From: Natronolimnobius sp. AArcel1
GTDB taxonomy: Archaea; Halobacteriota; Halobacteria; Halobacteriales; Natrialbaceae
Direction of reading: 5' to 3'
Length of the DNA stretch: 64,000 nt
Assembly (NCBI RefSeq): GCF_011043775.1
Contig: NZ_JAAKXY010000004.1
Span: forward strand, 310,001-374,000
Of the stretch, positions 1 to 64,000 are shown piece by piece. Made by a program: the position numbers and the translations under genes. The notes beneath the pieces are model-generated. The model was given only the letters and a program-made list of their open reading frames with translations. It was not told the DNA's origin and did no database searches. Position 1 is the first letter of the stretch. Every line of letters starts with the position of its first letter.

Positions 1-567
1 TCCCGCAGTCTCACGCAACTCATCAAACGGCGTAATCGGCTCTGGCTCGGCCGGCTTCTCCGACAGCGGCCGTCGCCACCAGGCCACGTCGCGCCACTCG
101 CCATTTGAATGCCCCATCGCCGGAAAGTCGACGAGACGCTCGAAGCCCAGTCGCTCGTGGAACGCTTCGGTTTCGGGATTCGGCATCGTTGTCACCGCGT
201 AGGCATCATAGATGCCCTGGTGCTCGAGCACGGCAAACAGCGACTCGTAGAGTCCACGCCCAACACCAGCGCCGCGGGCCGACTCGGCCACGTAGACCGA
301 GAGTTCGACAGTCCACTGGTAGGCCCGGCGTTTTCGCAGTCGGCTCGCGTAGGCGTACCCAAGGATCTCGCCGTCGCGTTCGCAGACGAGCCAGGGGTAC
401 GCCTCGAGTGTCGAGTCGATCCGGTCAGCGATCTCGGCGGTGGATGGTGCGGATTCTTCGAACGTGACTGCTGAGGAGTCACAAAACGGTGCGTAAATCG
501 ACTGCACCGGCTCCGCGTCGGCTGGCGTTGCAACGCGAATCGCTGCCGTCCTCGAGTCCGTTGACAT
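1..567 (-). CDS. GNAT family N-acetyltransferase, phosphinothricin-acetyltransferase-like (3' end cut by window edge)
   Basis: The reading frame starts at an ATG (complement of 565-567) and stays open for 189 codons to base 1, so the C-terminus lies outside the window. About residues 70-150 carry the GNAT acetyl-CoA-binding signature (ARGAGVGRGLYESL) and a C-terminal GNAT strand pattern (NPETEAFHERLGFERL, then GHSNGEWRDVAWWRR). The HxxLGF and GHSNGEWRDV motifs are typical of the Pat/Bar branch, which N-acetylates phosphinothricin, methionine sulfoximine or related amino-acid analogues. The substrate in haloarchaea is not known. It is divergent from the next gene at 700. The family call is firm and the substrate is open. 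Confidence 0.85.
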   Translation of the reverse strand, partial: MSTDSRTAAIRVATPADAEPVQSIYAPFCDSSAVTFEESAPSTAEIADRIDSTLEAYPWLVCERDGEILGYAYASRLRKRRAYQWTVELSVYVAESARGAGVGRGLYESLFAVLEHQGIYDAYAVTTMPNPETEAFHERLGFERLVDFPAMGHSNGEWRDVAWWRRPLSEKPAEPEPITPFDELRETAG

Positions 568-699
568 TGGGTGAGACAACCCAGTGAGCGGAGAAAAAGT
601 CGCTGATCGCCAGTCGGTCTATCACATTGAGGCCCCTACGAGTCGCACCAGCCGAGAGCCACACCAATCCTTTTGGCCGCAATCGATGTGACGACGGCT

Positions 700-1143
700 A
701 TGAACACCACCCAGCGAGTGACGGAACTAGATGCATCGACGGCAGAGACACTCGCCGCTCAGGCCCTCGAGACCACGTCGGTTACACGCCTCAAGTCACA
801 CTTCGCCGACGCGTACGACGAGACGGTACCGACGGACGAGCCTCGAGCGTTCGAACGCGACGACGGCGTTCGAGCCGTCACCTTCGAGGCACACCCGGAT
901 GGAGACAGCCAGCCAGACCGCGGAATTACAGTGCATCTCGACGGTGAAACGGTTATTCAGGCGACTGGCGAACGCCGCGGCGAGGCCGTCGATGGCGACC
1001 TCGAGTTGCTGTTTCCAACCGAAACGGCACCGAAACCGGAAACAGCGGTCCGAGAGCTGTACCAGCCCGAGGGTGACGCACTCGAGGTTGAGGTGACCGT
1101 TACTGAGACGGACGACGTGACATCGTATACTATCGACGCCTGA
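700..1143 (+). CDS. Conserved haloarchaeal hypothetical protein
   Basis: A 147-residue acidic protein (starts MNTTQRVTELD). The ATG at 700 is preferred to the in-frame TTG at 673 because it begins the protein-like part and ttttggcc lies about 25-30 bases upstream, as expected for a leaderless transcript. No membrane segment, cysteine cluster or enzyme motif is visible. The composition (high Glu/Asp/Thr, alternating hydrophobic strands such as GITVHLDGETVIQATG) suggests a small beta-rich cytoplasmic protein. It is convergent with the iron-sulfur protein gene ending at 1196. I do not recognise the family. Confidence 0.75.
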   Translation: MNTTQRVTELDASTAETLAAQALETTSVTRLKSHFADAYDETVPTDEPRAFERDDGVRAVTFEAHPDGDSQPDRGITVHLDGETVIQATGERRGEAVDGDLELLFPTETAPKPETAVRELYQPEGDALEVEVTVTETDDVTSYTIDA

Positions 1144-1195
1144 AACGGACGTGTCTACTCGTTCGAGTGGGCGATGAAAATGCAGTTGCAGCCAG

Positions 1196-2833
1196 TCAGT
1201 GGCCCTGATCGTGCGGGTTCAGCGCCGTCCCGTAGTTCTCAGCGTGGTCCGTGTAGTCGATGAACCGAGGTGCGTCAGGATCGAACGGCCGCTCGAGGCT
1301 CTCGAAGGCCTTCTTCTTGTCCCAGCCTTGGAGTTTGCCGACTGCCGATTTGTCTTCGAGGTCGTGGTACTCGAGGTTCGGCTCGGTGAGGTCCCATGCC
1401 TTGACACCCTGTTCGGTTCGGAGGATGACACTCGAGTACTCATCGGAGGAGCCGACGGAGCCGACTGTCACGTCGGCACAGAAGCCGGTGAAGTCAGCAC
1501 ACTCGTCACAGCCTTTGAGCGCGGCGTCGTGGAAGTTCTTGATGTCCTCCTCTAAGATCATCTCGCCGTCGTGGCCGTAGATCATCATCTTGCCGTGAAG
1601 GACGTCCATCTTCCCGATGTCTTCGGGGTCGATACCGCGCTGTTCTTGAACCATCTCACCCATGAGGCTGTGATAGTTGAAGTTCTTCGTACACATCAGG
1701 GCGATCGTGTAGTCGATGGCGCGGACGCCTTCGTTCTGCTTCTGGTAGTCCCACTCGAAGTCCTGCAGCGCGCGGATGCCTTCGATCTCACACGGCGTGC
1801 CGACGAGTGCGAGCGAGAGGTCGTCCCAGTCCTTGTCCGGGAGTTTGTCCTCCCACTGCTCTAAGTTGAGGTGGCCGAGTGCCATCGTCTGGTTGTAGAC
1901 GGTGCCGGCGTTTGCGATGAGTTCCTCTTTCGTCGTTGCGAGGAAGCTCTCTGCTTTCCAGGCGTCCTCGTCGCTTTCGGTTGCGATGAGTGCGCCGTCG
2001 ATTTCGCCTTTCTCGAGCAGCGTCGCGAGCATGCCGGTGACGACGCCGCCGTCTTGGGCGTTGTCCGTCCAGTCGTCGTCGACCTTCGCGGAGAACTCCG
2101 TGATCGGATCGCCAGCGCCCTTGACGTTGTCCTCGCCGCCGGTGATCTTCCACTGACGCTCGTACCGCAGACCACCACGGGGACAGAAGTCCCAACAGAG
2201 CGAACAGCCCGTACACATTTTGACGAGCTCTGGCAGGTCGTCGTCGCCGATGCCAATCGAGTCCGACGGACAGGCGGCGACACAGGTCCCACACTGGATA
2301 CACCGGCCCTCATCGATGACCGCCTCGTCCAGTTCCATGAACCACGTCTTCTCGTCCGGCGTCTCGATATCGTTCATCTGCGAGCGAATCGAGTACTCCG
2401 GCGTCTCGAGGTCGACACCCTCCGGAATCCCGACGCGGGTATCCGGCGAGTCCTCGTAGATGTCCTGGCTGACGTCTGTTGCGGGTTCGGTGAACTCGAG
2501 GTCGCCGAGTTCGCCGTTTTCGTCGACGTTTGCGACGCCTGCGCCGTCCGTGGCAACGCGCTGGTCGCTCGAGGTGTCCGCCGTCTGTTCGCCGCACGTA
2601 CACGTGTCCGGCGAGCAACTCTCGCCGTCGCTGCTGGTTTGGGTTGCACCCTCTCGAGAGCGCGGCGCACCGGAGCTTTCCGGAACGATGACAGCGTCTT
2701 CGTTGTCGCTCTCGGACGCGGGAACGCCGGGGAACGTGCGTTCTTCGGCGCGGCTCGCGTGTCGCTTCGCTCCCGCTCGCGTCTCCGAGGACTCGCTTCG
2801 CTCGTCCTCGCTATCCTCGCCGTCAGTCTCCAT
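1196..2833 (-). CDS. Coenzyme F420 hydrogenase/dehydrogenase beta-subunit (FrhB/FpoF) family iron-sulfur flavoprotein
   Basis: This is a 545-residue protein. Residues 1 to about 170 are an acidic low-complexity extension. A two-cluster ferredoxin domain follows (CIQCGTCVAACP from Cys178, then CTGCSLCWDFCP), and then the FrhB-type domain (GTPCEIEGIRALQ, MCTKNFNYHSLM, KGCDECADFTGFCADVTVGS). FrhB homologues bind FAD and F420 and pass electrons through Fe-S clusters. The start chosen is the ATG ending at 2833. It overlaps the upstream reductase stop by 11 bases, which implies translational coupling. The pairing suggests it feeds electrons, possibly from F420H2, to the sulfite/nitrite reductase. 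Longer starts run inside the neighbouring gene and were not used. Confidence 0.88.
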   Translation of the reverse strand: METDGEDSEDERSESSETRAGAKRHASRAEERTFPGVPASESDNEDAVIVPESSGAPRSREGATQTSSDGESCSPDTCTCGEQTADTSSDQRVATDGAGVANVDENGELGDLEFTEPATDVSQDIYEDSPDTRVGIPEGVDLETPEYSIRSQMNDIETPDEKTWFMELDEAVIDEGRCIQCGTCVAACPSDSIGIGDDDLPELVKMCTGCSLCWDFCPRGGLRYERQWKITGGEDNVKGAGDPITEFSAKVDDDWTDNAQDGGVVTGMLATLLEKGEIDGALIATESDEDAWKAESFLATTKEELIANAGTVYNQTMALGHLNLEQWEDKLPDKDWDDLSLALVGTPCEIEGIRALQDFEWDYQKQNEGVRAIDYTIALMCTKNFNYHSLMGEMVQEQRGIDPEDIGKMDVLHGKMMIYGHDGEMILEEDIKNFHDAALKGCDECADFTGFCADVTVGSVGSSDEYSSVILRTEQGVKAWDLTEPNLEYHDLEDKSAVGKLQGWDKKKAFESLERPFDPDAPRFIDYTDHAENYGTALNPHDQGH

Positions 2834-4541
2834 GGGCAACACCTCCAGCAACCGGGGCCTGTGCCCCTTGCATGATCTCTCGCAGTCGCTCGTTGTCGAC
2901 ACGGCGACACCACGCATAGAAGCGCTCGTCGTCGTTTCGGTCCTCGCCATAGGCGTCGAACAGTTTCTCGAGCGCGGGAATCACGGCGTGGGCGGGCACA
3001 GCGGTCTGGACCCAATCGAGGAACTCATTGTCCGTTCCGAGCGAGCCGCCGAGGCCGAAGTCCATCCCTTCGACGAGATTGTCGCCCTCCTCATTGGGGG
3101 CCTGAATATCGTCCGGAGCCTCGTCTTCGTCGAGTTTGACAGTCTCACCGCGGAAACCAATGTCCGCGATCTGTGGCTGGGCACAGGAGGCCGAACAGCC
3201 GGACATGTGCATCCGGACAACCTCGAGATCGTCAGGCGTGTTGATTCGCTCGTCGAGTTCTCGAGCCCAGCGCTTGGTGCGTTTCTTGGTCTCGATAATG
3301 GCGTAGTTACAGAACTCGTTGCCCGTACAGCCGACTGCGCCCCGCGAGAACGGACCGGGATCAGGCTGGTACTCCTGAGCGAACGGCTCGGCCAGTAGGT
3401 CCTCGACGTTTTCCTCAGGGATGTGGCTGATGAGGAAGTTCTGGTCAGTCGCGAGACGCACAGAGGCGTCCTCGGTGCCGTACTTCTTGGCGGCGCGGGC
3501 AGCTTCGGCGAACTCGTCGCCGCCCATACGGCCGGCGATAACGTTGAAGCCGACGTATTTGAGACCGTCCTGTTTCTGGTCGTGGACGCCGACGTGGTCG
3601 CCCTTGTAGCCTTCCGTCAGACCCTCGCCGCTTTCTGGCAGGTCGACGGTACAGCGGTCGCGGATGGCTTCCTCGAACTTCTCGGGCCCCATCTGCTCGA
3701 CGAGATAGCGCATGCGACAGACGCCGCGGTTGTGCCGGTCGCCAAGCTCTTTGAACGTCTGGGCGACAGCGCGGCAGAACTCGACGGCGTGTTCGGGCTG
3801 GATGAAGACATCGAGTTCCGAACCCATCCGTGGGCCATCCGAGAGGCCGCCGCCGACACGGGCGTGGAAGCCGTAGTAGTGCTCGCCCTCGAGTTCTTTC
3901 TGTGCGGGGACGAGTCCGAGATCATTGATTTGGGACTGAGCGCAATCGTGTTTGCAGCCTGTGATCGTGATCTTAAATTTGCGGGGGAGGTTTGCGTACT
4001 CGCGGTTTTCCGTGAAGTAGTCCGAGACGGCGTTGATGACTGGCTGGGCGTTGAAACACTCGTGGTCATCGAGTCCGGCTGCGGGACAGCCAAGGACGTT
4101 CCGGGCGGAGTCACCACAGCCCTGAATCGTCGTCAGGCCGACTTCGTCGTAGCGTTCCCACATCTCGGGGACGTCTTCGACGCGAATCCAGTGTTTCTGG
4201 ATGTCCTGTCGGGTCGTGATGTCGAGATAGGCGTCGCCCCAGAGTTCATTCTGCTCTTCGCCGCCGTACTCCTCGGGCGCGACTGCGAGGTCGTCCGTGA
4301 CCTCGCCAATGACCTCGGCCTGCTCGGGCGTGAGATAGCCGCCCGGGACCTTCGTCCGGATCATGAAGTAATCGTCGTGCTTCTGGGAGTACATCCCGGC
4401 CCACTTCAGGCGCTCCCACTCGCCGCCGCCAGCGCGTGCTTCGATCTCTTCGTCCGTGAGTTCACCCTCGGCGTACTCGTAGACGTCTTCGATAACGTCG
4501 AGTGGGTGCTTTTCTTGTTTGTGCTGTTCAACTGTATTCAT
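2823..4541 (-). CDS. Ferredoxin-type nitrite/sulfite reductase (siroheme, 4Fe-4S)
   Basis: A 572-residue protein with two ferredoxin-like half-domains and two siroheme-binding halves, the usual length for NirA/Sir. The siroheme/4Fe-4S ligand set is visible: CX5C at Cys405-Cys411 (GCTGNEFC) and CX3C at Cys449-Cys453 (GCSASC). The N-terminal half carries the paired GCKHDCAQSQ motif. It reduces sulfite to sulfide or nitrite to ammonia with six electrons. Sequence alone does not settle which. The next gene is an F420-dehydrogenase-like protein with an 11-base overlap, and no nitrate-assimilation gene is nearby, so I lean to assimilatory sulfite reductase. The ATG at 4541 is preferred to the GTG at 4550. 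Confidence 0.9.
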   Translation of the reverse strand: MNTVEQHKQEKHPLDVIEDVYEYAEGELTDEEIEARAGGGEWERLKWAGMYSQKHDDYFMIRTKVPGGYLTPEQAEVIGEVTDDLAVAPEEYGGEEQNELWGDAYLDITTRQDIQKHWIRVEDVPEMWERYDEVGLTTIQGCGDSARNVLGCPAAGLDDHECFNAQPVINAVSDYFTENREYANLPRKFKITITGCKHDCAQSQINDLGLVPAQKELEGEHYYGFHARVGGGLSDGPRMGSELDVFIQPEHAVEFCRAVAQTFKELGDRHNRGVCRMRYLVEQMGPEKFEEAIRDRCTVDLPESGEGLTEGYKGDHVGVHDQKQDGLKYVGFNVIAGRMGGDEFAEAARAAKKYGTEDASVRLATDQNFLISHIPEENVEDLLAEPFAQEYQPDPGPFSRGAVGCTGNEFCNYAIIETKKRTKRWARELDERINTPDDLEVVRMHMSGCSASCAQPQIADIGFRGETVKLDEDEAPDDIQAPNEEGDNLVEGMDFGLGGSLGTDNEFLDWVQTAVPAHAVIPALEKLFDAYGEDRNDDERFYAWCRRVDNERLREIMQGAQAPVAGGVAHGD

Positions 4542-4955
4542 GCGAACCACCGAGAAGCGATAGGAGCCAGTGAATCGCAGACGCTACCTTCAACAACCAT
4601 CGTTTAACGGGTACTAGAACTAGACACCTATACCCTCCCGCAACAAGGCGAATCCTGTCGTGGGTCAGCCGAACAAGTAAATATTGCCACATCGTTTCGG
4701 TCCCGAATATGGCTGGTTCCGGAAACCACACCCACAGGTCAGTACGACCGTGCCGTGCTCACCAAGCCAACAAAACCGTCATCAATAGCGGAGATATGCC
4801 CCGGTACATCGCAGACTCGAGATGTGGTGTTTCAGCACCATTGGTACCATATGACGCGATAACTACCCACATCGAAGCAGCCTGAGTCACTGCCTTCGTC
4901 CGAACTGGGCTGGAAAAGTGGGTGTCAACCGATCTGCCGTGTTCGCGACGGGTCC
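4542..4955. other. Intergenic stretch upstream of the reductase operon
   Basis: About 414 bases without a convincing gene separate ftsY (ending at 4956) from the reductase start. A short minus-strand frame covers 4528-4731, but it overlaps the reductase start and has no family resemblance. On the minus strand the part nearest the reductase has two CTAG half-sites separated by two bases (about 4613-4622) next to a TATA-like ggtata. This is a possible regulator site, but weakly supported. The rest shows nothing I can name. Confidence 0.4.
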
Positions 4956-6380
4956 CTATGCGTCGTCCTCGCCCTCGAGCAGGCGATTCACCATGTCGTC
5001 GGGATCGAACCGCTCGAGGTGATTGTACTCCTGCCCGACGCCGAGGAACAGAATCGGCTTCCCGGTGACGTGAGCGACCGAAATCGCTGCACCGCCGTTC
5101 GAGTCGGCATCGGCTTTCGTCAGGATTGCGCCGTCGGTTTCAGCAGCGTTGTTGAACTCTCGAGCACGATTGACTGCGTCCTGTCCGGCGACGGCTTCGT
5201 CGACGAACAGCGTCATGTCGGGATCGACGACGCGGTCGATCTTCTCGAGTTGATCCATCAGGCCCTCGTCAGTGTGGAGTCGACCTGCCGTATCGCCGAG
5301 GACGACGTCGATGTCGTTAGCCTCGGCGTACTCGACGGCGTCGTACAGCACCGCGGCGGGGTCGCCACCCTGTTCGTGGCTGATGCACTTCGTGTCGAGC
5401 GCGTCGGCGTGTTCCTGAATCTGCTCGTTCGCGCCGGCGCGATACGTGTCGCCGTTTGCCATCACCGACGAGTAGCCTCGTTCCTCGAGATAGCGGCTCA
5501 TCTTCGCAATTGAGGTCGTCTTTCCGACGCCGTTGACACCGGTGAAGACGATGGTGACTGGCTTGTCTTCGATGGCGATGCGCTCGTCGAAATCGAACTG
5601 GCCGACGCTGATCACGTCGTAGATGGCATCGCGCAGGGCCTCCTCGATGACATCGCCAGTCGACGTCGTGAAGGCTCGCGTCTCGCCAATGAGGTCGTCA
5701 CGCAGGTTGTCGAGAATCTCGTCGACGACGCCCATCTCCACGTCACCCGACAGGAGCGCCAACTCGAGTTCGTGGAGTGGTCCCTCGAGGTCTTCTTCCT
5801 CGATGACGAACTTCCCTTTGACGAGTGATTTGGCCTTGCGGCCAAAGCCGGTAGAGCCGTTGTCGTCGTCCTCGTCATCGTCGTCAGTGTTGAACGCTGG
5901 ATCGGCGATGACGTCAGGACCGCCAGACGAGTCGGCATCTGCGTCTGCGGTGTCGGCGGCTCCATCATCGTCCTCGATCATTCCCTCGAGATCGAGACCA
6001 GAGTTGTCTTCGGCCTCGAGTTCAGGCTCTGAGTCCGCTGCAGGTTCGAGGTCGGGGTCCGCCTCAGGCGCTTGGTCCGGTTCAACGGCGGGTTCGACTG
6101 CCTCGCCTGCCGTTGTCGCCTCGGCTGGTGTTCCCTGCTGCTCGGCACCGCCATCGTCGGCTGCGGCAGTCTCCGGGGCGTCCGGCTCGGCTGCGTTCGC
6201 CGCGTCGCTCTCAGCTGAGGACTCGGCGGCATCCGCCTCGAGGTCGGCGTCGGCTTCGATCTGCGTTTCGTCTATCTCCTCGAGGTCAGCGTCGTCTTCG
6301 ACCTCCTCGACGTTCTCTTCAGCCGCCTCTTCGGCGTCTTTCCGGAAGCTCCCGAGTTTCTCTTTCAGGTTATCGAACAT
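4956..6380 (-). CDS. ftsY: Signal recognition particle receptor FtsY
   Basis: A 474-residue SRP-GTPase. Residues 1 to about 185 are a very acidic A-domain typical of halophiles. Then come the four-helix N domain and the G domain with P-loop GVNGVGKTT (about residue 279), DTYRAGA, DTAGR (about 360), TKAD (about 418) and the closing GVGQEYNHLERFDPD. FtsY docks SRP-ribosome complexes at the membrane by forming a GTP-dependent heterodimer with SRP54. It lies 35 bases after pfdA in the archaeal LX-pfdA-ftsY order, presumably in one operon. Confidence 0.98.
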   Translation of the reverse strand: MFDNLKEKLGSFRKDAEEAAEENVEEVEDDADLEEIDETQIEADADLEADAAESSAESDAANAAEPDAPETAAADDGGAEQQGTPAEATTAGEAVEPAVEPDQAPEADPDLEPAADSEPELEAEDNSGLDLEGMIEDDDGAADTADADADSSGGPDVIADPAFNTDDDDEDDDNGSTGFGRKAKSLVKGKFVIEEEDLEGPLHELELALLSGDVEMGVVDEILDNLRDDLIGETRAFTTSTGDVIEEALRDAIYDVISVGQFDFDERIAIEDKPVTIVFTGVNGVGKTTSIAKMSRYLEERGYSSVMANGDTYRAGANEQIQEHADALDTKCISHEQGGDPAAVLYDAVEYAEANDIDVVLGDTAGRLHTDEGLMDQLEKIDRVVDPDMTLFVDEAVAGQDAVNRAREFNNAAETDGAILTKADADSNGGAAISVAHVTGKPILFLGVGQEYNHLERFDPDDMVNRLLEGEDDA

Positions 6381-6415
6381 GGTATCTGCGGGTGCGAATC
6401 GTCAGATTCGCGGCG

Positions 6416-6871
6416 TTATTCGTCGGCGTCAGGCTGGCCCTGTTGGCCCATCTGCTGCATCTGCTGTTGCATGGCCTGCTGTTGCATCTGCTGGGCCTGC
6501 TGTTCGAGTTGCTGGCTCTCGGCCTCAAGTTCCGTAACCTCGTCGTTCAGCTCGGAAATCTGCTCGTCGACGAGTTCTTTCTTGCTCTCGAGAGCGTCGA
6601 CAGCGCCGTCCTGCTCGAACTCTGCGGCGTAGTTCGCGCCGAGTTCGACGATTGCCTCGTCGATATCCTCAATGGTTGCACGAAGGAACGCGCCACCGCC
6701 GAGTGGGACCTGCACGGTCGATCCAGACTCGAGCGTCTCGAGGGCGTCCGTCGCCTCGTCGATCTCGGTTTTCTCCTGGCGCAGCGACTCGACTTCACCC
6801 TCGAGGGCTTCGATCTGCTGTTCGAGTTCCTGCAGTTCCTGGGAGAGCTGCTGAAGTTGCTGCTGACCCAT
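6416..6871 (-). CDS. pfdA: Prefoldin alpha subunit
   Basis: A 151-residue protein made of two long coiled coils (about residues 1-50 and 95-140) joined by a beta-hairpin region rich in Gly/Val (VQVPLGGGAFLRATI). That is the prefoldin alpha layout. Prefoldin is a hexamer (two alpha, four beta) that holds unfolded proteins for the thermosome. The C-terminus is Gln/Met-rich. The ATG overlaps the LX stop by one base (TAATG), so translation is probably coupled. Confidence 0.96.
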   Translation of the reverse strand: MGQQQLQQLSQELQELEQQIEALEGEVESLRQEKTEIDEATDALETLESGSTVQVPLGGGAFLRATIEDIDEAIVELGANYAAEFEQDGAVDALESKKELVDEQISELNDEVTELEAESQQLEQQAQQMQQQAMQQQMQQMGQQGQPDADE

Positions 6872-7053
6872 TAGTTGTCACCCTCCTCGACGGTTTCGAG
6901 GTCGATTTCCGTGCGTTTGAGCCCGTGCTGGCTCCCGAGTTGGGAGAGGGCGTGTTCGCGGGCGACGTTTTCGTTTTCGGCGTCGATTGTCGTTTCGAAC
7001 TCCGCGAATCCGTCGCGGGCCTTGAACTGACCGGTGACTGTGAACTGACTCAT
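6871..7053 (-). CDS. rpl18a: 50S ribosomal protein LX (L18Ae/L20a)
   Basis: A 60-residue protein beginning MSQFTVTGQFKARDGF and continuing with VAREHALSQLGSQHGLKRTEI, the archaeal LX/L18Ae pattern of a single beta-alpha-beta ribosomal domain of normal length. It is followed by pfdA and ftsY, the conserved archaeal order. In this genome the gene is separated from aIF6 by about 1 kb carrying two other genes, so it must have its own promoter here. Confidence 0.95.
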   Translation of the reverse strand: MSQFTVTGQFKARDGFAEFETTIDAENENVAREHALSQLGSQHGLKRTEIDLETVEEGDN

Positions 7054-7159
7054 GGCTACACGTGCGGCGGGCAGTCGGAAGAGTCTTCCCTTCTTTGCCT
7101 GGATACGTGCGTCGCGGTACGGCCAAACGATTTGCCAATTGAGCCCGCACTAGCGACTG

Positions 7160-7471
7160 ATGAGCGAAATCGAACCCAGCGAGTTACTGCCAAGCGACCG
7201 AATGCAACAACAGGCACTCGAGGGCACCGTCACACAGATTCATCGCGGCCATCAGTACGCCGACGAGAGCGACACGTTCACCATCGAGGACACGACGTTC
7301 GAGGTGACCACCGTACGCGAGCGCACGCTCGGCGACCTGACCGACGAGGACGCACAGGCCGAAGGCATGGACGACCTCGAGGGGTATCAAAAACTGCTCG
7401 AGCGCGCCCACGACAATTTTGAATGGGACGACGACAGCGAGGTTGTACTCCACGAGTTCGACAAACGCTGA
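7160..7471 (+). CDS. ASCH-domain (PUA-like fold) protein
   Basis: A 103-residue acidic protein (MSEIEPSELLPSDRMQQQALEG, then TQIHRGHQYADESDTF and TTVRERTLGDLTDEDA). The pattern of a short beta strand ending in H.GHQYA, followed by a T..V.ERTLGDLTDEDA helix start, matches haloarchaeal ASCH-like proteins. ASCH domains have a PUA-related fold and are proposed to bind RNA or nucleotides; the role here is unknown. It is transcribed against the surrounding translation operon, an insertion between aIF6 and LX. Confidence 0.8.
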   Translation: MSEIEPSELLPSDRMQQQALEGTVTQIHRGHQYADESDTFTIEDTTFEVTTVRERTLGDLTDEDAQAEGMDDLEGYQKLLERAHDNFEWDDDSEVVLHEFDKR

Positions 7472-7510
7472 GGGACAAGCAAAGACGGTCTCATTCAACG
7501 ATCTATTGCG

Positions 7511-7882
7511 CTATCGATAGTGTAAGAGCCAACCGGACAGATACCCGACACCCATAGCAAACACTCCGTTGAAAAACGTTGTACTTGCGACGTATGTTTG
7601 GAAAAGGGAGACTGTTACAACCAGTGAAACAGCCCACAGGACGAATGCAGCAGAATCAGAGAGGCTCTCCCCAGCAGTCAGTTCACGGTTCTCTATTGCA
7701 TAGAGGAACATGAAGCCGTAGTGGAAGCCAACAATGACAGCACCACCTGCAATCTGTAACTCAGAACTGGTTGAATAGTATCCGATCAATCCGAGTGTGA
7801 GTAATAAGACTACTATCAGCAGGTGCTGCCTCGCGCTTACAAACTGATTTGTTTTCATATGACCATTTGATTTAGACAACAT
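7511..7882 (-). CDS. Small hypothetical membrane protein
   Basis: A 123-residue protein with four predicted transmembrane helices (LLIVVLLLTLGLIGYY; GGAVIVGFHYGFMFLYAI; AAFVLWAVSLVVTVSLF; FFNGVFAMGVGYLSGWLL). The GC content and acidic residue content are clearly lower than in neighbouring genes, which suggests acquisition. The start could also be the internal ATG nine codons in (MKTNQF). No family is recognised. It sits in the gap between aIF6 and LX. Confidence 0.65.
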   Translation of the reverse strand: MLSKSNGHMKTNQFVSARQHLLIVVLLLTLGLIGYYSTSSELQIAGGAVIVGFHYGFMFLYAIENRELTAGESLSDSAAFVLWAVSLVVTVSLFQTYVASTTFFNGVFAMGVGYLSGWLLHYR

Positions 7883-8030
7883 AAGTAAAATGGAGACTAG
7901 TCTGAAATAAATTATGAGGTCTTACTTGTCGATAGTTGTGGGCTTGACTGTCGAGGCTGATCAGCCGTTTAAATCTGTTTGATCGAACCAAATTGTGACA
8001 TATAAGAAACTGTACCGGATATAACGTCCG

Positions 8031-8696
8031 CTAATCCAGATAGCCGAGCGCGTCTTCGATCCGGCCGAGTTCCGGTCCGGTCGTGTCTTCGCCGACGACG
8101 TAGCCGGATTCGTTTGCGAGCAGTCCGGAGCCGACGAGTGGCGCGCCGTAGTTGACGGTGCCGACATCGGCTCGCACGTCGAGCGCATCCTCGAGGAAAT
8201 CGAGTTCCTCGTCGGTTGCTTTCGGATGGCAAAGCACACCCGCGTTGGTCGCGACGGCGGCGGTTCCGACCGTGCGGACGCCAGCGAGGTCACCGCGTTC
8301 GACGGGGACTGCGAGGGTATCTTTGATGATCTGGATCGCCTCTCGGGTCAGGTCGGGGTGGACGTACGCGCCGTAGTCGTTCGCGAGAACGACGTTTCCG
8401 GCGGCGTTGACGTTGCCCGGGAGTTCTGCGACAGGGACATCGAGTTCGTCTTCGAGTCGCTCGCGTTCGTACTCGAGGACGCGCGAACTGACGAGTAGGC
8501 CGTTTTCGTTACCCGTCGCTAACGCGCCGACTGTCGAGGAGCCGCCGACGGTCGACTGGATGGCGGGCACCTCGAGTTCGGCTTCCAGATCGGCAACGAG
8601 GTCATCGTCGAGGTCCGGTCGGACGAGCACGCACGAGTCGGTCGCGCGGGCGAAGACGCCGACGTAGGACGACCCGGCAAAGGCGAGACGTTGCAA
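8031..8696 (-). CDS. eif6: Translation initiation factor 6 (aIF6)
   Basis: A 221-residue protein made of about five repeats of the pentein-fold unit typical of IF6 (for example [20 protein letters not shown] and [13 protein letters not shown]). aIF6 binds the large subunit at L14/L24e and blocks joining with the small subunit. Only two bases separate it from L31e upstream, so L39e, L31e and aIF6 form one operon. Length and start ([13 protein letters not shown]) match the family. Confidence 0.97.
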
Positions 8697-8698
8697 GT

Positions 8699-8977
8699 TT
8701 AGTCGGCGACCTCGGCCTCGACGACGGCCTCGCCTTCTTCGTCGAAGCGAGCGGCGCGAACGCGAAGCTTACGCGGCGGGTTCGCACGCCCCTTCGACCA
8801 GATCGCCTCGTTGATCGAGGGATCGAGGCGGATGGCGTCTTCGTCGACAGAGAAGTGTTTCGCGAGGTGCTCGCGGATGAGTCGCATGGCGAGATCCGCG
8901 GCCTCGTGGTTTGCGCCCTTCTTGACGTCTCGCAGCGGAACGGTAACGACGCGTTCCTCGAAATCACTTGCGCTCAT
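8699..8977 (-). CDS. rpl31e: 50S ribosomal protein L31e
   Basis: A 92-residue protein ([17 protein letters not shown], then [20 protein letters not shown] and [17 protein letters not shown]). These motifs are diagnostic for L31e, a protein at the polypeptide exit tunnel. The gene lies two bases from L39e and from aIF6. Confidence 0.97.
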
Positions 8978-8979
8978 CG

Positions 8980-9132
8980 TTACTCGTCAGTGTTGCTGCG
9001 CCGCCAGTTGCGTCGTTTCGGGTTCCGCTGGACTTCCATGTCTGTCTTCATCATGACCCAGGCCGGAACGCGGCTGTTCTGGTTCTCGAGTTTGGCAAGT
9101 CGCTTCTTCTTGCCCTTCGATTTCTTACCCAT
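8980..9132 (-). CDS. rpl39e: 50S ribosomal protein L39e
   Basis: A 50-residue, very basic protein ([19 protein letters not shown], ending [11 protein letters not shown]). It is the normal length for L39e, which lines the exit tunnel. It is first in the L39e-L31e-aIF6 operon. The reading frame continues upstream without a stop as a shadow of the M48 peptidase gene, but only this ATG gives the family start. Confidence 0.97.
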
Positions 9133-9262
9133 AGTAGCCGAACGTAGCCCACGGTGGCTTAAAATCTTGTCCATTGGAGAGCGAGCGCGCGTCACACCAT
9201 CACAGTCCCGCAGGCGAATATAGATCAATACGCTGAAGTCATCTCTGAGTCGACGAAAAACA

Positions 9263-10279
9263 ATGAGAGCAACGCTTGAACACTCGCTTGTGGTTCGGAT
9301 GGTGTTCTCCGTTGTGCTGTTGGGTGTCGCAACGCTTGGATTCATCACTGCAGTTTGGGGTGTCTTTGTCGGTCTGCTGGTCTTCTTTCGTGTCTCACTG
9401 TCGAACGCGATGACAATTGCGACAGTTCCAATGGCTAGTGTTCTTCTCGCCATTGCGGTTCTCGAGTGGCGTAGTCCCCGAACAATTGAGCGCGCTGGGG
9501 CAGAGACAACGGTCGACAGCAGCGAGTATCCAGAACTCGAGGCCACGGTCACCCGTGTCGCAGCGATCCTCGATGTACCGACACCAACGATTGTCGTGTC
9601 AGAAACACCCGTCCCAGAGGCGTTGGTTGTCGGGTTCCGCCCATCGTCGATTCGGCTCGTACTGTCGACCGGAACGCTCGCAACGCTCGAGCAAGACGAA
9701 CTGGAGGCCGTCGTTGCACACGAACTTGCACACGTGAAAAACCGTGATGCGATGGTAATGACGGTGCTCTCGTTGCCAACGGTTCTCGCGTCCGGACTCG
9801 TATATCGGTGGAACGAGACCTCAAGGCTCGACTTGACGATTGCAACGTTGCTCGCAATCGTTGGGCTCGCAGGCATGATCATCACGCAGGCCATTATCTC
9901 TGTCTGTGCTCGGACGCGAGAGCTCGCGGCGGATCGGGCCGCTGCCAATGTGCGTGGTACCGGCGCGCCGCTTGCGAGTGCGCTTCAGGCGCTGGATCAA
10001 GAGATTCAGAACACGCCATCGACGGATCTTCGCGAGGTGCAGTCAGTCTCTGCACTGTCTATCCTTCCGCTCGAGAGCGATGAGAGCGAGCCTCCGTTGA
10101 CACACTGGGAAGACGGCGGAATCGAACCCCCACTCTGGTCGATTCGCGAACCGCTGATACAACTCAGAATGCGACTGTTCCGGACACACCCGACGACAAC
10201 AGAGAGACTCGAGCGTCTGGTAGCGATGGAACAAGAGTCGGCACAGCCAGTCACTCAGAAAGACGTTCGCTCGAGATAG
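9263..10279 (+). CDS. M48 family membrane metallopeptidase (HtpX-like)
   Basis: A 338-residue protein with two N-terminal membrane helices (residues about 14-45 and 50-70), a zinc motif HELAH (His153, Glu154, His157), a second helix pair (about 175-220) and the third-ligand region [10 protein letters not shown] (about residue 230). This is the HtpX/M48B layout, an inner-membrane protease for misfolded membrane proteins. It follows the divergent L39e operon. Its 3' end overlaps the convergent gene ending at 10255 by 25 bases. Confidence 0.93.
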
Positions 10280-11259
10280 CGTGTCACTGCCTCGAGCGTG
10301 GCCTGGCTGAGTTCGGTGGTGTAGGTCCACTCATCGACGTTCTCGAGGCCGTCGTGGTGGTGAAACTCGTCGTGGTTGTGACAGCCGCGGCCGTGGAAGC
10401 GGGTGCCGCCGCCGAGTTCGTCCGGGCCGGCGTAAGCGGTCGCCATAGGCGTGACTTCCATCGTGCGGTCGTCCTCGCCAGTTCGTACCGCAGCACCCAG
10501 ATTGTGATCGCACACAGAACCACCGACTTCGTCGGCGACTTCCGGTGAGAGAAACGTATGCAGCGTTTCGTGGATGGCCATGTTTCGCGTGACCGCTCTC
10601 GAGTCCCAGATTTCGGTTGCGCCGAGGTTTGCGACCGTCAGTGCGCCGTCGACGTATTCGTCTGCAGTGTCGTCGCCCGTGCCGTCCTCGTGATCACCGT
10701 CGCCAGCGCTCGAGCCAAGTTCTGCGTTCGGCGTGAGCGTCCCGCCGTAACCGACCCGGAAGTTCAGCGGCGACCAGCAAAACAAGACGTGTGCGGTTCG
10801 CTCGGCGAGAGCGCTGCGCTCGCGCACCTGCTCGCGAAAGTTCGCAAGCACGGTCGACAGCGACGGCACGACGGCCTCCGACGACAGCGGGGCGTCCGAG
10901 AGCGGAAACCGAACTGGAGCACCCCGCTCGAGGCGGATCTCGAGGCCCTCGAGTCGTGAGGTGGCGTTCGCATACTCGAGGACGCGATCAAGTGACGCCT
11001 CGACGGCTGCCATCGCATCGCGATAGGGCGCAGGCCAGTCGCTGCGCATACCCTCGAATCCGGCGTGTACCCAGCCATGAAGCGGGACGGGGCCGGGATA
11101 GATACGGACGGTTACGGGCGACTCACTCGCGGTCGCAGTGGTCGTCGTGGGAACGACCGTCGACGCTGCGGCTGCGCCACCGACTGCGGTCAGCAGTTCA
11201 CGTCGACTGACGACTCGAGGCCGTCGACTCCCGTCTCTGCCGCGGTCGGAGCCAGCCAT
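10255..11259 (-). CDS. Tat-exported protein with HEXXH motif (putative secreted metallopeptidase-like)
   Basis: A 334-residue protein starting with a twin-arginine signal (SRRELLTAVGGAAAASTV, residues about 18-35). The mature part has HETLH at His230-His234, preceded by SRAVTRNMAI, and a His-rich C-terminal region (GRGCHNHDEFHHHDGLE). HEXXH suggests a zinc site, so a metallopeptidase is possible, but I do not recognise the family and no third ligand is proven. It overlaps the M48 gene tail to tail. Confidence 0.8.
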   Translation of the reverse strand: MAGSDRGRDGSRRPRVVSRRELLTAVGGAAAASTVVPTTTTATASESPVTVRIYPGPVPLHGWVHAGFEGMRSDWPAPYRDAMAAVEASLDRVLEYANATSRLEGLEIRLERGAPVRFPLSDAPLSSEAVVPSLSTVLANFREQVRERSALAERTAHVLFCWSPLNFRVGYGGTLTPNAELGSSAGDGDHEDGTGDDTADEYVDGALTVANLGATEIWDSRAVTRNMAIHETLHTFLSPEVADEVGGSVCDHNLGAAVRTGEDDRTMEVTPMATAYAGPDELGGGTRFHGRGCHNHDEFHHHDGLENVDEWTYTTELSQATLEAVTRYLERTSF

Positions 11260-11386
11260 AGCGACGCTGGAATCCTACACCGATCACAGCCATCATACCT
11301 TTTCGTCGTCAGGCAGACAAACGCGTGTGCGTGACAGTTGGTTACTATGACCGATCAGCGGGCCTGAGCGTTCGAGAATCGAGGAG

Positions 11387-11950
11387 CTACTCGAGCGAGA
11401 AGCGTTCGACGGTCGAGTACAGTGGCCCCTCGTCGGTCAGGGTGCTCTCGGTCAGGCGAATCTCATCGACGCGCATCTCTCCAATAGTCGGGTCGCGCTC
11501 GGTGACGAGGTCCTGTACCAGTTCCTTCCCGCCAGCATGTTCCATTCGCGCGAGTGTGACGTGTGGCGTAAACTCGTGGGTTTCGGGCTCGAACCCCATT
11601 GCCGTCGTTCGCTCCTCGAGTGCCTCGTGCAGTCGCGTCAGTTCCTCGCCGCCGGTTTCGGTGCCGAGCCAGACGACGCTGATGTACTCGAGGCTTGGAA
11701 AGACGCCGAGACCGCCGAATCGGGCCTCGAACGGAGAGACGTCGGCATCGGCAACTGCGGCGGCGAGTTCGCGTGTGAGGTCGGGCAGTCGCTGTTCCTC
11801 AACATCGCCGAGGAATTTCAGCGTCATGTGGGCCTGCTTGGGGTCGGTGAGCGTGAGGCCGCTCGCGTCGCCACATTCGTCTTGCAACGCGCCGATCGGT
11901 TCGGCGAGGTCGTCGGGAAGGTCGACGCTGACGAACAGTCGCATACTCAT
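11387..11950 (-). CDS. thpR: RNA 2',3'-cyclic phosphodiesterase (2H/LigT family)
   Basis: A 187-residue protein with the two HxTx motifs of the 2H phosphoesterase fold (HMTL at His41 and HVTL at His130) and the ThpR-type start MRLFVSVDLP. It hydrolyses 2',3'-cyclic phosphate ends of RNA to 2'-phosphates, and some members also ligate tRNA halves in vitro. The start may be the first ATG (11950) or the one two codons later (11944), which fits the usual family start. It is divergent from the FAD oxidoreductase at 12059. Confidence 0.93.
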   Translation of the reverse strand: MSMRLFVSVDLPDDLAEPIGALQDECGDASGLTLTDPKQAHMTLKFLGDVEEQRLPDLTRELAAAVADADVSPFEARFGGLGVFPSLEYISVVWLGTETGGEELTRLHEALEERTTAMGFEPETHEFTPHVTLARMEHAGGKELVQDLVTERDPTIGEMRVDEIRLTESTLTDEGPLYSTVERFSLE

Positions 11951-12058
11951 AAGCCGTCTACGCCGGCGGTCTCCATTGAGAATTACGCTTGCGAACTATC
12001 GAGAGAGCCAGCATCGTTAGGGTCGGGCGTTATTCCGATCCAACCCGGACACAGAGAC

Positions 12059-13702
12059 ATGACAGACGTTGCCGTCATCGGTGGGGGAATCGGTGGTCTC
12101 ACTGCCGCTCACGAACTCGCCGAGCGCGGGGCCGACGTGACCGTCCTCGAGGCAAACGACCGGTTCGGCGGGAAAGCGCGGTCGATGCCGATTGCGGGCG
12201 GTCCCTCGTCATTGCACGGCGAGCACGGCTTTCGCTTTTTTCCGGCATTTTATCGCCACGTCATCGATACGATGGAGCGGATTCCGACCGACGACGGCAC
12301 CGTTTCCGACAATCTCGTCGAAACCGAAGCGACCCTGATCGCGAGCGCAACCGGACCCGAAACCATCGCTGAGACAACCACGCCCGACTCGATTCAGGGG
12401 TGGCTCGAGGCGCTCCGGCCAGCCTTCGCCGAGGACCTCCCGCCGGCGGACGTGCGCTTTTTGCTCGAGCGATTGCTCTATTTGCTGACCGCCTGTGAAG
12501 CGCGCCGCGAGGAGGAACTCGACGATATTTCGTGGTGGGAGTTCATCGACGCCGAGCACCGCTCGCAGGCGCTTCGTGACCGGCTCGCCTACGCCACGCA
12601 GGCACTCGTTGCACTTCGTCCGCAGGTCGGCAGCGCCCGGACAATTGGGACGATCTACCTGCAACTCCTGTTCGGCCAACTCGACCCGACGCGGCCGACC
12701 GAGCAAGTGCTGAACGGGCCGACGAACGAGGTCTGGATTGACCCCTGGATCACCACCCTCGAGACGCTCGGCGTCGATTGCCGCTCGAACACGCCGGTCG
12801 AACGGCTCGAGACCGATGGCACACGCGTCTCTGCGGTCGTGCTGTCCAATGGCGACCGAATCACGGCCGACGAGTACGTCCTCGCAGTGCCAGTCGAGGT
12901 TGCCCCCGAGCTCATCGAGCCGACTCTCGCCCGGGTCGCGCCCGAACTCAGGCGGATCGAACGCCTCGAGACCGCCTGGATGAACGGCATTCAGTTCTAT
13001 CTGAGCGAGGATGTCCAGCTCACTCGTGGGCATCAAGTCTACACCGACTCGCCGTGGGCACTGACATCAATCTCTCAGCGTCAGTTTTGGACCGGCTACG
13101 ATGTTGCGGGTCGCGGACCCGAAGCTGTCGAAGGTGTTCTCTCGGTGATCGCCTCGGATTGGGAGACGCCCGGAATCAGCGTCGAGAAGCCAGCCAGATC
13201 GTGTACGCGCGAGGAGATCGCGATGGAGGTCTGGGCACAGTTGAAACAGCATTTGAACGACGGGACAGCAACGGCGAGACTCACCGACGACATGCTCGTC
13301 GACTGGTTTCTCGATCCGGCCATTGTCGAAACCGACGACGGGGTCACGAATCGCTCGCCGCTGTTGATCAATACGGTTGGCGCGCTCCGGAATCGCCCAC
13401 GCGCGGACGTTGGTGTGGATAACCTCACGCTTGCGAGCGACTACGTGCGGACGAACTCCGATCTGGCGTCGATGGAATCTGCGAACGAAGCCGGTCGCCG
13501 CGCGGCGAATGCCATCCTCGAGCGCCAAGGCTATCGCGGCTCTCCTGCGTCAATCTGGGACCTCGAGGAACCGGCGGTGTTCGAGCCGTTCAAGCGCCAG
13601 GACCGAATTCGCTACCGGTTCGGCCTGCCACACCCCGCTGCGGTGACACAGTCACTGCGGACGGTAACGAGACACTTTTCGGACGGGCCACGAACCCGAT
13701 GA
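12059..13702 (+). CDS. FAD-dependent oxidoreductase, phytoene-desaturase/amine-oxidase superfamily
   Basis: A 547-residue protein. The N-terminus has the FAD Rossmann motif VIGGGIGGLTAAHELAERGADVT followed by the GG doublet region (ANDRFGGKARSM) and HGEHGFRFFPAFYRHVIDTM. These features place it with carotenoid desaturases and hydroxysqualene dehydroxylases. A C-terminal ASDYVRTNSDLASMESANEAG closes the FAD site. The substrate is probably an isoprenoid, but the exact reaction is not determined. The ATG at 12059 was chosen because the family start sits there; the open frame further upstream is antisense to thpR. Confidence 0.85.
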   Translation: MTDVAVIGGGIGGLTAAHELAERGADVTVLEANDRFGGKARSMPIAGGPSSLHGEHGFRFFPAFYRHVIDTMERIPTDDGTVSDNLVETEATLIASATGPETIAETTTPDSIQGWLEALRPAFAEDLPPADVRFLLERLLYLLTACEARREEELDDISWWEFIDAEHRSQALRDRLAYATQALVALRPQVGSARTIGTIYLQLLFGQLDPTRPTEQVLNGPTNEVWIDPWITTLETLGVDCRSNTPVERLETDGTRVSAVVLSNGDRITADEYVLAVPVEVAPELIEPTLARVAPELRRIERLETAWMNGIQFYLSEDVQLTRGHQVYTDSPWALTSISQRQFWTGYDVAGRGPEAVEGVLSVIASDWETPGISVEKPARSCTREEIAMEVWAQLKQHLNDGTATARLTDDMLVDWFLDPAIVETDDGVTNRSPLLINTVGALRNRPRADVGVDNLTLASDYVRTNSDLASMESANEAGRRAANAILERQGYRGSPASIWDLEEPAVFEPFKRQDRIRYRFGLPHPAAVTQSLRTVTRHFSDGPRTR

Positions 13703-13795
13703 GAGAGCGCCAAACGGGGGCGACGACGAGATTAGGACTGAGACGGCGATACACGGGTCGCAGCCCTTAACAGTCCTCGCCGCCAAAATCGGCTC

Positions 13796-14695
13796 ATGAC
13801 TGACCGAGATGGCGAGGACGGTCGCCACGAGTTCTCTGAGGGTGAGGGCTTTCAGGATCCCTACGACGAGTTCGACCTCGACCCGCCTGAGTTGGGCGTC
13901 GATCCCGGAAAGGTCGACCCTGTCGACTCTCGCGTCGTCTCCGATACGCTCGACGCAGAGAATATCGGGAGCGACGACGTCGACGCCACGGAACTGCTCG
14001 ATGTCGGCCTGAACTACATGCAGATCAACCGCTACGAGCAGGCCACCGACGCCTTCGAGCGGACTGCCCAGTTCGCAGACGACGACCGCCTCGAGCAGGA
14101 AGCCTGGGTCAACAAAGGCGTTGCCCACGCCGAACTCGAGGAGTACGACGCGGCAATCGGTGCCCACCGCGAGGCACTCCAGATCGACGGCGAGAGCGAG
14201 CACGCCGCGACGGCAGAGACCAACCTCGCCTACGCCCTCTGGGAGTTCGGCGAGATTTCCGAAGCACTCGAGCACGCCGAACGCGCCGTCGAAATCGACG
14301 AGCGCTTCGCTGAAGGCTGGTTCAATCGGGCCTTTTTCCTCTCAGAGCGTGGCCTCTCCGAGGAGGCGCTGCACTGTATCGACAACGCGATTCGGCTGGG
14401 ACTTCGCAACGCCAAAGTGCTCGAGGAAAAGGCAGAAATTCTCGAGGAACTGGGCGAGTACGACGAGGCTGAGGAAATTGCCGACGAGGCAAACGAGATG
14501 CGCGAACGCGCCGAACAGCGCGTCATGGAAGAGCGCCAGGAAATGCAGGGCCAAGGTGTCGCCGGGGCAGGCACACAGCAAGGCCAGCAGTCAAACACTC
14601 AGCCGCGACACACGCCGGAGGATCCGACCGTTGACGTGACCGATCCCGGTCCCGCACCGAAAGATGAGGACGACCGTGAGTGGCAACTCGAGTAG
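13796..14695 (+). CDS. Tetratricopeptide repeat protein
   Basis: A 299-residue acidic protein. After an Asp/Glu-rich N-terminus, about residues 65-240 form four to five TPR helix pairs (LLDVGLNYMQINRYEQATDAF, EAWVNKGVAHAELEEYDAA, TNLAYALWEFGEISEALEHA, EGWFNRAFFLSERGLSEEAL). A charged helix and a Gln/Pro-rich disordered tail follow. TPRs are protein-protein scaffolds and the partner is unknown. CCCTTAACAG about 26 bases before the ATG looks like a leaderless promoter. Nine bases separate it from the DUF424 gene. Confidence 0.88.
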   Translation: MTDRDGEDGRHEFSEGEGFQDPYDEFDLDPPELGVDPGKVDPVDSRVVSDTLDAENIGSDDVDATELLDVGLNYMQINRYEQATDAFERTAQFADDDRLEQEAWVNKGVAHAELEEYDAAIGAHREALQIDGESEHAATAETNLAYALWEFGEISEALEHAERAVEIDERFAEGWFNRAFFLSERGLSEEALHCIDNAIRLGLRNAKVLEEKAEILEELGEYDEAEEIADEANEMRERAEQRVMEERQEMQGQGVAGAGTQQGQQSNTQPRHTPEDPTVDVTDPGPAPKDEDDREWQLE

Positions 14696-14704
14696 GGCTG
14701 TGCG

Positions 14705-14998
14705 ATGATCGTCAACGAACGGGAGACACAGGAAGGATTACTCGTCGCGGTCTGCGATAGCGATGTCCTCGGCGAGACGTACGAAGCTGACAACCTCTCG
14801 CTGACCGTCACCGAGGAGTTCTACGGCGGCGACGAGGTCGACGAACACGCTGTTATCGAGAGTTTAGCACGAGCCGACGTGGCCAACATCGTCGGCACCC
14901 GCTCGGTCGAACTCGCCATTGAGGAAGGGTTTGTCGACGAAGCGAACGTTCTCGAGGTCGGCGAGACCCTGCACGCACAGTTGCTGCGGCTGTACTGA
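14705..14998 (+). CDS. DUF424 domain protein
   Basis: A 97-residue protein matching the archaeal DUF424 pattern (VNERETQEGLLVAVCDSDVLGETY, EEFYGGDEVDE, ARADVANIVGTRSVELAIEEGFV). The family is almost universal in archaea, and its function is not established to my knowledge. It follows the TPR gene by nine bases, so the two may be cotranscribed. Confidence 0.88.
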   Translation: MIVNERETQEGLLVAVCDSDVLGETYEADNLSLTVTEEFYGGDEVDEHAVIESLARADVANIVGTRSVELAIEEGFVDEANVLEVGETLHAQLLRLY

Positions 14999-15144
14999 AA
15001 TCCTCAGCTGTGTTCTGGCACAACCGGGACTGACCTGAGAGTGCGTCGGTGATCGACGGATGGCTCGGTACCGACCATTGTTCAGTACGCCGTATTCTCC
15101 AGTACAATGACTAGACTGATAGGAGTGCGAAACGTTGAGTGAGT

Positions 15145-15732
15145 ATGCCTGCACCCACGGAACTGCCCTCTCTTGGGTCGAGCATCCGACGACTTATCGA
15201 GGCGTATACCCCCGACGGAACAGCCGGCCGTCTCGGACTGGCGACGGTCACTGGTGCAGTTGGCGGCTACGCACTGTTACTCGCGTTCGGATTCATGATC
15301 AACCCCTGGGTTGGCTCCTTGCTGCTTGTTCCGCTGGGTGCCATCGCTGGAATCGGTCTCCTGATCACCACAGTGGTAACGCTCTGGCCGATCTACCTTT
15401 CGCTGATTGGTCATCTCGAGTCTCCGGCAGACTATTCAAAACAACCAAAAGACGATCGGCCGCCAGTCGATGCCGATACTTCGGCGGATCGCAACAACGA
15501 AGACGACCCGATAGAACAGCTCAAGAGCGAATACGAGCAGGACGCACTGTCTGAAGAAGAATTCGAACGTGCACTCGAGGCGATACTCGCAACTGATCAG
15601 TCAGTCCAATCGGAGGCAACCGCAACGAATCGGCCCTCAAGCAAAGACAAAGAGGCATCACATTCCGAGACACTCAAGTCAGACCAGGATGTGGAGTCAA
15701 CGCGAGAGAGAACGTCAGAACGCACGCAATGA
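15145..15732 (+). CDS. Two-helix membrane protein with C-terminal SHOCT-like domain
   Basis: A 195-residue protein with two membrane helices (about 35-60 and 65-90), a polar linker, and a short helical SHOCT-like motif (IEQLKSEYEQDALSEEEFERALE, about residues 130-152). A disordered Ser/Thr/Glu tail follows. SHOCT domains often mediate oligomerisation and the role here is unknown. The ATG at 15145 is chosen over the GTG two codons earlier. Confidence 0.8.
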   Translation: MPAPTELPSLGSSIRRLIEAYTPDGTAGRLGLATVTGAVGGYALLLAFGFMINPWVGSLLLVPLGAIAGIGLLITTVVTLWPIYLSLIGHLESPADYSKQPKDDRPPVDADTSADRNNEDDPIEQLKSEYEQDALSEEEFERALEAILATDQSVQSEATATNRPSSKDKEASHSETLKSDQDVESTRERTSERTQ

Positions 15733-15747
15733 GCGCTGTAGCGTCAA

Positions 15748-16623
15748 TTACAGATCGGCTCGGCTGAACCGATAGTACCCAATCAGCGCAGGCACGAGCA
15801 ACCAGCCGAGCAGGACGACGATACCGAACCATTCTTGCAAGTAAAACGGTGCCTCACCAGCGTAGCGTTCGGCCGGCGTCAGCTGGGAGGCTTCGAAGCT
15901 CTCGAGGCCGTACTGGAAGGTAAACGGCGGAATCGTGCCCTCGACGATCTCGGTTGCAAGCGTCGTGTAGGCCATCAGTGGATTGAGTTGCTCGAGGACG
16001 AGATACCACGTCGCGGGCTCCGTTCCGGGTCCCTCCCCGTAGAGTAGTCGGTAGGGGCCGGCGGTAACGAGTTCCCAGAGGGCGACAAACAGCATGTAGC
16101 TGCCGACGACGATGGCCATGGATTTTCCTCGAGTCGAGACGGCTGCGGAGACGCCGACGGCGAAGCTGACGAAGGCGACGCCGAACAGCAGCGTCAGAAG
16201 GCCAAACTCGACCAGCGCAAACAGGGGGACTGCGCCGAAGAAGATCGAACTCAAGACGAGTGCGGTGATGAACGCGAGCGCGATTGCCGTCCCGATGACG
16301 GCTGCCCGGCCGAGGAGTTTGCCGAAGACGACATCGGCCCGGTTCGGTGGCAGGCCGAGCAGGAGTTTGATGCTCCCCGACCGGCGTTCGCCGACGACGG
16401 CCATGTAGCCTGTAATGAGTGCGGCTATCGGGACGAGCGTCTGGAGCGGAAAGCCAAGGAAGCCAAGCACTTCAGACGCGCTCGCGTCGTCGACGACGTA
16501 CCAGATTCCCGCATAGCCGATGGCGACCATCCCGACGAGCAAGCCGATCAGCGCCCAAAGGAGTTTCGAGCGACTGGCATCGTCGAAATCCTTGCGGGCG
16601 ACGGTAGCGATATGAGAGACCAT
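15748..16623 (-). CDS. ABC-2 type transporter permease
   Basis: A 291-residue membrane protein with six predicted helices and a large extracellular loop between helices 5 and 6. This is the ABC-2/NosY arrangement, with the N-terminal motif ARKDFDDASRSKLLWALIGL. The ATP-binding gene ends four bases before its start, so together they form a two-component exporter. The substrate cannot be read from the sequence. Confidence 0.92.
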   Translation of the reverse strand: MVSHIATVARKDFDDASRSKLLWALIGLLVGMVAIGYAGIWYVVDDASASEVLGFLGFPLQTLVPIAALITGYMAVVGERRSGSIKLLLGLPPNRADVVFGKLLGRAAVIGTAIALAFITALVLSSIFFGAVPLFALVEFGLLTLLFGVAFVSFAVGVSAAVSTRGKSMAIVVGSYMLFVALWELVTAGPYRLLYGEGPGTEPATWYLVLEQLNPLMAYTTLATEIVEGTIPPFTFQYGLESFEASQLTPAERYAGEAPFYLQEWFGIVVLLGWLLVPALIGYYRFSRADL

Positions 16624-16626
16624 GGA

Positions 16627-17640
16627 TTACTCGCTCGCCTCCGCTTGCACCGGTTCCGTCTGGGACTCTGACTCTGCTGGCGACTGCTCGTCGTGCTTCT
16701 CGTTGGGAGCGCCAGTCTCACTGTCCGCATTCGGCTCGTCAGTCAACTGCGTGAACAGCGACTCGAGCGAAACGTCCGAAATCTGAACATCACGTATCGT
16801 CGCGCCAGCCTGATCGAGTGCAGTGATCAGCGGCGCTTTCGCCTCGGGTGTCGCGACGGCACACTCGAGGGTCCGTGCCGTTGGCGTCACCTCGCTGATT
16901 CCCTCGACCGACTCGGCGGTCTCGAGATACGCCTCCGGCGAGTCAGCAAACGTCAGCGTCACTGTCGCGTCGCCGCCGAGTGAGTCCCGGAGGCCGTCAA
17001 TCGTATTGACGGCGACGAGCGTGCCGTTCGTCAGAACACCGATTCGGTCACAGATCGCGTCGACGTGCTCTAAGATATGGCTCGAGAAGAAGACGGTCGT
17101 GCCGCGGTCGGCTTCCGCGCGGACGAGGTCTTGCAACTCGCGGATGCCGTGAGGGTCGAGGCCGGAGGAGGGCTCGTCCATGATGAGCACGTCGGGGTCG
17201 TCGACGAGTGCCATCGCCATCGCGAGGCGCTGGCGCATGCCGGTCGAGTAGCCGCCGGCCGGTCGATCCCACGCATCGGAATCGAGGGCGACACGCTCGA
17301 GGAGTTTCTCGGGATCGTCGTCGGCCCGTTTCGTCTCGATGGCGAACTCGACGTGTCGGCGGCCGGTAAGCCGTGGGTAGATATCGAAGCCTTCGGGAAG
17401 GATTCCGACCCGCTCGCTGATCTGGTCGGCCTCCGTCTGGGCGTCGTAGCCAAGCACTGTCGCAGAGCCACTTGTCGGGCGGACGAAATCGAGCAGCATG
17501 TTGATCGTCGTCGACTTGCCAGCCCCGTTCGGTCCCAGAAAGCCGAACACCTCTCCCTCCCGGACCGTCAACTCGAGGCCATCGACGGCGGTGACGTCGC
17601 CGTACTGTTTCGTCAAGGCGGTCGTTTCGATTGCTGTCAT
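16627..17640 (-). CDS. ABC transporter ATP-binding protein (drug/ABC-2 exporter type)
   Basis: A 337-residue protein with Walker A GPNGAGKSTT, signature YSTGMRQRL, Walker B LIMDEPSSGLD and the switch His in SSHIL. About 100 extra C-terminal residues end in a Glu/Ser/Gln-rich tail. It powers the permease encoded four bases downstream. A TATA element about 27 bases before the ATG indicates a leaderless transcript covering both genes. Confidence 0.95.
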   Translation of the reverse strand: MTAIETTALTKQYGDVTAVDGLELTVREGEVFGFLGPNGAGKSTTINMLLDFVRPTSGSATVLGYDAQTEADQISERVGILPEGFDIYPRLTGRRHVEFAIETKRADDDPEKLLERVALDSDAWDRPAGGYSTGMRQRLAMAMALVDDPDVLIMDEPSSGLDPHGIRELQDLVRAEADRGTTVFFSSHILEHVDAICDRIGVLTNGTLVAVNTIDGLRDSLGGDATVTLTFADSPEAYLETAESVEGISEVTPTARTLECAVATPEAKAPLITALDQAGATIRDVQISDVSLESLFTQLTDEPNADSETGAPNEKHDEQSPAESESQTEPVQAEASE

Positions 17641-17662
17641 TACGGTGACCTACCACGATAGG

Positions 17663-17671
17663 CCATATAAG
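17663..17671 (-). promoter_or_regulatory. TATA element of the ABC exporter operon
   Basis: On the minus strand the bases read CTTATATGG, centred about 27 bases before the ATG at 17640. That spacing puts transcription initiation at or next to the start codon. Confidence 0.55.
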
Positions 17672-17790
17672 CCGGTGGGGCGGTTTCAGCCCAGGAAAAC
17701 GGTAGTGTTTTTCAACAGGTCTCGGACGACTCTAAACGCGAGTGGATGACTCCCAGTAGGTGAAGATTTTTGAGGAGGTCTTTCCTCTGT

Positions 17791-18864
17791 ATGAATATGG
17801 CACTCGAACTTCCAGGACCGGTCGAGCAACTCCGACAGGATGAGTATACCGGGGCAAACCGCTGTGTCCCATGTACCGCAGTGAACCTCGTAATCGCCGT
17901 CGTGGTCGCACTCGCCGTCGGCATCATTTTTCTGCCCGCTGGCGCAGCTGTCTTCGCACTCTCACTGGCGACGATCTATCTCCGGGGCTATCTCGTCCCC
18001 GGAACGCCGGCCCTGACGAAACGATACTTCCCCGACTGGCTGCTCGCGAAGTTCGACAAAGAACCGCTCACGCTCGAGGAAGCCGCTGCCCTCGAGCAAG
18101 AGGCAGAGACTGGCCTCGAACACGAAACGGACGCAGACACAGCGGTTGAACACGAGACAGACACCACTCTTGAGCAAGAAGCAGACGCCGCGCCAGCGGC
18201 TGCCGATGAATCCGACACTGAGACGAGCGACGAACAGGCAACGGCCGCTGCACCGGAGCCAGAGCCACCGGAACACGTCGATCCGGAGCACCTGTTTCTC
18301 GAGCACGAGATTCTCGTTCCCTGTCCAGGGCCGGAAGCGGGGGTTGTAGACACAACGGAAATGTCGGCTGCGGACGAGGAGAGTAGCGAAACTGACGACA
18401 TCGCCGACACCGCCGACACCGAGGAGGCAGACCTCTGTCTCACCGCCGACGTTGAAACGATGTGGCAAGCCGAAATCGACACCCTTCGCGATGGCGACCG
18501 CGAGGAACAACTCGCGGAGTTTCTCGAGACCGACGCCGAGGCTGTCGAACTCGAGACCAGCCGCTACGCGGTCGCCCGGGTCAACGGACGGCTCGCAGCA
18601 CGCTGGGAATCCGAGGCCGCGGTGCTTGCAGACATCGCCGCCAAGCGCGTCCTCGCCGAGCGCCTGCCCGAGTGGGATCGGCTGACCCTTCAGCAATGTA
18701 GCCAGCTCGCAAACGGCCTGCGGGCGTTCATCGAGACGTGTCCCACCTGCGAGAGCGACATCTCGCTGGACGAAGAGACCGTCGAATCCTGCTGTCGCTC
18801 GCGGCAGATCTATGCGATTACGTGCAACGACTGTGGCGTACGGGTTCTCGAGGTTTCACAGTAG
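17791..18864 (+). CDS. Hypothetical membrane protein with C-terminal zinc-ribbon-like cysteines
   Basis: A 357-residue protein. Residues about 29-70 form two membrane helices, residues 90 to about 225 are a Glu/Ala/Thr-rich acidic linker, and the C-terminal ~130 residues look globular. That part ends with cysteine pairs CPTCESD, ESCCRSRQ and CNDCG that could bind zinc. A purine-rich GAGGAGG about 12 bases before the ATG may be a Shine-Dalgarno site, although the spacing is long. A second ATG lies two codons on. I do not recognise the family. Confidence 0.75.
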   Translation: MNMALELPGPVEQLRQDEYTGANRCVPCTAVNLVIAVVVALAVGIIFLPAGAAVFALSLATIYLRGYLVPGTPALTKRYFPDWLLAKFDKEPLTLEEAAALEQEAETGLEHETDADTAVEHETDTTLEQEADAAPAAADESDTETSDEQATAAAPEPEPPEHVDPEHLFLEHEILVPCPGPEAGVVDTTEMSAADEESSETDDIADTADTEEADLCLTADVETMWQAEIDTLRDGDREEQLAEFLETDAEAVELETSRYAVARVNGRLAARWESEAAVLADIAAKRVLAERLPEWDRLTLQQCSQLANGLRAFIETCPTCESDISLDEETVESCCRSRQIYAITCNDCGVRVLEVSQ

Positions 18865-18984
18865 TCTCGAGGGCGGTCACAGATGGGGAACACGGGCGGC
18901 TCAACAAAGATAGCTCCACCGGCAGTTCCCGCGGCGACGGGTGGACCGAAGGAGTGTTTTGTCTGGACTCCCTCCTAGACGCCA

Positions 18985-20229
18985 ATGAGTCAGCAGAATC
19001 TCGAGTCGCTCGACGTCGAGGCGATCCGCGAGGAGTTTCCCATTCTCGAGCGGGAGTTCGACGGCCAGCAGGTCGTCTATCTCGATAACGCGGCGACGAC
19101 CCAGACACCGGACCCGGTCGTCGACGCGATGAGTGAGTACTACCGCGAGTACAACTCGAACATCCATCGCGGAATTCATCACCTGAGCCAGGAGGCCTCC
19201 ATCGCCTACGAGGAGGCTCACGACCGCGTCGCCGACTTTATCAACGCCGACGGGCGCGAGGAAGTCATCTTCACGAAGAACACGACCGAAAGCGAGAATC
19301 TGGTCGCGTATTCGTGGGGCCTGAACGAACTCGAGGCGGGCGACCGCGTCGTGCTGACAGAGATGGAACACCACGCGTCGCTGGTCACGTGGCAACAGAT
19401 CGCCCAGCAGACAGGTGCCGATGTCGAGTACATTCAGGTCGACGAGGATGGCCGACTCGATATGGACCACGCCCGCGAGTTGATCGACGACGATACCGCA
19501 CTCGTCTCGGCGGTCCACGTCTCGAACACGCTCGGGACGGTCAATCCCGTCTCCGAACTGACCGACCTCGCCCACGAACACGGCGCACTCTCCTTTATCG
19601 ATGGCGCGCAGGCGGTTCCCAACCGCCCCGTCGACGTGAGCGAGATTGATGCCGACTTCTATGCCTTCTCGGGACACAAGATGGCCGGACCCACCGGCAT
19701 CGGCGTCCTCTACGGCAAGCAAGCGTTGCTCGAGGACATGCAGCCCTATCTCTACGGCGGCGGGATGATCCGCAAGGTCACGTTCGACGACTCGACATGG
19801 GGTGACCTGCCCTGGAAGTTCGAACCCGGTACACCGCCAATTGCCGAGGCAGTCGGTCTCGTCGCCGCCATCGACTGGCTCGAGGAGATCGGCATGGAAC
19901 GAATCGAGGCCCACGAAGAGGAGATTGCCCGCTACGCCTACGAGCAACTCGAGGCGGAAGGCGACGTGGAGATCTATGGCCCCGAACCCGGACCGGACCG
20001 CGGCGGCCTCGTCAGTTTCAACGTTGAGGGCGTCCACGCCCACGATCTGGCCTCGATTATGAACGACCACACGGTCGCCGTCCGCGCGGGCGATCACTGT
20101 ACCCAGCCACTACACGACAAACTGGGCGTTCCGGCCTCGACTCGAGCGTCCTTTTACGTATACAACACGCGCGAAGAGGTCGACAAGTTGGTTGCCGCAC
20201 TCGAGGATGCGCGGCAACTGTTCGCGTAA
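18985..20229 (+). CDS. sufS: Cysteine desulfurase, SufS/CsdA type (class V aminotransferase fold)
   Basis: A 414-residue PLP enzyme. It carries YLDNAATTQTP, the PLP lysine in FSGHKMAGPTGIG (Lys232) and the catalytic cysteine in AGDHCTQP (Cys372), with the SufS-type loop. It releases sulfur from cysteine for Fe-S cluster assembly or thiolation. No sufBCD or nifU gene is adjacent in the window. The start MSQQNLESLD gives the usual length. A 398-residue frame on the opposite strand is a codon-bias shadow. Confidence 0.95.
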   Translation: MSQQNLESLDVEAIREEFPILEREFDGQQVVYLDNAATTQTPDPVVDAMSEYYREYNSNIHRGIHHLSQEASIAYEEAHDRVADFINADGREEVIFTKNTTESENLVAYSWGLNELEAGDRVVLTEMEHHASLVTWQQIAQQTGADVEYIQVDEDGRLDMDHARELIDDDTALVSAVHVSNTLGTVNPVSELTDLAHEHGALSFIDGAQAVPNRPVDVSEIDADFYAFSGHKMAGPTGIGVLYGKQALLEDMQPYLYGGGMIRKVTFDDSTWGDLPWKFEPGTPPIAEAVGLVAAIDWLEEIGMERIEAHEEEIARYAYEQLEAEGDVEIYGPEPGPDRGGLVSFNVEGVHAHDLASIMNDHTVAVRAGDHCTQPLHDKLGVPASTRASFYVYNTREEVDKLVAALEDARQLFA

Positions 20230-20308
20230 TCGTTTTACAGGCGGAGTGAGCGGCTTTGTAGTCTCTTTTCGAGGAGTGTGACCGAACTCGTTGAGTCCAA
20301 AGGCGCAA

Positions 20309-20341
20309 GTGTAGTACTGGTTCAGAACCACAGAACTACAC
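20309..20341. promoter_or_regulatory. Long imperfect palindrome upstream of the DUF7344 regulator (candidate operator)
   Basis: The two arms are GTGTAGTACTGGTTC and, on the opposite strand, GTGTAGTTCTGTGGTTC, around a single central base. Fourteen base pairs match, with one mismatch and a two-base bulge. The centre has almost no loop, so this fits a DNA operator better than an RNA terminator. It lies about 27 bases upstream of the TATA element of the HTH gene starting at 20399, a natural place for autoregulation. Confidence 0.5.
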
Positions 20342-20366
20342 AATTGTTAGAATAATACAGTCGGTT

Positions 20367-20377
20367 GAAATTTATAG
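20367..20377 (+). promoter_or_regulatory. TATA element of the DUF7344 regulator gene
   Basis: GAAATTTATAG is centred about 27 bases before the ATG at 20399, the standard leaderless spacing in haloarchaea. Confidence 0.6.
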
Positions 20378-20398
20378 CCGGAGGCCGTGGACGCACAT

Positions 20399-20788
20399 AT
20401 GTCCGATCACCCCCACGATGGATCGACAACAGACAATCGCTGGAACCACGTCTTCGTGGCGCTGGCAGCGGCGCCACGACGCCGACTGCTGGCCGCGCTT
20501 ACCGACGAACCGACACGCACGGTTTCGCTTCCAACAGCCGCAATGGCACCGAACTCCACCGTTGCACCGCAGACAGTCGACCTCGAGTTACGCCATCATC
20601 ACCTTCCGCTGCTCGAGGCCTCCGAGTACGTCGACTGGGAGCCAGAGCCGCTGTGTGCCACGCGTGGTCCACGGTTCGACGAGGTCCGGGCGGTCGTCGA
20701 TGGCGTCGCCGCGAACGCATCGGCGATTCCCAAGCCGTTGTCGACGACCGATCACGTCTTCGAGGCCGAAGCGTCTCGAGGCCAGTAA
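20399..20788 (+). CDS. DUF7344-type winged-helix regulator
   Basis: A 129-residue protein. Residues about 15-90 resemble the haloarchaeal ArsR-like winged helix now called DUF7344: NHVFVALAAAPRRRLLAAL, then a short strand and VDLELRHHHLPLLEASEYVDW. The core is a recognition helix followed by a beta wing. These are predicted DNA-binding regulators without a known ligand. The ATG at 20399 is supported by the TATA spacing. A large palindrome just upstream of its promoter suggests autoregulation. Confidence 0.8.
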   Translation: MSDHPHDGSTTDNRWNHVFVALAAAPRRRLLAALTDEPTRTVSLPTAAMAPNSTVAPQTVDLELRHHHLPLLEASEYVDWEPEPLCATRGPRFDEVRAVVDGVAANASAIPKPLSTTDHVFEAEASRGQ

Positions 20789-20899
20789 ATCATCACGTTC
20801 GGCCGGCAGCGGAGTCACGGTTGAACGCAGTGGGGAATACCATTCGATTGGGGGCGATCGAATCAGTGGCGACTATACCACAAGTGCCTAACATGCGGT

Positions 20900-21532
20900 A
20901 TGCTCGAGACAGTTCGCCGTCGCGCACGGCCGTATTTGGCGGATGCACCGCCGGCCCACGACTGGCATCACGTCGAGCGAGTTGAAACGCTTGCAGAGAC
21001 GCTTATCGACCGCCATCCGGACACAGTCGACGAGCGAACGGTCCGACTCGCGGTCTTACTCCACGATATCGGCCGGGAGCGCGAGGATCGCGGCAAAATA
21101 GACGATCATGCACAGTGGGGTGCCCGCGAAGCCGCGACGATTCTCGAGGAGGTCGGTGCCGGACCGGACACCATCGACGCCGTTACTCACTGTATCCGTT
21201 CCCATCGGTACTCGAACGCGATTGAACCGGAAACGCTCGAGGCGAAACTCGTCTCGGATGCGGATAATCTCGATGCGCTCGGCGCAGTTGGCATTGCGCG
21301 GGTGTTCGCCCACGGCGGTGCAGTTGGATCGCCAATTTTCGATTCGGAGACGCCGCCTGCTGAGGATACGACGACTGTGGGGAAGACCCAGTACAACCAC
21401 ATTCATGCAAAAATCCTCGACTTACCGGATCGGATGTACACTGACGCTGGCGCGGCCCTCGCCGAGACGCGAGTGCAGTTCGTCCGCGAGTACATCACAC
21501 AGTTCGATCACGAACGTCGTGGCGAGCAGTAA
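20900..21532 (+). CDS. HD-domain phosphohydrolase
   Basis: A 210-residue protein with the HD metal site: DWHHVERVETLA (first His), LLHDIGRE (HD pair), then HCIRSHRYSN and SDADNLDALGAVGIARVF (last Asp). This is the YedJ/uncharacterised HD branch that acts on nucleotides or phosphate esters. The substrate is unknown. It starts about 110 bases after the HTH gene. Confidence 0.9.
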   Translation: MLETVRRRARPYLADAPPAHDWHHVERVETLAETLIDRHPDTVDERTVRLAVLLHDIGREREDRGKIDDHAQWGAREAATILEEVGAGPDTIDAVTHCIRSHRYSNAIEPETLEAKLVSDADNLDALGAVGIARVFAHGGAVGSPIFDSETPPAEDTTTVGKTQYNHIHAKILDLPDRMYTDAGAALAETRVQFVREYITQFDHERRGEQ

Positions 21533-21608
21533 GGGACAAACCGTACACCGCGGGCCGGGAGCTTTTCAGTGCGACCGACATACAACGCCATCGCCGAGGT
21601 GAGAACAG

Positions 21609-21848
21609 ATGTTTGTGTGTCCCGATCACTCTAAGTGGACGCCGCTCGAGACGGTGAGTCGCGTTCTTGCCGCGGCCAGTTGGTACGATTTCCTGCTTGG
21701 GATCGTCCCAGTTGCATTCGCGGGTGCGCTGGTCACTGCGAACCTGACGAGTGTCTCGCAGATTCAGATGCTGGCTGTCGCCGCGGCCGTTGGAGTTCTC
21801 GTCATCATCGACGCCTGCTACAGAAATCCGCCAGTCGAGCAGGAGTGA
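21609..21848 (+). CDS. Small two-helix membrane protein
   Basis: A 79-residue protein with two membrane helices (about 28-48 and 52-70). A short N-terminus has CPDHSKWTPLE and the C-terminus has CYRNPPVEQE. Both helices are well formed and codon use is normal for the genome. The family is not recognised. It is convergent with the MATE gene. Confidence 0.65.
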   Translation: MFVCPDHSKWTPLETVSRVLAAASWYDFLLGIVPVAFAGALVTANLTSVSQIQMLAVAAAVGVLVIIDACYRNPPVEQE

Positions 21849-21905
21849 GCGTCACAACAGCGACCAGCACCCGCCCACCCGATTTCTCGCATCCGTTGTA
21901 GACTC

Positions 21906-23351
21906 TCAGCTCGCCTCTGAGGAGGGGCGATACCGTCGACTCACGGCACGCCAGTCACCACGGCGGAACAGCCAGTAGGTGATCCCGCCCGGAACGAACG
22001 TCTCGAGCAGAAACGCCAGATAGAGGCCGGCAACGCCAAGCGGCGTAACCAACCCGAGCGCGGCGACCGGCAGCGCGAATCCATACCGCCCGATCAGCGA
22101 GGCGGCAAACGGTTTTCGAGTGTCGCCGGCACCCAGAAGCGCACCGCTTGCCGTGCCATCGATGCCGAGACCGATCGCGCTGATTGCACTGACCGCGATG
22201 AAGATAGTCGTCTGCTCGAGGTTGCCGTTCCCGCCGAAGAGCGTGGCGATAGGTTCTGCAAGGGCGATGACGACGACAGCCATGACGAGATACGCTGCAA
22301 CCGCGATCCGGATAATCGCAGCGCCGTAGGCTGCGGCCTCGTCTTCGTCGTTCGCACCAAGGTGTTGCCCGACGAGCGAACTCGAGGCCAAGCCGAGTCC
22401 CCAGTTGACGCTGTTGATCTGGCTGCGGACACGGCGGCCGACTTCGACGGCGGTGACGACGGCAGGGCCAAAGGTTGCGGCGATCCACAGCAGCGGGAAG
22501 ACAACGAGTCCCTGTGCGAGTCGGCGGCCGACTTCAGGCGCGGAGATTTCGATCAGTTGGCGAGCCAGCGCGAGGTCGATCCATGCGCTCGTTCGGGTGA
22601 TGGGGACCGGGCTTGGTTCCATCCCGAGACGGCCATAGGAGCGCCCGGTCATCCCCCACGCGAGGACAACAGTGACGAAACCAGTCGAGAGCGTCGTGCC
22701 GATAGCTGCGCCGGCGACGCCCATGTCGAAGCCGAAGATGAACAAGCCGCTGAGGAGGATGTTGAGCACCGCGCCACCCGCGCGGGCGACCATCTCGGTG
22801 AACGTGTCGCCGACGCCGGTGTAGGTGCGACTGGCGATCAGATTCAGCATCTCGAAGAGGGCAGCGGGTGCGACATAGACGAGGTAAGTGCTCCCGTACT
22901 CGAGCGTTTCACCCTCTGCGCCGAAGAGGCCAATCAGCGTCTCCGAAAATAGGAGGAAGACCGCCATAATCGGCACTGCGAGGGCAACAACCAGCAGGAT
23001 GCTCTGGATGACCACCAGCGACGCCCGTTCGGTCTCATCCCCGCCGTAGTTCTGCGAGACCAGCGAGATCGTCCCGCCCGCGAGACCAAGTCCCAACATC
23101 GCGACGATTTCCCAGTATGCAAGCGCGAACGCGAGCCCTGCGGTCCCCGAAACGCCGACCGCGACGCCGACCATCGCCAGATCGGCCGTCTGCTTCGACA
23201 TGATTGCAAACCCCGTGACGATGCGGGGCCAGGCCAACTCCATTGTCGGCCGGAACCGCTCGGCGTCGATAATCCCGAGGCGCTCGAGGAGGCGAGCGAG
23301 ACGGTCGATGGCCGCCTCACCTGGTCCGCGCTCGCTCCCGCGTCCTGTCAT
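21906..23351 (-). CDS. MATE family efflux transporter
   Basis: A 481-residue membrane protein with twelve predicted helices in two related halves (for example LAWPRIVTGFAIMSKQTADL and the second-half LIEISAPEVGRRLAQGLVVF). It has the MATE features G..GG.ISLVSQNYGG and SGALLGAGDTRKP. It exports cationic compounds using an H+ or Na+ gradient. The ATG at 23351 (MTGRGSERG) is preferred to an upstream in-frame start overlapping the promoter of the divergent lipoprotein gene. Confidence 0.94.
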   Translation of the reverse strand: MTGRGSERGPGEAAIDRLARLLERLGIIDAERFRPTMELAWPRIVTGFAIMSKQTADLAMVGVAVGVSGTAGLAFALAYWEIVAMLGLGLAGGTISLVSQNYGGDETERASLVVIQSILLVVALAVPIMAVFLLFSETLIGLFGAEGETLEYGSTYLVYVAPAALFEMLNLIASRTYTGVGDTFTEMVARAGGAVLNILLSGLFIFGFDMGVAGAAIGTTLSTGFVTVVLAWGMTGRSYGRLGMEPSPVPITRTSAWIDLALARQLIEISAPEVGRRLAQGLVVFPLLWIAATFGPAVVTAVEVGRRVRSQINSVNWGLGLASSSLVGQHLGANDEDEAAAYGAAIIRIAVAAYLVMAVVVIALAEPIATLFGGNGNLEQTTIFIAVSAISAIGLGIDGTASGALLGAGDTRKPFAASLIGRYGFALPVAALGLVTPLGVAGLYLAFLLETFVPGGITYWLFRRGDWRAVSRRYRPSSEAS

Positions 23352-23457
23352 TACCGGTGCTTTCGGGAGGCCCCTCTTCGGTCTATCGTTGAGCGCTCGC
23401 GTTCCCGCAGATACGATCAATACAAAAACACTTTACAGTAGCCTTCGAGCGAAGCGT

Positions 23458-24081
23458 ATGAGACGACGAACGCTCCTTGCCAGCGTATGCGGCTCTGCGG
23501 CGGTGCTTGGCGGCTGTACGGTCCCCCAGTCTGACTCGCGTGACCGGTCGTATATCCCGCGTTCGGCGGACGGGTTTCCAACCCACACAACTGGTTTTCG
23601 TGATCTGAATCCATGGGACTTCGATGAACGCGAACCCGCACAGACGATAACAATCGGGAGCGAAACGGACCTCGAGGACTCATTCGAACCGCACGACATC
23701 TACCTCTGGAATACGCTCGCGGAACGCGATATCGACATTCGACTCATCGATATGTGGGAGCGAGAGATCGTCTTCGACGAAACCGAGACTGTGCCGTCCG
23801 ATTCGATCTATTCGTTCACAGTTTGGACTCCAGCAGTGTATCTCCTCGAGCTATACGTTCCAGACACTGACACGCAGCAGGTGTTACGAATCCGCTGCCG
23901 TTTCTTCGATTGTAACATCTCCTCAACGCGCGTTGCACTCGAGGCCGACGACCAGTTCGAAGCAATTGCACAGTCGACGTTGGCACTGTGCCCGAATCCA
24001 ATCTGTGAGTCAGGAGAATCCATCGAAGAGCGGGCAGCAGAGATAAGTATCAATTTGAGTCCAGACGTAGACCTCGAGTAA
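23458..24081 (+). CDS. Secreted lipoprotein of unknown function
   Basis: A 207-residue protein starting MRRRTLLASVCG with a lipobox (LGGC, Cys about 19) after a short hydrophobic stretch, so it is probably exported by Tat and lipid-anchored. The mature part looks beta-rich (TITIGSETDLEDSFEPHDIY, DSIYSFTVWTPAVYLLELYV), with Cys pairs near the C-terminus. The longer frame open since 23200 is antisense to the MATE gene. The function is not recognised. Confidence 0.75.
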   Translation: MRRRTLLASVCGSAAVLGGCTVPQSDSRDRSYIPRSADGFPTHTTGFRDLNPWDFDEREPAQTITIGSETDLEDSFEPHDIYLWNTLAERDIDIRLIDMWEREIVFDETETVPSDSIYSFTVWTPAVYLLELYVPDTDTQQVLRIRCRFFDCNISSTRVALEADDQFEAIAQSTLALCPNPICESGESIEERAAEISINLSPDVDLE

Positions 24082-24102
24082 GACCCGACACAGAGTCGCC
24101 TA

Positions 24103-24387
24103 TCAATCGTCAGCTGTGTATGCGCCGCTTCGGTGCTCGATTCGATGCACTTCGAGGACCGCTGTGCCGTGGGTGAGCGTACAGGCCAGTCGATACTGTC
24201 CGATACGAAGTTTGGAAAACGGCCCACCGGTTAGTGGCTCGAGAAAATCTGTTGGATCTCGCCAGGCCGAATCCACGACCTCGTCGAGTTTCGACACGAT
24301 TCGGTCTTGAACATGCGGATCCAGTTCAGCGAACTGGTCGGCAGCACGCGGCGTGAATTTCCAGGTCCAGTCCTCGTTACTCGGCAT
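24103..24387 (-). CDS. RelE/ParE superfamily toxin
   Basis: A 94-residue protein with the RelE fold pattern: KFTPRAADQFAELDPHVQDRIVSKLDEVV, then FLEPLTGGPFSKLRIGQYRLACTL and LEVHRIEHRS. The basic/aromatic strand KLRIGQYRL is typical. RelE proteins cleave mRNA in the ribosome. Its start overlaps the antitoxin stop by 11 bases, so the two are coupled. Confidence 0.88.
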   Translation of the reverse strand: MPSNEDWTWKFTPRAADQFAELDPHVQDRIVSKLDEVVDSAWRDPTDFLEPLTGGPFSKLRIGQYRLACTLTHGTAVLEVHRIEHRSGAYTADD

Positions 24388-24673
24388 CGTCGTTCTGCTC
24401 CATCAACTCGAGCACTTCGTCTCGCGAAACGAGGTCATCGTCACCAGATCGAAGTTCGTGTTCGCTTGCCGCGATCTGCTTCCACCCTTCGCGAGAGAAT
24501 TCCGGATGTTTCACCGCATCTCGAGCGGCGTAGCGAAGGAATTCACTTCGAGAGTTGAAGCCCTCTTCTTCCCACGTTGTATCGATATCCTCGAGAAAGG
24601 CCTTGCTCAAGCGGAGGTTGATCTGGACCATCTCCGGTCCGTTCTCGCCGGTCCCGGTATCTGTACCAGACAT
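24377..24673 (-). CDS. Ribbon-helix-helix antitoxin partner of RelE
   Basis: A 98-residue protein. The RHH motif is MVQINLRLSKAFLEDID (strand and helix A), then FNSRSEFLRYAARDAV (helix B), residues about 15-50. The acidic C-terminal part probably neutralises the toxin. Its start is the ATG at 24673. The frame continues upstream through a broken geranylgeranyl-reductase fragment, which is not part of the protein. An inverted repeat spans the promoter. Confidence 0.88.
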   Translation of the reverse strand: MSGTDTGTGENGPEMVQINLRLSKAFLEDIDTTWEEEGFNSRSEFLRYAARDAVKHPEFSREGWKQIAASEHELRSGDDDLVSRDEVLELMEQNDDAE

Positions 24674-24699
24674 ATACGTCTGTGTTGCCTGCGTATATG
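24671..24699 (-). promoter_or_regulatory. Operator-like inverted repeat at the toxin-antitoxin promoter
   Basis: CATATACG at 24671-24678 and CGTATATG at 24692-24699 are perfect inverted copies 21 bases apart centre to centre, two helical turns. The left arm contains the antitoxin start codon and the right arm sits in the TATA region (TTTATCCATATAC). RHH antitoxins typically bind such paired half-sites and repress their own operon. Confidence 0.6.
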
Positions 24700-24729
24700 G
24701 ATAAATCTTCGTGCGACGCGTCAGAACCG

Positions 24730-24875
24730 GATCAGCCGCGAAGCCTCGAGAGCACCACGCGCAGATGATCCGCCGACAGTAGCGACGTGGCCAGTCCATG
24801 TGGACACCGGTTTCGCCAGACAATGTGCTGAATCCCACCCGCTGGACCCGCCCCGGGATCGGGATAGTCGACGGC
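24730..24875 (-). pseudogene. Broken 3'-end copy of the geranylgeranyl reductase gene
   Basis: The stretch aligns base for base with the 3' end of the intact reductase at 25810-25952, including bases just past the stop codon. The translation begins like the intact C-terminus (GLGALSGEIGVHMD read as GFSTLSGETGVHMD). One base is missing after that point, which shifts the frame. Homology fades beyond about 24875. The fragment and the intact gene are direct repeats about 1,080 bases apart and enclose the PGF-CTERM gene. Confidence 0.85.
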
Positions 24876-24997
24876 AGCTGTGTGCTTTCAACGCTCGCTC
24901 CCCCGTCAGTCAGTATTCATTTCTGGGAGTTCTCGCTTCGATCTGTCTTGGGCGCTCGAGAGAGCGCCGATCACTCAGAGCGACCGACAACAGGGTA

Positions 24998-25708
24998 TCA
25001 GGCGTGATCGTCGCGGTGGTGGTTCGCCAGAAGGTATCCGACTCCACCGAGCCCAGCGAGCGTGCCGAGGACGCCAAATCCAGGAATCGAATCGCTGTCG
25101 CCAGCCGTGTCGGTTTCGTTGTCTACGGCATCGGCGTCGCTCGAGTTGGCACCATTGTCGCCACTCGTCGTTTCGTTCACGGAGTCGCTTTCGCCATTGA
25201 GGTCGTCGTGCGACGTGTCGGTCTCATTCTCAGCCGGCCTCTCGTCGTCTGTAGACTCGTTGTCGTCGTCCTCGTCGGCCGCGCCGTCCATGGATCCGCC
25301 CAATGGTTCCGGTTCCTCGTCGTCGCTCACCTCGTCGATAGTGATCGGGACTCCGTCTCGAGACTCCTCGAGTGCCGACTGGGCCGCCTCTTCGTCCGAG
25401 GTGTACACCGTGACGACGAAGACGTTGCGTTCGCAAATTTCGTCCTCACCGGACGAGCGACCGATCCTCTCGAACCAGGGTTCGTCTGCCAATTCCGCGT
25501 ACAATTCGTCCGCGACATCACGCGAGCGTTCGACCTGGTCCCACCACGCTTTGGGAACTTCTTCAGTTGCAATGACCTCATCACCCGACATGGCTGTCGC
25601 AATCTCAGTCAGTTCACAGTCATCTTCGTCGGAGCGTGCACTCGCGGCCCCGGGGACCGCGCTCACAGAAAGACAGCCAAGAGTTGCGAGTACCTGCCGT
25701 CGGTTCAT
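24998..25708 (-). CDS. Secreted PGF-CTERM surface protein (archaeosortase substrate)
   Basis: A 236-residue protein with a Tat-like signal MNRRQVLATLGCLSVSAVPG and a mature domain of about 110 residues that includes ERNVFVVTVYTSDEEAAQ. A long Asp/Glu/Asn/Thr linker follows. It ends with the PGF-CTERM tripartite signal: PGFG, a hydrophobic helix (GTLAGLGGVGYLLA) and a charged tail. Archaeosortase A cleaves such proteins at PGF and attaches them to an archaeal lipid. It sits between the broken and intact copies of the reductase 3' end. The ATG at 25708 is chosen because the signal peptide begins there. Confidence 0.82.
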   Translation of the reverse strand: MNRRQVLATLGCLSVSAVPGAASARSDEDDCELTEIATAMSGDEVIATEEVPKAWWDQVERSRDVADELYAELADEPWFERIGRSSGEDEICERNVFVVTVYTSDEEAAQSALEESRDGVPITIDEVSDDEEPEPLGGSMDGAADEDDDNESTDDERPAENETDTSHDDLNGESDSVNETTSGDNGANSSDADAVDNETDTAGDSDSIPGFGVLGTLAGLGGVGYLLANHHRDDHA

Positions 25709-25811
25709 ATGCTCGTTGTTGTTTCTATCACACATAAAGAAATGGAAAGCTAAAACGAACTTTGCACTGAAAGGGTGCCCTATTCGACCGAGTTACCCGT
25801 CACTCGAGGGA

Positions 25812-26903
25812 TCAGCCGCGAAGCCTCGAGAGCACCACACGCAGATGGTCCGTCGAGAGCAGCGAGGTCGGCCGATCCATGTGGACACCGATTTCGCCCG
25901 AGAGCGCGCCGAGGCCGACTCGCTGGACCGGCTCTGGTAGCGAGTAGGCACGGCGAATCCAGTGGGCCAGTTGCTGTTCTCGAGCCAGATCATCGCGCCA
26001 AGCGTGCTCGTAGGCTGCAAGCGTGGTCGGTCGATGGGGGTCGATTTCGCGGGCGGCGTGGTCGGCACAGGTCATGCCATAGAGGATGCCACCGCCGGTG
26101 AAGGGCTTGGTCTGGGCGGCCGCATCGCCGATGAGAAAGACGCGCCGGGAAGTGACGCGATCCGCTGGACCGACGGGGATCGCTCCGGAACACCGATGCG
26201 AGACGTCGATTTCGTAGCCGTCGATTAGTTCCTCGAAGTGCTTGTTCACGTGCACGCCCGGTGGGGCAGCGAGTCCGTACTCGACACCGGCCTCGCCGCG
26301 GGGGATGCGCCAGGCAAAGAACGTGGGAGCGGTGAGGTGGACGTCGACGAAATTGTCGTGATCGTCCTCATCGGAAAAGGCGAGTACACCATGGAGGAGT
26401 TCGTCGGGTTCGGGAAGGCCACACTCATCGCGCACTCTCGATCGCGGGCCGTCGCAACCGGCGACCATGCGGGCCTCGTGGGTGACGACGCCGTCAGGGC
26501 CGCTGGCAGTCACCGTCGCGTGGTCTGCATGTTCCTCGACGTCGGTGACGGTGTGGTGTTCACGAACGTCCGCGCCGGCCTCGCGCGCGAGGTCCGCGAG
26601 GTGCTGATCGAGCCCAACACGGTCGATGACGTTCGAAGCGACCTCGTCCTTATAAAACGGGTAGGCATCGCTGTGTGGACCGCCGACGTGGAATCGCGCG
26701 CCGTAGACCTCGTTCTGGAAGAGCTCTTCGCGTGCATTTTGGCCGGTGTATTCCCAGATATCGGTGCTGACGTGGCCTGAGCAGGCAAGCGGCGTCCCGA
26801 CGGTTCCTTGCTCCAAGGCGAGTACGTCGTAGCCCTTCTCGGCGGCCCGTCGCGAGAATCGCGCCCCAGCTGGGCCGACGCCCACGACGACGAAATCATA
26901 CAT
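25812..26903 (-). CDS. Geranylgeranyl reductase family FAD oxidoreductase
   Basis: A 363-residue flavoprotein: MYDFVVVGVGPAGARFSRRAAEKGYDV (FAD motif), the CSGHVST segment, GCDGPRSRVRDECGL, and FLIGDAAAQTKPFTGGGILYGM (second FAD contact). It belongs to the family that saturates geranylgeranyl chains of archaeal lipids, quinones or carotenoids. The start at 26903 is supported by the TATA element 27 bases upstream. A frameshifted copy of its last ~140 bases lies 1.08 kb downstream. Confidence 0.9.
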   Translation of the reverse strand: MYDFVVVGVGPAGARFSRRAAEKGYDVLALEQGTVGTPLACSGHVSTDIWEYTGQNAREELFQNEVYGARFHVGGPHSDAYPFYKDEVASNVIDRVGLDQHLADLAREAGADVREHHTVTDVEEHADHATVTASGPDGVVTHEARMVAGCDGPRSRVRDECGLPEPDELLHGVLAFSDEDDHDNFVDVHLTAPTFFAWRIPRGEAGVEYGLAAPPGVHVNKHFEELIDGYEIDVSHRCSGAIPVGPADRVTSRRVFLIGDAAAQTKPFTGGGILYGMTCADHAAREIDPHRPTTLAAYEHAWRDDLAREQQLAHWIRRAYSLPEPVQRVGLGALSGEIGVHMDRPTSLLSTDHLRVVLSRLRG

Positions 26904-26924
26904 GTGCAATACGTTCACGTCGGC

Positions 26925-26936
26925 GAATAAATATCC
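26925..26936 (-). promoter_or_regulatory. TATA element of the geranylgeranyl reductase gene
   Basis: On the minus strand GATATTTATTCG is centred about 27 bases before the ATG at 26903, which supports that start and a leaderless transcript. Confidence 0.6.
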
Positions 26937-26990
26937 TGCCGAAGGCTGCACCTCGAGTGGCAGTGGTGTCAGCGTCGTCTGGTTCCTGTA

Positions 26991-27767
26991 CTACAGGACG
27001 AACGGCCCCTGCTGTCGAATTTCCTCATCATTCGGACGGCCGGCGACAGCGACAACGCGGAGTTCGCTTTCGGTCTCGGTCTCGGTCTCGTTTCCACGCT
27101 CGCTCTCGAGGACGACCGACCGAGACTCCGTGAGCGGGAACACATCTCCTTTCTCGAACTCGTGGCCATCAACGGTTCCCGTCCCGGACACGCCGTACAG
27201 AAAGCCCGTCCAGCCGTCCGGTAGTGTCCACGTCCAGTCGTCGGTCACTCGCACGTCGTGGTAGGTGAGTTCGGTCGTTGGCTCGAGTGGCGATCCCCCA
27301 CCGACGACGGTTGTGATCGTCGCGCCGTCTTCCTCGAGCGTTGGCAGGTCGTCAGCCGCCGCGTCTGCGTAGTTGGGCTCGCGGTCTTTCTCCTCGCGGG
27401 GCAGGTTGACCCACAGTTGGAGGCCGCTACAGCCCGCGCCGTTTGCGGGGAGTTCCGAGTGGCGAATCCCCTTGCCAGCCGTGATGTGCATGGCCTCACC
27501 CGGTGTTGCTGTGTGGGAGACTCCAAGCGAGTCCTCGTGGTCCATCCCGCCCTCGAGCATGTAGGAGACGATCTCGAAGCCGCGGTGTGGGTGCATCGGA
27601 AAGCCGTCGTCAGGGTCGATATAAAAGCGCTCGAAGAGAACGAACGGGTCGAGGTGGGTCGGACACGCCGTTGTTGGAAACGCGCGCGTCGAGTTGACGC
27701 CGGTTCCGTGTCGGACCGTCTCGCCCGCAATCGGCTCGCTCGAGGCGTTGGATGCGTCCGGATTCAT
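26991..27767 (-). CDS. Pirin family cupin protein (quercetinase-like)
   Basis: A 258-residue bicupin. The metal site is visible as HPHRGFEIVSYMLEG, then a His in HITAGKGIRHSELP (about residues 50-115). A second cupin domain lacks obvious ligands (FLYGVSGTGTVDGHEFEKGD). Pirins are Fe/Ni-binding; some oxidise quercetin. The role in archaea is unknown. The ATG at 27767 gives the family start. The frame extends upstream only through the gap after the next gene. Confidence 0.92.
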   Translation of the reverse strand: MNPDASNASSEPIAGETVRHGTGVNSTRAFPTTACPTHLDPFVLFERFYIDPDDGFPMHPHRGFEIVSYMLEGGMDHEDSLGVSHTATPGEAMHITAGKGIRHSELPANGAGCSGLQLWVNLPREEKDREPNYADAAADDLPTLEEDGATITTVVGGGSPLEPTTELTYHDVRVTDDWTWTLPDGWTGFLYGVSGTGTVDGHEFEKGDVFPLTESRSVVLESERGNETETETESELRVVAVAGRPNDEEIRQQGPFVL

Positions 27768-27816
27768 GGTCAGATTCAGGTCGCTATCCGGATAAGCGAC
27801 CCGGCTGGTGAGAGCG

Positions 27817-28401
27817 TCACTCCTCGAGCAACGTCCACAGTCGTTCGGTATCGCCGTCGAAGCGCTCGAGGAGCGCACGCATCTCACGGCGGTGGTCGTC
27901 GGTCACGGTGACGTGGACCATTCCCTCGCCGGGTTGGCCGTAGACGACGCTTGCGCCCTCGGGCGCGGCGACGATTGCGGGGAGGGCAACGAGGTCCTCC
28001 TCACCGTCGACCAGAATTGTCGTTGGCTCTTCGCGGTCCAACCCCTCGCGGAGCGCGCGAATCACGTCCGCAGAAATCTCCGCGGGCGGATTGACAGCCT
28101 CGAGGTGGATTTCATCAGTGACAGCCGCCTGAATCTCGTCGTCGACGGCTTCGCGCTCGGTTCGTTCGTCGACGAGTGCAACGTCGGGCGTCCGACCGGC
28201 CTCGAGAAGGTGGTAGGTAACGACGTCGCCGACGGCGATCAGTGGACCCTCGACATCGGCGAGGAGTGCGTCGGCGTCGGTCTCGATCGGTCCAATCGGG
28301 TCTTTGAGTTCGCCACGGAGGGCATCGGGGAGAACGAGCAACTGGTCGTCAGACGCATTCGTGGCGGCGTCGGTAGTCGAGTTAGTATTGTCTGAAGTCA
28401 C
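27817..28401 (-). CDS. GTP-dependent dephospho-CoA kinase (DUF359)
   Basis: A 194-residue protein with the archaeal DUF359 signatures: IAVGDVVTYHLLEAGRTPDVALVDERTER, VNPPAEISADVIRALREGL, TILVDGEEDLVALPAIVAAPEG and VVYGQPGEGMVHVTV. Members phosphorylate dephospho-CoA with GTP in the last step of CoA synthesis. It follows spt4 by about 33 bases, the usual archaeal order, in a presumed operon with Rpo7 and Spt4. Confidence 0.93.
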   Translation of the reverse strand: MTSDNTNSTTDAATNASDDQLLVLPDALRGELKDPIGPIETDADALLADVEGPLIAVGDVVTYHLLEAGRTPDVALVDERTEREAVDDEIQAAVTDEIHLEAVNPPAEISADVIRALREGLDREEPTTILVDGEEDLVALPAIVAAPEGASVVYGQPGEGMVHVTVTDDHRREMRALLERFDGDTERLWTLLEE

Positions 28402-28434
28402 GGTAACAAGCAGAACGAGCGTTAAATCGGGTAC

Positions 28435-28632
28435 TTAGCGAACTTTCAGTGCGTACGCACCGGGTTCGGTGACCTGCATCTCGGTTGCAATCTGGCTGTC
28501 CTCGGGGTGGGCGATGACGACGTAGCCGGCCCAGTCCTCAGTCAGCGACGAGGAGTTACAGGCGTCACAGGTCTCGTTGTCCGGGTCGTTGACCCGGTGA
28601 CACTCACGACAGACGAGACGGTCTGCGGCCAT
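28435..28632 (-). CDS. spt4: Transcription elongation factor Spt4 (RNA polymerase subunit E'')
   Basis: A 65-residue zinc-finger protein (CRECHRVND and CDACNSSSLTEDWAG, with AHPEDSQIA). It pairs with Spt5 to hold the RNA polymerase clamp closed. It is separated from rpo7 by two bases. Length and motif order match the archaeal family. Confidence 0.96.
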   Translation of the reverse strand: MAADRLVCRECHRVNDPDNETCDACNSSSLTEDWAGYVVIAHPEDSQIATEMQVTEPGAYALKVR

Positions 28633-28634
28633 GG

Positions 28635-29207
28635 TTATTCACCCTCTGCGGGGGCTTCCTGGCGCTCGTGTTCGTCTTTGAGCCAGCCGTGTTTGCCGAG
28701 GCCGGGCTGTTTCGCGGTGAGCCCGATCTTCGAGTCACGCGGGTTGCGCTCGTCGATGCTCTTGGTGACGATTCGTGCGCGGACGGCGTCTTCGACGCCA
28801 AGTGTTCGGTTGGAATCGTTCGATGCCAGTTGCTGGTTCTCGCCATCGAAGGCGAGATACTCGTCGGAAATCTGGGAGACGTGGAGTAGGCCGTCGACGG
28901 GGCCGATCCCGACGAACGCACCGAACTCGACGACTTCGACGACCGTCCCGTCGACGACTTCCTGCATCTGTGGATCGAACGTGACGGCATCGAAATCGGC
29001 TTCGTAGTAGACGCCGGGTTCGTTCGGGAGCACCGTCCCCTCACCGATGTCGTGGACATTCGTCACCGAGACGATGCTGCCGACTTCTTCGTCCATTCGG
29101 CCTTCGAGTTTGTCCTGTAGCAGTCGCTTCACGAGGGTCGGCGAAACGTCACCGAGCGCCTCCGGCGGTACCTCCACCGTATCTTTCAATCTGACCCGTT
29201 TGTACAT
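28635..29207 (-). CDS. rpo7: DNA-directed RNA polymerase subunit Rpo7 (E')
   Basis: A 190-residue protein with the Rpb7-like N-terminal domain (MYKRVRLKDTVEVPPEALG, LVKRLLQDKLEGRMDEEVGSIVSV) and a C-terminal S1 domain (EVVDGTVVEVVEFGAFVGIGPVDGLLHVSQISDEY). With Rpo4 it forms the polymerase stalk. It lies directly after the PIN protein gene and before spt4 in a tight operon. Confidence 0.97.
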   Translation of the reverse strand: MYKRVRLKDTVEVPPEALGDVSPTLVKRLLQDKLEGRMDEEVGSIVSVTNVHDIGEGTVLPNEPGVYYEADFDAVTFDPQMQEVVDGTVVEVVEFGAFVGIGPVDGLLHVSQISDEYLAFDGENQQLASNDSNRTLGVEDAVRARIVTKSIDERNPRDSKIGLTAKQPGLGKHGWLKDEHERQEAPAEGE

Positions 29208-29609
29208 CTATGGTTGAGTTATCGCTAACTTGTTTCTCCCGCGTAATGCAATTACCGGTACGCTCGCCTCGAGCACCCGGTCACCGAGCGGGCGATCGTT
29301 CGTGACGACGTAGTCGACAGTACCCCGGCGGGCGAGTTCAACTAATGCGTCGTCGGCGTACGATGCCTCCGTATCGACGATAAGACAGCGTTCAGTCGCC
29401 AAGTCATGGCCGACGTTGGCGGCCGTCCCCTCCGTGCCGCCTTTTTCCGAAAGGCGACGAAGTTCTTCGATGACGGCCTGGGGCGCAGTCGGCTCATAGC
29501 TCTCGAGTATGCGCTCGAGTTCGTCGAACAATCGCACGTCGAGTTCGACTGGCATCATGAGCGCACTCGTGTCCAGTGCGATCCGCGATGGTCCTGTGCC
29601 TGTACTCAT
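29208..29609 (-). CDS. PIN-domain ribonuclease-like protein
   Basis: A 133-residue PIN domain with the acidic residues expected for metal-dependent ribonuclease activity: ALDTSALMM, VIEELRRL, IVDTEASYADDALVELA and VVTNDRPLGDRV. It belongs to the archaeal branch encoded between aIF2-gamma and Rpo7 and related to rRNA-processing Fcf1/Utp24-type PIN proteins. There is no adjacent antitoxin, so a housekeeping RNA-processing role is likelier than a VapC toxin. It ends directly at the Rpo7 start. Confidence 0.88.
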   Translation of the reverse strand: MSTGTGPSRIALDTSALMMPVELDVRLFDELERILESYEPTAPQAVIEELRRLSEKGGTEGTAANVGHDLATERCLIVDTEASYADDALVELARRGTVDYVVTNDRPLGDRVLEASVPVIALRGRNKLAITQP

Positions 29610-29630
29610 TCGTCGTCAGTGCCCGTCGAG

Positions 29631-30863
29631 TTACTCCGTGAGTGTTCCAAGTCCGATCAGTCGCCAGCGGGCACCGATACGGCGATTGATCGCGATTTTT
29701 GCGCCGGGTTCGGCTGCAACGGGGCGCTTGAGTTTGACCTCACACTCGCCTTCACGCGCGCTGGTGACCGCACCAACGGTCGTGGCGGTACCGACAGTCA
29801 TCATCAGCGGCTCGCCCGTGCTGATCTCGTCGACGGTTTCGCCACCGTCGACGCCGACGACGCGCTCGAGGAGGTCGACATCCATCGTGAACGACTGCCA
29901 GGTTGGCGGGAGCGAGCCGGGTGGGCCTGCCAGCCGCCCAGCGAGTGCGTCACCTTTCGTCAGCGACGGGTCGAGTCCCGTCCCGACACCCAGCAAGCCA
30001 CCGGGTGTCGCGGTGTCGACGTTTTCGCCACCGGCTTGCAGCGAGCGAATCGTCGTCTCGATTGGGACGTACTCGGTCTGGCCGCCTTCTTCGATTTCGC
30101 GGCCGGGTTTGATCTCGATATCGTCGTCGACCTCGAGTTCGCCCTGAACGAGGCTGCCACCGAGGACACCGCCAGCGAGGTTGTCGGCAGTGGTGCCCGG
30201 TTTGTTGATGTCGAAGCTGCGGGCGACGTGCATCCGCGGATCGTCGTCAGGATCCTGGTCAGGCGTCGGAATTTCGTTTTCGATTGCCTGGATGAGGAGA
30301 TCGAGATTGACCTCCTGTCCGGCGGAGACGGGGACGACAGGCGCGTCTTCGGCGACGGTGCCTTCGACGAACTCCTGGATTTCCTCGTAGTTGCGCCGTG
30401 CCTGCTCCCCGCTGACGAGGTCGACCTTGTTCTGGGCGATGACGATGTTCTCGATACCGATGATATCGAGCGCCATCAGGTGCTCTTCGGTCTGGGGCTG
30501 TGGGACGGGCTCGTTGGCGCTGACGACCAGCACGGCTCCATCCATCAGCGATGCTCCCGAGAGCATCGTCGCCATCAGGGTCTCGTGACCCGGGGCGTCG
30601 ACGAACGACACGGTCCGAAGCGGCTCGCTCTCCGAGCCATCCGAACACTCCTCTGAAACGGTGTAACAGTCGGGTTCGTCCAGGTCTGGACAGTGACGGA
30701 ACGTCGCGTCCGCGTAGCCGAGCCTGATGGAGATACCGCGCTTCATCTCCTCTGAGTGCTGGTCGGTCCACGAACCACTCAGAGCCTGGACCAGCGTGGT
30801 CTTGCCGTGGTCGACGTGACCGACGAGCCCGATGTTCACCTCCGGTTGTTGATTTCCTGCCAT
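29631..30863 (-). CDS. eif2g: Translation initiation factor aIF2 subunit gamma
   Basis: A 410-residue GTPase. P-loop [14 protein letters not shown], switch region [22 protein letters not shown], and the zinc-like [16 protein letters not shown] loop typical of e/aIF2-gamma. Domains II and III follow with [11 protein letters not shown] and the ending [12 protein letters not shown]. With alpha and beta it brings initiator tRNA to the ribosome. First gene of the aIF2-gamma, PIN, Rpo7, Spt4, DPCK run. Confidence 0.98.
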
Positions 30864-31051
30864 AAGACGGTGAGTAATCTTAGCTATGGCTTCCGTCGTG
30901 CGCTTGATAAAGGTTGCGAGCTATCCCCGCAGTTCGGCGATCAACTCCGCTCCTCGAGGTCGGTCACTCCGCCACATCGTCGCGCCACAGTGCAGTGACT
31001 ATTGTCTGCCATCCCGACGAGCTTTTCTCGAGTGCGCCCCTCTTCAGTAGC

Positions 31052-32059
31052 GTGTCGGAATTCGCGTTCGAACTCGAGGTATGTGCTCGACTCGAGGCCG
31101 ACAAACCGGGACTTATTGCCCGCCAGCTTGGCGCAAGCGTCGCCGATCCGGGCGGGCGAATCCTGGACGTCGTCTGCGTCGAGCCCGGCCCCGAGTTCGA
31201 GGAGCGACTCACACTCACGAGCGAGACGATTCCGGACGCGGCTATCGCCTCCGATGTCGGGCCCGGCCGTGCTCGTTACTGGAAGCATGCGTTCCCCGAC
31301 GACTGTCATCCGAAACAGGCGCGCCGGGCGATGGAACGAGCCTGCGAGATCGGCTTTTTTGAGCGCGAACGGCGGAATGGCCGCGACTACGTCCGCCAGG
31401 TTGCCCGCTATCCGGACTGGTACGGACGACTGGTCGGCATCGAAAACAAACCCGACCTCGGCCGGCCAGGCGACCTCGAGGCGCAGTTGCGAACGGACGT
31501 TAGCCTCGCGCTGGTCGACGAAATTATCCTCGCGACGGAAAGTTACGTGACGCGCGCGCATCTGAATCGCATTCCCGACGAAGTGGGCGTCTGGCGCGTC
31601 CACCGCGGCGATGGGGACTTCCCCCAGCCGCTTGAGGTCGAAATCAACGTGATTCGTGAGCCAACGCCCCTGCCGACTGGGGAGGCCGGTGTCGAGCCGC
31701 TCGAGGCCCATCCCGGCCGGACAGAGATCGCTGTCGTCGACGAGGCAGCCAAAGCTCGAGCGCGTCGGCGACTTGCCGAACGGGCCTACGGCAAAGGCTG
31801 GCGGACGTACGAGATGCCGGCCTGTACGGCCTGTACGTCGACCGACCCCGACGAGACCGGCGCGACACTTCCACACTGTCAGTGGGCCGGCGAGATCGTC
31901 GATGCCGGCTCGAGGTGTGGGCCATCGTGTCCAGGCTACGAGCCAGTTGCGGACCGAGAGTTGGTTGATCTCGAGGCAGAACGGGCGATGCGGACGCCCT
32001 GGCGGGCTGATCCAGCGGGTCGCCAGCGACGCCAATCAGGGTTAGATCAGTTCGAGTGA
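31052..32059 (+). CDS. DUF5787 family protein
   Basis: A 335-residue haloarchaeal protein. The start is GTG at 31052 (VSEFAFELEVCARLE), where the family begins. The longer frame upstream lacks similarity. Conserved blocks are GGRILDVVCVEPGPEF, YWKHAFPDDCHPKQARRAM, GIENKPDLGRPGDLEAQLRT and a C-terminal CTACTSTDPDET..CGPSCPGYEP. The block DVVCVEPGPEF with a later ENKPDL recalls nuclease-like folds with acidic residues, but no activity is shown. The C-terminal cysteines may bind metal. Confidence 0.82.
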   Translation: MSEFAFELEVCARLEADKPGLIARQLGASVADPGGRILDVVCVEPGPEFEERLTLTSETIPDAAIASDVGPGRARYWKHAFPDDCHPKQARRAMERACEIGFFERERRNGRDYVRQVARYPDWYGRLVGIENKPDLGRPGDLEAQLRTDVSLALVDEIILATESYVTRAHLNRIPDEVGVWRVHRGDGDFPQPLEVEINVIREPTPLPTGEAGVEPLEAHPGRTEIAVVDEAAKARARRRLAERAYGKGWRTYEMPACTACTSTDPDETGATLPHCQWAGEIVDAGSRCGPSCPGYEPVADRELVDLEAERAMRTPWRADPAGRQRRQSGLDQFE

Positions 32060-32085
32060 CGGCCGGCAGCGTACCGCTGAGCAAC

Positions 32086-32916
32086 TCACTCGGGTAGCTG
32101 GTACTGCTCACCGTCGACGGCGAGTGGCTCGTCGAACGCCTCCTCGAGCGGATAGTAGTGCGCCAGATGAACGAGTCGCGTCCGTTCGGCCTCGAGATCC
32201 GATGCTAACGCGAGGGCACCTTCTCGAGTCATGTGTTTCGTGCCGAACGTTCGAGGGATGCCGTCTGGCCCTTCGTGGCGACCACCGGCAGGATGGTGTT
32301 TGCAAAATCGTGCGGGAACGATTGCCTCAGCCAATAGGAGGTCTGGGTTAGCGAGCACCTCGCGAGAGCGGGCTGGAATACCATAGCTCGTATCGCCCGA
32401 AATCGACAACTTTGCGCCCGTCTCGGGCTCTTCGATGGCGAGGCCGTAACACAAAAGCGGCGGGTGTTCGACCGGTACCAGCGTCACGTCGAACCCACAG
32501 ATCCGGACCGGTTCAAGTGGCGTCGTTGGCTGGACCGTCACAGTATCGAGGTAGTCGTAATCGGTGGCGACGGTTTCGGCGACGCTCGAGTCGGTGTTGG
32601 GATCGGTTTCGTTCGCGGCGTAGACGTCGAGCGAGTCGAAGACGCGAAAGGCGTTGCCCAGCCCATCGAGATGATCGAAGTGGATGTGGGTGACGATGGC
32701 GGCGTCAGGGAGCGAGACGTCATCACGCAGGAATTGATACCGAAAGTCGGGACTGAAATCGACCAGCAGCGACTCACCGGTGCGGTCGTTCTCGACGTGG
32801 ACCGAAAATCGTGTTCGCTCGAGGCCGCGTTCGCGGGCGGCTTCGCACGTCTCGCAGCCACAGCCAACAGTCGGCGTGCCGGTCGTATCGCCAGTTCCGA
32901 GCAGGGTGACGCGCAT
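32086..32916 (-). CDS. MBL-fold metallohydrolase (PhnP-like)
   Basis: A 276-residue metallo-beta-lactamase fold protein: VTLLGTGDTTGTPTVGCGC (PhnP-like Cys pair), HIHFDHLDG metal motif at about residue 97, LSISGDTSYG, and the closing LVHLAHYYP. PhnP homologues hydrolyse cyclic phosphodiesters. The CGCETC cysteines may bind an extra zinc as in PhnP. It is convergent with the DUF5787 gene. Confidence 0.92.
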   Translation of the reverse strand: MRVTLLGTGDTTGTPTVGCGCETCEAARERGLERTRFSVHVENDRTGESLLVDFSPDFRYQFLRDDVSLPDAAIVTHIHFDHLDGLGNAFRVFDSLDVYAANETDPNTDSSVAETVATDYDYLDTVTVQPTTPLEPVRICGFDVTLVPVEHPPLLCYGLAIEEPETGAKLSISGDTSYGIPARSREVLANPDLLLAEAIVPARFCKHHPAGGRHEGPDGIPRTFGTKHMTREGALALASDLEAERTRLVHLAHYYPLEEAFDEPLAVDGEQYQLPE

Positions 32917-32985
32917 CAGTGTGTGCCTCCGATGGCCACCCTCGCGCTTAGTACTGGCTGGCCTCGAGCAACGCGCGTACGTCGA

Positions 32986-33363
32986 TCAGACATACACCTC
33001 GCCACCCTCGAGAGCGTCTGTGATGAACGGGTGGTCCGACGCGGACTCGACTCGGTCCGCCGGGAGGACGTAGAGTTCAACGACCGTGTCGTGTTCGATT
33101 CCGACCGTCTCAGCGAGCGCCTCGAGTTGTTGTTCGTGTTCCTCGAGGGCTTCGTCTGTCTCCGTCTCGAGGACGACAAGTAACTCGACGGCGGCGTGAA
33201 CGCCGCGGTTGTCGCGGATCGCGTCGCCGAACGCAACGAGTTGGTCGATCACGTCGTCGTGGTCTGCTTGTGCGCGAGTGGCGAACGCGGCGGCAACGTC
33301 GCCGTCGGATTCAGCGGTCGTTCCGGTGGGAGTCGTGTCCTCACGAAGCGCGCTGTCTCTCAT
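32986..33363 (-). CDS. Conserved haloarchaeal hypothetical protein
   Basis: A 125-residue acidic protein. Residues about 25-80 are helical (ATRAQADHDDVIDQLVAFGDAI, ELLVVLETETDEALEEHEQQLEAL). A beta-like end ADRVESASDHPFITDALEGGEVYV resembles the C-terminus of nucleotidyltransferase-like proteins, but no GSxxxG motif is present, so the resemblance may mean nothing. The function is unknown. Confidence 0.7.
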   Translation of the reverse strand: MRDSALREDTTPTGTTAESDGDVAAAFATRAQADHDDVIDQLVAFGDAIRDNRGVHAAVELLVVLETETDEALEEHEQQLEALAETVGIEHDTVVELYVLPADRVESASDHPFITDALEGGEVYV

Positions 33364-33490
33364 TGGCGGCTGTTAGAACCCGCCGCATAAAGGGTATGCT
33401 GATCGGTGCCAGCCGCTGCGTGCTCGAGGAGCGTATCGTCCACCGTGGAACGGCACAACACTTACTTTTCACTCGAGTGTGGAAGGAACT

Positions 33491-34135
33491 ATGTCGCTCG
33501 AGCGGTCACGGCGGAATCTGCTTGGCTCACTCGGAGCGAGTGTTGCAGTAGTTCTCGCTGGCTGCCAGACGGGAGATGAGGAGGCGGGCGATACCAACTC
33601 GAGTGCGGCTGAAGACGGTGACGAACGTGATCCAGTCGACGAGACTGAGACGGCTGACGACGAGGAGGACACGGCTGGTGGCGAAGACGAGACCAATGAT
33701 GACGAGAGCGACACAGCCGACGCCGACACCGTTCACGCCGACTACGAGACGACCGACGTTCGGGTCGTTGGGCCGGATGGCACAGAACGCGGCGCTGTAA
33801 CCGCTGCGATTGCCGATACCTCCGATCTTCGCTATCTCGGATTAAGCGATACCGACGAACTGCCGACTGACCGCGGCATGCTGTTTACCTACGACTCCGT
33901 GGCTGACCGCACGTTCGTCATGCGCGAGATGGACTTCGGTATCGACATCATCTACGCAGACGCCGACGGCACGATCACCGAGATTCATCACGCGCCAGAG
34001 CCCGAACCCGACGAAGATGGAACCGACCAGCGCTACCCTGGTCGCGGCCAGTACATCCTCGAGGTCGGCTACGAGTGGACAGCCGAGCGCAACGTGAACG
34101 AGGGTGATCGCCTCGAGTTCGATCTCGAGGGGTAA
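33491..34135 (+). CDS. DUF192 domain lipoprotein
   Basis: A 214-residue protein with an export signal and lipobox (SRRNLLGSLGASVAVVLAGC, Cys about 25), an acidic linker, then the DUF192 domain (about residues 90-210): YLGLSDTDELPTDRGMLF, FVMREMDFGIDIIYADADG and QYILEVGYEW. DUF192 proteins are extracytoplasmic and of unknown role. The ATG at 33491 starts the signal; an upstream GTG adds only four residues. Confidence 0.88.
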   Translation: MSLERSRRNLLGSLGASVAVVLAGCQTGDEEAGDTNSSAAEDGDERDPVDETETADDEEDTAGGEDETNDDESDTADADTVHADYETTDVRVVGPDGTERGAVTAAIADTSDLRYLGLSDTDELPTDRGMLFTYDSVADRTFVMREMDFGIDIIYADADGTITEIHHAPEPEPDEDGTDQRYPGRGQYILEVGYEWTAERNVNEGDRLEFDLEG

Positions 34136-34177
34136 CAGCAGCGAGAAGCGTACTATCAGCGAAAAATCGGAGCGTCG

Positions 34178-35632
34178 TCAGTGGCTATGATCGTGGTCGT
34201 GGTCGTGATCGTGACTGTGATCGTGTCCGCTATCTGTCTCACCGCCATCACTCGCCGCCCCGCCGATATCGCCGCCGGCGACGAGGGCGTCGTGGTCACC
34301 TTCGATCATATCCATGTTCTTCAAGCTATCGCGCTCTTCGAACTCCTCGACGGCGTGAACCAGATCCTGCTGGGTCAGCGTCGTCCGATCTTCCGTCAGC
34401 GCCTCGAGGACGGCCTCGCGAAGGACCATCCGGAGATCGCTGCCAGTTAGCCCGGAGGTAGCCTCAGCGATGAGGTGTGGGTCGAACTCCTCGATTTGCA
34501 TCTGGCGCGTGATGACAGAGAGGATGTCCGCGCGCATGCCCGAATCGGGTTTCGGGAAGTTGATGATCTCGTCGAAGCGTCGCCAGGCGGCGTCGTCTAG
34601 CTGGTCGGGGTGGTTCGTCGCACCGATCAACAGCACGTCGTCGTCGATGAGCGAAATGTTGTCGACGGCTTTGAGCAGGGTGTTGACGGCGCGTTTGAGC
34701 GCGGCGTGTTCGTCACTGCGGCGGGTCTTAGCGACGAAGTCGAACTCGTCGATAAAGAGGATACACGGCGAGAGTCGCTTTGCGACCTCGAAGGTCTTAT
34801 CGACGTTTTTCGCCGTCTCACCGAGATACTGACTCGTAATCATCGAGAGTTTGACCTCGACGAACGGCAGGTCCATATCCTGGGCGAGCGCCTGTGCTGT
34901 CGACGTTTTCCCGGTTCCCGGCGGGCCAACGAACAGCAGTTTGCCAATCTCGCGCAGACCAATTGCGGATAGGTAATCTCGATGCTCGATAGCTTTCGAA
35001 ATCTTGTCGAGTTCGTTCTCCTGATCGTCGGTGAGCACGAGGTCGTCGAGGGACATATCGACTTCCTCAGGTGCGCGCACGTCGACGAGATCCAACATCT
35101 CCTCGTCGTCGTCCTCGTTGAAGTACTCCTCGAGCAAGCCGTCGATCCAGACGCGGTCAGCGCGGATCGGGCGGTTTTGCTCGCGTGCGGCCTCGTGGGT
35201 CACGTCGAAGCTGTCGTGATCTTCGAAGCGCTTTGCGAGCGTCGGGTTCGCAAGCAGTCGCTCGTCGTCGACGCGGTCGGCGAACCAGCGCTCGGCGAGG
35301 TCCATCTGGGTGAGACTGATGGTGCCGGAAAACTCGTCGCGTTCGGTAAACATCAGCTCCGAGACGGCGTTCCAGGGCTGGTCGACGCCGGTCGCCTCTC
35401 GAGCGGTGCCGGTGGTTGCCGAGAGCGGGCGAGTGATGCCGGTTCGGTGGCGATCAGACGACGTGGTTGACTCCTCCTCGTCGTCATCGTCGCTCTCGTT
35501 ACTGCCGGTTCCGCCGGTCCAGAAGACTCGGCGATACGATGGCGGCAGATCGTTCTCATCAAGCGTCCTGTCATCCGAATACACGCTCGTCGTGAGCAGG
35601 AACTCTACGACATCGAGCGCCGCGTCACTCAT
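34178..35632 (-). CDS. AAA+ ATPase with histidine-rich tail
   Basis: A 484-residue protein. Residues 1-200 are an acidic N-domain with little similarity. The AAA module follows: Walker A GPPGTGKTSTAQAL, Walker B CILFIDEFDFVA, sensor LLIGATNHPDQLDDAAWRRFD and the lid SGLTGSDLRMVLREAV. It belongs to the Cdc48/FtsH-like group of AAA ATPases. The last ~16 residues alternate His and Asp and could bind metal. The start is the ATG at 35632 (MSDAALDVVEFLLT). Confidence 0.9.
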   Translation of the reverse strand: MSDAALDVVEFLLTTSVYSDDRTLDENDLPPSYRRVFWTGGTGSNESDDDDEEESTTSSDRHRTGITRPLSATTGTAREATGVDQPWNAVSELMFTERDEFSGTISLTQMDLAERWFADRVDDERLLANPTLAKRFEDHDSFDVTHEAAREQNRPIRADRVWIDGLLEEYFNEDDDEEMLDLVDVRAPEEVDMSLDDLVLTDDQENELDKISKAIEHRDYLSAIGLREIGKLLFVGPPGTGKTSTAQALAQDMDLPFVEVKLSMITSQYLGETAKNVDKTFEVAKRLSPCILFIDEFDFVAKTRRSDEHAALKRAVNTLLKAVDNISLIDDDVLLIGATNHPDQLDDAAWRRFDEIINFPKPDSGMRADILSVITRQMQIEEFDPHLIAEATSGLTGSDLRMVLREAVLEALTEDRTTLTQQDLVHAVEEFEERDSLKNMDMIEGDHDALVAGGDIGGAASDGGETDSGHDHSHDHDHDHDHSH

Positions 35633-35777
35633 TCCGTCATCGTAGTTGCTACACGGCCTTAACAGCGTCGTCACGCGAAACGTGTGTCAGACAGTCCCAG
35701 CACTCGAGGGTCCAACCGGTGGCCTACTGTCTGCATACGGCATAACGGTTTTCGTGTGTGCGGTCACAAGCACGTGT

Positions 35778-36149
35778 ATGAACATCTTATTGGGGCTCGG
35801 AGGCAGCGACGAATCCATGAAAGCCCTCCGGCGAACAATCGACCGCACACTCGAGGTCGATGACGACGACCTCACCGTCGCAATCCTCGAGAAACCCGAG
35901 TCGAAGCGCTCGCAGGCAGAGATGCAAGCCGACGCCGAACAGCATCTCGAGGAGGCGGGCATCGACGCGGATATCATCCAACTCGAGGGCGACCCGGGAA
36001 GTTCACTGGTCAACTACGCCGAACAGGGCGAGTTCGATCAGGTGGTCATCGGCGGCGGGACGCTCTCACCGATGGGGAAAATTCAGCTCGGGCCGATCAC
36101 GGAGTTCGTTCTCCTGAACGCGCCGACGACCGTCAAACTGGTGCGATAA
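35778..36149 (+). CDS. Universal stress protein (UspA) family protein
   Basis: A 123-residue Rossmann-like protein: MNILLGLGGSDESMKALRRT at the start, QVVIGGGTLSPMGKIQLGPI with a loosely conserved G2xG9xG-type ATP loop, and a closing VKLV strand. It is shorter than typical UspA. The ATG at 35778 fits. The acetyltransferase gene starts two bases after its stop, so they form an operon. Confidence 0.88.
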   Translation: MNILLGLGGSDESMKALRRTIDRTLEVDDDDLTVAILEKPESKRSQAEMQADAEQHLEEAGIDADIIQLEGDPGSSLVNYAEQGEFDQVVIGGGTLSPMGKIQLGPITEFVLLNAPTTVKLVR

Positions 36150-36151
36150 CG

Positions 36152-36715
36152 ATGCACGGAACGCGACCGTACCCGGACGAACCCGTCGGTGCGTTTCCGG
36201 CACCACCGGCCACCTTCGAGGACGGTGATGGCCGACAGATCGACGTTCGGGCACCAGATACGTTCGAAGACGTCATCGAAGACTGCGTCACAATGTACGA
36301 CGCCTTCGACCCCTCAGACCGTGCCCAGGGGATTCCACCAACCGGCGAGCAACGAATCCGCAACTGGCTCGAGACGATTGCAGACTACAGCGTCAACGTC
36401 GTTGCCTGTCACGACGGCGATGTGATCGGTCACGCCGTCCTCGTCCCCGATACCGACGACGTCGCAGCAATCGACTCCCGTGGCGAAATCGAGTGGGAAC
36501 TCGCGATTTTCGTCCTGCAGGAGTACCAGCGCGCCGGTATCGGGACGCAGTTGCTCGAGCATCTGCTCGGCCACGCCAGCAACGTTGGCATCGACCGCGT
36601 CTGGCTCACCGTCGAGCGCTGGAATAAGCCCGCGATTGCACTCTACGAGCGTGTCGGCTTCGAGGCGACTGGGACCGAGAGCTTCGAACAGGAGATGGCC
36701 ATCCTGCTCGAGTAG
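36152..36715 (+). CDS. GNAT family N-acetyltransferase
   Basis: A 187-residue protein with the GNAT acetyl-CoA loop QRAGIGTQLLEHLLG (about residue 128) and C-terminal NKPAIALYERVGFEATG. The substrate is unknown. It is cotranscribed with the stress protein two bases upstream. About 155 bases separate it from the DUF4157 cassettes. Confidence 0.9.
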   Translation: MHGTRPYPDEPVGAFPAPPATFEDGDGRQIDVRAPDTFEDVIEDCVTMYDAFDPSDRAQGIPPTGEQRIRNWLETIADYSVNVVACHDGDVIGHAVLVPDTDDVAAIDSRGEIEWELAIFVLQEYQRAGIGTQLLEHLLGHASNVGIDRVWLTVERWNKPAIALYERVGFEATGTESFEQEMAILLE

Positions 36716-36870
36716 CGATATACATCAGTTGCTCGCGACTTGATTCCGTTTATGAATAGTCAGCATAAGAGAAAGTGTTATGATGGTGCTATTAGAATCG
36801 TAGAAAAATGAACGTCCGGACGCCCATATCTCAACTAGCCCCGGACCTGACTGGAACGGAGGGGCGATAG

Positions 36871-38079
36871 ATGGGACCAAAGAAATCGCGGACACGCGAG
36901 CAACAGTCAGCAGAGCAGGACGAAGCGAATGACTCGTCGTCCATCCAGCGATCAACACAGGAATCAGCGTCCCACTCGAGCGCGGCGATGGGCTCGCAGG
37001 GACTCGGCACGACGGCTGAGACGGCAGTCCACGGGACGAATCCGAACCGCGTTGGCGACCCGACACCGTCCTACGAGTTCGGCCATCCCGGACTCGCTCC
37101 CTCCCCCAGCGAGCACAACATCCAGCGCGCGCTGGCGGGCACCGACACGAGTCAGGACGAGGTTCCTGACACGGTGCTTGATGTGCTCGGCAACGGTGGT
37201 CAGTCGCTGGATCAGCCGATTCAGCGCGCGCTCGAGGAGCGCATGGATGCGGACTTCTCGAACGTGCGCATTCACACAGGTGCGAAAGCAGCGGAAGCCG
37301 CCGACGCAATCGACGCGAAGGCGTTCACCTGTGGCAACGATATCGTCTTCAATTCGGGTGAGTACGACCCCGAGTCGGGTGAGGGTCAATTTTTGCTCGC
37401 GCACGAATTAGCGCACGTTAGGCAGCAGACTGGCGCGGCGATCAGCATGATGCCTCAGGAAGGGGCGGATTTAGAGATTGATCCAGATCCGCACCTCGAG
37501 CGGGAAGCTGATGAGACGGCAACGCAAGCGCTGTCTGATAACGAGCCGGTGGTCGTGAATCGGCTTGGAACGGACATCCACATCCAGCGGCTTTCTATCG
37601 GTGATGATGGGCCGGATCAAGCGACACTGGATGCGTTCGAGAACGGAGAGTTTGACGGAACAACAACAGACAAGAGCCTAGTAGAACGAATTATCGAGAA
37701 ACTCGATCCGCGTCAGGCAGTTCGTGAAACTGGTCGCGACACCATCGAGAACGTAGCGGAGAGTGACACTGTCGTTCGGATTGCTGCGAATCTGGCTGCG
37801 TTCGTTTCCGTCACTGCTCCAGTTGGGGCCGCAACCGGCAATGTCGAGAAAGCTGCGACGACTCAGGCCTCCGCAGCCGCAGTTATCGAACGCGTCGGCG
37901 CTGAGCAAATACGTTCACTCAGCGCTGCAAGTGCGGCTCAAATCTACGATGCGCTCGTTGACGTTGGCTACAAGCAACTCGCGAGCGTTTGGCAGGACGC
38001 AGTTCAACTCATTCACAGTGATACAGAGGAGACCGGCTCTGATCTCGAAGGCAAGGCAGAGAGCCGAAAGGAGAACTAA
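36871..38079 (+). CDS. DUF4157 protein, cassette 1 (putative polymorphic effector)
   Basis: A 402-residue protein. Residues 1 to about 80 are polar and disordered, followed by the HNIQRAL block (His82). The DUF4157 core (about 125-184) runs MDADFSNVRIHTGAKAAEA, VFNSGEYDPESGEG and the zinc motif HELAH (His178, Glu179, His182). A Pro/Asp-rich EIDPDPHLEREADE stretch leads to the junction GTDIHIQR (237-240). The tail (241-402) is unique and has an Ala/Gly/Val-rich hydrophobic segment (IAANLAAFVSVTAPVGAATG). In bacteria DUF4157 marks cargo of contractile injection systems and polymorphic toxins. The toxic role here is inferred. Confidence 0.85.
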   Translation: MGPKKSRTREQQSAEQDEANDSSSIQRSTQESASHSSAAMGSQGLGTTAETAVHGTNPNRVGDPTPSYEFGHPGLAPSPSEHNIQRALAGTDTSQDEVPDTVLDVLGNGGQSLDQPIQRALEERMDADFSNVRIHTGAKAAEAADAIDAKAFTCGNDIVFNSGEYDPESGEGQFLLAHELAHVRQQTGAAISMMPQEGADLEIDPDPHLEREADETATQALSDNEPVVVNRLGTDIHIQRLSIGDDGPDQATLDAFENGEFDGTTTDKSLVERIIEKLDPRQAVRETGRDTIENVAESDTVVRIAANLAAFVSVTAPVGAATGNVEKAATTQASAAAVIERVGAEQIRSLSAASAAQIYDALVDVGYKQLASVWQDAVQLIHSDTEETGSDLEGKAESRKEN

Positions 38080-39745
38080 TCATGGACGCGATTATCACCG
38101 GCGAAGGAGAGGGAATCGTTGGTCTAAGCATCATTGATAATAACGATGTAGAACATCTAATCGAGATCAATGATGGTGGAGAAATTACTGCCCACCAACA
38201 AGATGGCTATCCGGATGACCCGGACGAACGAACATTTGAAGAGAGTGAAGCTGTCGGAACGTCTCGACGATTCGCGAAATGGCATGTCTATCGCGAGCGT
38301 GGCTATCCGACGCTTCCGCCACACGAAAACCCGGATCGAATCGCTGCGACACTCGTCGCCATCGCACAGCTTTCTGACGAGGACTTCGACACCCTGTTTG
38401 GTAACTACTACCGCCAACACGCCCACCACTTCCAGCCCGACCTCGAGGCGCCGATTGAGCCACCGGCAGATATCGATGCCGACGAATTCCTTCGGTACGA
38501 ACTTGATGTTTACCTCGGAGTCGATGAGGGCCTTGAAGAGACAATTCAGGAGTTCGTTGCTGTGGGGTTCGACGAGGCAGCCGGGCGGACGCTGAAATCA
38601 CTGGCTGAACCGGTCGATGTTGATTTTGATCCACAAGCTGCACTCGGTCTCGAGGTTGAGGCTGTGTCGGATATCCGCGTGGCGTATCAAACCGGACCCG
38701 GTAACGAACAGGTGCTCGAGATTGAGTCACCGCGTGAGCGCGAGCCGGATACGATCATCCAGTTGGTCCCGCTCCCGACGGGATCGCTGGACATGTTCCG
38801 GCTACTCTTGTGCCACCATCTCGGTTGCCAGATCCGCGATTGCTACCTCGAGATGGGCGTCGAACCGCCCGAAGCGTTCCGGTTGGTGGGCCATGGGTTT
38901 CACCAGTCTGCACAACGGTACCGCCTCCTCGAGTATTTCAAGGACTACTTCGATTTTGGTGCGGATATCCCTGGCTATCGCACGATTGATCTCGGTCAAG
39001 ACTCCGATCACGCGACTCTCTAGAGGGGAGCAATGCGAGCACGAAAAACGGGGATTGAACGCCAAGCAGATGTGAACATAAACACGACGCAGAGTGAGTC
39101 GTCGGTCAAACCGACTCGCACTGAAACTGTCTCTGCGGTCCCCCAACAGAACGCACTGGTCGGGAACGCCTCTACCATCTCGGTACTGTTTGATCACCAC
39201 GCCGCGGTTTCTGGCGTCGCTGCCGGCCCCACAATGGTCAACGACCAGCGAACTCATCATATCCAGCGCGCGCTCGAGGGGACTGGCACGAGTGAAGACG
39301 AGGTGCCTGATACGGTGCTTGACGTGCTCGGCGACGGTGGCCAATCGTTAGAGCAGCCGATTCAGCGCGCGCTCGAGGAACGCATGGACGCGGATTTCAG
39401 TAATGTTCGCATCCACACGGGCGCGAAAGCGGCAGAGGCTGCGGATGCCATCGACGCGAAGGCGTTCACCTGTGGCAACGACATTGTTTTCAATTCCGGT
39501 GAGTACGACCCGGAGTCTGGTGAGGGTCAATTTTTGCTCGCGCACGAATTAGCGCACGTCAAACAGCAAACTGGGGCAGCGATCAGCATGATGCCCCAGG
39601 AAGGGGCGGATTTGGAAATCGATCCTGATCCGCACCTCGAGCGGGAAGCTGATGAAACGGCACAGCAGGCACTCAGTGGTGACAAACCGCTGGTCGTCAA
39701 CCCGATGGGGGCGGACATGCACATCCAGCGGAGCACGAAAGGCCC
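37189..39745 (+). repeat. Direct repeat: the DUF4157 core of cassettes 1 and 2
   Basis: About 400 bases (37189-37590 and 39331-39735) are nearly identical at the DNA level, with long perfect runs such as the segment around HELAH (37388-37419 and 39530-39561). The flanks (N-terminal leaders and tails) are not alike. A shorter third copy of the end of this block lies at 41282-41400. Such homology would allow recombination that swaps the tails. Confidence 0.8.
38082..39023 (+). CDS. Conserved partner protein of DUF4157, cassette 1 (family B, copy 1)
   Basis: A 313-residue protein with no recognised domain. It starts MDAIITGEGEGIVGLSIIDN and shares an N-terminal block with the partners in cassettes 2 and 3 (ITGE, DNND, EIxxHxQDGYPDD). 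It also shares a C-terminal block around Cys249 (GCQIRDCYLEMG, then EPPEAFRLVGHG). The middle differs strongly. There is no signal peptide or membrane segment. It follows the DUF4157 gene by two bases. By analogy with toxin loci it may be an immunity protein, but a chaperone or adaptor role is equally possible. It is the most divergent copy. Confidence 0.8.
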   Translation: MDAIITGEGEGIVGLSIIDNNDVEHLIEINDGGEITAHQQDGYPDDPDERTFEESEAVGTSRRFAKWHVYRERGYPTLPPHENPDRIAATLVAIAQLSDEDFDTLFGNYYRQHAHHFQPDLEAPIEPPADIDADEFLRYELDVYLGVDEGLEETIQEFVAVGFDEAAGRTLKSLAEPVDVDFDPQAALGLEVEAVSDIRVAYQTGPGNEQVLEIESPREREPDTIIQLVPLPTGSLDMFRLLLCHHLGCQIRDCYLEMGVEPPEAFRLVGHGFHQSAQRYRLLEYFKDYFDFGADIPGYRTIDLGQDSDHATL

Positions 39746-40247
39746 ACAGATGAGCCGTCGTGAACTCGTGACCCTCGGAAACCCTGAGAAGGGAACACCG
39801 TCTTCGTCCACGGATCAGGGCGGGAAAATCAAGCAATTTCTCGATGACTTCTCGACGGTCAAAGTTCGGTTGTCGGTCGACGAACTGAAATCGCTTGTCA
39901 CCAGCGTCGACACTGTCGATGACATGTATTCCTACCTCGCAGAGCGTGATATCGAACCCTCGAGTGACCTCGAAGAGTGGATCAACAGCCCGCTACTCAG
40001 GGGATACCGTTCTGCAGGAGCAACCTCGAGTGTGTTTGGGTTACTGGCACTCGGATTCACGCCACAGGCGGTCGCAGCACTTTCTGTGGGTGTCTCAGTT
40101 GCTGCGGTATTACGGAAATACGGAGACGAAATCGGAGACGAAGCGAGAAAGTGGTTGCGCAAACGGCTTGATGAGACTGAGGAAACCATCGTCGAGGAGG
40201 AATCTGGAACCGGAAGTTCGACTGGTGATGCCCAGAGTAGGAGGTAA
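39033..40247 (+). CDS. DUF4157 protein, cassette 2 (putative polymorphic effector)
   Basis: A 404-residue protein. The N-terminal ~75 residues differ from cassette 1. The DUF4157 core is nearly identical to cassette 1, with HELAH at His171-His175, then DPHLEREADE and the junction GADMHIQR (230-233). The tail (234-404) differs. It contains LSVDELKSLVTSVDTVDDMY, a hydrophobic Gly/Ala region (SSVFGLLALGFTPQAVAAL, LSVGVSVAAVL) and a basic amphipathic end (RKWLRKRLDE). This suggests membrane interaction. It has its own Shine-Dalgarno site ten bases after the cassette 1 partner. Confidence 0.85.
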   Translation: MRARKTGIERQADVNINTTQSESSVKPTRTETVSAVPQQNALVGNASTISVLFDHHAAVSGVAAGPTMVNDQRTHHIQRALEGTGTSEDEVPDTVLDVLGDGGQSLEQPIQRALEERMDADFSNVRIHTGAKAAEAADAIDAKAFTCGNDIVFNSGEYDPESGEGQFLLAHELAHVKQQTGAAISMMPQEGADLEIDPDPHLEREADETAQQALSGDKPLVVNPMGADMHIQRSTKGPQMSRRELVTLGNPEKGTPSSSTDQGGKIKQFLDDFSTVKVRLSVDELKSLVTSVDTVDDMYSYLAERDIEPSSDLEEWINSPLLRGYRSAGATSSVFGLLALGFTPQAVAALSVGVSVAAVLRKYGDEIGDEARKWLRKRLDETEETIVEEESGTGSSTGDAQSRR

Positions 40248-40252
40248 TCATT

Positions 40253-41170
40253 ATGGACGCAATTATAACGGGAGAATCCGAACGAGTTGGTCTTAGCATA
40301 ATCGATAACAACGATATTGAACATCTGATTGAGATGGATGAAACTGGTGAGATCAAGTATCACGAACAAGATGGCTATCCAGACGACGCAGTAGAACGTA
40401 CTAATAATGAGAACTCACATGTCGGGGAGGCTCGACGGTATGCCAAATACTACGTCTACCGCGAGAAGGGATACGAAACCCTGCCGTGGAATCTCCATCC
40501 AGACCGCTTCGAAACAGTCAGAGAGGCCTTGCGTACCCTCTCGAGTACAGCTATTGAAGACTACTTTGGAGAGTTATTGCAACAGAGCCTGAGCCATTAC
40601 GAGGACGACCCCTCTGTTGAGACAGGTGCAAGTACACGTCCCGTTACGTTACCGGAGACAATGAGCACTCACGAAAACGCAGTGATCTACCAGCAAGAGA
40701 TATATCTCGATGACGACGATGAGGTTGAGGCTGTTTCCGGGATTCTCGTAAACTACTACGTTGCAAAAGGCGAGCGACGCACTGACCGACACGGTGAGTC
40801 GCCTGATCGCGACCCTGACGCACGAATCGAAATGTCACCTGTGCCGATCGTCGCAGCCGACCCGTTGCGTGAGTATCTGTGTTACAACCTCCGGTGTCAA
40901 ATCCGCGATTGCTATCTTGGAATGGGAATCGAACCGCCAGAAGAATACAGAGTACTCGGGCCAGGTCAGGACCGATTTACGAGACGGTTCCACATCGTCG
41001 ACCGCTATCCCGAATACTTCGACAAACAAGCGACCATCCCAGGTTACAGCTACGAGTTCACACCGAGTTCGCCTGTCCCGCTGTCTGACCTTACTGATTC
41101 GATGGCCACTGGTGACGAAGCGTCACTGTACGACCGAGTACGACACAAACTATTCACCAGAAATGGCTGA
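40253..41170 (+). CDS. Conserved partner protein of DUF4157, cassette 2 (family B, copy 2)
   Basis: A 305-residue protein close to the cassette 3 partner and more distant from cassette 1. Shared blocks: MDAIITGESERVGLSIIDNN, EIKYHEQDGYPDD, ARRYAKYYVYREKGYETLPW, QEIYLDDDDEVEAVSGI and NLRCQIRDCYLGMGIEPPEE. The three partners therefore form one family, whereas the effector tails do not. It is cytoplasmic by prediction. The function is unknown (immunity, chaperone or delivery adaptor). Confidence 0.8.
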   Translation: MDAIITGESERVGLSIIDNNDIEHLIEMDETGEIKYHEQDGYPDDAVERTNNENSHVGEARRYAKYYVYREKGYETLPWNLHPDRFETVREALRTLSSTAIEDYFGELLQQSLSHYEDDPSVETGASTRPVTLPETMSTHENAVIYQQEIYLDDDDEVEAVSGILVNYYVAKGERRTDRHGESPDRDPDARIEMSPVPIVAADPLREYLCYNLRCQIRDCYLGMGIEPPEEYRVLGPGQDRFTRRFHIVDRYPEYFDKQATIPGYSYEFTPSSPVPLSDLTDSMATGDEASLYDRVRHKLFTRNG

Positions 41171-41245
41171 ACTCACTCACCGCGTGGGTACGGAGACCCT
41201 ACTCAGTCACGGAATCAGTCAGGCCAGCGTGTACTGGATGACGGC

Positions 41246-41935
41246 GTGACCAACGTTCTAGTGACTCACGGATTATCTCATGTCAAACAGCAAAATGGCG
41301 GCGCGCCGTTGTCGATGATGCCTCAGGAAGGGACCGATTTGGAAATCGATCCTGATCCCCACCTCGAGCGCGAGGCCGATGAGGCTGCCCAAGACGCACT
41401 CACGGATGGCCCTGTGACGATCAACCGCCTGGGAACAGCGGTGCATGTGCAGCGATATCCCGGAGACGCTGTCGTCGAAAAAGTTAGCGGGTTACTTGAG
41501 ACCGGCGAAGAGAAGGTTGACGATGCCACGAGCAAAACCTATCGTCTCAGCAAGGAACAACTACTGGACCTAGTCGACTCTGTCGAGACCTCGAAAGGGG
41601 TGGCCCAGTGGATCGAACACCACGATGTCGATGTTGCAAGTCGGGTGCAGGATTCCACAAGTAGTATGGTCAAAGGGGCAAGCAGAGGGTGGACAATTGG
41701 GACGACGGCTGGAGCAATGGCTGGTCCGGTCGGGGCAGTCGCTGGTGGTCTCGTTGGCGCTCCCCTCGGCGCAATCCTCAGTACGGCATTCGGCGAACAG
41801 GTCGCCGGCAAAGTACAACAGGTCCTGCGAGACCAACTTGGTCTCGAGACTGATCAAGAGTTCAACCTCGAAGAAGATACTGGCGAAGGCTATTCGAGTG
41901 GCGATGTCGACATGGATCAGGAGTACGAACAATGA
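41246..41935 (+). CDS. N-terminally truncated DUF4157 protein, cassette 3
   Basis: A 229-residue frame with a GTG start and no ATG nearby. It begins only at the zinc-motif region, which reads HGLSH (His8, Gly9, His12) where the other copies have HELAH, so the catalytic glutamate is gone. It continues with SMMPQEGTDLEIDPDPHLERE and the junction GTAVHVQR (67-70). Then comes a new tail (71-229) with LSKEQLLDLVDSVETSKGVA and a glycine-zipper stretch (GAMAGPVGAVAGGLVGAPLG). Its stop overlaps the next start (ATGA). It may be a silent or orphan tail cassette rather than an active protein. Confidence 0.65.
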   Translation: MTNVLVTHGLSHVKQQNGGAPLSMMPQEGTDLEIDPDPHLEREADEAAQDALTDGPVTINRLGTAVHVQRYPGDAVVEKVSGLLETGEEKVDDATSKTYRLSKEQLLDLVDSVETSKGVAQWIEHHDVDVASRVQDSTSSMVKGASRGWTIGTTAGAMAGPVGAVAGGLVGAPLGAILSTAFGEQVAGKVQQVLRDQLGLETDQEFNLEEDTGEGYSSGDVDMDQEYEQ

Positions 41936-42843
41936 AGGCTGTTATAACAGGCGAGTCTGAGCGTATCGGTATTAAGGTCCAAGATAACAACGGAGTAGAC
42001 CACGGAATCGAGATGGAGTTCGACGGGGAAATCAAGTACCACGAACAGGATGGCTACCCTGACAAGGCAGCCGAACGAACCCATAGTGAAGGCGAACACG
42101 TCGGTCATGCCCGAAAATATGCCCAGTACTACGTTGCGCAGGAAACCGACTACGACACCATCCCGTGGGACATCGACGCCGACCGCTTTGCGGACGTTCG
42201 CCAAGCACTCCAAGCGCTTTCGACCGACGACATCGAGCACTTCTTCGGGGACGTCCTCGAGCAGAGTCTGAGTCACTATCGCGACGACCCAGATGTCGAT
42301 GTCGGTGATACGACACGTTCACACGAACTCCCTGCCGAGATGATCGGGTCTGACAACGCAGTCCGATACAAACAGGAGATTTATCTCGACGACACTGGTG
42401 CGGTTGAGGCCGTCTCTGGGATTGGAATCGAGTACTACGTCGCCAGAGGTGACCGAACCACAACCTGGCACGGAGACAGTCCCGACAGAGAACCTGACGC
42501 CGCCGTTGATATCGTTCCAGCGCCGCTCGTCGACCCTGTCTCATTTCGAGACTATCTCGACTATAACCTCCGCTGTCAGATTCGGGACTGCTATCTCATG
42601 CGAGGAATGGAACCGCCAGAACAGTATCGGGTGCTTGGTCACGGACAGTACCGCTTTACTGGCAAGTACGAAAACTTCGATCTCTACCCACCGTACCACG
42701 ATTTCCAGGCCGATATCCCAGGCTACTCCCACGAGTTCCGACCTGACCTCCCGATCACCTGGGCGGAGTTGCGCGGGATGACTGACCCGAATCACTCCGG
42801 GTCACTCTACGACCAAATCAAAAACGCCCTCTTCATCCGATAG
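41932..42843 (+). CDS. Conserved partner protein of DUF4157, cassette 3 (family B, copy 3)
   Basis: A 303-residue protein, homologous along its whole length to the cassette 2 partner: MKAVITGESERIGIKVQDNN, GEIKYHEQDGYPDKAAERTH, QEIYLDDTGAVEAVSGIGIE and NLRCQIRDCYLMRGMEPPEQ. Its start overlaps the truncated effector by ATGA, so coupling is preserved although the effector has lost its N-terminal half. That the frame is intact suggests the partner is still under selection. Confidence 0.8.
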   Translation: MKAVITGESERIGIKVQDNNGVDHGIEMEFDGEIKYHEQDGYPDKAAERTHSEGEHVGHARKYAQYYVAQETDYDTIPWDIDADRFADVRQALQALSTDDIEHFFGDVLEQSLSHYRDDPDVDVGDTTRSHELPAEMIGSDNAVRYKQEIYLDDTGAVEAVSGIGIEYYVARGDRTTTWHGDSPDREPDAAVDIVPAPLVDPVSFRDYLDYNLRCQIRDCYLMRGMEPPEQYRVLGHGQYRFTGKYENFDLYPPYHDFQADIPGYSHEFRPDLPITWAELRGMTDPNHSGSLYDQIKNALFIR

Positions 42844-42878
42844 CTGTCCGCCCGCTTCGGTATGCCTACAGGGGCCAC

Positions 42879-42950
42879 GTGGATGCTGATCTCTCGAGCG
42901 TGCGCATCGATACGGATGCGAAAGCTGCCGGTTCGATTGACAGCGGATGA
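42879..42950 (+). pseudogene. Scrap of a fourth DUF4157 gene
   Basis: Read from 42879 the bases give VDADLSSVRIDTDAKAAG followed after a few residues by TGA (42948-42950). This matches MDADFSNVRIHTGAKAAEA from the other copies. Nothing else of DUF4157 remains here. It marks the right edge of the cassette array and shows the array was once longer. Confidence 0.75.
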
Positions 42951-42972
42951 TCATTCCGACCGCTATCGACAG

Positions 42973-43434
42973 TTACACCGAGAGCACAGGCTGACTCGCG
43001 TACGATAGCACGTACTCGGCTGCCTTCTCGAGGACTTCTGCAGAGGCTGCATCAGTCACTGGCTCGCGCGGCAGGACGATGAAGTCGGCGTCGATGTCGT
43101 CGGCTGTGTCGAGCACGACGTTGCCCGGGTGCAGCGTTTTGCGTGTCTTCGAAAAGCCGTCGTCGACCGAGGTCGCCAGCGATACGTCAGCGCCCTCGGC
43201 GATTCTGGCGACGTCCTCGAGAAATTCTTGCGTGTCTTCGGCGACAGCGGCTTCCTCGACGGTGCCGGCGTCCATTCCGCGGACGACGCCGCGCCCGAGC
43301 ACGAATAGCGCGTGAACGGATGCGTCGTAGCGGTCAGCAACGGCAACAGCGTACTCGACGGCGGTCACGGATTCGGCGCTGCCGTCGACCGGCGCGAGCA
43401 CGGTATCAACGGTAAACGCCCTACTGTCGTCCAT
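42973..43434 (-). CDS. Universal stress protein (UspA) family protein
   Basis: A 153-residue UspA fold: VDTVLAPVDGSAESVTAVEYA, then ASVHALFVLGRG and a closing SQPVLSV. The loop where UspA binds ATP (G2xG9xG) is not obvious; PREPVTDAASAEVL replaces it, so nucleotide binding is doubtful. The ATG at 43434 (MDDSRAFTV) is preferred to a longer start. It is divergent from the next UspA gene and abuts the DUF4157 array. Confidence 0.9.
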   Translation of the reverse strand: MDDSRAFTVDTVLAPVDGSAESVTAVEYAVAVADRYDASVHALFVLGRGVVRGMDAGTVEEAAVAEDTQEFLEDVARIAEGADVSLATSVDDGFSKTRKTLHPGNVVLDTADDIDADFIVLPREPVTDAASAEVLEKAAEYVLSYASQPVLSV

Positions 43435-43548
43435 ACGCGCCAGTGTGTTCGGATCATGCAAAAAACCTCCCCCGTCTCCCACTCGAGCACAACTCGTTTT
43501 GAACAGTGAGCGGGGACGTTTAAGAGCGCGGAGCGCAAACCGACGCCT

Positions 43549-44013
43549 ATGTTCGATACCGTCGTCGTCGCCACTGACGGCTCCGAGAGCGTCAAGCGGG
43601 CTATCGACGTGTCGCTCGATCTAGCTGATCGCTTTGACGCCGACGTCCACGCACTGTCAGTTGTCGACGCTACCGAGGTCGATGCCTCACCCGAGCAACT
43701 GCGCACAGAACTGCGAACGGCCCTCGAGACGCACGCGGATGCCGCACTCGGGACGGTCGAAGATCGCAGCGACCGAACGCTGACGACGGTCGTCCGCGAG
43801 GGCCGGCCAGCGGCCGAAATCTGTGAGTACGTCCGCGAAATCGACGCGGATCTGATCGCGACCGGCACGCGCGGGCGCCACGGCGAGAATCGCCTCTTGC
43901 TTGGCAGCGTCGCCGAGCGCGTCGTCCGCACCTCGCCGGTTCCCGTATTGACGGTGCGCCAACTCGAGCCAACCGCCGACCCCGAGGAGAACGCAGCCGA
44001 ACCCGCCGGGTAG
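43549..44013 (+). CDS. Universal stress protein (UspA) family protein
   Basis: A 154-residue UspA with the usual start (MFDTVVVATDGSESVKRAID), DADLIATGTRGRHGENRLLLGSV (ATP-binding G2xG9xG pattern) and the final VPVLTV. It is divergently paired with the other stress protein at 43434 and may share a control region (43435-43548). Confidence 0.94.
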   Translation: MFDTVVVATDGSESVKRAIDVSLDLADRFDADVHALSVVDATEVDASPEQLRTELRTALETHADAALGTVEDRSDRTLTTVVREGRPAAEICEYVREIDADLIATGTRGRHGENRLLLGSVAERVVRTSPVPVLTVRQLEPTADPEENAAEPAG

Positions 44014-44082
44014 ACAGCGCGCTAGCGACACCCGACCAGCAGAAAGGGAAGTCACTTCCGCGATGACCCCGCAGTAGCGGGT

Positions 44083-45306
44083 ATGTACGACGAACTCATC
44101 GACAGCGGTGACCTGCCGCTCGCCCGCAAATCGGTTTTGCCGGGCACCGGCTTTTTCCTCCCCGATACGCTCGAGGAAGACCTCGAAGAAGAGCAGACTG
44201 AAGCCGCACTCGAGGGCAGCGACGTAGCCGTCATCGCCGACCCCGACGCCGACGGACTGGCCTGCGTCGCGCTGATTCGAGAGGCCTACGGAGACGTACA
44301 GAACGTTCCCGACCCTGACGACGACGAGGACGACGAGGGCGACGATGATGACGCAGCCGCCGGACTCGAGGGCGACGCGGACGCCCCACTCGAGGAACCA
44401 GAACCCACGCCACACAACGTTGCACTTGTCCCCGCGAGCCCGCACAACGTCGAAGACGCACTGGCTCGCGTCGCCGAGTACGGCACGGAGGGAATCGACC
44501 TCTACGTCTGTGATCTCTGTCCTGATAGATACGAGTACGTCGACGAGGAACTCGAGGCCGCCCTCGAGACCGCCTCGAGCGTCGAGTGGTACGACCACCA
44601 CCAGTGGGGCGACGACGTCGCCGAGTCCGTCCGCGAAGCCGGTGCCGAACTCGAGGTCGGCGACTCCGAAGAGGAGTGTTCGGCCGACGTGGTCTATCGC
44701 TCGCTCGACTACGAGTTTTCACCGATGTACGAGGAGTTAGCTGCGGTCACGCGCGATCACGACCTCTGGCTGCGCGAGGACCCACGCAGTGACGATCTGG
44801 CGGATTACGCCTACTGGACCGACCCTGCCGAGTACGTCGAAATCGTCCGCGAGTACGGCGTCGACCTCCCTGAATGGGCGCAGGACTTCCTCGAGGAGCG
44901 CCGCGTCGAGAAGGAGGCACTGATCGAGCAGGCCATCGGGCGCGCAGAGTACCGCGAGGTCGGCGAGTACACGGTTGGCGTCACCTACGGCCGCTGTTCG
45001 CAAAACGAGGTCGCCGAAGCGATGCGTGAAGCCGGTGCCGACGCCTCAGTAATCGTCAAACCCGCTGGCTCCGCCTCAATCCGCGGCACTGATGCGTTCG
45101 ACCGCTGTCACGAGGTTGCAGGGCAGGTCAACGGGGGCGGCCACCCGAAAGCCGCCGGCTGCAAGCCCGACATCTACGACGACATGCTCGATTATGCGAC
45201 CCACTGGACCTCACGCGGTGCGGTGACGAAACGCGTTATTCTCGAGGCCTTCCGTGACGTTGTCGAGCGCGAGGAAGACGCTGCGGACGACGAAGGCGAC
45301 GACTAG
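44083..45306 (+). CDS. DHH/DHHA1 family phosphoesterase (RecJ-like)
   Basis: A 407-residue protein. The DHH domain shows DPDADGLACVALI, LYVCDLCPDR and the hallmark DHHQW. After a linker comes the DHHA1 domain with GQVNGGGHPKAAGC. A long Asp/Glu insertion (about residues 75-105) is halophilic. Members are single-strand nucleases or oligonucleotide phosphodiesterases related to archaeal RecJ/GAN. The substrate cannot be set by sequence. Confidence 0.92.
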   Translation: MYDELIDSGDLPLARKSVLPGTGFFLPDTLEEDLEEEQTEAALEGSDVAVIADPDADGLACVALIREAYGDVQNVPDPDDDEDDEGDDDDAAAGLEGDADAPLEEPEPTPHNVALVPASPHNVEDALARVAEYGTEGIDLYVCDLCPDRYEYVDEELEAALETASSVEWYDHHQWGDDVAESVREAGAELEVGDSEEECSADVVYRSLDYEFSPMYEELAAVTRDHDLWLREDPRSDDLADYAYWTDPAEYVEIVREYGVDLPEWAQDFLEERRVEKEALIEQAIGRAEYREVGEYTVGVTYGRCSQNEVAEAMREAGADASVIVKPAGSASIRGTDAFDRCHEVAGQVNGGGHPKAAGCKPDIYDDMLDYATHWTSRGAVTKRVILEAFRDVVEREEDAADDEGDD

Positions 45307-45328
45307 CGCGGTAGAAGGCCGACGACGC

Positions 45329-46027
45329 TTACTCCTGCGAGGCCATGTATCGGATCACAAGTTGCAGGACGTGGACGAAGACACCGGCGACGGCGATGTA
45401 GACGCCGATGGTCTGCAGTGCGGTCGAAGCATCACGATTGTCTCTGACCTGCCAGACTTCGTATCCAAGTCGGAGCAGGAAGCCAAGGAAAATCAAGGCG
45501 AAGCCGATGAGCAACAGCTCCGAGAGGACGAACGAGCCGACGAGGACAACGCCAGCACCGCCGAGGAACGCGAAATTGGCGAATCGACCCCAGTGCTCGA
45601 ACGTCTGTGAGCGCGCATAGACGTAGCCTGTAACCACGGCCGTCATGAGTGCGGTGATGACTGCCGTCAGACCAAGGATTGTCAGCTGTGTGTCTGGCGG
45701 AGCGAATCTGAGGACGCCCGCACCGAAGACACCGAACGCGAACTGAAGGATCACCATGCCAGCGAACGCAGTGCCCATATTCCCAGCTTTCACGCCGCGT
45801 TCGGCGATCAGTTCGCCGGCCATGATCGCCAGCCCGTAGGCGATGAGGCCGACAATCGGTGCAATCCCGAACAGGTAGTCGTTGATTGTGGCAAGCGGTG
45901 TCGCGATGAACGCATACATCAACGCCACGTTGATCGCCATCAGCGCGCTTGCACCGCCGACGACGCGCCCTTCGCGCCCGGTCAGCGTGAACCGCTGTGT
46001 CTCGTGAGACGTATCGAACGAACTCAT
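45329..46027 (-). CDS. Bax inhibitor-1/YccA-like membrane protein
   Basis: A 232-residue protein with about seven membrane helices. It has an N-terminal segment MSSFDTSHETQRFTLTGREG, the helix LMAINVALMYAFIATPLATI, and the VYARSQTFEHWGRF loop. BI-1 family members are membrane ion-leak or stability factors. The ATG at 46027 is used rather than a TTG two codons earlier. Confidence 0.8.
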   Translation of the reverse strand: MSSFDTSHETQRFTLTGREGRVVGGASALMAINVALMYAFIATPLATINDYLFGIAPIVGLIAYGLAIMAGELIAERGVKAGNMGTAFAGMVILQFAFGVFGAGVLRFAPPDTQLTILGLTAVITALMTAVVTGYVYARSQTFEHWGRFANFAFLGGAGVVLVGSFVLSELLLIGFALIFLGFLLRLGYEVWQVRDNRDASTALQTIGVYIAVAGVFVHVLQLVIRYMASQE

Positions 46028-46104
46028 TTCCAACCCCTAGCCGTCGGAATCGCAAAAGAATGGTCCTTGAGAGGGCGCTATTCGCCGTCTGTGTCCGACT
46101 TGAG

Positions 46105-46539
46105 TCAATCGCTAGACTCCGGATTCCACCGATCCGAGTACGCCGTCCCGCAGGTACACTGCGCGTAGGCGTGGATCACGTCGCCCTCGGCGTAGAGGCC
46201 GCCCACGTCCTCGTTCTGTTCCTCCGCGAAGGCGAAGATGTACTGCGGTTCGTGGGTCGCTGTGTCGTCGTCGGCGTCCGGACAGACGCCGTCGGTCAGG
46301 TCTTCGTCGATGTCACCCTCGAGATCCATCGCGGATTTGGCGAACTGCATCGCGCCGGTGCCGGTCGCAGCCTGAAACGCGCCGCGGCCGCGTTCGCCGT
46401 CGACAACGATCAGTGTGCCACCATCGACGCGCTCGCCAAATTGCTCGAGGCGGTCATCGGAGACGTATGAGTCGGCGAGAAAGATCGCAACGTCGTCCGG
46501 TCGCTCCCCAGAGAGAAACTCCGCGCGCTGGTCGTTCAT
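46105..46539 (-). CDS. DUF5807 family protein
   Basis: A 144-residue haloarchaeal protein: FLSGERPDDVAIFLADSYV, TLIVVDGERGRGAFQAATG and HAYAQCTCGTAYSDRWNP near the C-terminus. The Cys pair CTCG may bind metal. The function is unknown. Confidence 0.82.
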   Translation of the reverse strand: MNDQRAEFLSGERPDDVAIFLADSYVSDDRLEQFGERVDGGTLIVVDGERGRGAFQAATGTGAMQFAKSAMDLEGDIDEDLTDGVCPDADDDTATHEPQYIFAFAEEQNEDVGGLYAEGDVIHAYAQCTCGTAYSDRWNPESSD

Positions 46540-46593
46540 ACAGCAAAATCGACGCTCGAGGGGGATAAAAGCCGCGAACCAAAAGATGGGTCG

Positions 46594-47049
46594 TTAGCAA
46601 TCGGGGAGCGGAGACACCAGTCCGTATTTGAGGCGGTAACAGACGGCACCGATCGACGAGCCAACGCCGAGACTGTGTGAGTTGTGCTGGTCGTCGACAG
46701 CGAGAGTCGCTTGCCCAGCCCAGATCGCTGCGATCAGCGTCCAGCGACGTGCACGCGAGCGTCGAAGGCCAGCGATATCGCGGTCCAAAAGATAGCGATA
46801 CAGGATGGCGCTTGCAACGCCGATACAGAACCAGTCAGCGCGAAGTGAGGGTGTCTCAATCGCTGGTTCGGAGTGGGTGGGTGCGTGCGCCTGGGAGGAA
46901 CAGCTATCGTTGGCTGTTGCACAATTGGCGTCCGCGGTCACTCGAGGCGAGCGCTCGACGAGACCACCTCGTCGGAGCAAGAGCACGAGTCCGAGGACGG
47001 CCAGGTTGGTAGCCCAATCGAGTCGTGCCCGCGTTCGTCGGGAGAGCAT
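46594..47049 (-). CDS. Hypothetical membrane protein
   Basis: A 151-residue frame with a helix near the start (WATNLAVLGLVLLLRRGGLV), then WFCIGVASAILYRYLLD and TLIAAIWAGQATLAV. Codon usage is less typical than for neighbours and Arg content is high, so it might be a weakly conserved gene or chance. No start-site signal is convincing. It is divergent from the transducer at 47238. Confidence 0.5.
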   Translation of the reverse strand: MLSRRTRARLDWATNLAVLGLVLLLRRGGLVERSPRVTADANCATANDSCSSQAHAPTHSEPAIETPSLRADWFCIGVASAILYRYLLDRDIAGLRRSRARRWTLIAAIWAGQATLAVDDQHNSHSLGVGSSIGAVCYRLKYGLVSPLPDC

Positions 47050-47237
47050 ACACCACCCGACTATCTGTTGGATGATAATAATTTCGCGGCCGATATCGTG
47101 GTGGCGGGGTTGCGCGGGAGACCTCGGTTTCGATCGAAGACGTCACGTATCGCCCGTCACTGACCCACACACGGACGCGTACCGAGGGCGCGCCAACAAA
47201 ATCTGCCATAACGGTTATCTGTCTTACCTTCGGTTTC

Positions 47238-48902
47238 ATGACTATGTCCGGAATCGACAGGAAAGCGTCTCACCTGGAGGCTGAGTACGGTGCTGCCGTC
47301 GCGAACCTCGCCATCGACCGCGATGCCGTCGACCGCGCGAGCGACCTCGTCGGCCTCCACAGTGACGACCAGCAACGACTCGAGTCACTCGAGTCCGTCT
47401 TCGAGACCGCCCGCGAAGAAACCCCCGCGGCGTACGCGAACACGCTTCGCGCACAGCCCGCCGTCAGCGAGGCACTCGACCAAACCGAGACGACCGAACA
47501 GGCGCTCGAGGCAGACTGCCGTGCGTATCTCGACGCGCTCGAGAGTGGGGCCATCGATTCTGACGGCCTGACAGCCCGCCTGCAGGCACAGTCGGCCGCA
47601 CCGGCGCTGTTCGAAGCGGGACCAGACGCCTACCTCGGCTCGTTCGGCGTCATCTACGAACAGCTCCTCGAGGCGATTGCAGCCGACGTGACGGCCGAAT
47701 ACGAGGCGACAGAGACGGAATCGTCCAGCGCCGGTTCGCGGCTCAAGCGCCTGACTGATGGCGGCGCTGCGACGGCCTCGAGCGTCGAGGCACCAGTCGA
47801 AACGGCCGTCGAGACGGTCGCAGACCGAACACTTGCAGCCCTGCGCGTGACGATGGTCGACCAGCAGGTTGGACTCCGCGCCTATGAGGCCGCACGCGAG
47901 GACCAACTCGAGGCGTACGAGGCTGAACTCGCCGAGAAAGAAGCGGAGATCGAGGAGTACGAAGCCAAACTCGCAGAGAAGGACGCGGCAATCGAAGAGT
48001 ACGAAGCCAAAATCGAAGACCAGGACCAAGCGCGTGGCGACGTTGAATCCGCCCGCGACAGTATCCGGCGCACGCTCGAGGCGATCAGCGACTCGGCGAA
48101 GCAAGCCAGTGCAGGGACGGGACAGATCGAGTCGGTTGCGACCGAGCAGTCCGAGTCAATGAGCGAAATCGCCCGCGAAGTGTCGGGACTGTCGGCGACG
48201 GTCGAAGAGATCGCCTCGAACGCAGAGGAGGTCAGCGCGACCAGTGAGCAGGCCGAAGACATCGCTGGGGATACGACCGCGACCGCAGAGGAAGCGATCG
48301 ACAAAATGGAAGGCGTCCAAGAAGCAGCGGGCGAGGTGACCGACGATGTCGAAGAGCTTCGACAGGGCGTCCAGCGGATCGACGAAATCGTCGAGGTCAT
48401 CAACAACATCGCGGATCAGACGAACCTGCTCGCGCTCAACGCCTCGATCGAGGCCGCAACCGCGGGCGAGGCAGGCGACGGGTTCGCTGTCGTCGCGGAC
48501 GAGGTCAAAAGTCTCGCCGAGGAGTCCCAGGAGGAAGCGGCAAACATCGAGCGGATGGTCGATCGCATTCAGGACGACACCGAAGAGACCGTCGACAGCC
48601 TCGAGGCGGCAAACGAGGAGATCGACGACGGCGTTGAACTGGTCGAAGAGACCGTCGACAACCTCGGGCGGATCGAAGAGTCGATCGGCGAGGCCAGCAC
48701 GGGAATTCAGGAGGTCGCCGTTGCGACAGACGATCAGGCCGCAAGCACCGAAGAGGTCGCGAGCATGACCGACAGCGCGATGGAGCGCACCCAACAGATC
48801 GCAAGCGGGGCCGACGAAATCGACGCCATGACCGACCGACTGCGTGACCTCGTCGACGACGCCGACGACGAACTCGAGCGCCTCGAGCACGCGGAGAACT
48901 AA
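47238..48902 (+). CDS. Soluble methyl-accepting transducer with globin-like sensor domain
   Basis: A 554-residue protein without membrane helices. Residues about 10-215 follow the layout of HemAT globin-coupled sensors ([60 protein letters not shown]). The stretch that carries the proximal heme histidine in HemAT reads [17 protein letters not shown] and has no His. A coiled-coil linker ([20 protein letters not shown]) leads to the signalling tip ([20 protein letters not shown]). It probably signals to CheA via CheW, whose gene begins two bases after its stop. Confidence 0.9.
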
Positions 48903-48903
48903 C

Positions 48904-49374
48904 ATGTCTACATCGAAGCACCCACACGCCGACGAACCGGAACAGGCTGAGCCGACCGAGCAACCACAGAGCGCACACGTCCTCGAGTTTACGCTGGGCG
49001 AGAACCGCTACTGTGTCGATATCGGCTACGTCGCCGAGATCGTCAACACGGAGCAGTTGACGGCGGTGCCAAACACAGCCGATCACGTCGAGGGCGTCAT
49101 GGATCTGCGCGGCGAGACGACGAAGATCGTCAACCTGCGGACGATCTTCGGCGAGCGCGACGAAGACGAGGAACTCGGGAGCCGTATCATCGTCTTCAAG
49201 CGAAAGCGTGGCTCGAACGAGCGAATCGGCTGGCTCGCCGACGAAGTGTATCAGGTACAGGAAGTCCGAACTGACGCGGTCGACACCTCTGTCGACGGCG
49301 AGGGGATCGCAGGCGTCATCCGCCGCGAAGACGAGTTCGTCTTCTGGATCGATCCGACGAGCGTTCGCGTCTGA
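48904..49374 (+). CDS. cheW: Chemotaxis adaptor CheW (first)
   Basis: A 156-residue CheW domain: VLEFTLGENRYCVDIGYVAEIV, VEGVMDLRGETTKIVNLRTIF and WIDPTSVRV. It couples transducers to CheA. It is cotranscribed with the globin-like transducer (one-base gap between stop and ATG). The ATG at 48904 is used. Upstream extension would overlap the transducer in another frame. Confidence 0.95.
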   Translation: MSTSKHPHADEPEQAEPTEQPQSAHVLEFTLGENRYCVDIGYVAEIVNTEQLTAVPNTADHVEGVMDLRGETTKIVNLRTIFGERDEDEELGSRIIVFKRKRGSNERIGWLADEVYQVQEVRTDAVDTSVDGEGIAGVIRREDEFVFWIDPTSVRV

Positions 49375-49390
49375 ACGCTCACTTGGAGTA

Positions 49391-50932
49391 CTACTCGTCT
49401 GCTGTTTGTAACTCGTCAACACGATCGACGAGTTGATCGATCGTTTGTTCCTGCGTGTCCGTTGCATCGACGATTCGATCAGCCGCGGCTTCGCTTGCTT
49501 CGGAGCGATCGCGAACCGTCTCGATCGTCGCGGTGAGTTCCTCGACACTCGCCGACTGATCGTCGATGACGCGAGCGACTTCCGCAATACCAGTCGCGGC
49601 TTCATCGACCGAGTCCTCGATCACCTCGAGTGCGTCGACAGTCGTTTCGATCTGTGTCGCCGTGTGCTCGATGCGGTCATGTGAGCGCTCGACTGCAGCG
49701 GTCGTGGTATCGGATTGAGCGTGTAACGCCTCGAGGTTCGCCGTGATTTCGTCGGTGTGGCGCTGTGTCTCGTCGGCCAGTTCCTTGACGTGATTTGCGA
49801 CGACGCCAAAGCCATCGCCGCTGTCGCCCGCTCGCGCCGCCTCGATGTTCGCGTTGAGCGCGAGTAAGTTCGTCTCGTCGGCCACGTCTGCAATGACATC
49901 AACGACCTGCTCAATTTCGTCCATCCGTGTCGCTAGCGCGTCGACGTGGTCGACGAGGTCCTCGCCAATGGAGACGACATCGTCGGTCGCCGCCCGGGCG
50001 TTCGCTCCTGCCTCGAGGCCGTCGGCGACGGCTGCCTGTGCCTCAGTTGCGGCAGTGTCCACCTCGTCAGCCTGCGCGGTAACCTCCTCCATGCCGGCCG
50101 CAAACGACTGCATCTCGCCGACGGCGTCCTCGAGAAGGCCGTGCTGTTCGCCGACGTTGGTAGCGATGTCGTCCGCTGCGGCGCTCGTGTCATCGACGGC
50201 TGCCTGCATTTCCCCCGTCTGGTCGGTGACGCGCCCGGCCAGCGTCTCGAGGCTGTTGACCATCTCGTTGACGCCGTCGATAACCGCGAGCAGATCGCCC
50301 TCGAGCGGGTCGAACGCCGCGTTGTGTTCAACGCGAGCGGTAAGGTCGCCGTCACTGATCTCGGCTGCGGTCGCGTTGATTTCGGTAACGAGGGCTGCCG
50401 TGGCGTCCCGTTCCGCGACGATAGCCGTCTGGTCGACGACGACTTCGATGACGCCGAGTAACTCCTCGCCGTCGTACAGTGGCGTCGCCGAAAAGTCGAT
50501 GTGTTTCTCCGCGCCGTGATGGTCGACCATCGTACTCGTATCGCCGTATCGATTCTGTGCGGGATCACGGCGCTCAACGCCGAACTCGAGGTGGGCACGT
50601 TCGGGTGCCTGTAACACCTTGTCCGCGAGCGTGTCGGCGCGGCGGCCATCCGGATAAAAGTGCTCGGAGGCATGTTCGTGGCCGAGCGCCGTCTCGCGGT
50701 CGACGCCGGTTAGTTCGGCAAGTGCACTGTTCCACTCGATGATGACGCCGTCGGCGTCGAGGATAAACGTCGGCACACCGGTCGCATCGAACAGTTGCTG
50801 ATAGCCAGCCCGACGCACTAGATCGCCCTGTGCAGCGGCTACCCCGTCGGCGCGTGTCGATTCCCCAGACGCTGACGCTCGAGACGCAGCACTCGAGTCG
50901 TCGGATCGATCACCTACCCGCGGTTGTGACAT
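49391..50932 (-). CDS. Soluble PAS-domain methyl-accepting transducer
   Basis: A 513-residue protein without membrane helices. Residues 1-40 are disordered, residues about 42-165 are a PAS domain ([42 protein letters not shown]), followed by a HAMP-like segment and a methyl-accepting tip ([20 protein letters not shown]). It senses an internal signal and reports to CheA. It runs opposite to cheW and its start faces the second CheW gene's 3' end. Confidence 0.93.
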
Positions 50933-51012
50933 TGTGAGTCATTCCCATGACTCGCCGAGAAGGAGGTAAAGCTGATGGCAACGTGGCATTCCAGAAACAT
51001 AACGGCGGTCCC

Positions 51013-52149
51013 TCAGACGCGTTGTTCGTGGCCGATCTCGCCGAGGCCGTGGTCCATGCTCGTGTTTTCGATGAGGTCGTCGACCGCGAGCCAGGCAACG
51101 AGTGCCGTCTCGCCGTTGACCTCTTTTTTGATGATGCCGTCAACGTATTCGTGTTGGCCGGTACCGCCGTCCATGACCGAGCCTGTGTCGTCAATCTGGG
51201 ACTCGCGGTAGGTCACGGCCTGTGAGACGTCCGTAACGCGGATGCCGAGTTTCTGCGTGTCGTCATCGCGCTCTAAGACGACAATATAGTGGTCATCAGA
51301 TGGTTCGTTGCGCTCGACATCGAGCATCGCCGTCGGATCGAGCACACCCGTGATCTCGCCGCGCAGGTCGGTTACACCGTCAATTGCGTCCGGCCCGCGT
51401 GGGAAGCGGGTGATCTCTTTCATCTCAACGATCGCGCTGATGCGGTCGATCTCGATCGCATAGCGGTTCTCGTTGAGGAAAAACTCGAGCATCTGGACCG
51501 TCTCCTCGTCGTTGTGCGCCGAGGCGACGAGCGAGTTGTCGCGGTCGAACACCTGCTCGCCGTCGGCCGTCGCTTCGCCGTAGGTGTTTGCACCCTGGCC
51601 GATCGCCGTCGCGTCGACGGTCGCTTCACCAACGCGTTCGTCGATCGTAACCGTATCCGACATCCCCGCGATTGCACCCTGCAGTGAGGCCGCCGCGACG
51701 CCGTCGTTCTGTTCGTCAGTCGATGGCTCGAGGGTGCGCTCGTCGTAGGTGACTGTCTCACCGGCGCTGTCAGCGTCGTCGCCGCTGGTGTCAGTTTCTG
51801 CGCCCTCACCTGCAGCCACAGCATCGTCAGTTGTAGACTCGTTGGCTTCGCTCGAGTCAGCAGGTTCTGACTCGTCAACGTCACCGGTTTCGTCCGGTTC
51901 GTCGTCCCCGGCGGCTGCGTTTTCATCAGCCGTGTCTGCGTCATCATCAGCCGCATCGACGGCATCGTCGTCGGTAGCCGCGTCTGGTGCGTGCGTTTCA
52001 GCACTCGAGTCAGTCTCATCCACATCGCCGTCAGTACCGACGGTGGTCTCCTCGGGCGTCTCCGCATCGTCCCCGTCCTCGTTCGAGTCGCTCGAGTCGC
52101 TTGTGCGATTCCGAATGTTTCGGATTCGTTCGGCTCTGTCGTCAGTCAT
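51013..52149 (-). CDS. cheW: CheW domain protein with long acidic extension (second CheW)
   Basis: A 378-residue protein. Residues 1 to about 140 are an Asp/Glu/Ser/Thr-rich acidic extension, followed by a short segment and the CheW domain (about 215-360): QMLEFFLNENRYAIEIDRIS, GVTDLRGEITGVLDPTAML and ALVAWLAVDDLIE. Its start overlaps the ParA stop (ATGA), so it is coupled with the ParA ATPase. The extension is far longer than in normal CheW (about 150 residues total). Confidence 0.92.
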   Translation of the reverse strand: MTDDRAERIRNIRNRTSDSSDSNEDGDDAETPEETTVGTDGDVDETDSSAETHAPDAATDDDAVDAADDDADTADENAAAGDDEPDETGDVDESEPADSSEANESTTDDAVAAGEGAETDTSGDDADSAGETVTYDERTLEPSTDEQNDGVAAASLQGAIAGMSDTVTIDERVGEATVDATAIGQGANTYGEATADGEQVFDRDNSLVASAHNDEETVQMLEFFLNENRYAIEIDRISAIVEMKEITRFPRGPDAIDGVTDLRGEITGVLDPTAMLDVERNEPSDDHYIVVLERDDDTQKLGIRVTDVSQAVTYRESQIDDTGSVMDGGTGQHEYVDGIIKKEVNGETALVAWLAVDDLIENTSMDHGLGEIGHEQRV

Positions 52150-52946
52150 GCCGGCACCTCTCTGTCTCGGGTCGTAACGCGTGTCTCAATCGTCTCAGCC
52201 ATTGTTGTAAACTCCGCTTGCATATCGACTTCCTCTTCGACCGCAAACACCGATGAGCCGGCTTCGAACGCCCGCTGGAGCGCGACTCGCTTGCGGATCT
52301 CGAACAGTGGCACGTCCGGCAGCGCCTCGTCGAACCACTCGAGCATCTGGTCCGCCTGATTCGTGTGTTCGACGCGGTTTGCGACGAGTGCAATCGGCTC
52401 GATCTGGACATCGTGGTCCATTTCGAGCGAGCCAGTGTAATCGAACAGTAACTCGAGCGAGCGCTTGCTCGTCGATTCGGCGAGTGCGGGGATCACGAGC
52501 TGTTCGGTCGCACAGAGTGCGTTATCGGTGATTAACCCGAGTTGCGGTGGACAGTCAACGACGACAAAATCGTAGCCACGGGCCGCTTCGAGCGAACTGA
52601 GAAGGGCGTCGAGTTGCATCTCAGCGTCGTCCTGTTCGACGAGGACCGAGTGCGCGGCGTTCATGTCGACGTTGCTCGCGATGACGTCCATCTCGGGGTG
52701 GTCGTAGACCAACTCCTCGGCGGTGACACTCGTCGGATCGACGAGGGCGTCAAGCAGCGTCGGCGGCTCAGCGTCGTACGCCTCGAGCAAGCCGAGCCCC
52801 TCGGTTGCGTTGCCCTGTGGGTCCAGGTCGACGAACAGGACGTTCTGTCCGCGTTCGTTCAACGCACCGGCGAGGTTGATCGCCACGGTCGTCTTGCCGA
52901 CACCGCCTTTCTGATTTGTCACACACAGCCGAGCAGATCCCGCCAT
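52146..52946 (-). CDS. ParA/MinD family ATPase of the chemotaxis locus
   Basis: A 266-residue protein with the deviant Walker A QKGGVGKTTVAINLAGAL, then VDLDPQGNATEGLG, DFVVVDCPPQLG and ALVANRVEHTN. ParA proteins position DNA or arrays on the nucleoid or pole. The ATGA overlap with the CheW gene and the surrounding che genes suggest array positioning rather than plasmid partition. No ParB is adjacent. The ATG at 52946 is chosen (MAGSARLCVTNQKGG). Confidence 0.93.
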   Translation of the reverse strand: MAGSARLCVTNQKGGVGKTTVAINLAGALNERGQNVLFVDLDPQGNATEGLGLLEAYDAEPPTLLDALVDPTSVTAEELVYDHPEMDVIASNVDMNAAHSVLVEQDDAEMQLDALLSSLEAARGYDFVVVDCPPQLGLITDNALCATEQLVIPALAESTSKRSLELLFDYTGSLEMDHDVQIEPIALVANRVEHTNQADQMLEWFDEALPDVPLFEIRKRVALQRAFEAGSSVFAVEEEVDMQAEFTTMAETIETRVTTRDREVPA

Positions 52947-53444
52947 TCGCTTGGGTCGTTTCAACTCTGCCTACATAACTCACACGGCCAACTGGGCCGA
53001 GTAAGCGGTATTTCTGCCGGATTCGCTCTCTCGCGTGTGTGCGATCTGAGACGCAGTCAATTCCTGAAATAAATCAGAGAAATAAACCTCGTCGGCCGAA
53101 TTCTTTATGCGGCGAACATCACAACCCAGTTCCATGGCAGTGAGTATATCGACCGTCGACGACATGACCACGCGCAGTCGCCACACCCAGCAACTGGGTG
53201 CGTTCGACCGCCGTCGGTCTCTCTGGAGCCGATCCGGTCCGTCGACGACGTCGACACAACTGCCAGATCGACATCGACCGAGAACCAGTATGATACGTCT
53301 CGTCGTCACCACCACCTCACGACCGCATCGACCGATCCCCACACTCAAGCCCACCGCTAACGCTGTCGGTGGCTGCGAGACGGGAAGCGCACACCCGGCG
53401 GCCGCCCTCGCGGCGACCGACCGCCACTGTGCAGGCACGCACTG
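52947..53444. other. Intergenic stretch between parA and cheB with a leaderless-type promoter and a doubtful ORF
   Basis: About 500 bases between divergent genes. ATTCTTTATGC at about 53100-53110 is a TATA-like element. An ATG at 53134, about 30 bases later, opens a 103-codon frame to 53445 whose TGA overlaps the cheB ATG (TGATG). The predicted protein is rich in Arg, Thr, Ser and His, unlike haloarchaeal proteins, and has no family. It may be only a leader of the che operon, so I do not call it as a gene. Confidence 0.45.
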
Positions 53445-54509
53445 ATGGTCCGAGCCGTCATCGCTGACGACTCTGCGGTCATGCGCGAAACGCTCGGAAA
53501 GATTCTCGAGGCCGGCGGCTTAGACGTCGTCGGTCGGGCGAAAAACGGCACTGAAGCGGTCGAGCTCATTACCGATCTCGAGCCCGATGTTGCAACGATC
53601 GACATCCAGATGCCGGGGCTGACTGGCCATGAGGTGATTGAACAGGTGATGGCCACAAAGCCGACGCCGATGCTGGTTATCAGTTCACAGACAACGAAAA
53701 ACGCGGATGCGACCTTCGACGCGCTCGAGGCGGGCGCAGTCGACTTTATCGCGAAACCATCTGGGGACAACTCGGTTGATATCTGGTCGAAACAGGACGA
53801 GATCGTCGATCAGGTGCGGGCAGTCGCACAGGCAGCAGTCGGGCAGGTAGAGACAAACTCGCGACCGACACGCGAGACACAGCGCCCCGAGTCGACGGCG
53901 ATCGACGTTTCGGCGGAGTTCCCGAACGATCCGACGCTGATCATCGGTGCATCGACTGGCGGCCCGCGGGTCGTCGAACAGGTGCTCTCCGAGCTTCCCG
54001 AGCGAGCAGGGTTACGAATTCTGGTAGTTCAACACATGGCTGATCATTATACGGAACGGTTTGCGAATCGACTGAACGAACGAACGACCTACGAGATCAA
54101 AGAAGCCCGCGAGACCGAGACGGTCGGTCCGGGCGAGGCGCTCTTGGCGAAAGGCGGCACACATATGGCCGTCTCCGGCTGGTCTCGAGGCGAACTGACC
54201 GTGGTCCACGACGACGGCCCGCAGCGACACAACGTCAAGCCAGCAATCGACGTGACGATGGAGACAGCCGCTGACACCGTCCGTGGCAATCTCGCGGGCG
54301 TCATCATGACCGGCATGGGCGCAGATGGTGCCGACGGACTGGCAGCGATCAAAGACGCTGGTGGCAAAGCTATCGTCCAAGACGAGGCTACCTCTCGCGT
54401 CTACGGCATGCCCAAAGTCGCCGCTGAGCGCGTCGACGTGGATATGACGCTGCCGAAGGACCGACTCGCCGAGGGCGTTGTCAACGCCTTCCGGGGGTGG
54501 TCCGCATGA
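53445..54509 (+). CDS. cheB: Chemotaxis response regulator and methylesterase CheB
   Basis: A 354-residue protein: a receiver domain with Asp53 as phosphate acceptor (TIDIQMPG), a linker, then the methylesterase domain with catalytic Ser170 (GASTGG), His197 (VQHMADH) and Asp294 (MGADGADG). It removes methyl groups from transducers for adaptation. Its stop overlaps the cheA start by ATGA. Confidence 0.97.
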   Translation: MVRAVIADDSAVMRETLGKILEAGGLDVVGRAKNGTEAVELITDLEPDVATIDIQMPGLTGHEVIEQVMATKPTPMLVISSQTTKNADATFDALEAGAVDFIAKPSGDNSVDIWSKQDEIVDQVRAVAQAAVGQVETNSRPTRETQRPESTAIDVSAEFPNDPTLIIGASTGGPRVVEQVLSELPERAGLRILVVQHMADHYTERFANRLNERTTYEIKEARETETVGPGEALLAKGGTHMAVSGWSRGELTVVHDDGPQRHNVKPAIDVTMETAADTVRGNLAGVIMTGMGADGADGLAAIKDAGGKAIVQDEATSRVYGMPKVAAERVDVDMTLPKDRLAEGVVNAFRGWSA

Positions 54510-56500
54510 GCGACGCCATGAGCACGTTCGTTCAGGAAAGTCAAGAGGATATCCGCAAACTCAACAACGCCCTGCTCGACCTCGAGGACGACCCCTCGAG
54601 TTCGGATGCCATCGAGACGGTGTTCCGAGTCGCACACAACCTGAAAGGCAATTTCGGCGTGATGGGCTATACGAAAGCGAGCAATCAGGCCCACGCAATC
54701 GAGGACTTACTCGATTGTATCCGCGATGGCGAACTCGCCGTCACCGGCGAGCGGATGGACCTTATCTTCCGCGGCGTCGACAACCTCGAGGCGATGGTCA
54801 ACGAGATTTCGGCCACTGGCGAGACAGAAACCGAGCCGGAGGAGTCCATCGCAGAGATTCGCGAGTCGATTGAGGCGGGCGACGACGGCGACGCCGTGGC
54901 CGCTGGCGACACTGCTGATGACGACGCAGACGCCGCAGTCGACGGCCACGAGGTGCCACTCGAGGCGCTCGCCGAGGACGTCGATCTCGAGGACGACGCA
55001 CAACTGTACCGCGCGGTCATCGACATCGACAACGAGGACGCGCCACACGTCGACGCGATGTTCGTCCTCGATGCGACCAACGATGAGTACGACCTCGTCC
55101 GAACGGTCCCCGGCGACGACATTCTCGAGTCCGACGAGTTCGGTGGCGTCTTCGATGCGTATCTGTTGACCGACTCGGTCGTCACCGCCGACGACATCGC
55201 GGGCTTCTACGAGGAGAGTCGCTACGTCGCCGACGTCAATGTCGAGTCCGTCACGGACGACGTCCTCGCCGGGCCGGCCGATGAGAGCGACGACGCAGAC
55301 GAACAAGAGGCGGACGACGACAGTTCCGGTAGCAGTTCCGGCGCCTCACAGGGCACCCAGGAAGTCGAGTCCATCCGCGTCGACGTCGATCAGGTCGACC
55401 AACTTTACAACCAAGTCGAAGAGATGGTCACCAGCCGGATCAAGCTCCGTAAGATCATCGAGGAACACAACCTCGTCGAAGCTGAAGACGAACTCGAGGA
55501 ACACGGCAAGATCACCTCGAGTCTCCAGGATACCGTCCTCGAGATTCGACTGGTGCCACTGAAGAAAATCGTCGGTAACTTCCCGCGAGTCGTCCGGGAC
55601 ATCTCCCGCGATCAGGGCAAGGAAATCGACTTCCAGATGGATGGCGTTGATATCGAGATGGATCGCTCGATCCTGAACGAACTGGGTGATCCGCTGATGC
55701 ACCTCATTCGAAATGCGGTCGATCACGGAATCGAGTCACCCGACGAGCGCGAGGCAAATGGCAAGTCACGCGAGGGGACGATCAAACTCATCGGTGAGCG
55801 CGAACGCGACCGCGTCTCGATCACCGTCGAAGACGACGGCAAGGGTCTCGAGGTCGAAGAGATTCGAGAGAAGGCAGTCGAGCAAGGTGTCAAGACCGAG
55901 GAGGAAGCCGCCGTACTCGATGACTCGGAAGTGTACGATCTCATTTTCCACCCTGGCTTCTCAACGACCGAGGAGGTCACCGAGGTCAGCGGCCGTGGCG
56001 TCGGCATGGACGTCGTGAATCAGGTCGTCCGCGGTGTCGATGGCTCGATCAACGTCGAAAGCGAACCCGGCAACGGAACGAGCATTACGCTGATGCTACC
56101 CGTCAGCGTCGCCATTGTTCGCGTCCTGTTCGTTACGGTTGGTGACGAGAACTACGGCGTCCCGATCAAAAACATCGACGAAATCTCGGAGTTCGCAGAC
56201 GTCTCGGTCGAATCTGTCGAGGGACGGCCGACGATCACGCACGACGGCAACGTCTTCCCACTACTCTCGCTCGGTGAGCACCTCGATGTACCCGAAACTG
56301 ACCCCGGCGAGGACGACATGGTCATCCGGATCAAGGACACGGTTCGGCAGGTCTGTCTGCGCTGTTCTGACGTCGTCGGCCAAGAAGAGGTCGTCATCAA
56401 GCCGTTCGAGGGTATCCTGAGCGGTGCCCCAGGCATCAGCGGTGCGTCGGTACTTGGTGAAGGTGAAGTCGTGATGATCCTCGACGTCGAAACGCTCTAA
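54506..56500 (+). CDS. cheA: Chemotaxis histidine kinase CheA
   Basis: A 664-residue kinase. The HPt domain has His44 in RVAHNLKGNFG, then an acidic linker and P2-like region (about 155-265), the dimerisation domain (VDVDQVDQLYNQVEEMVTSR), the ATP-binding domain (LIRNAVDHGIESPDERE, VEDDGKGLEVEEIREKA, GRGVGMDVVNQVV) and a C-terminal CheW-like domain. It phosphorylates CheY and CheB. The ATG at 54506 overlaps cheB. Confidence 0.97.
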   Translation: MSDAMSTFVQESQEDIRKLNNALLDLEDDPSSSDAIETVFRVAHNLKGNFGVMGYTKASNQAHAIEDLLDCIRDGELAVTGERMDLIFRGVDNLEAMVNEISATGETETEPEESIAEIRESIEAGDDGDAVAAGDTADDDADAAVDGHEVPLEALAEDVDLEDDAQLYRAVIDIDNEDAPHVDAMFVLDATNDEYDLVRTVPGDDILESDEFGGVFDAYLLTDSVVTADDIAGFYEESRYVADVNVESVTDDVLAGPADESDDADEQEADDDSSGSSSGASQGTQEVESIRVDVDQVDQLYNQVEEMVTSRIKLRKIIEEHNLVEAEDELEEHGKITSSLQDTVLEIRLVPLKKIVGNFPRVVRDISRDQGKEIDFQMDGVDIEMDRSILNELGDPLMHLIRNAVDHGIESPDEREANGKSREGTIKLIGERERDRVSITVEDDGKGLEVEEIREKAVEQGVKTEEEAAVLDDSEVYDLIFHPGFSTTEEVTEVSGRGVGMDVVNQVVRGVDGSINVESEPGNGTSITLMLPVSVAIVRVLFVTVGDENYGVPIKNIDEISEFADVSVESVEGRPTITHDGNVFPLLSLGEHLDVPETDPGEDDMVIRIKDTVRQVCLRCSDVVGQEEVVIKPFEGILSGAPGISGASVLGEGEVVMILDVETL

Positions 56501-56673
56501 GCAACTCTCTTTTCGTGGAACTGAGAGCGAAACGCCGACTCAGCAACTGAGTTGAGGGCAACGGCTATTTGACCCGTTCACGCAGGGTAGCAGTGTATGT
56601 TGGACGGAGAGCAGCGCAGTCACCGCAGGAACAGGAGTGAGCGACGAGTACGCTGGGCTCTCGGAGGGTGCTA

Positions 56674-57000
56674 ATGGCCGACGTGCCGGAACAACTTGCG
56701 CCGTCAGATATCGATATCGAAGCCCGAGAGCCACGTCACCGCCTCGACGACCCAGTTCTCCTGGCGTGGGCTGTCTCCGAAACCGAGGTCATCGAGTGGG
56801 CCATTGACCTCTCGAGTGACGGAATCGCCCACGTCGTCTGTCGCGATAGCTACGACAAGGCGGCACCCGAAACCGTTACGAGCGAAGTAATCCCGACTAC
56901 GGAACCGATTCCACAGGAACTGGCGCTGGCACTGACGAACTACGCGGGCCAGTTCGGGCCGATCGAGACGATTGTCAATCCTATAACCTCGAGCGAGTGA
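56674..57000 (+). CDS. Hypothetical protein between cheA and cheY
   Basis: A 108-residue acidic protein (MADVPEQLAPSDIDIEA; DPVLLAWAVSETEVIEWAID; PIPQELALALTNYAGQFGPI). It has no recognised domain or cysteines. The ATG at 56674 is preferred to the GTG two codons earlier. It lies in the che gene run and in the same direction, so a role in taxis is possible but not shown. Confidence 0.7.
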   Translation: MADVPEQLAPSDIDIEAREPRHRLDDPVLLAWAVSETEVIEWAIDLSSDGIAHVVCRDSYDKAAPETVTSEVIPTTEPIPQELALALTNYAGQFGPIETIVNPITSSE

Positions 57001-57138
57001 GTCCAAAGACGCCGCTCGAATCGGTCGCACAAATGACCGTTCGTCGCCCCCTCGAGTCAGGTTTGGACACAGGTACCGACGGCGAGTAATTTCGAGGAGG
57101 ACAGACACAGAATAAAAATAGTCAATCGGGCAACATTG

Positions 57139-57148
57139 TTAAGTTATC
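57139..57148 (+). promoter_or_regulatory. TATA-like element of the cheY operon
   Basis: TTAAGTTATC is centred about 26 bases before the cheY ATG at 57168. An AT-rich run AATAAAAATA at 57111-57120 is a second candidate that would give a short leader. Either implies that cheY and cheC are transcribed separately from cheBA. Confidence 0.4.
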
Positions 57149-57167
57149 TGGGTGTATTGGACCGTTC

Positions 57168-57524
57168 ATGGACGTACTGATTACGGATGATTCTGGGTTC
57201 ATGCGGGATCTCCTCCGCGAAATCCTCGAAGAGGATCATACGATCGTCGGCGAAGCCGAGAACGGTGTCGAAGCAGTTGAACTGTATCAAGAAGAGACAC
57301 CGGATATCGTCTTTATGGATATTGTGATGCCGATCAAAGACGGCATCGAAGCGACCGACGAGATCACGGATCTGGACCCCAACGCGAAAGTCGTCATGTG
57401 TACCAGTGTCGAACAGGCCGAGCAGATGAAAGAATCGATCAAAGCTGGTGCTGAGGGATACATCACGAAGCCGTTCCAGAAGGAAAGCGTGCTCGAGGAA
57501 CTCAACAGCATCGTCGCCGGGTAA
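57168..57524 (+). CDS. cheY: Chemotaxis response regulator CheY
   Basis: A 118-residue single receiver domain. Acidic pocket Asp7/Asp8, phosphate acceptor Asp51 (FMDIVMP), Thr79 and Lys101 (ITKPF). Phospho-CheY acts on the archaellum switch through CheF in archaea. cheC follows seven bases after the stop. Confidence 0.97.
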   Translation: MDVLITDDSGFMRDLLREILEEDHTIVGEAENGVEAVELYQEETPDIVFMDIVMPIKDGIEATDEITDLDPNAKVVMCTSVEQAEQMKESIKAGAEGYITKPFQKESVLEELNSIVAG

Positions 57525-57530
57525 TCCGCC

Positions 57531-58745
57531 ATGGAAATCGATATTCGGGAACTCGAGACCTACCAGGAACTCGCACACGACGGCGCACAGGCGGCTGCGG
57601 ACTCACTCTCACAGCTAACGGGGATCAGCACGAACGTACAGGTGACGAACGTCTCATTGATGTCGTCATCCGATCTGCAGTATGAATTTATTGGCGACGA
57701 GTTTGCCGGCGTCAACATCGATCTCTCGGGCGAAATTGAAGGCGAGGTTGTCCTTGCGTTTGACGAACAGGGTCGGCGCGCAATTACTGACGAACTTGTC
57801 CCCGCAGACGACCCCGAAAAGAAACGCAGCAGCATCGAAGAAGTCGGCAACATCATGTCGAGTGGCTTCGTCGATGGCTGGGCGAACTACCTCAACGCGA
57901 AGATCAAGAACTCGCCACCGACGTACATCGAAGGCACCGGGACGGACGTCCTTCCGACATCGGCGACCGAAGACGACACGCATCTGTTCGTCTTCCGCAG
58001 TCGCGTCGAAGCTGCCCAGGGCGATGTCAACGAACCCGTCGACTTCCGTATCCTGCTCGTCCCCGAGTCGGATTCACTCGGCCAGACACTCGAGCCCCGA
58101 ACCGACGACGGCGTCTCCTTCGAGAAACTCGAGGTCTTTACGGATATGACCAAAGAGGGCGCAGAGAAGGCCGCGACAAACATTTCCTCGATGACCGGCA
58201 TCGAGACGAACGTCAACGTGAGCCGGATGACGCTCGTCCCGATTGAGGACATTCCACGCGAGGTCGGCAACAAACGCTACGTCGGCAACGTCATGGAGTT
58301 CGAGGGGAAACTCGGTGGCCACCTCGTCATCCTGTTCGACCAGCCCTCGGGCCGTGCCGTCGTCGACGCGCTGGTGCCGATGGAAACCGACGGTGAGTGG
58401 GGTAGCACGGAACAGGGCGCGCTCAAGGAACTCGGCAACATCATGACGAGTGGTTTCATCGACGGCTGGGCGAACGTTCTCGATGCCGAGATCAAGCACA
58501 AACCACCCAAGTTCGTCGCCGACACCGGCGAGTCGATCCTGAACCCGATCACCGCGAAAATCGCTGAAACCGACGACCACGCGTTCATGCTTGACTCGAG
58601 CATCCAGACAACCAGCGATCAGGTGTTTACCTGCCAGATGCTCGCGCTCCCGCGACGAGACGAACTCGAGGACGCACTCAAAGACCTGCTGGTCGAGAAC
58701 TCACAGAATACGCGTATCGATCCGAAAGAGTTGTTCGACCGCTAA
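57531..58745 (+). CDS. cheC: Chemotaxis protein CheC with two CheC domains
   Basis: A 404-residue protein that is a tandem duplication: residues about 1-190 and 195-390 are homologous. Each half carries the CheC phosphatase helix (EEVGNIMSSGFVDGWANYL near 105 and KELGNIMTSGFIDGWANVL near 303) with the Glu and Asn of the ExxN motif intact, so both sites may hydrolyse phospho-CheY. Single-domain CheC is about 200 residues. It directly follows cheY. Confidence 0.94.
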   Translation: MEIDIRELETYQELAHDGAQAAADSLSQLTGISTNVQVTNVSLMSSSDLQYEFIGDEFAGVNIDLSGEIEGEVVLAFDEQGRRAITDELVPADDPEKKRSSIEEVGNIMSSGFVDGWANYLNAKIKNSPPTYIEGTGTDVLPTSATEDDTHLFVFRSRVEAAQGDVNEPVDFRILLVPESDSLGQTLEPRTDDGVSFEKLEVFTDMTKEGAEKAATNISSMTGIETNVNVSRMTLVPIEDIPREVGNKRYVGNVMEFEGKLGGHLVILFDQPSGRAVVDALVPMETDGEWGSTEQGALKELGNIMTSGFIDGWANVLDAEIKHKPPKFVADTGESILNPITAKIAETDDHAFMLDSSIQTTSDQVFTCQMLALPRRDELEDALKDLLVENSQNTRIDPKELFDR

Positions 58746-58858
58746 GCGCGGGTCGCTTCTATTCGCAGTTGGTGTGCACCCGGTTTTTGTTTCAACGTCA
58801 TTTGAGAGTTCGTGCTCAGTCGCGATCAATCAGCGACGAAAGCGTCAAACTGCAGCAG

Positions 58859-58981
58859 TTATCTGTCATTTGAGGGACTGTCATCTTGGTTTTGAGAATG
58901 CCACTTGATGGCCCAATTACGGAGAAAAAAGAGCACTAGTGCGGCCAAGACGAAGAATATCATCGCGAAGAGTTCTATCAT
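58859..58981 (-). CDS. 40-residue single-helix membrane peptide
   Basis: An ATG at 58981 opens a 40-codon frame ending TAA. The N-terminal half is one hydrophobic helix (MIELFAMIFFVLAALVLFFL) and the C-terminal half is polar with an Arg/Lys/Trp border (RNWAIKWHSQNQDD). That is the positive-inside pattern of a small membrane peptide with an outside N-terminus. There is no conservation evidence. It lies on the minus strand between cheC and the SDR gene. Confidence 0.45.
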   Translation of the reverse strand: MIELFAMIFFVLAALVLFFLRNWAIKWHSQNQDDSPSNDR

Positions 58982-59184
58982 CACTTGTGTATAACCTGTG
59001 ACGTATGATAACGTTCAGGGGGTCTTCTATAGTAGCCACTGCAAGTCAGTGCACACCTGATCGACAGACGGGTCGGCGATCAGTGTGTAACTAGTTGCAG
59101 TTGTTACCATAGTCACATGGGGCTTCCTACGGCACCACTTGCTGGGTAGGGGTTTATGCTTTCTCCAGACATAGATCATGTGCA

Positions 59185-59958
59185 ATGTCCCCATTACTCA
59201 TGGACGACGTAGCAGTTGTTACAGGAGGTTCAAGTGGAAACGGGCGCGCGATTGCCCGTCGGTTCGCTGCAGAGGGGGCCGACATCGTCGTTGCGGATAT
59301 TCAAGAGTCCCCTCGAGAGGGTGGAAAACCAACCCACGAACTGATCGAGGACGAAACAGACGCACAGGCGGTATTCGTGGAGTGTGATGTGACGAAAATC
59401 GATGATCTCGAAGCAGCGGTTGACGCTGCTGAGGAGTTCGGTGGTGTCACTGTCATGGTGAACAACGCAGGAATTTTCCACGGCGAGGAGTTCCTTGACG
59501 TCGATGAGGATGCGTTTGACCGAATGATGGATATCAACGTCAAAGGTGTCTTTTTCGGCGCACAAGCGGCAGCAAAGCGAATGGTCGAGGCCGATGGTGG
59601 CCAAATAATTAACCTCTCATCGGTCGCCGGTCTCGAGGGATCAGGTGAGTTCGTCACCTACTGCGGGACGAAAGGGGCAGTCCGACTATTCACGTATGCG
59701 ATGGCAGGGAAGCTAGGTCCTGACGGGATCCGGGTGAACGCGATTCATCCAGGGCTGATCGAGACAGCGATGACAACCGACGACTATCCAATCATGGGCA
59801 CAGATGCCGAAGCGGACTTCATGGAGGGCATCCCGTCACAGCGGGCAGGCCAACCTGAAGATGTAGCGGACGCTGCGCTGTATCTTGCAAGCAGTCTCTC
59901 AGATTACGTGACCGGAGAATCACTCATCGTTGACGGCGGAATGACGAACACCCAATAG
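59185..59958 (+). CDS. Short-chain dehydrogenase/reductase
   Basis: A 257-residue SDR: cofactor motif TGGSSGNGRAIA (with Asn in place of the usual Ile before the final Gly), NNAGIF, the Ser of INLSSVAG and the catalytic YCGTK. The C-terminal VTGESLIVDGGMTNTQ is typical. Asp at the end of the second strand (VVADIQ) suggests NAD(H). The substrate is unknown. It interrupts the taxis cluster. A later ATG (MDDVAVVTGG, five codons in) is another possible start. Confidence 0.93.
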   Translation: MSPLLMDDVAVVTGGSSGNGRAIARRFAAEGADIVVADIQESPREGGKPTHELIEDETDAQAVFVECDVTKIDDLEAAVDAAEEFGGVTVMVNNAGIFHGEEFLDVDEDAFDRMMDINVKGVFFGAQAAAKRMVEADGGQIINLSSVAGLEGSGEFVTYCGTKGAVRLFTYAMAGKLGPDGIRVNAIHPGLIETAMTTDDYPIMGTDAEADFMEGIPSQRAGQPEDVADAALYLASSLSDYVTGESLIVDGGMTNTQ

Positions 59959-60405
59959 CCGCCGATAGCTACTGGAGAGACCACCCACCTATTTATGTCA
60001 AAAACAACGCAAAATGCCGAAGCTACGAGACGAACGGCTAGCGGTTGTTCGCTCGAGTCTCCTCTAACGCCTCGAGTGTCCCGCCGGCGTTGATGTTTCC
60101 GATGCGCTGGCTGACGATGGGCCGTCCCGTGACCGTCAGGACGGCACCAGTTGGAACGTGTTACAGAACCCCAATCCAGCACCGCGGAAACGAGATTGTA
60201 GAGCAATATATACTGCTGAACCGGCGACGGTGAACACTATTCTCTCGTGCAAGCCCAGTTCATTTGTCTGTACTTGGTATACCGTCACGGGTATGACTCG
60301 AGGTTTTGTCCCTCGTTTGGTCACGGTCGGTGGTGGGTGCCCAGAGATAGCGATAGTCAGCTGTAATCGACTACGGTCGACGATTGGTCTCGAGTGCACG
60401 GACCG
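59959..60405. other. Intergenic stretch holding the cheF fragment and the BCCT promoter region
   Basis: About 447 bases between SDR and BCCT. It contains the displaced cheF 3' end (60014-60140). The remainder up to 60405 shows no convincing gene on either strand. A short minus-strand frame (59904-60206) is in a different frame from the cheF homology and has no support. Confidence 0.5.
60014..60140 (-). pseudogene. Displaced copy of the cheF 3' end
   Basis: From 60139 down to the TAG at 60038-60040 the minus strand encodes 33 residues, LTVTGRPIVSQRIGNINAG then GTLEALEETRANNR. The intact CheF ends LTATGRIIVSQRIEDVNAG then GTLEALEETRANNR. The spacing to the intact gene is a constant 2,065 bases with no insertions or deletions, and similarity continues about 20 bases past the stop. 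The BCCT transporter lies between the two copies. About 15 of 95 bases differ, so the event is not recent. Confidence 0.88.
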
Positions 60406-62058
60406 ATGACTGACACGGATCACCAGGACGGCGACGAGGGGTTTCTCGAGGAACTTGACACGATTGTCTTCGGCGTCGGCTTCGCGATTGCCGTCGCTGC
60501 CGTGATCGCGTTCGTCGTCGCCCCAGGGAGAGCAACGGGGTATATGGACGTCGCGAACGACGTCATCTGGACCGGCTTCGGCTGGTGGTATCTGATCGTG
60601 ATGTTCTTTCTCGTCGTGTTCGTGATCTTCCTGATCTTCGGTCCCTGGGGGAACATCAAACTCGGCGAGGAAGACGAAGAGCCGGAGTTTGCCTTTCTCT
60701 CCTACTTCGCGATGTTATATTCGGCAGGCATCGCCGCCGGAATCGTCTTCTGGGGTCCGGCAGAGGCGGTGTCACACTACGACGACGTCTCGCCCTTTGT
60801 CGGGGCGGAAGCGCAGTCTTCTGAGGCCGCCGTCGGCGCAATTCAGTACACGTTCTTCCACTGGGGCGTCTCCGCGTGGACAGCGTACGTCGTCGTCGCC
60901 TTGCCGATTGCCTACTGTGCGTATCGCTACGACGCGCCAATGCGAATTTCGACGGTCCTCGCGCCATGGGTCGGCATCGACAATCTCGAGACGCCCATTG
61001 CGAAAGCCGTCGACATCCTGGCAGTGTTCGCGACAATCGGCGGCGTCGCGACAACCCTCGGCCTGGTCGGCAGCCAGTTTCTGGTCGGCCTCGAGTGGAC
61101 CATGGGTGTCTCGGTCGGCGATCTGGGGACGATCCTTATTATCACCGGGATGACCGTCGCGTTCACGGCGTCGGTTGCGCTCGGCGTCCAGAAGGGGATC
61201 CGCCGGATATCGTACGTCAACCTCTCACTGTTCGGACTGCTGACGGTCGTCACCTTCCTGCTCGGGCCGACGAACTTTATTACAGCAATCGGAACTGAAG
61301 CGCTTGGCACCTACATCAGCCAGTTCATCCCGATGAGTTTCTACACTGGAACCGCTGAGACGGGGTCCGGTGGCGTCTCCGCGTGGGTCGGCGATTGGAC
61401 GATCTTCTACTGGGCGTGGTGGTTCTCGTGGACGCCGTTCGTCGGACTGTTTATCGCGCGGATTTCACGCGGGCGAACCGTCCGTCAGGTCGCTGCGACG
61501 GGCGTCCTTGCGTCGACTGGAATTACGATCCCGTGGTTCGCGACGATGGGTGGAACGGCAATCTACCTGCAGGACGACGGCCAGGCCGATGTGCTCTCTG
61601 CAATCCAAGCGTACGACGAAGCGGGTGCGGGCTACCCGCTCTTTGAGGCGCTCCCGCTCGGTGGACTGTTGACGGCGCTGTTTCTCCTGCTCGTGCTCCT
61701 CTTTCTGATTACGTCTGCGGATTCCTCGACGCTCGCCCTCGGCATGCTTACGACGGGCGGGGCACAGCGGCCCTCGACAATCAACCGGGTCATCTGGGGC
61801 TTTCTCATCGGGGCGCTCGCTTCGTTGCTCATCGTTACGGGCGGTGTCGAAGCCCTGCAAGCAGCGGCGATCATCACCGGCGGTCCGTTCTCCATCATCA
61901 CGCTGATCGCCGTCGCCTCGATGGCGCTTGCGTTCGGAACCCAACGGTCGCTGTTCCTACGAGAGGAAGACGAAGTCGACGTGCCGAGTTCGAGCGCCGT
62001 CGCCTCGAGTGAGTCCGATCCTGACTCCAATTCTGATCCGAAAACCGAAAACGACTGA
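60406..62058 (+). CDS. BCCT family transporter (betaine/choline/carnitine type)
   Basis: A 550-residue protein with twelve membrane helices, the WAWWFSWTPFVGLFIARISRG signature and GRTVRQ. An acidic tail follows (SSSAVASSESDPDSNSD). BCCT proteins bring in compatible solutes such as glycine betaine with sodium, useful against high salt. The ATG at 60406 (MTDTDHQDGDEG) is preferred to a GTG four codons earlier. It is located between a displaced copy and the intact cheF, an apparent insertion into the taxis locus. Confidence 0.94.
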   Translation: MTDTDHQDGDEGFLEELDTIVFGVGFAIAVAAVIAFVVAPGRATGYMDVANDVIWTGFGWWYLIVMFFLVVFVIFLIFGPWGNIKLGEEDEEPEFAFLSYFAMLYSAGIAAGIVFWGPAEAVSHYDDVSPFVGAEAQSSEAAVGAIQYTFFHWGVSAWTAYVVVALPIAYCAYRYDAPMRISTVLAPWVGIDNLETPIAKAVDILAVFATIGGVATTLGLVGSQFLVGLEWTMGVSVGDLGTILIITGMTVAFTASVALGVQKGIRRISYVNLSLFGLLTVVTFLLGPTNFITAIGTEALGTYISQFIPMSFYTGTAETGSGGVSAWVGDWTIFYWAWWFSWTPFVGLFIARISRGRTVRQVAATGVLASTGITIPWFATMGGTAIYLQDDGQADVLSAIQAYDEAGAGYPLFEALPLGGLLTALFLLLVLLFLITSADSSTLALGMLTTGGAQRPSTINRVIWGFLIGALASLLIVTGGVEALQAAAIITGGPFSIITLIAVASMALAFGTQRSLFLREEDEVDVPSSSAVASSESDPDSNSDPKTEND

Positions 62059-62102
62059 GTAGAGAAGGCGGTTGCATACCGAAACTGCGAGACGAGTTGT
62101 TG

Positions 62103-63029
62103 CTACCGATTGTTCGCTCGAGTCTCCTCTAAGGCCTCGAGTGTGCCGCCAGCGTTGACATCTTCAATGCGCTGGCTGACAATAATCCGGCCGGTGGCTG
62201 TCAGCGAAATTCCCGAGCCGTTCTCGACGATCAGGCCTTTGTTCTTGACGGAGTTCAAGACGTTCGTTACGTAGGCCGGGTCGCCATCGAGCATGTTCGT
62301 AAAGTCGATGTCGCCACCGGTTGCGTGGACGCCGACGAGGACGCGCTTTTCGGGATTCGAGAGTTCGATATCTTCGGTTTCCTCGCGCAGTGCGTCGTAC
62401 TCGAGGCGGAGGAATCTGGCGAGGAGGTTGACGTACTGGCTCTTTGCGGGGGCGATCAGTGAGGTGGTGGTCTTGCCCGTGTCGGGGTCGGCGTGTTTGA
62501 CGACGAGCGTGACGCGGTCGTCGCTGGTGCCGATTTTGTTCGTCCGGTCGATCTGCATGACGGTTTCGACATCGAACCCGAACGTACCGCCTTTCGAGCG
62601 CACCTCGATTCGGTGGTCGTCGAGGCGGATCTTCCCTGGAACGACCGGTGAATCTTTGACGCGCCCACCGACGCGAGCAGGATGTTTCACCGCAGCTTTC
62701 TGTCCGTTGAGCAGGCAGCGAAACAGGATCGTGACAAACGTGTCGACGGTCTCGCCGCGGCTTTCGATAACGGCGCTCTGCGTTCCCTCGTCGGTTTTGT
62801 ACCCAATCGTCAGTGTATCATCGAAGAACTGCTTGACGTGGGGTGGAACGGTACCAACATTGATGTCTATAACCCGCGACAACGGGACGGTCTCTTTGGC
62901 ATCCTCTGCAACGAGGACGACGCGTTTTTTCGTCGCGATAACCCGGCCAGTAAGTGGCGTTGCATCGCCGTCACTCCCGCGAGGAAAGAAAAAGCGGCCG
63001 GTGAAATCAGCGACGATATCCTCTGTCAT
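62103..63029 (-). CDS. cheF: Taxis protein CheF
   Basis: A 308-residue protein: the N-terminal domain (VADFTGRFFFPRGSDG, VIATKKRVVLVAEDAKETVP), a middle domain (PGKIRLDDHRIEVRSKGGTF) and a C-terminal winged-helix-like part (LSNPEKRVLVGVHATGG, VTNVLNSVKNKGLIVENG, LTATGRIIVSQRI). CheF binds CheY and archaellum components and links the Che system to the motor. This is archaea-specific. It lies 78 bases after the archaellum gene arlI. Confidence 0.92.
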   Translation of the reverse strand: MTEDIVADFTGRFFFPRGSDGDATPLTGRVIATKKRVVLVAEDAKETVPLSRVIDINVGTVPPHVKQFFDDTLTIGYKTDEGTQSAVIESRGETVDTFVTILFRCLLNGQKAAVKHPARVGGRVKDSPVVPGKIRLDDHRIEVRSKGGTFGFDVETVMQIDRTNKIGTSDDRVTLVVKHADPDTGKTTTSLIAPAKSQYVNLLARFLRLEYDALREETEDIELSNPEKRVLVGVHATGGDIDFTNMLDGDPAYVTNVLNSVKNKGLIVENGSGISLTATGRIIVSQRIEDVNAGGTLEALEETRANNR

Positions 63030-63046
63030 ATGTGTGGTACTCGAGT

Positions 63047-63056
63047 GAATTATCTT
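63047..63056 (-). promoter_or_regulatory. TATA-like element of cheF
   Basis: On the minus strand AAGATAATTC lies about 23 bases before the ATG at 63029, a spacing compatible with a leaderless transcript. Confidence 0.35.
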
Positions 63057-63107
63057 AGCAGTTAGGTATCCATTCGCGAGACAACTGCTGAATTATTGCG
63101 CCCGACA

Positions 63108-64000
63108 TTAGTCCGGTCGGGTGATGTGGAACGGCAAGCCTTCGACGCCGTCGCGCTGGAAGCCCTCGATTGCTGCGTTGACCTCGTGGTACTCGAGGAT
63201 GTTCTCCTGAATCATGCGCTCCATGATGTCGGCGCGGAACTGGAGGTCGTCGTAGATATCTCGAGTTTCAGCGTAGCCAAGCAGGGTTGCGATCTGGTCC
63301 TCTAAGACGTAGGAGTTGTTCATCCCCTGGAAGACGATTTCGTCCTCGACGGGGTCCCAGTAGAACACCTGCCGGGTGACGACGCCGTCCATCTGTTCGG
63401 AGTAGCCTTCGATCTCTTGAACCGACGTAACGCGACGCAGGACGTCGTCACCCTGCTTGACCCGGTTCTGGAACAGCGCCACGTCGGCGTTGTCCATGAA
63501 CGTCTCGGGGACGTTAATCGGGTCCCCAGTAAAGCGCTGGATCATGGAGACGATATCGCTCGCGTGGAACGTCAGCATGACGGGGTGGCCGGTCTGGGCC
63601 GCCTGGAACGCCATCCGACCCTCCTCACCACGAACCTCACCCACGACAATGTACTCGGGGCGAGACCGCAGCGCCGCCTCGACCAGTTTGAACATGTCCA
63701 CGTCGACGCTGTCTTCGCTCTGGCTCTCACGGGTCAGAAGCTGCTGCCAGGTGTCGTGGGGCGGCAGCACCTCGGCGGTGTCCTCTGCCGTGTAAATCTT
63801 CGAATCCCGCGGAATAAACGACATGATCGAGTTCAGCGTCGTCGTCTTCCCCGATGCCGTCTCCCCGACAACGAACACCGTCTGCTCGTTCTCGAGGCAG
63901 AGCCAGAGATACGCCGCGAGTTCGGGCGAAAGCGTCCCCCAGTTGGTAATCTGGGCGACCGACAGGGGCACCTCAGTCCCCTGACGGATCGTCAGCGAGG
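63108..64000 (-). CDS. arlI: Archaellum motor ATPase ArlI (FlaI), N-terminal part beyond the window
   Basis: The frame is open to the window edge, giving the last ~296 residues of a type II/IV secretion ATPase. Walker A is [17 protein letters not shown], followed by the Asp box ([15 protein letters not shown]), Walker B region ([21 protein letters not shown]), His box ([13 protein letters not shown]) and the FlaI C-terminal domain. ArlI powers archaellum assembly and rotation. The next gene, cheF, confirms the archaellum rather than a pilus locus. The true start lies beyond 64000. Confidence 0.94.

Follow-up and report, generated by a model that had tools for sequence, protein, structure and literature searches.

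ATPases of the ParA/MinD family are known to place chemosensory arrays, ParA homologues in bacteria and MinD4 in Haloferax. In Vibrio and its relatives, the gene for the ParA-like ParC lies directly upstream of that for its partner, ParP, in a chemotaxis operon, and Vibrio ParP joins an N-terminal ParC-interaction domain to a C-terminal CheW/P5-like domain that inserts into the array (PMC5706961). In Halothiobacillus neapolitanus, the partner of ParC is a CheW, the two being encoded by overlapping genes of a chemotaxis operon (Hn0722/Hn0723); the first 30 residues of this CheW were docked in silico (PMC10241942), and the same source cites the PpfA/TlpT pair of Rhodobacter sphaeroides, whose ParA homologue distributes chemosensory clusters across the nucleoid. 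Haloferax volcanii needs MinD4 (and MinD2), of the ParA/MinD family, to place its arrays (PMC11588486). How ATPases of the ParA family acquire new cargoes is the question that we address here with a haloarchaeal ParA–CheW gene pair whose arginine motif, common to plasmid partners, suggests that chemosensory arrays are placed by a machine borrowed from plasmids. We found no report of this archaeal pair in the open-licence papers searched; the genome paper of Natrialba magadii describes two CheW proteins in a che-fla locus, and parA was not found in the part of its text covered here (PMC3403918).

The window, that is, the whole 64,000-nucleotide stretch of DNA analysed, encodes on its minus strand a Soj/ParA-type ATPase of 266 amino acids (parA, 52146..52946, with its ATG at 52946 and the last base of its stop codon at 52146) and a tailed, ParA-linked CheW adaptor of 378 amino acids (cheW, 51013..52149, running from an ATG at 52149 to a stop codon whose last base is 51013). 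The parA start is supported by an MA- start conserved among its relatives. As the first-pass annotation had read it, the stop of parA and the start of cheW overlap by four bases as ATGA (minus strand, 52149..52146), which the coordinates confirm. A GAGGTG within the end of parA, noted by eye in the junction sequence 6–11 bases upstream of the cheW start (52155..52160, minus strand), could be the ribosome-binding site of cheW.

The placement of the pair within a chemotaxis locus also held: the window locus contains two MCPs, a second CheW, CheB, CheA, CheY, CheC and CheF, and a parA-like gene lies immediately upstream of its partner inside such a locus, as in ParC/ParP systems. CheB (53445..54509, plus strand) is the divergent neighbour of parA, CheA occupies 54509..56500 (plus strand), and a PAS-MCP transducer (49391..50932) lies downstream of the pair on the same, minus strand. 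The second CheW (48904..49374, plus strand) is an ordinary one of 156 amino acids that lacks the arginine motif and provides both context and a control; the MCP directly upstream of it (47238-48902) has an N-terminal protoglobin match and looks like a HemAT-type aerotaxis transducer. Archaellin genes lie 8–17 kb outside the window. Where a ParABS system would have a ParB gene beside ParA, the next gene here is cheW, and inspection by eye agrees with the earlier remark that no adjoining open reading frame is ParB-like. A second che region of the same genome (G000:C1:118900-126051) holds two divergent CheW matches and a further CheW match in a 1419-aa open frame, probably CheA.

The window ParA matches AAA_31 (PF13614, E = 2.6e-41) and carries the deviant Walker A motif NQKGGVGKTT, without insertion. 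Its structure model (pLDDT 91.3) has Soj/ParA proteins as nearest folds (Foldseek 9a6n, 8ray, 2bek), with Z scores of 31.9–35.2 against these and about 27 against MinD, so that both motif and fold are those of a Soj-type ParA. It scores well under the cut-off for archaeal MinD (54.8 bits against 201.75 for TIGR01969), and a separate MinD above that cut-off is present in the same genome. Among PHROGs, the only matches were to a generic ParA-like partition family and to a family of unknown function. In an alignment of relatives, R218, R220 and Q224 of a basic stretch (RKR...QR) are invariant. We dropped a residue-level match to the DNA-binding arginines of Soj, for the HMM alignment puts an alanine against the arginine of the Soj-type 'NVRL'.

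The linked CheW has three parts. PF01584 matches at residues 219-361 only (E = 4.6e-22 for the protein, above cut-off; 51067..51495, minus strand), a CheW-like domain that is the predicted array-binding cargo end. Before it run some 200 acidic, variable residues, delimited by alignment and composition as a linker at residues 17-218 (51496..52101, minus strand), and the protein begins with the basic peptide MTDDRAERIRNIRNRT, in which the motif marks residues 5-15, RAERIRNIRNR (52105..52137, minus strand), as the predicted ParA-docking peptide. The linker of family-type CheWs, those paired with close relatives of the window ParA, has a median length of 214 aa with 28% D+E and 3% K+R; linker medians overall are 28–30% D+E, nearly without K and R, and the N-terminus has 30–35% K+R. 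The structure model of the CheW is of low confidence (pLDDT 37.5), and a helix at residues 3-16, weakly predicted with N-terminal blocks averaging 60–71, is a hint only.

Searching 292 Halobacteria genomes for full-length ParA matches of at least 65% identity, we found 19 genomes, the window's own included, all in its own family. They make up 19 of the 74 family rows in the sample (hand count), so the pair is dispensable in many genomes of the family. In all 19 loci cheW overlaps parA by four bases and has the same kind of start. Weaker, split ParA matches outside this family led to a second, diverged form across Haloarculaceae and relatives, whose ParA of about 300 aa reads KGGTGKT and contains an inserted segment of about 30 aa, and which was followed by cheW in the 12 loci first inspected (12/12). 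With a profile of this form and a threshold of E < 1e-140, 45 of 284 genomes gave a match; 42 of the 45 belong to one family (f3, hand count), and a single match (G235, locus L171) had a partition-type partner instead of CheW. In a scan of named genomes, which retained 80 loci, the second form includes Haloarcula, Halosimplex, Halorientalis, Halovenus and Halomicrobium, and the first Natrialba, Natrarchaeobius, Halopiger and Natronorubrum; strong matches to both ParA types occur together in no genome of the two samples (292 and 284). Among distinct rows, the four-base overlap is kept in 26 of 26 family-type loci with a readable next gene and in 69 of 76 Haloarculaceae-type loci. The survey that the first-pass annotation had called for thus found a pair that is common in haloarchaea, not universal.

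The two forms occupy different surroundings. CheA and CheB lie on the other side of the family-type pair in 12 of the 13 loci with flanks, and an MCP with a second CheW in the thirteenth, which disposes of the possibility, raised beforehand, that this ParA always stands beside plasmid genes. No CheA, CheB, CheY or CheC match was found in flanks of up to 6 kb around Haloarculaceae-type pairs; a divergent ArlD/E-domain gene adjoins the pair in 37 of 49 loci, and salactin, an actin homologue, is near it in 30 of the 49, a count that takes in three duplicates of other rows (L063, L083, L101). This lone ArlD/E-domain gene, at L079:4092-5809 and in 36 other loci, has a conserved start, INPRDYDLDELRKMA. 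Salactin filaments of H. salinarum grow outward from the cell poles (PMC10746226), and ParA–CheW, ArlD/E and salactin possibly form a cell-polarity locus.

The N-terminal motif was examined in the genes that follow 135 distinct ParAs. Of these ParAs, 27 (family-type) and 76 (Haloarculaceae-type) are linked to CheW, and the rest are plasmid-type, either short (plB, 25) or long (plA, 7); a group was assigned from the length of the ParA, its Walker A motif and its partner. The counts leave out L002-L008, which are further ParA-like matches in the window genome; L068, L100 and L128 were labelled CheW-linked though their contigs end with the CheW domain out of sight, as was L097, whose CheW domain is in a shifted frame; the N-termini of L029 and L035 were set to the right reading frame, and L023 and L024 were trimmed to the conserved start. 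In L097 (Haloarcula rara) the tail and the CheW domain lie in different frames, the gene being broken or misassembled.

Near the CheW start the motif has the short form R-[AS]-x-R-[ILV]-x-x-x-R; for scoring, the first 60 residues were searched for R-[ASMTN]-x-[RK]-[ILV]-[RKSG]-x-x-[RK]. All 103 ParA-linked CheWs have it (27/27 family-type, 76/76 Haloarculaceae-type), a perfect score that is partly so by construction because the pattern was written after about 50 of the sequences had been seen; weight therefore falls on the controls, which this does not affect. It occurs in none of 758 other open reading frames of the same flanks and in none of 30 ordinary haloarchaeal CheWs, in which up to 150 residues of upstream open frame were searched as well. 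Past the motif, per-position identity is mostly 20–40%. The motif's arginines and alanine are invariant while their codons vary synonymously at third positions, which indicates that selection acts on the peptide; RNA-level constraint behind the conserved N-terminus was rejected on the same ground. Two or three copies of the motif occur in the CheW tails of L041, L042, L100 and L104, which form one ParA subclade.

The same motif marks the partners of plasmid ParAs. The nearest ParAs without a CheW, about 52–61% identical to that of the window, are plasmid ParAs, each followed, mostly with a four-base overlap, by a small protein that begins with the motif (MSDDSRADRLRRRRR and the like) and ends in a short conserved domain. 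Among plasmid-type partners the motif is present in 25/25 plB and 2/7 plA, the other five plA lacking it as written. Three of the small partners tried against Pfam matched no family. Their C-terminus (YMYLPE...EKNRHFYPLVV...GL; L050, L051, L053 and others) is found on many plasmids, annotated as hypothetical. Complete records document the plasmid setting for H. salinarum PHS4, Haloarcula marismortui pNG300 and a Halomarina plasmid, the last with an orc1/cdc6 gene near the partition pair.

The end of the motif separates the groups. It reads R[NK]R in every family-type protein (27/27), in no Haloarculaceae-type (0/76) or plB protein (0/25) and in one plA protein (1/7), and R.G in 72/76 Haloarculaceae-type, 1/25 plB and 0/27 family-type proteins. 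R.G also ends the motif in L082 and L106, plasmid-type partners whose ParAs group with the Haloarculaceae type, so that, at the level of sequence, motif subtype tracks the ParA clade and not the cargo domain. L082 (Halococcus thailandensis, partner after 6912) combines a Haloarculaceae-type ParA and a matching peptide with a partition-type C-terminus and no CheW, and by eye a ParB-like gene follows the cassette; judged from these features, it is a form between plasmid and array cassettes.

These observations bear on how often the pair arose. The ParA tree unites the family-type ParAs in a single clade (95/100) and places L082 and L106 within the Haloarculaceae-type clade (95/93). Forcing both CheW-linked groups into one clade costs 16.7 log units (p-AU 0.0155) with two plasmid rows included and 51.8 log units (p-AU 0.001) with these kept out, p values that are nominal because the question was posed after the tree had been seen; we take the first as modest evidence against a single clade. 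From the sequences, two or more origins of the ParA–CheW pair in haloarchaea appear rather probable. The alternative, one ancestral ParA–CheW cassette in which one ParA type was later replaced or evolved fast, is the less probable account, though one that has to be taken seriously: both groups have the core motif RAxR[IL]RxxR in common, the AU test is post hoc, and the CheW-domain tree, in which family-type CheWs sit on a branch of 3.6 and three 'ordinary' rows (L184-L186) are neighbouring ParA-linked CheWs, does not separate the origins. Against it stand both p values, the different genomic places of the two forms, and subtype motifs that differ between the forms, one recurring in plasmid-type partners of the same ParA clade.

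On the function of the pair, we consider it likely that it is a two-gene positioning cassette in which the docking peptide of a plasmid partner has been joined to a CheW, with arrays as the predicted cargo of ParA. By analogy with the ParP layout, the tailed CheW would serve the ParA of the overlapping gene as its cargo adaptor, the cargo being the chemosensory array. The CheW domain would insert into the chemoreceptor/CheA array and the flexible linker would hold the arginine peptide outward, where it would bind ATP-ParA dimers on the nucleoid and trigger ATP hydrolysis; the nucleoid rather than the membrane is the expected surface, given a Soj-like ParA. Arrays would then be moved, spaced or shared between daughters in the way that a ParA–partner pair handles plasmids, and the gene overlap would cause ParA and CheW to be made together. 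The cassette itself would have arisen when a CheW acquired the ParA-docking peptide from a plasmid partition protein, probably at least twice in haloarchaea. Array positioning by a ParA/CheW pair, which the first-pass annotation had proposed with ParC and PpfA as precedents, is the best supported of the explanations and gains from the ParA-partner peptide at the CheW start; the ATPase itself is close to plasmid ParAs and not a demonstrated orthologue of ParC or PpfA.

The pair might instead be regulatory, binding of ParA to the tail setting the entry of CheW into arrays, or ParA regulating che expression. A second, ordinary CheW in the window genome and in the Haloarculaceae-type genome G055 would fit this, as would Halobacterium CheW2, which binds transducers and not CheA and is proposed to tune signalling (PMC3579733). 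We hold it to be improbable all the same, for the docking peptide matches that of the partners in plasmid partition, proteins known to serve movement, and Haloarculaceae-type pairs adjoin archaellum and salactin genes. That a plasmid ParA was parked by chance in a che locus, lost its partner and came to lie beside a CheW by accident would agree with plasmid ParAs being its nearest relatives outside che loci, and is nevertheless very improbable, since an overlapping cheW in 19/19 genomes means that the pairing is more than chance and 103/103 of these CheWs bear the partner motif.

Returning to array positioning, we lean, if only slightly, towards the fuller statement that on at least two occasions in haloarchaea an array partition machine was made from a plasmid partition cassette, ParA and the docking peptide being kept while CheW took the place of the partner's DNA-cargo domain. 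The plasmid forms persist and, if the statement is true, would allow the course of a cargo switch within the ParA family to be traced and repeated; because plasmid and array versions whose docking peptides match are found side by side in a single archaeal class, the switch is testable by swapping peptides. The reading also predicts a second route, beside MinD4, to place archaeal motility machinery, in lineages seemingly unstudied for it.

Among described systems, ParP resembles the haloarchaeal CheW in pairing an N-terminal part for interaction with the ATPase with a C-terminal array-inserting domain, but its array domain is nearer CheA-P5 than CheW (PMC5706961), whereas the array domain of the window CheW matches ordinary CheW at E = 1.7e-14 and CheA-P5 at E = 1.5. 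We keep the pair apart from ParC/ParP on account of this CheW-like, not P5-like, array domain; the nearest relatives found for the window ParA are haloarchaeal plasmid ParAs. TlpT is a chemoreceptor, so the partner of PpfA is a receptor and not an adaptor. The Halothiobacillus neapolitanus pair is bacterial, and the sections of PMC10241942 drawn on here mention no connection with a motif of plasmid partners. MinD4 of Haloferax volcanii is MinD-type, where the window ParA is Soj-like, and also acts on archaella, with no linked CheW reported in the sections drawn on (PMC11588486). A close counterpart lies on H. salinarum PHS4 (OE_RS13295/OE_RS13300): its ParA is 57% identical to that of the window, its partner overlaps by four bases, and partners of its class have the same N-terminal motif (the 25/25 of plB, a count that the PHS4 partner itself is outside), but the C-terminal end of the partner is a small conserved domain that matches no Pfam family, where that of the window is CheW.
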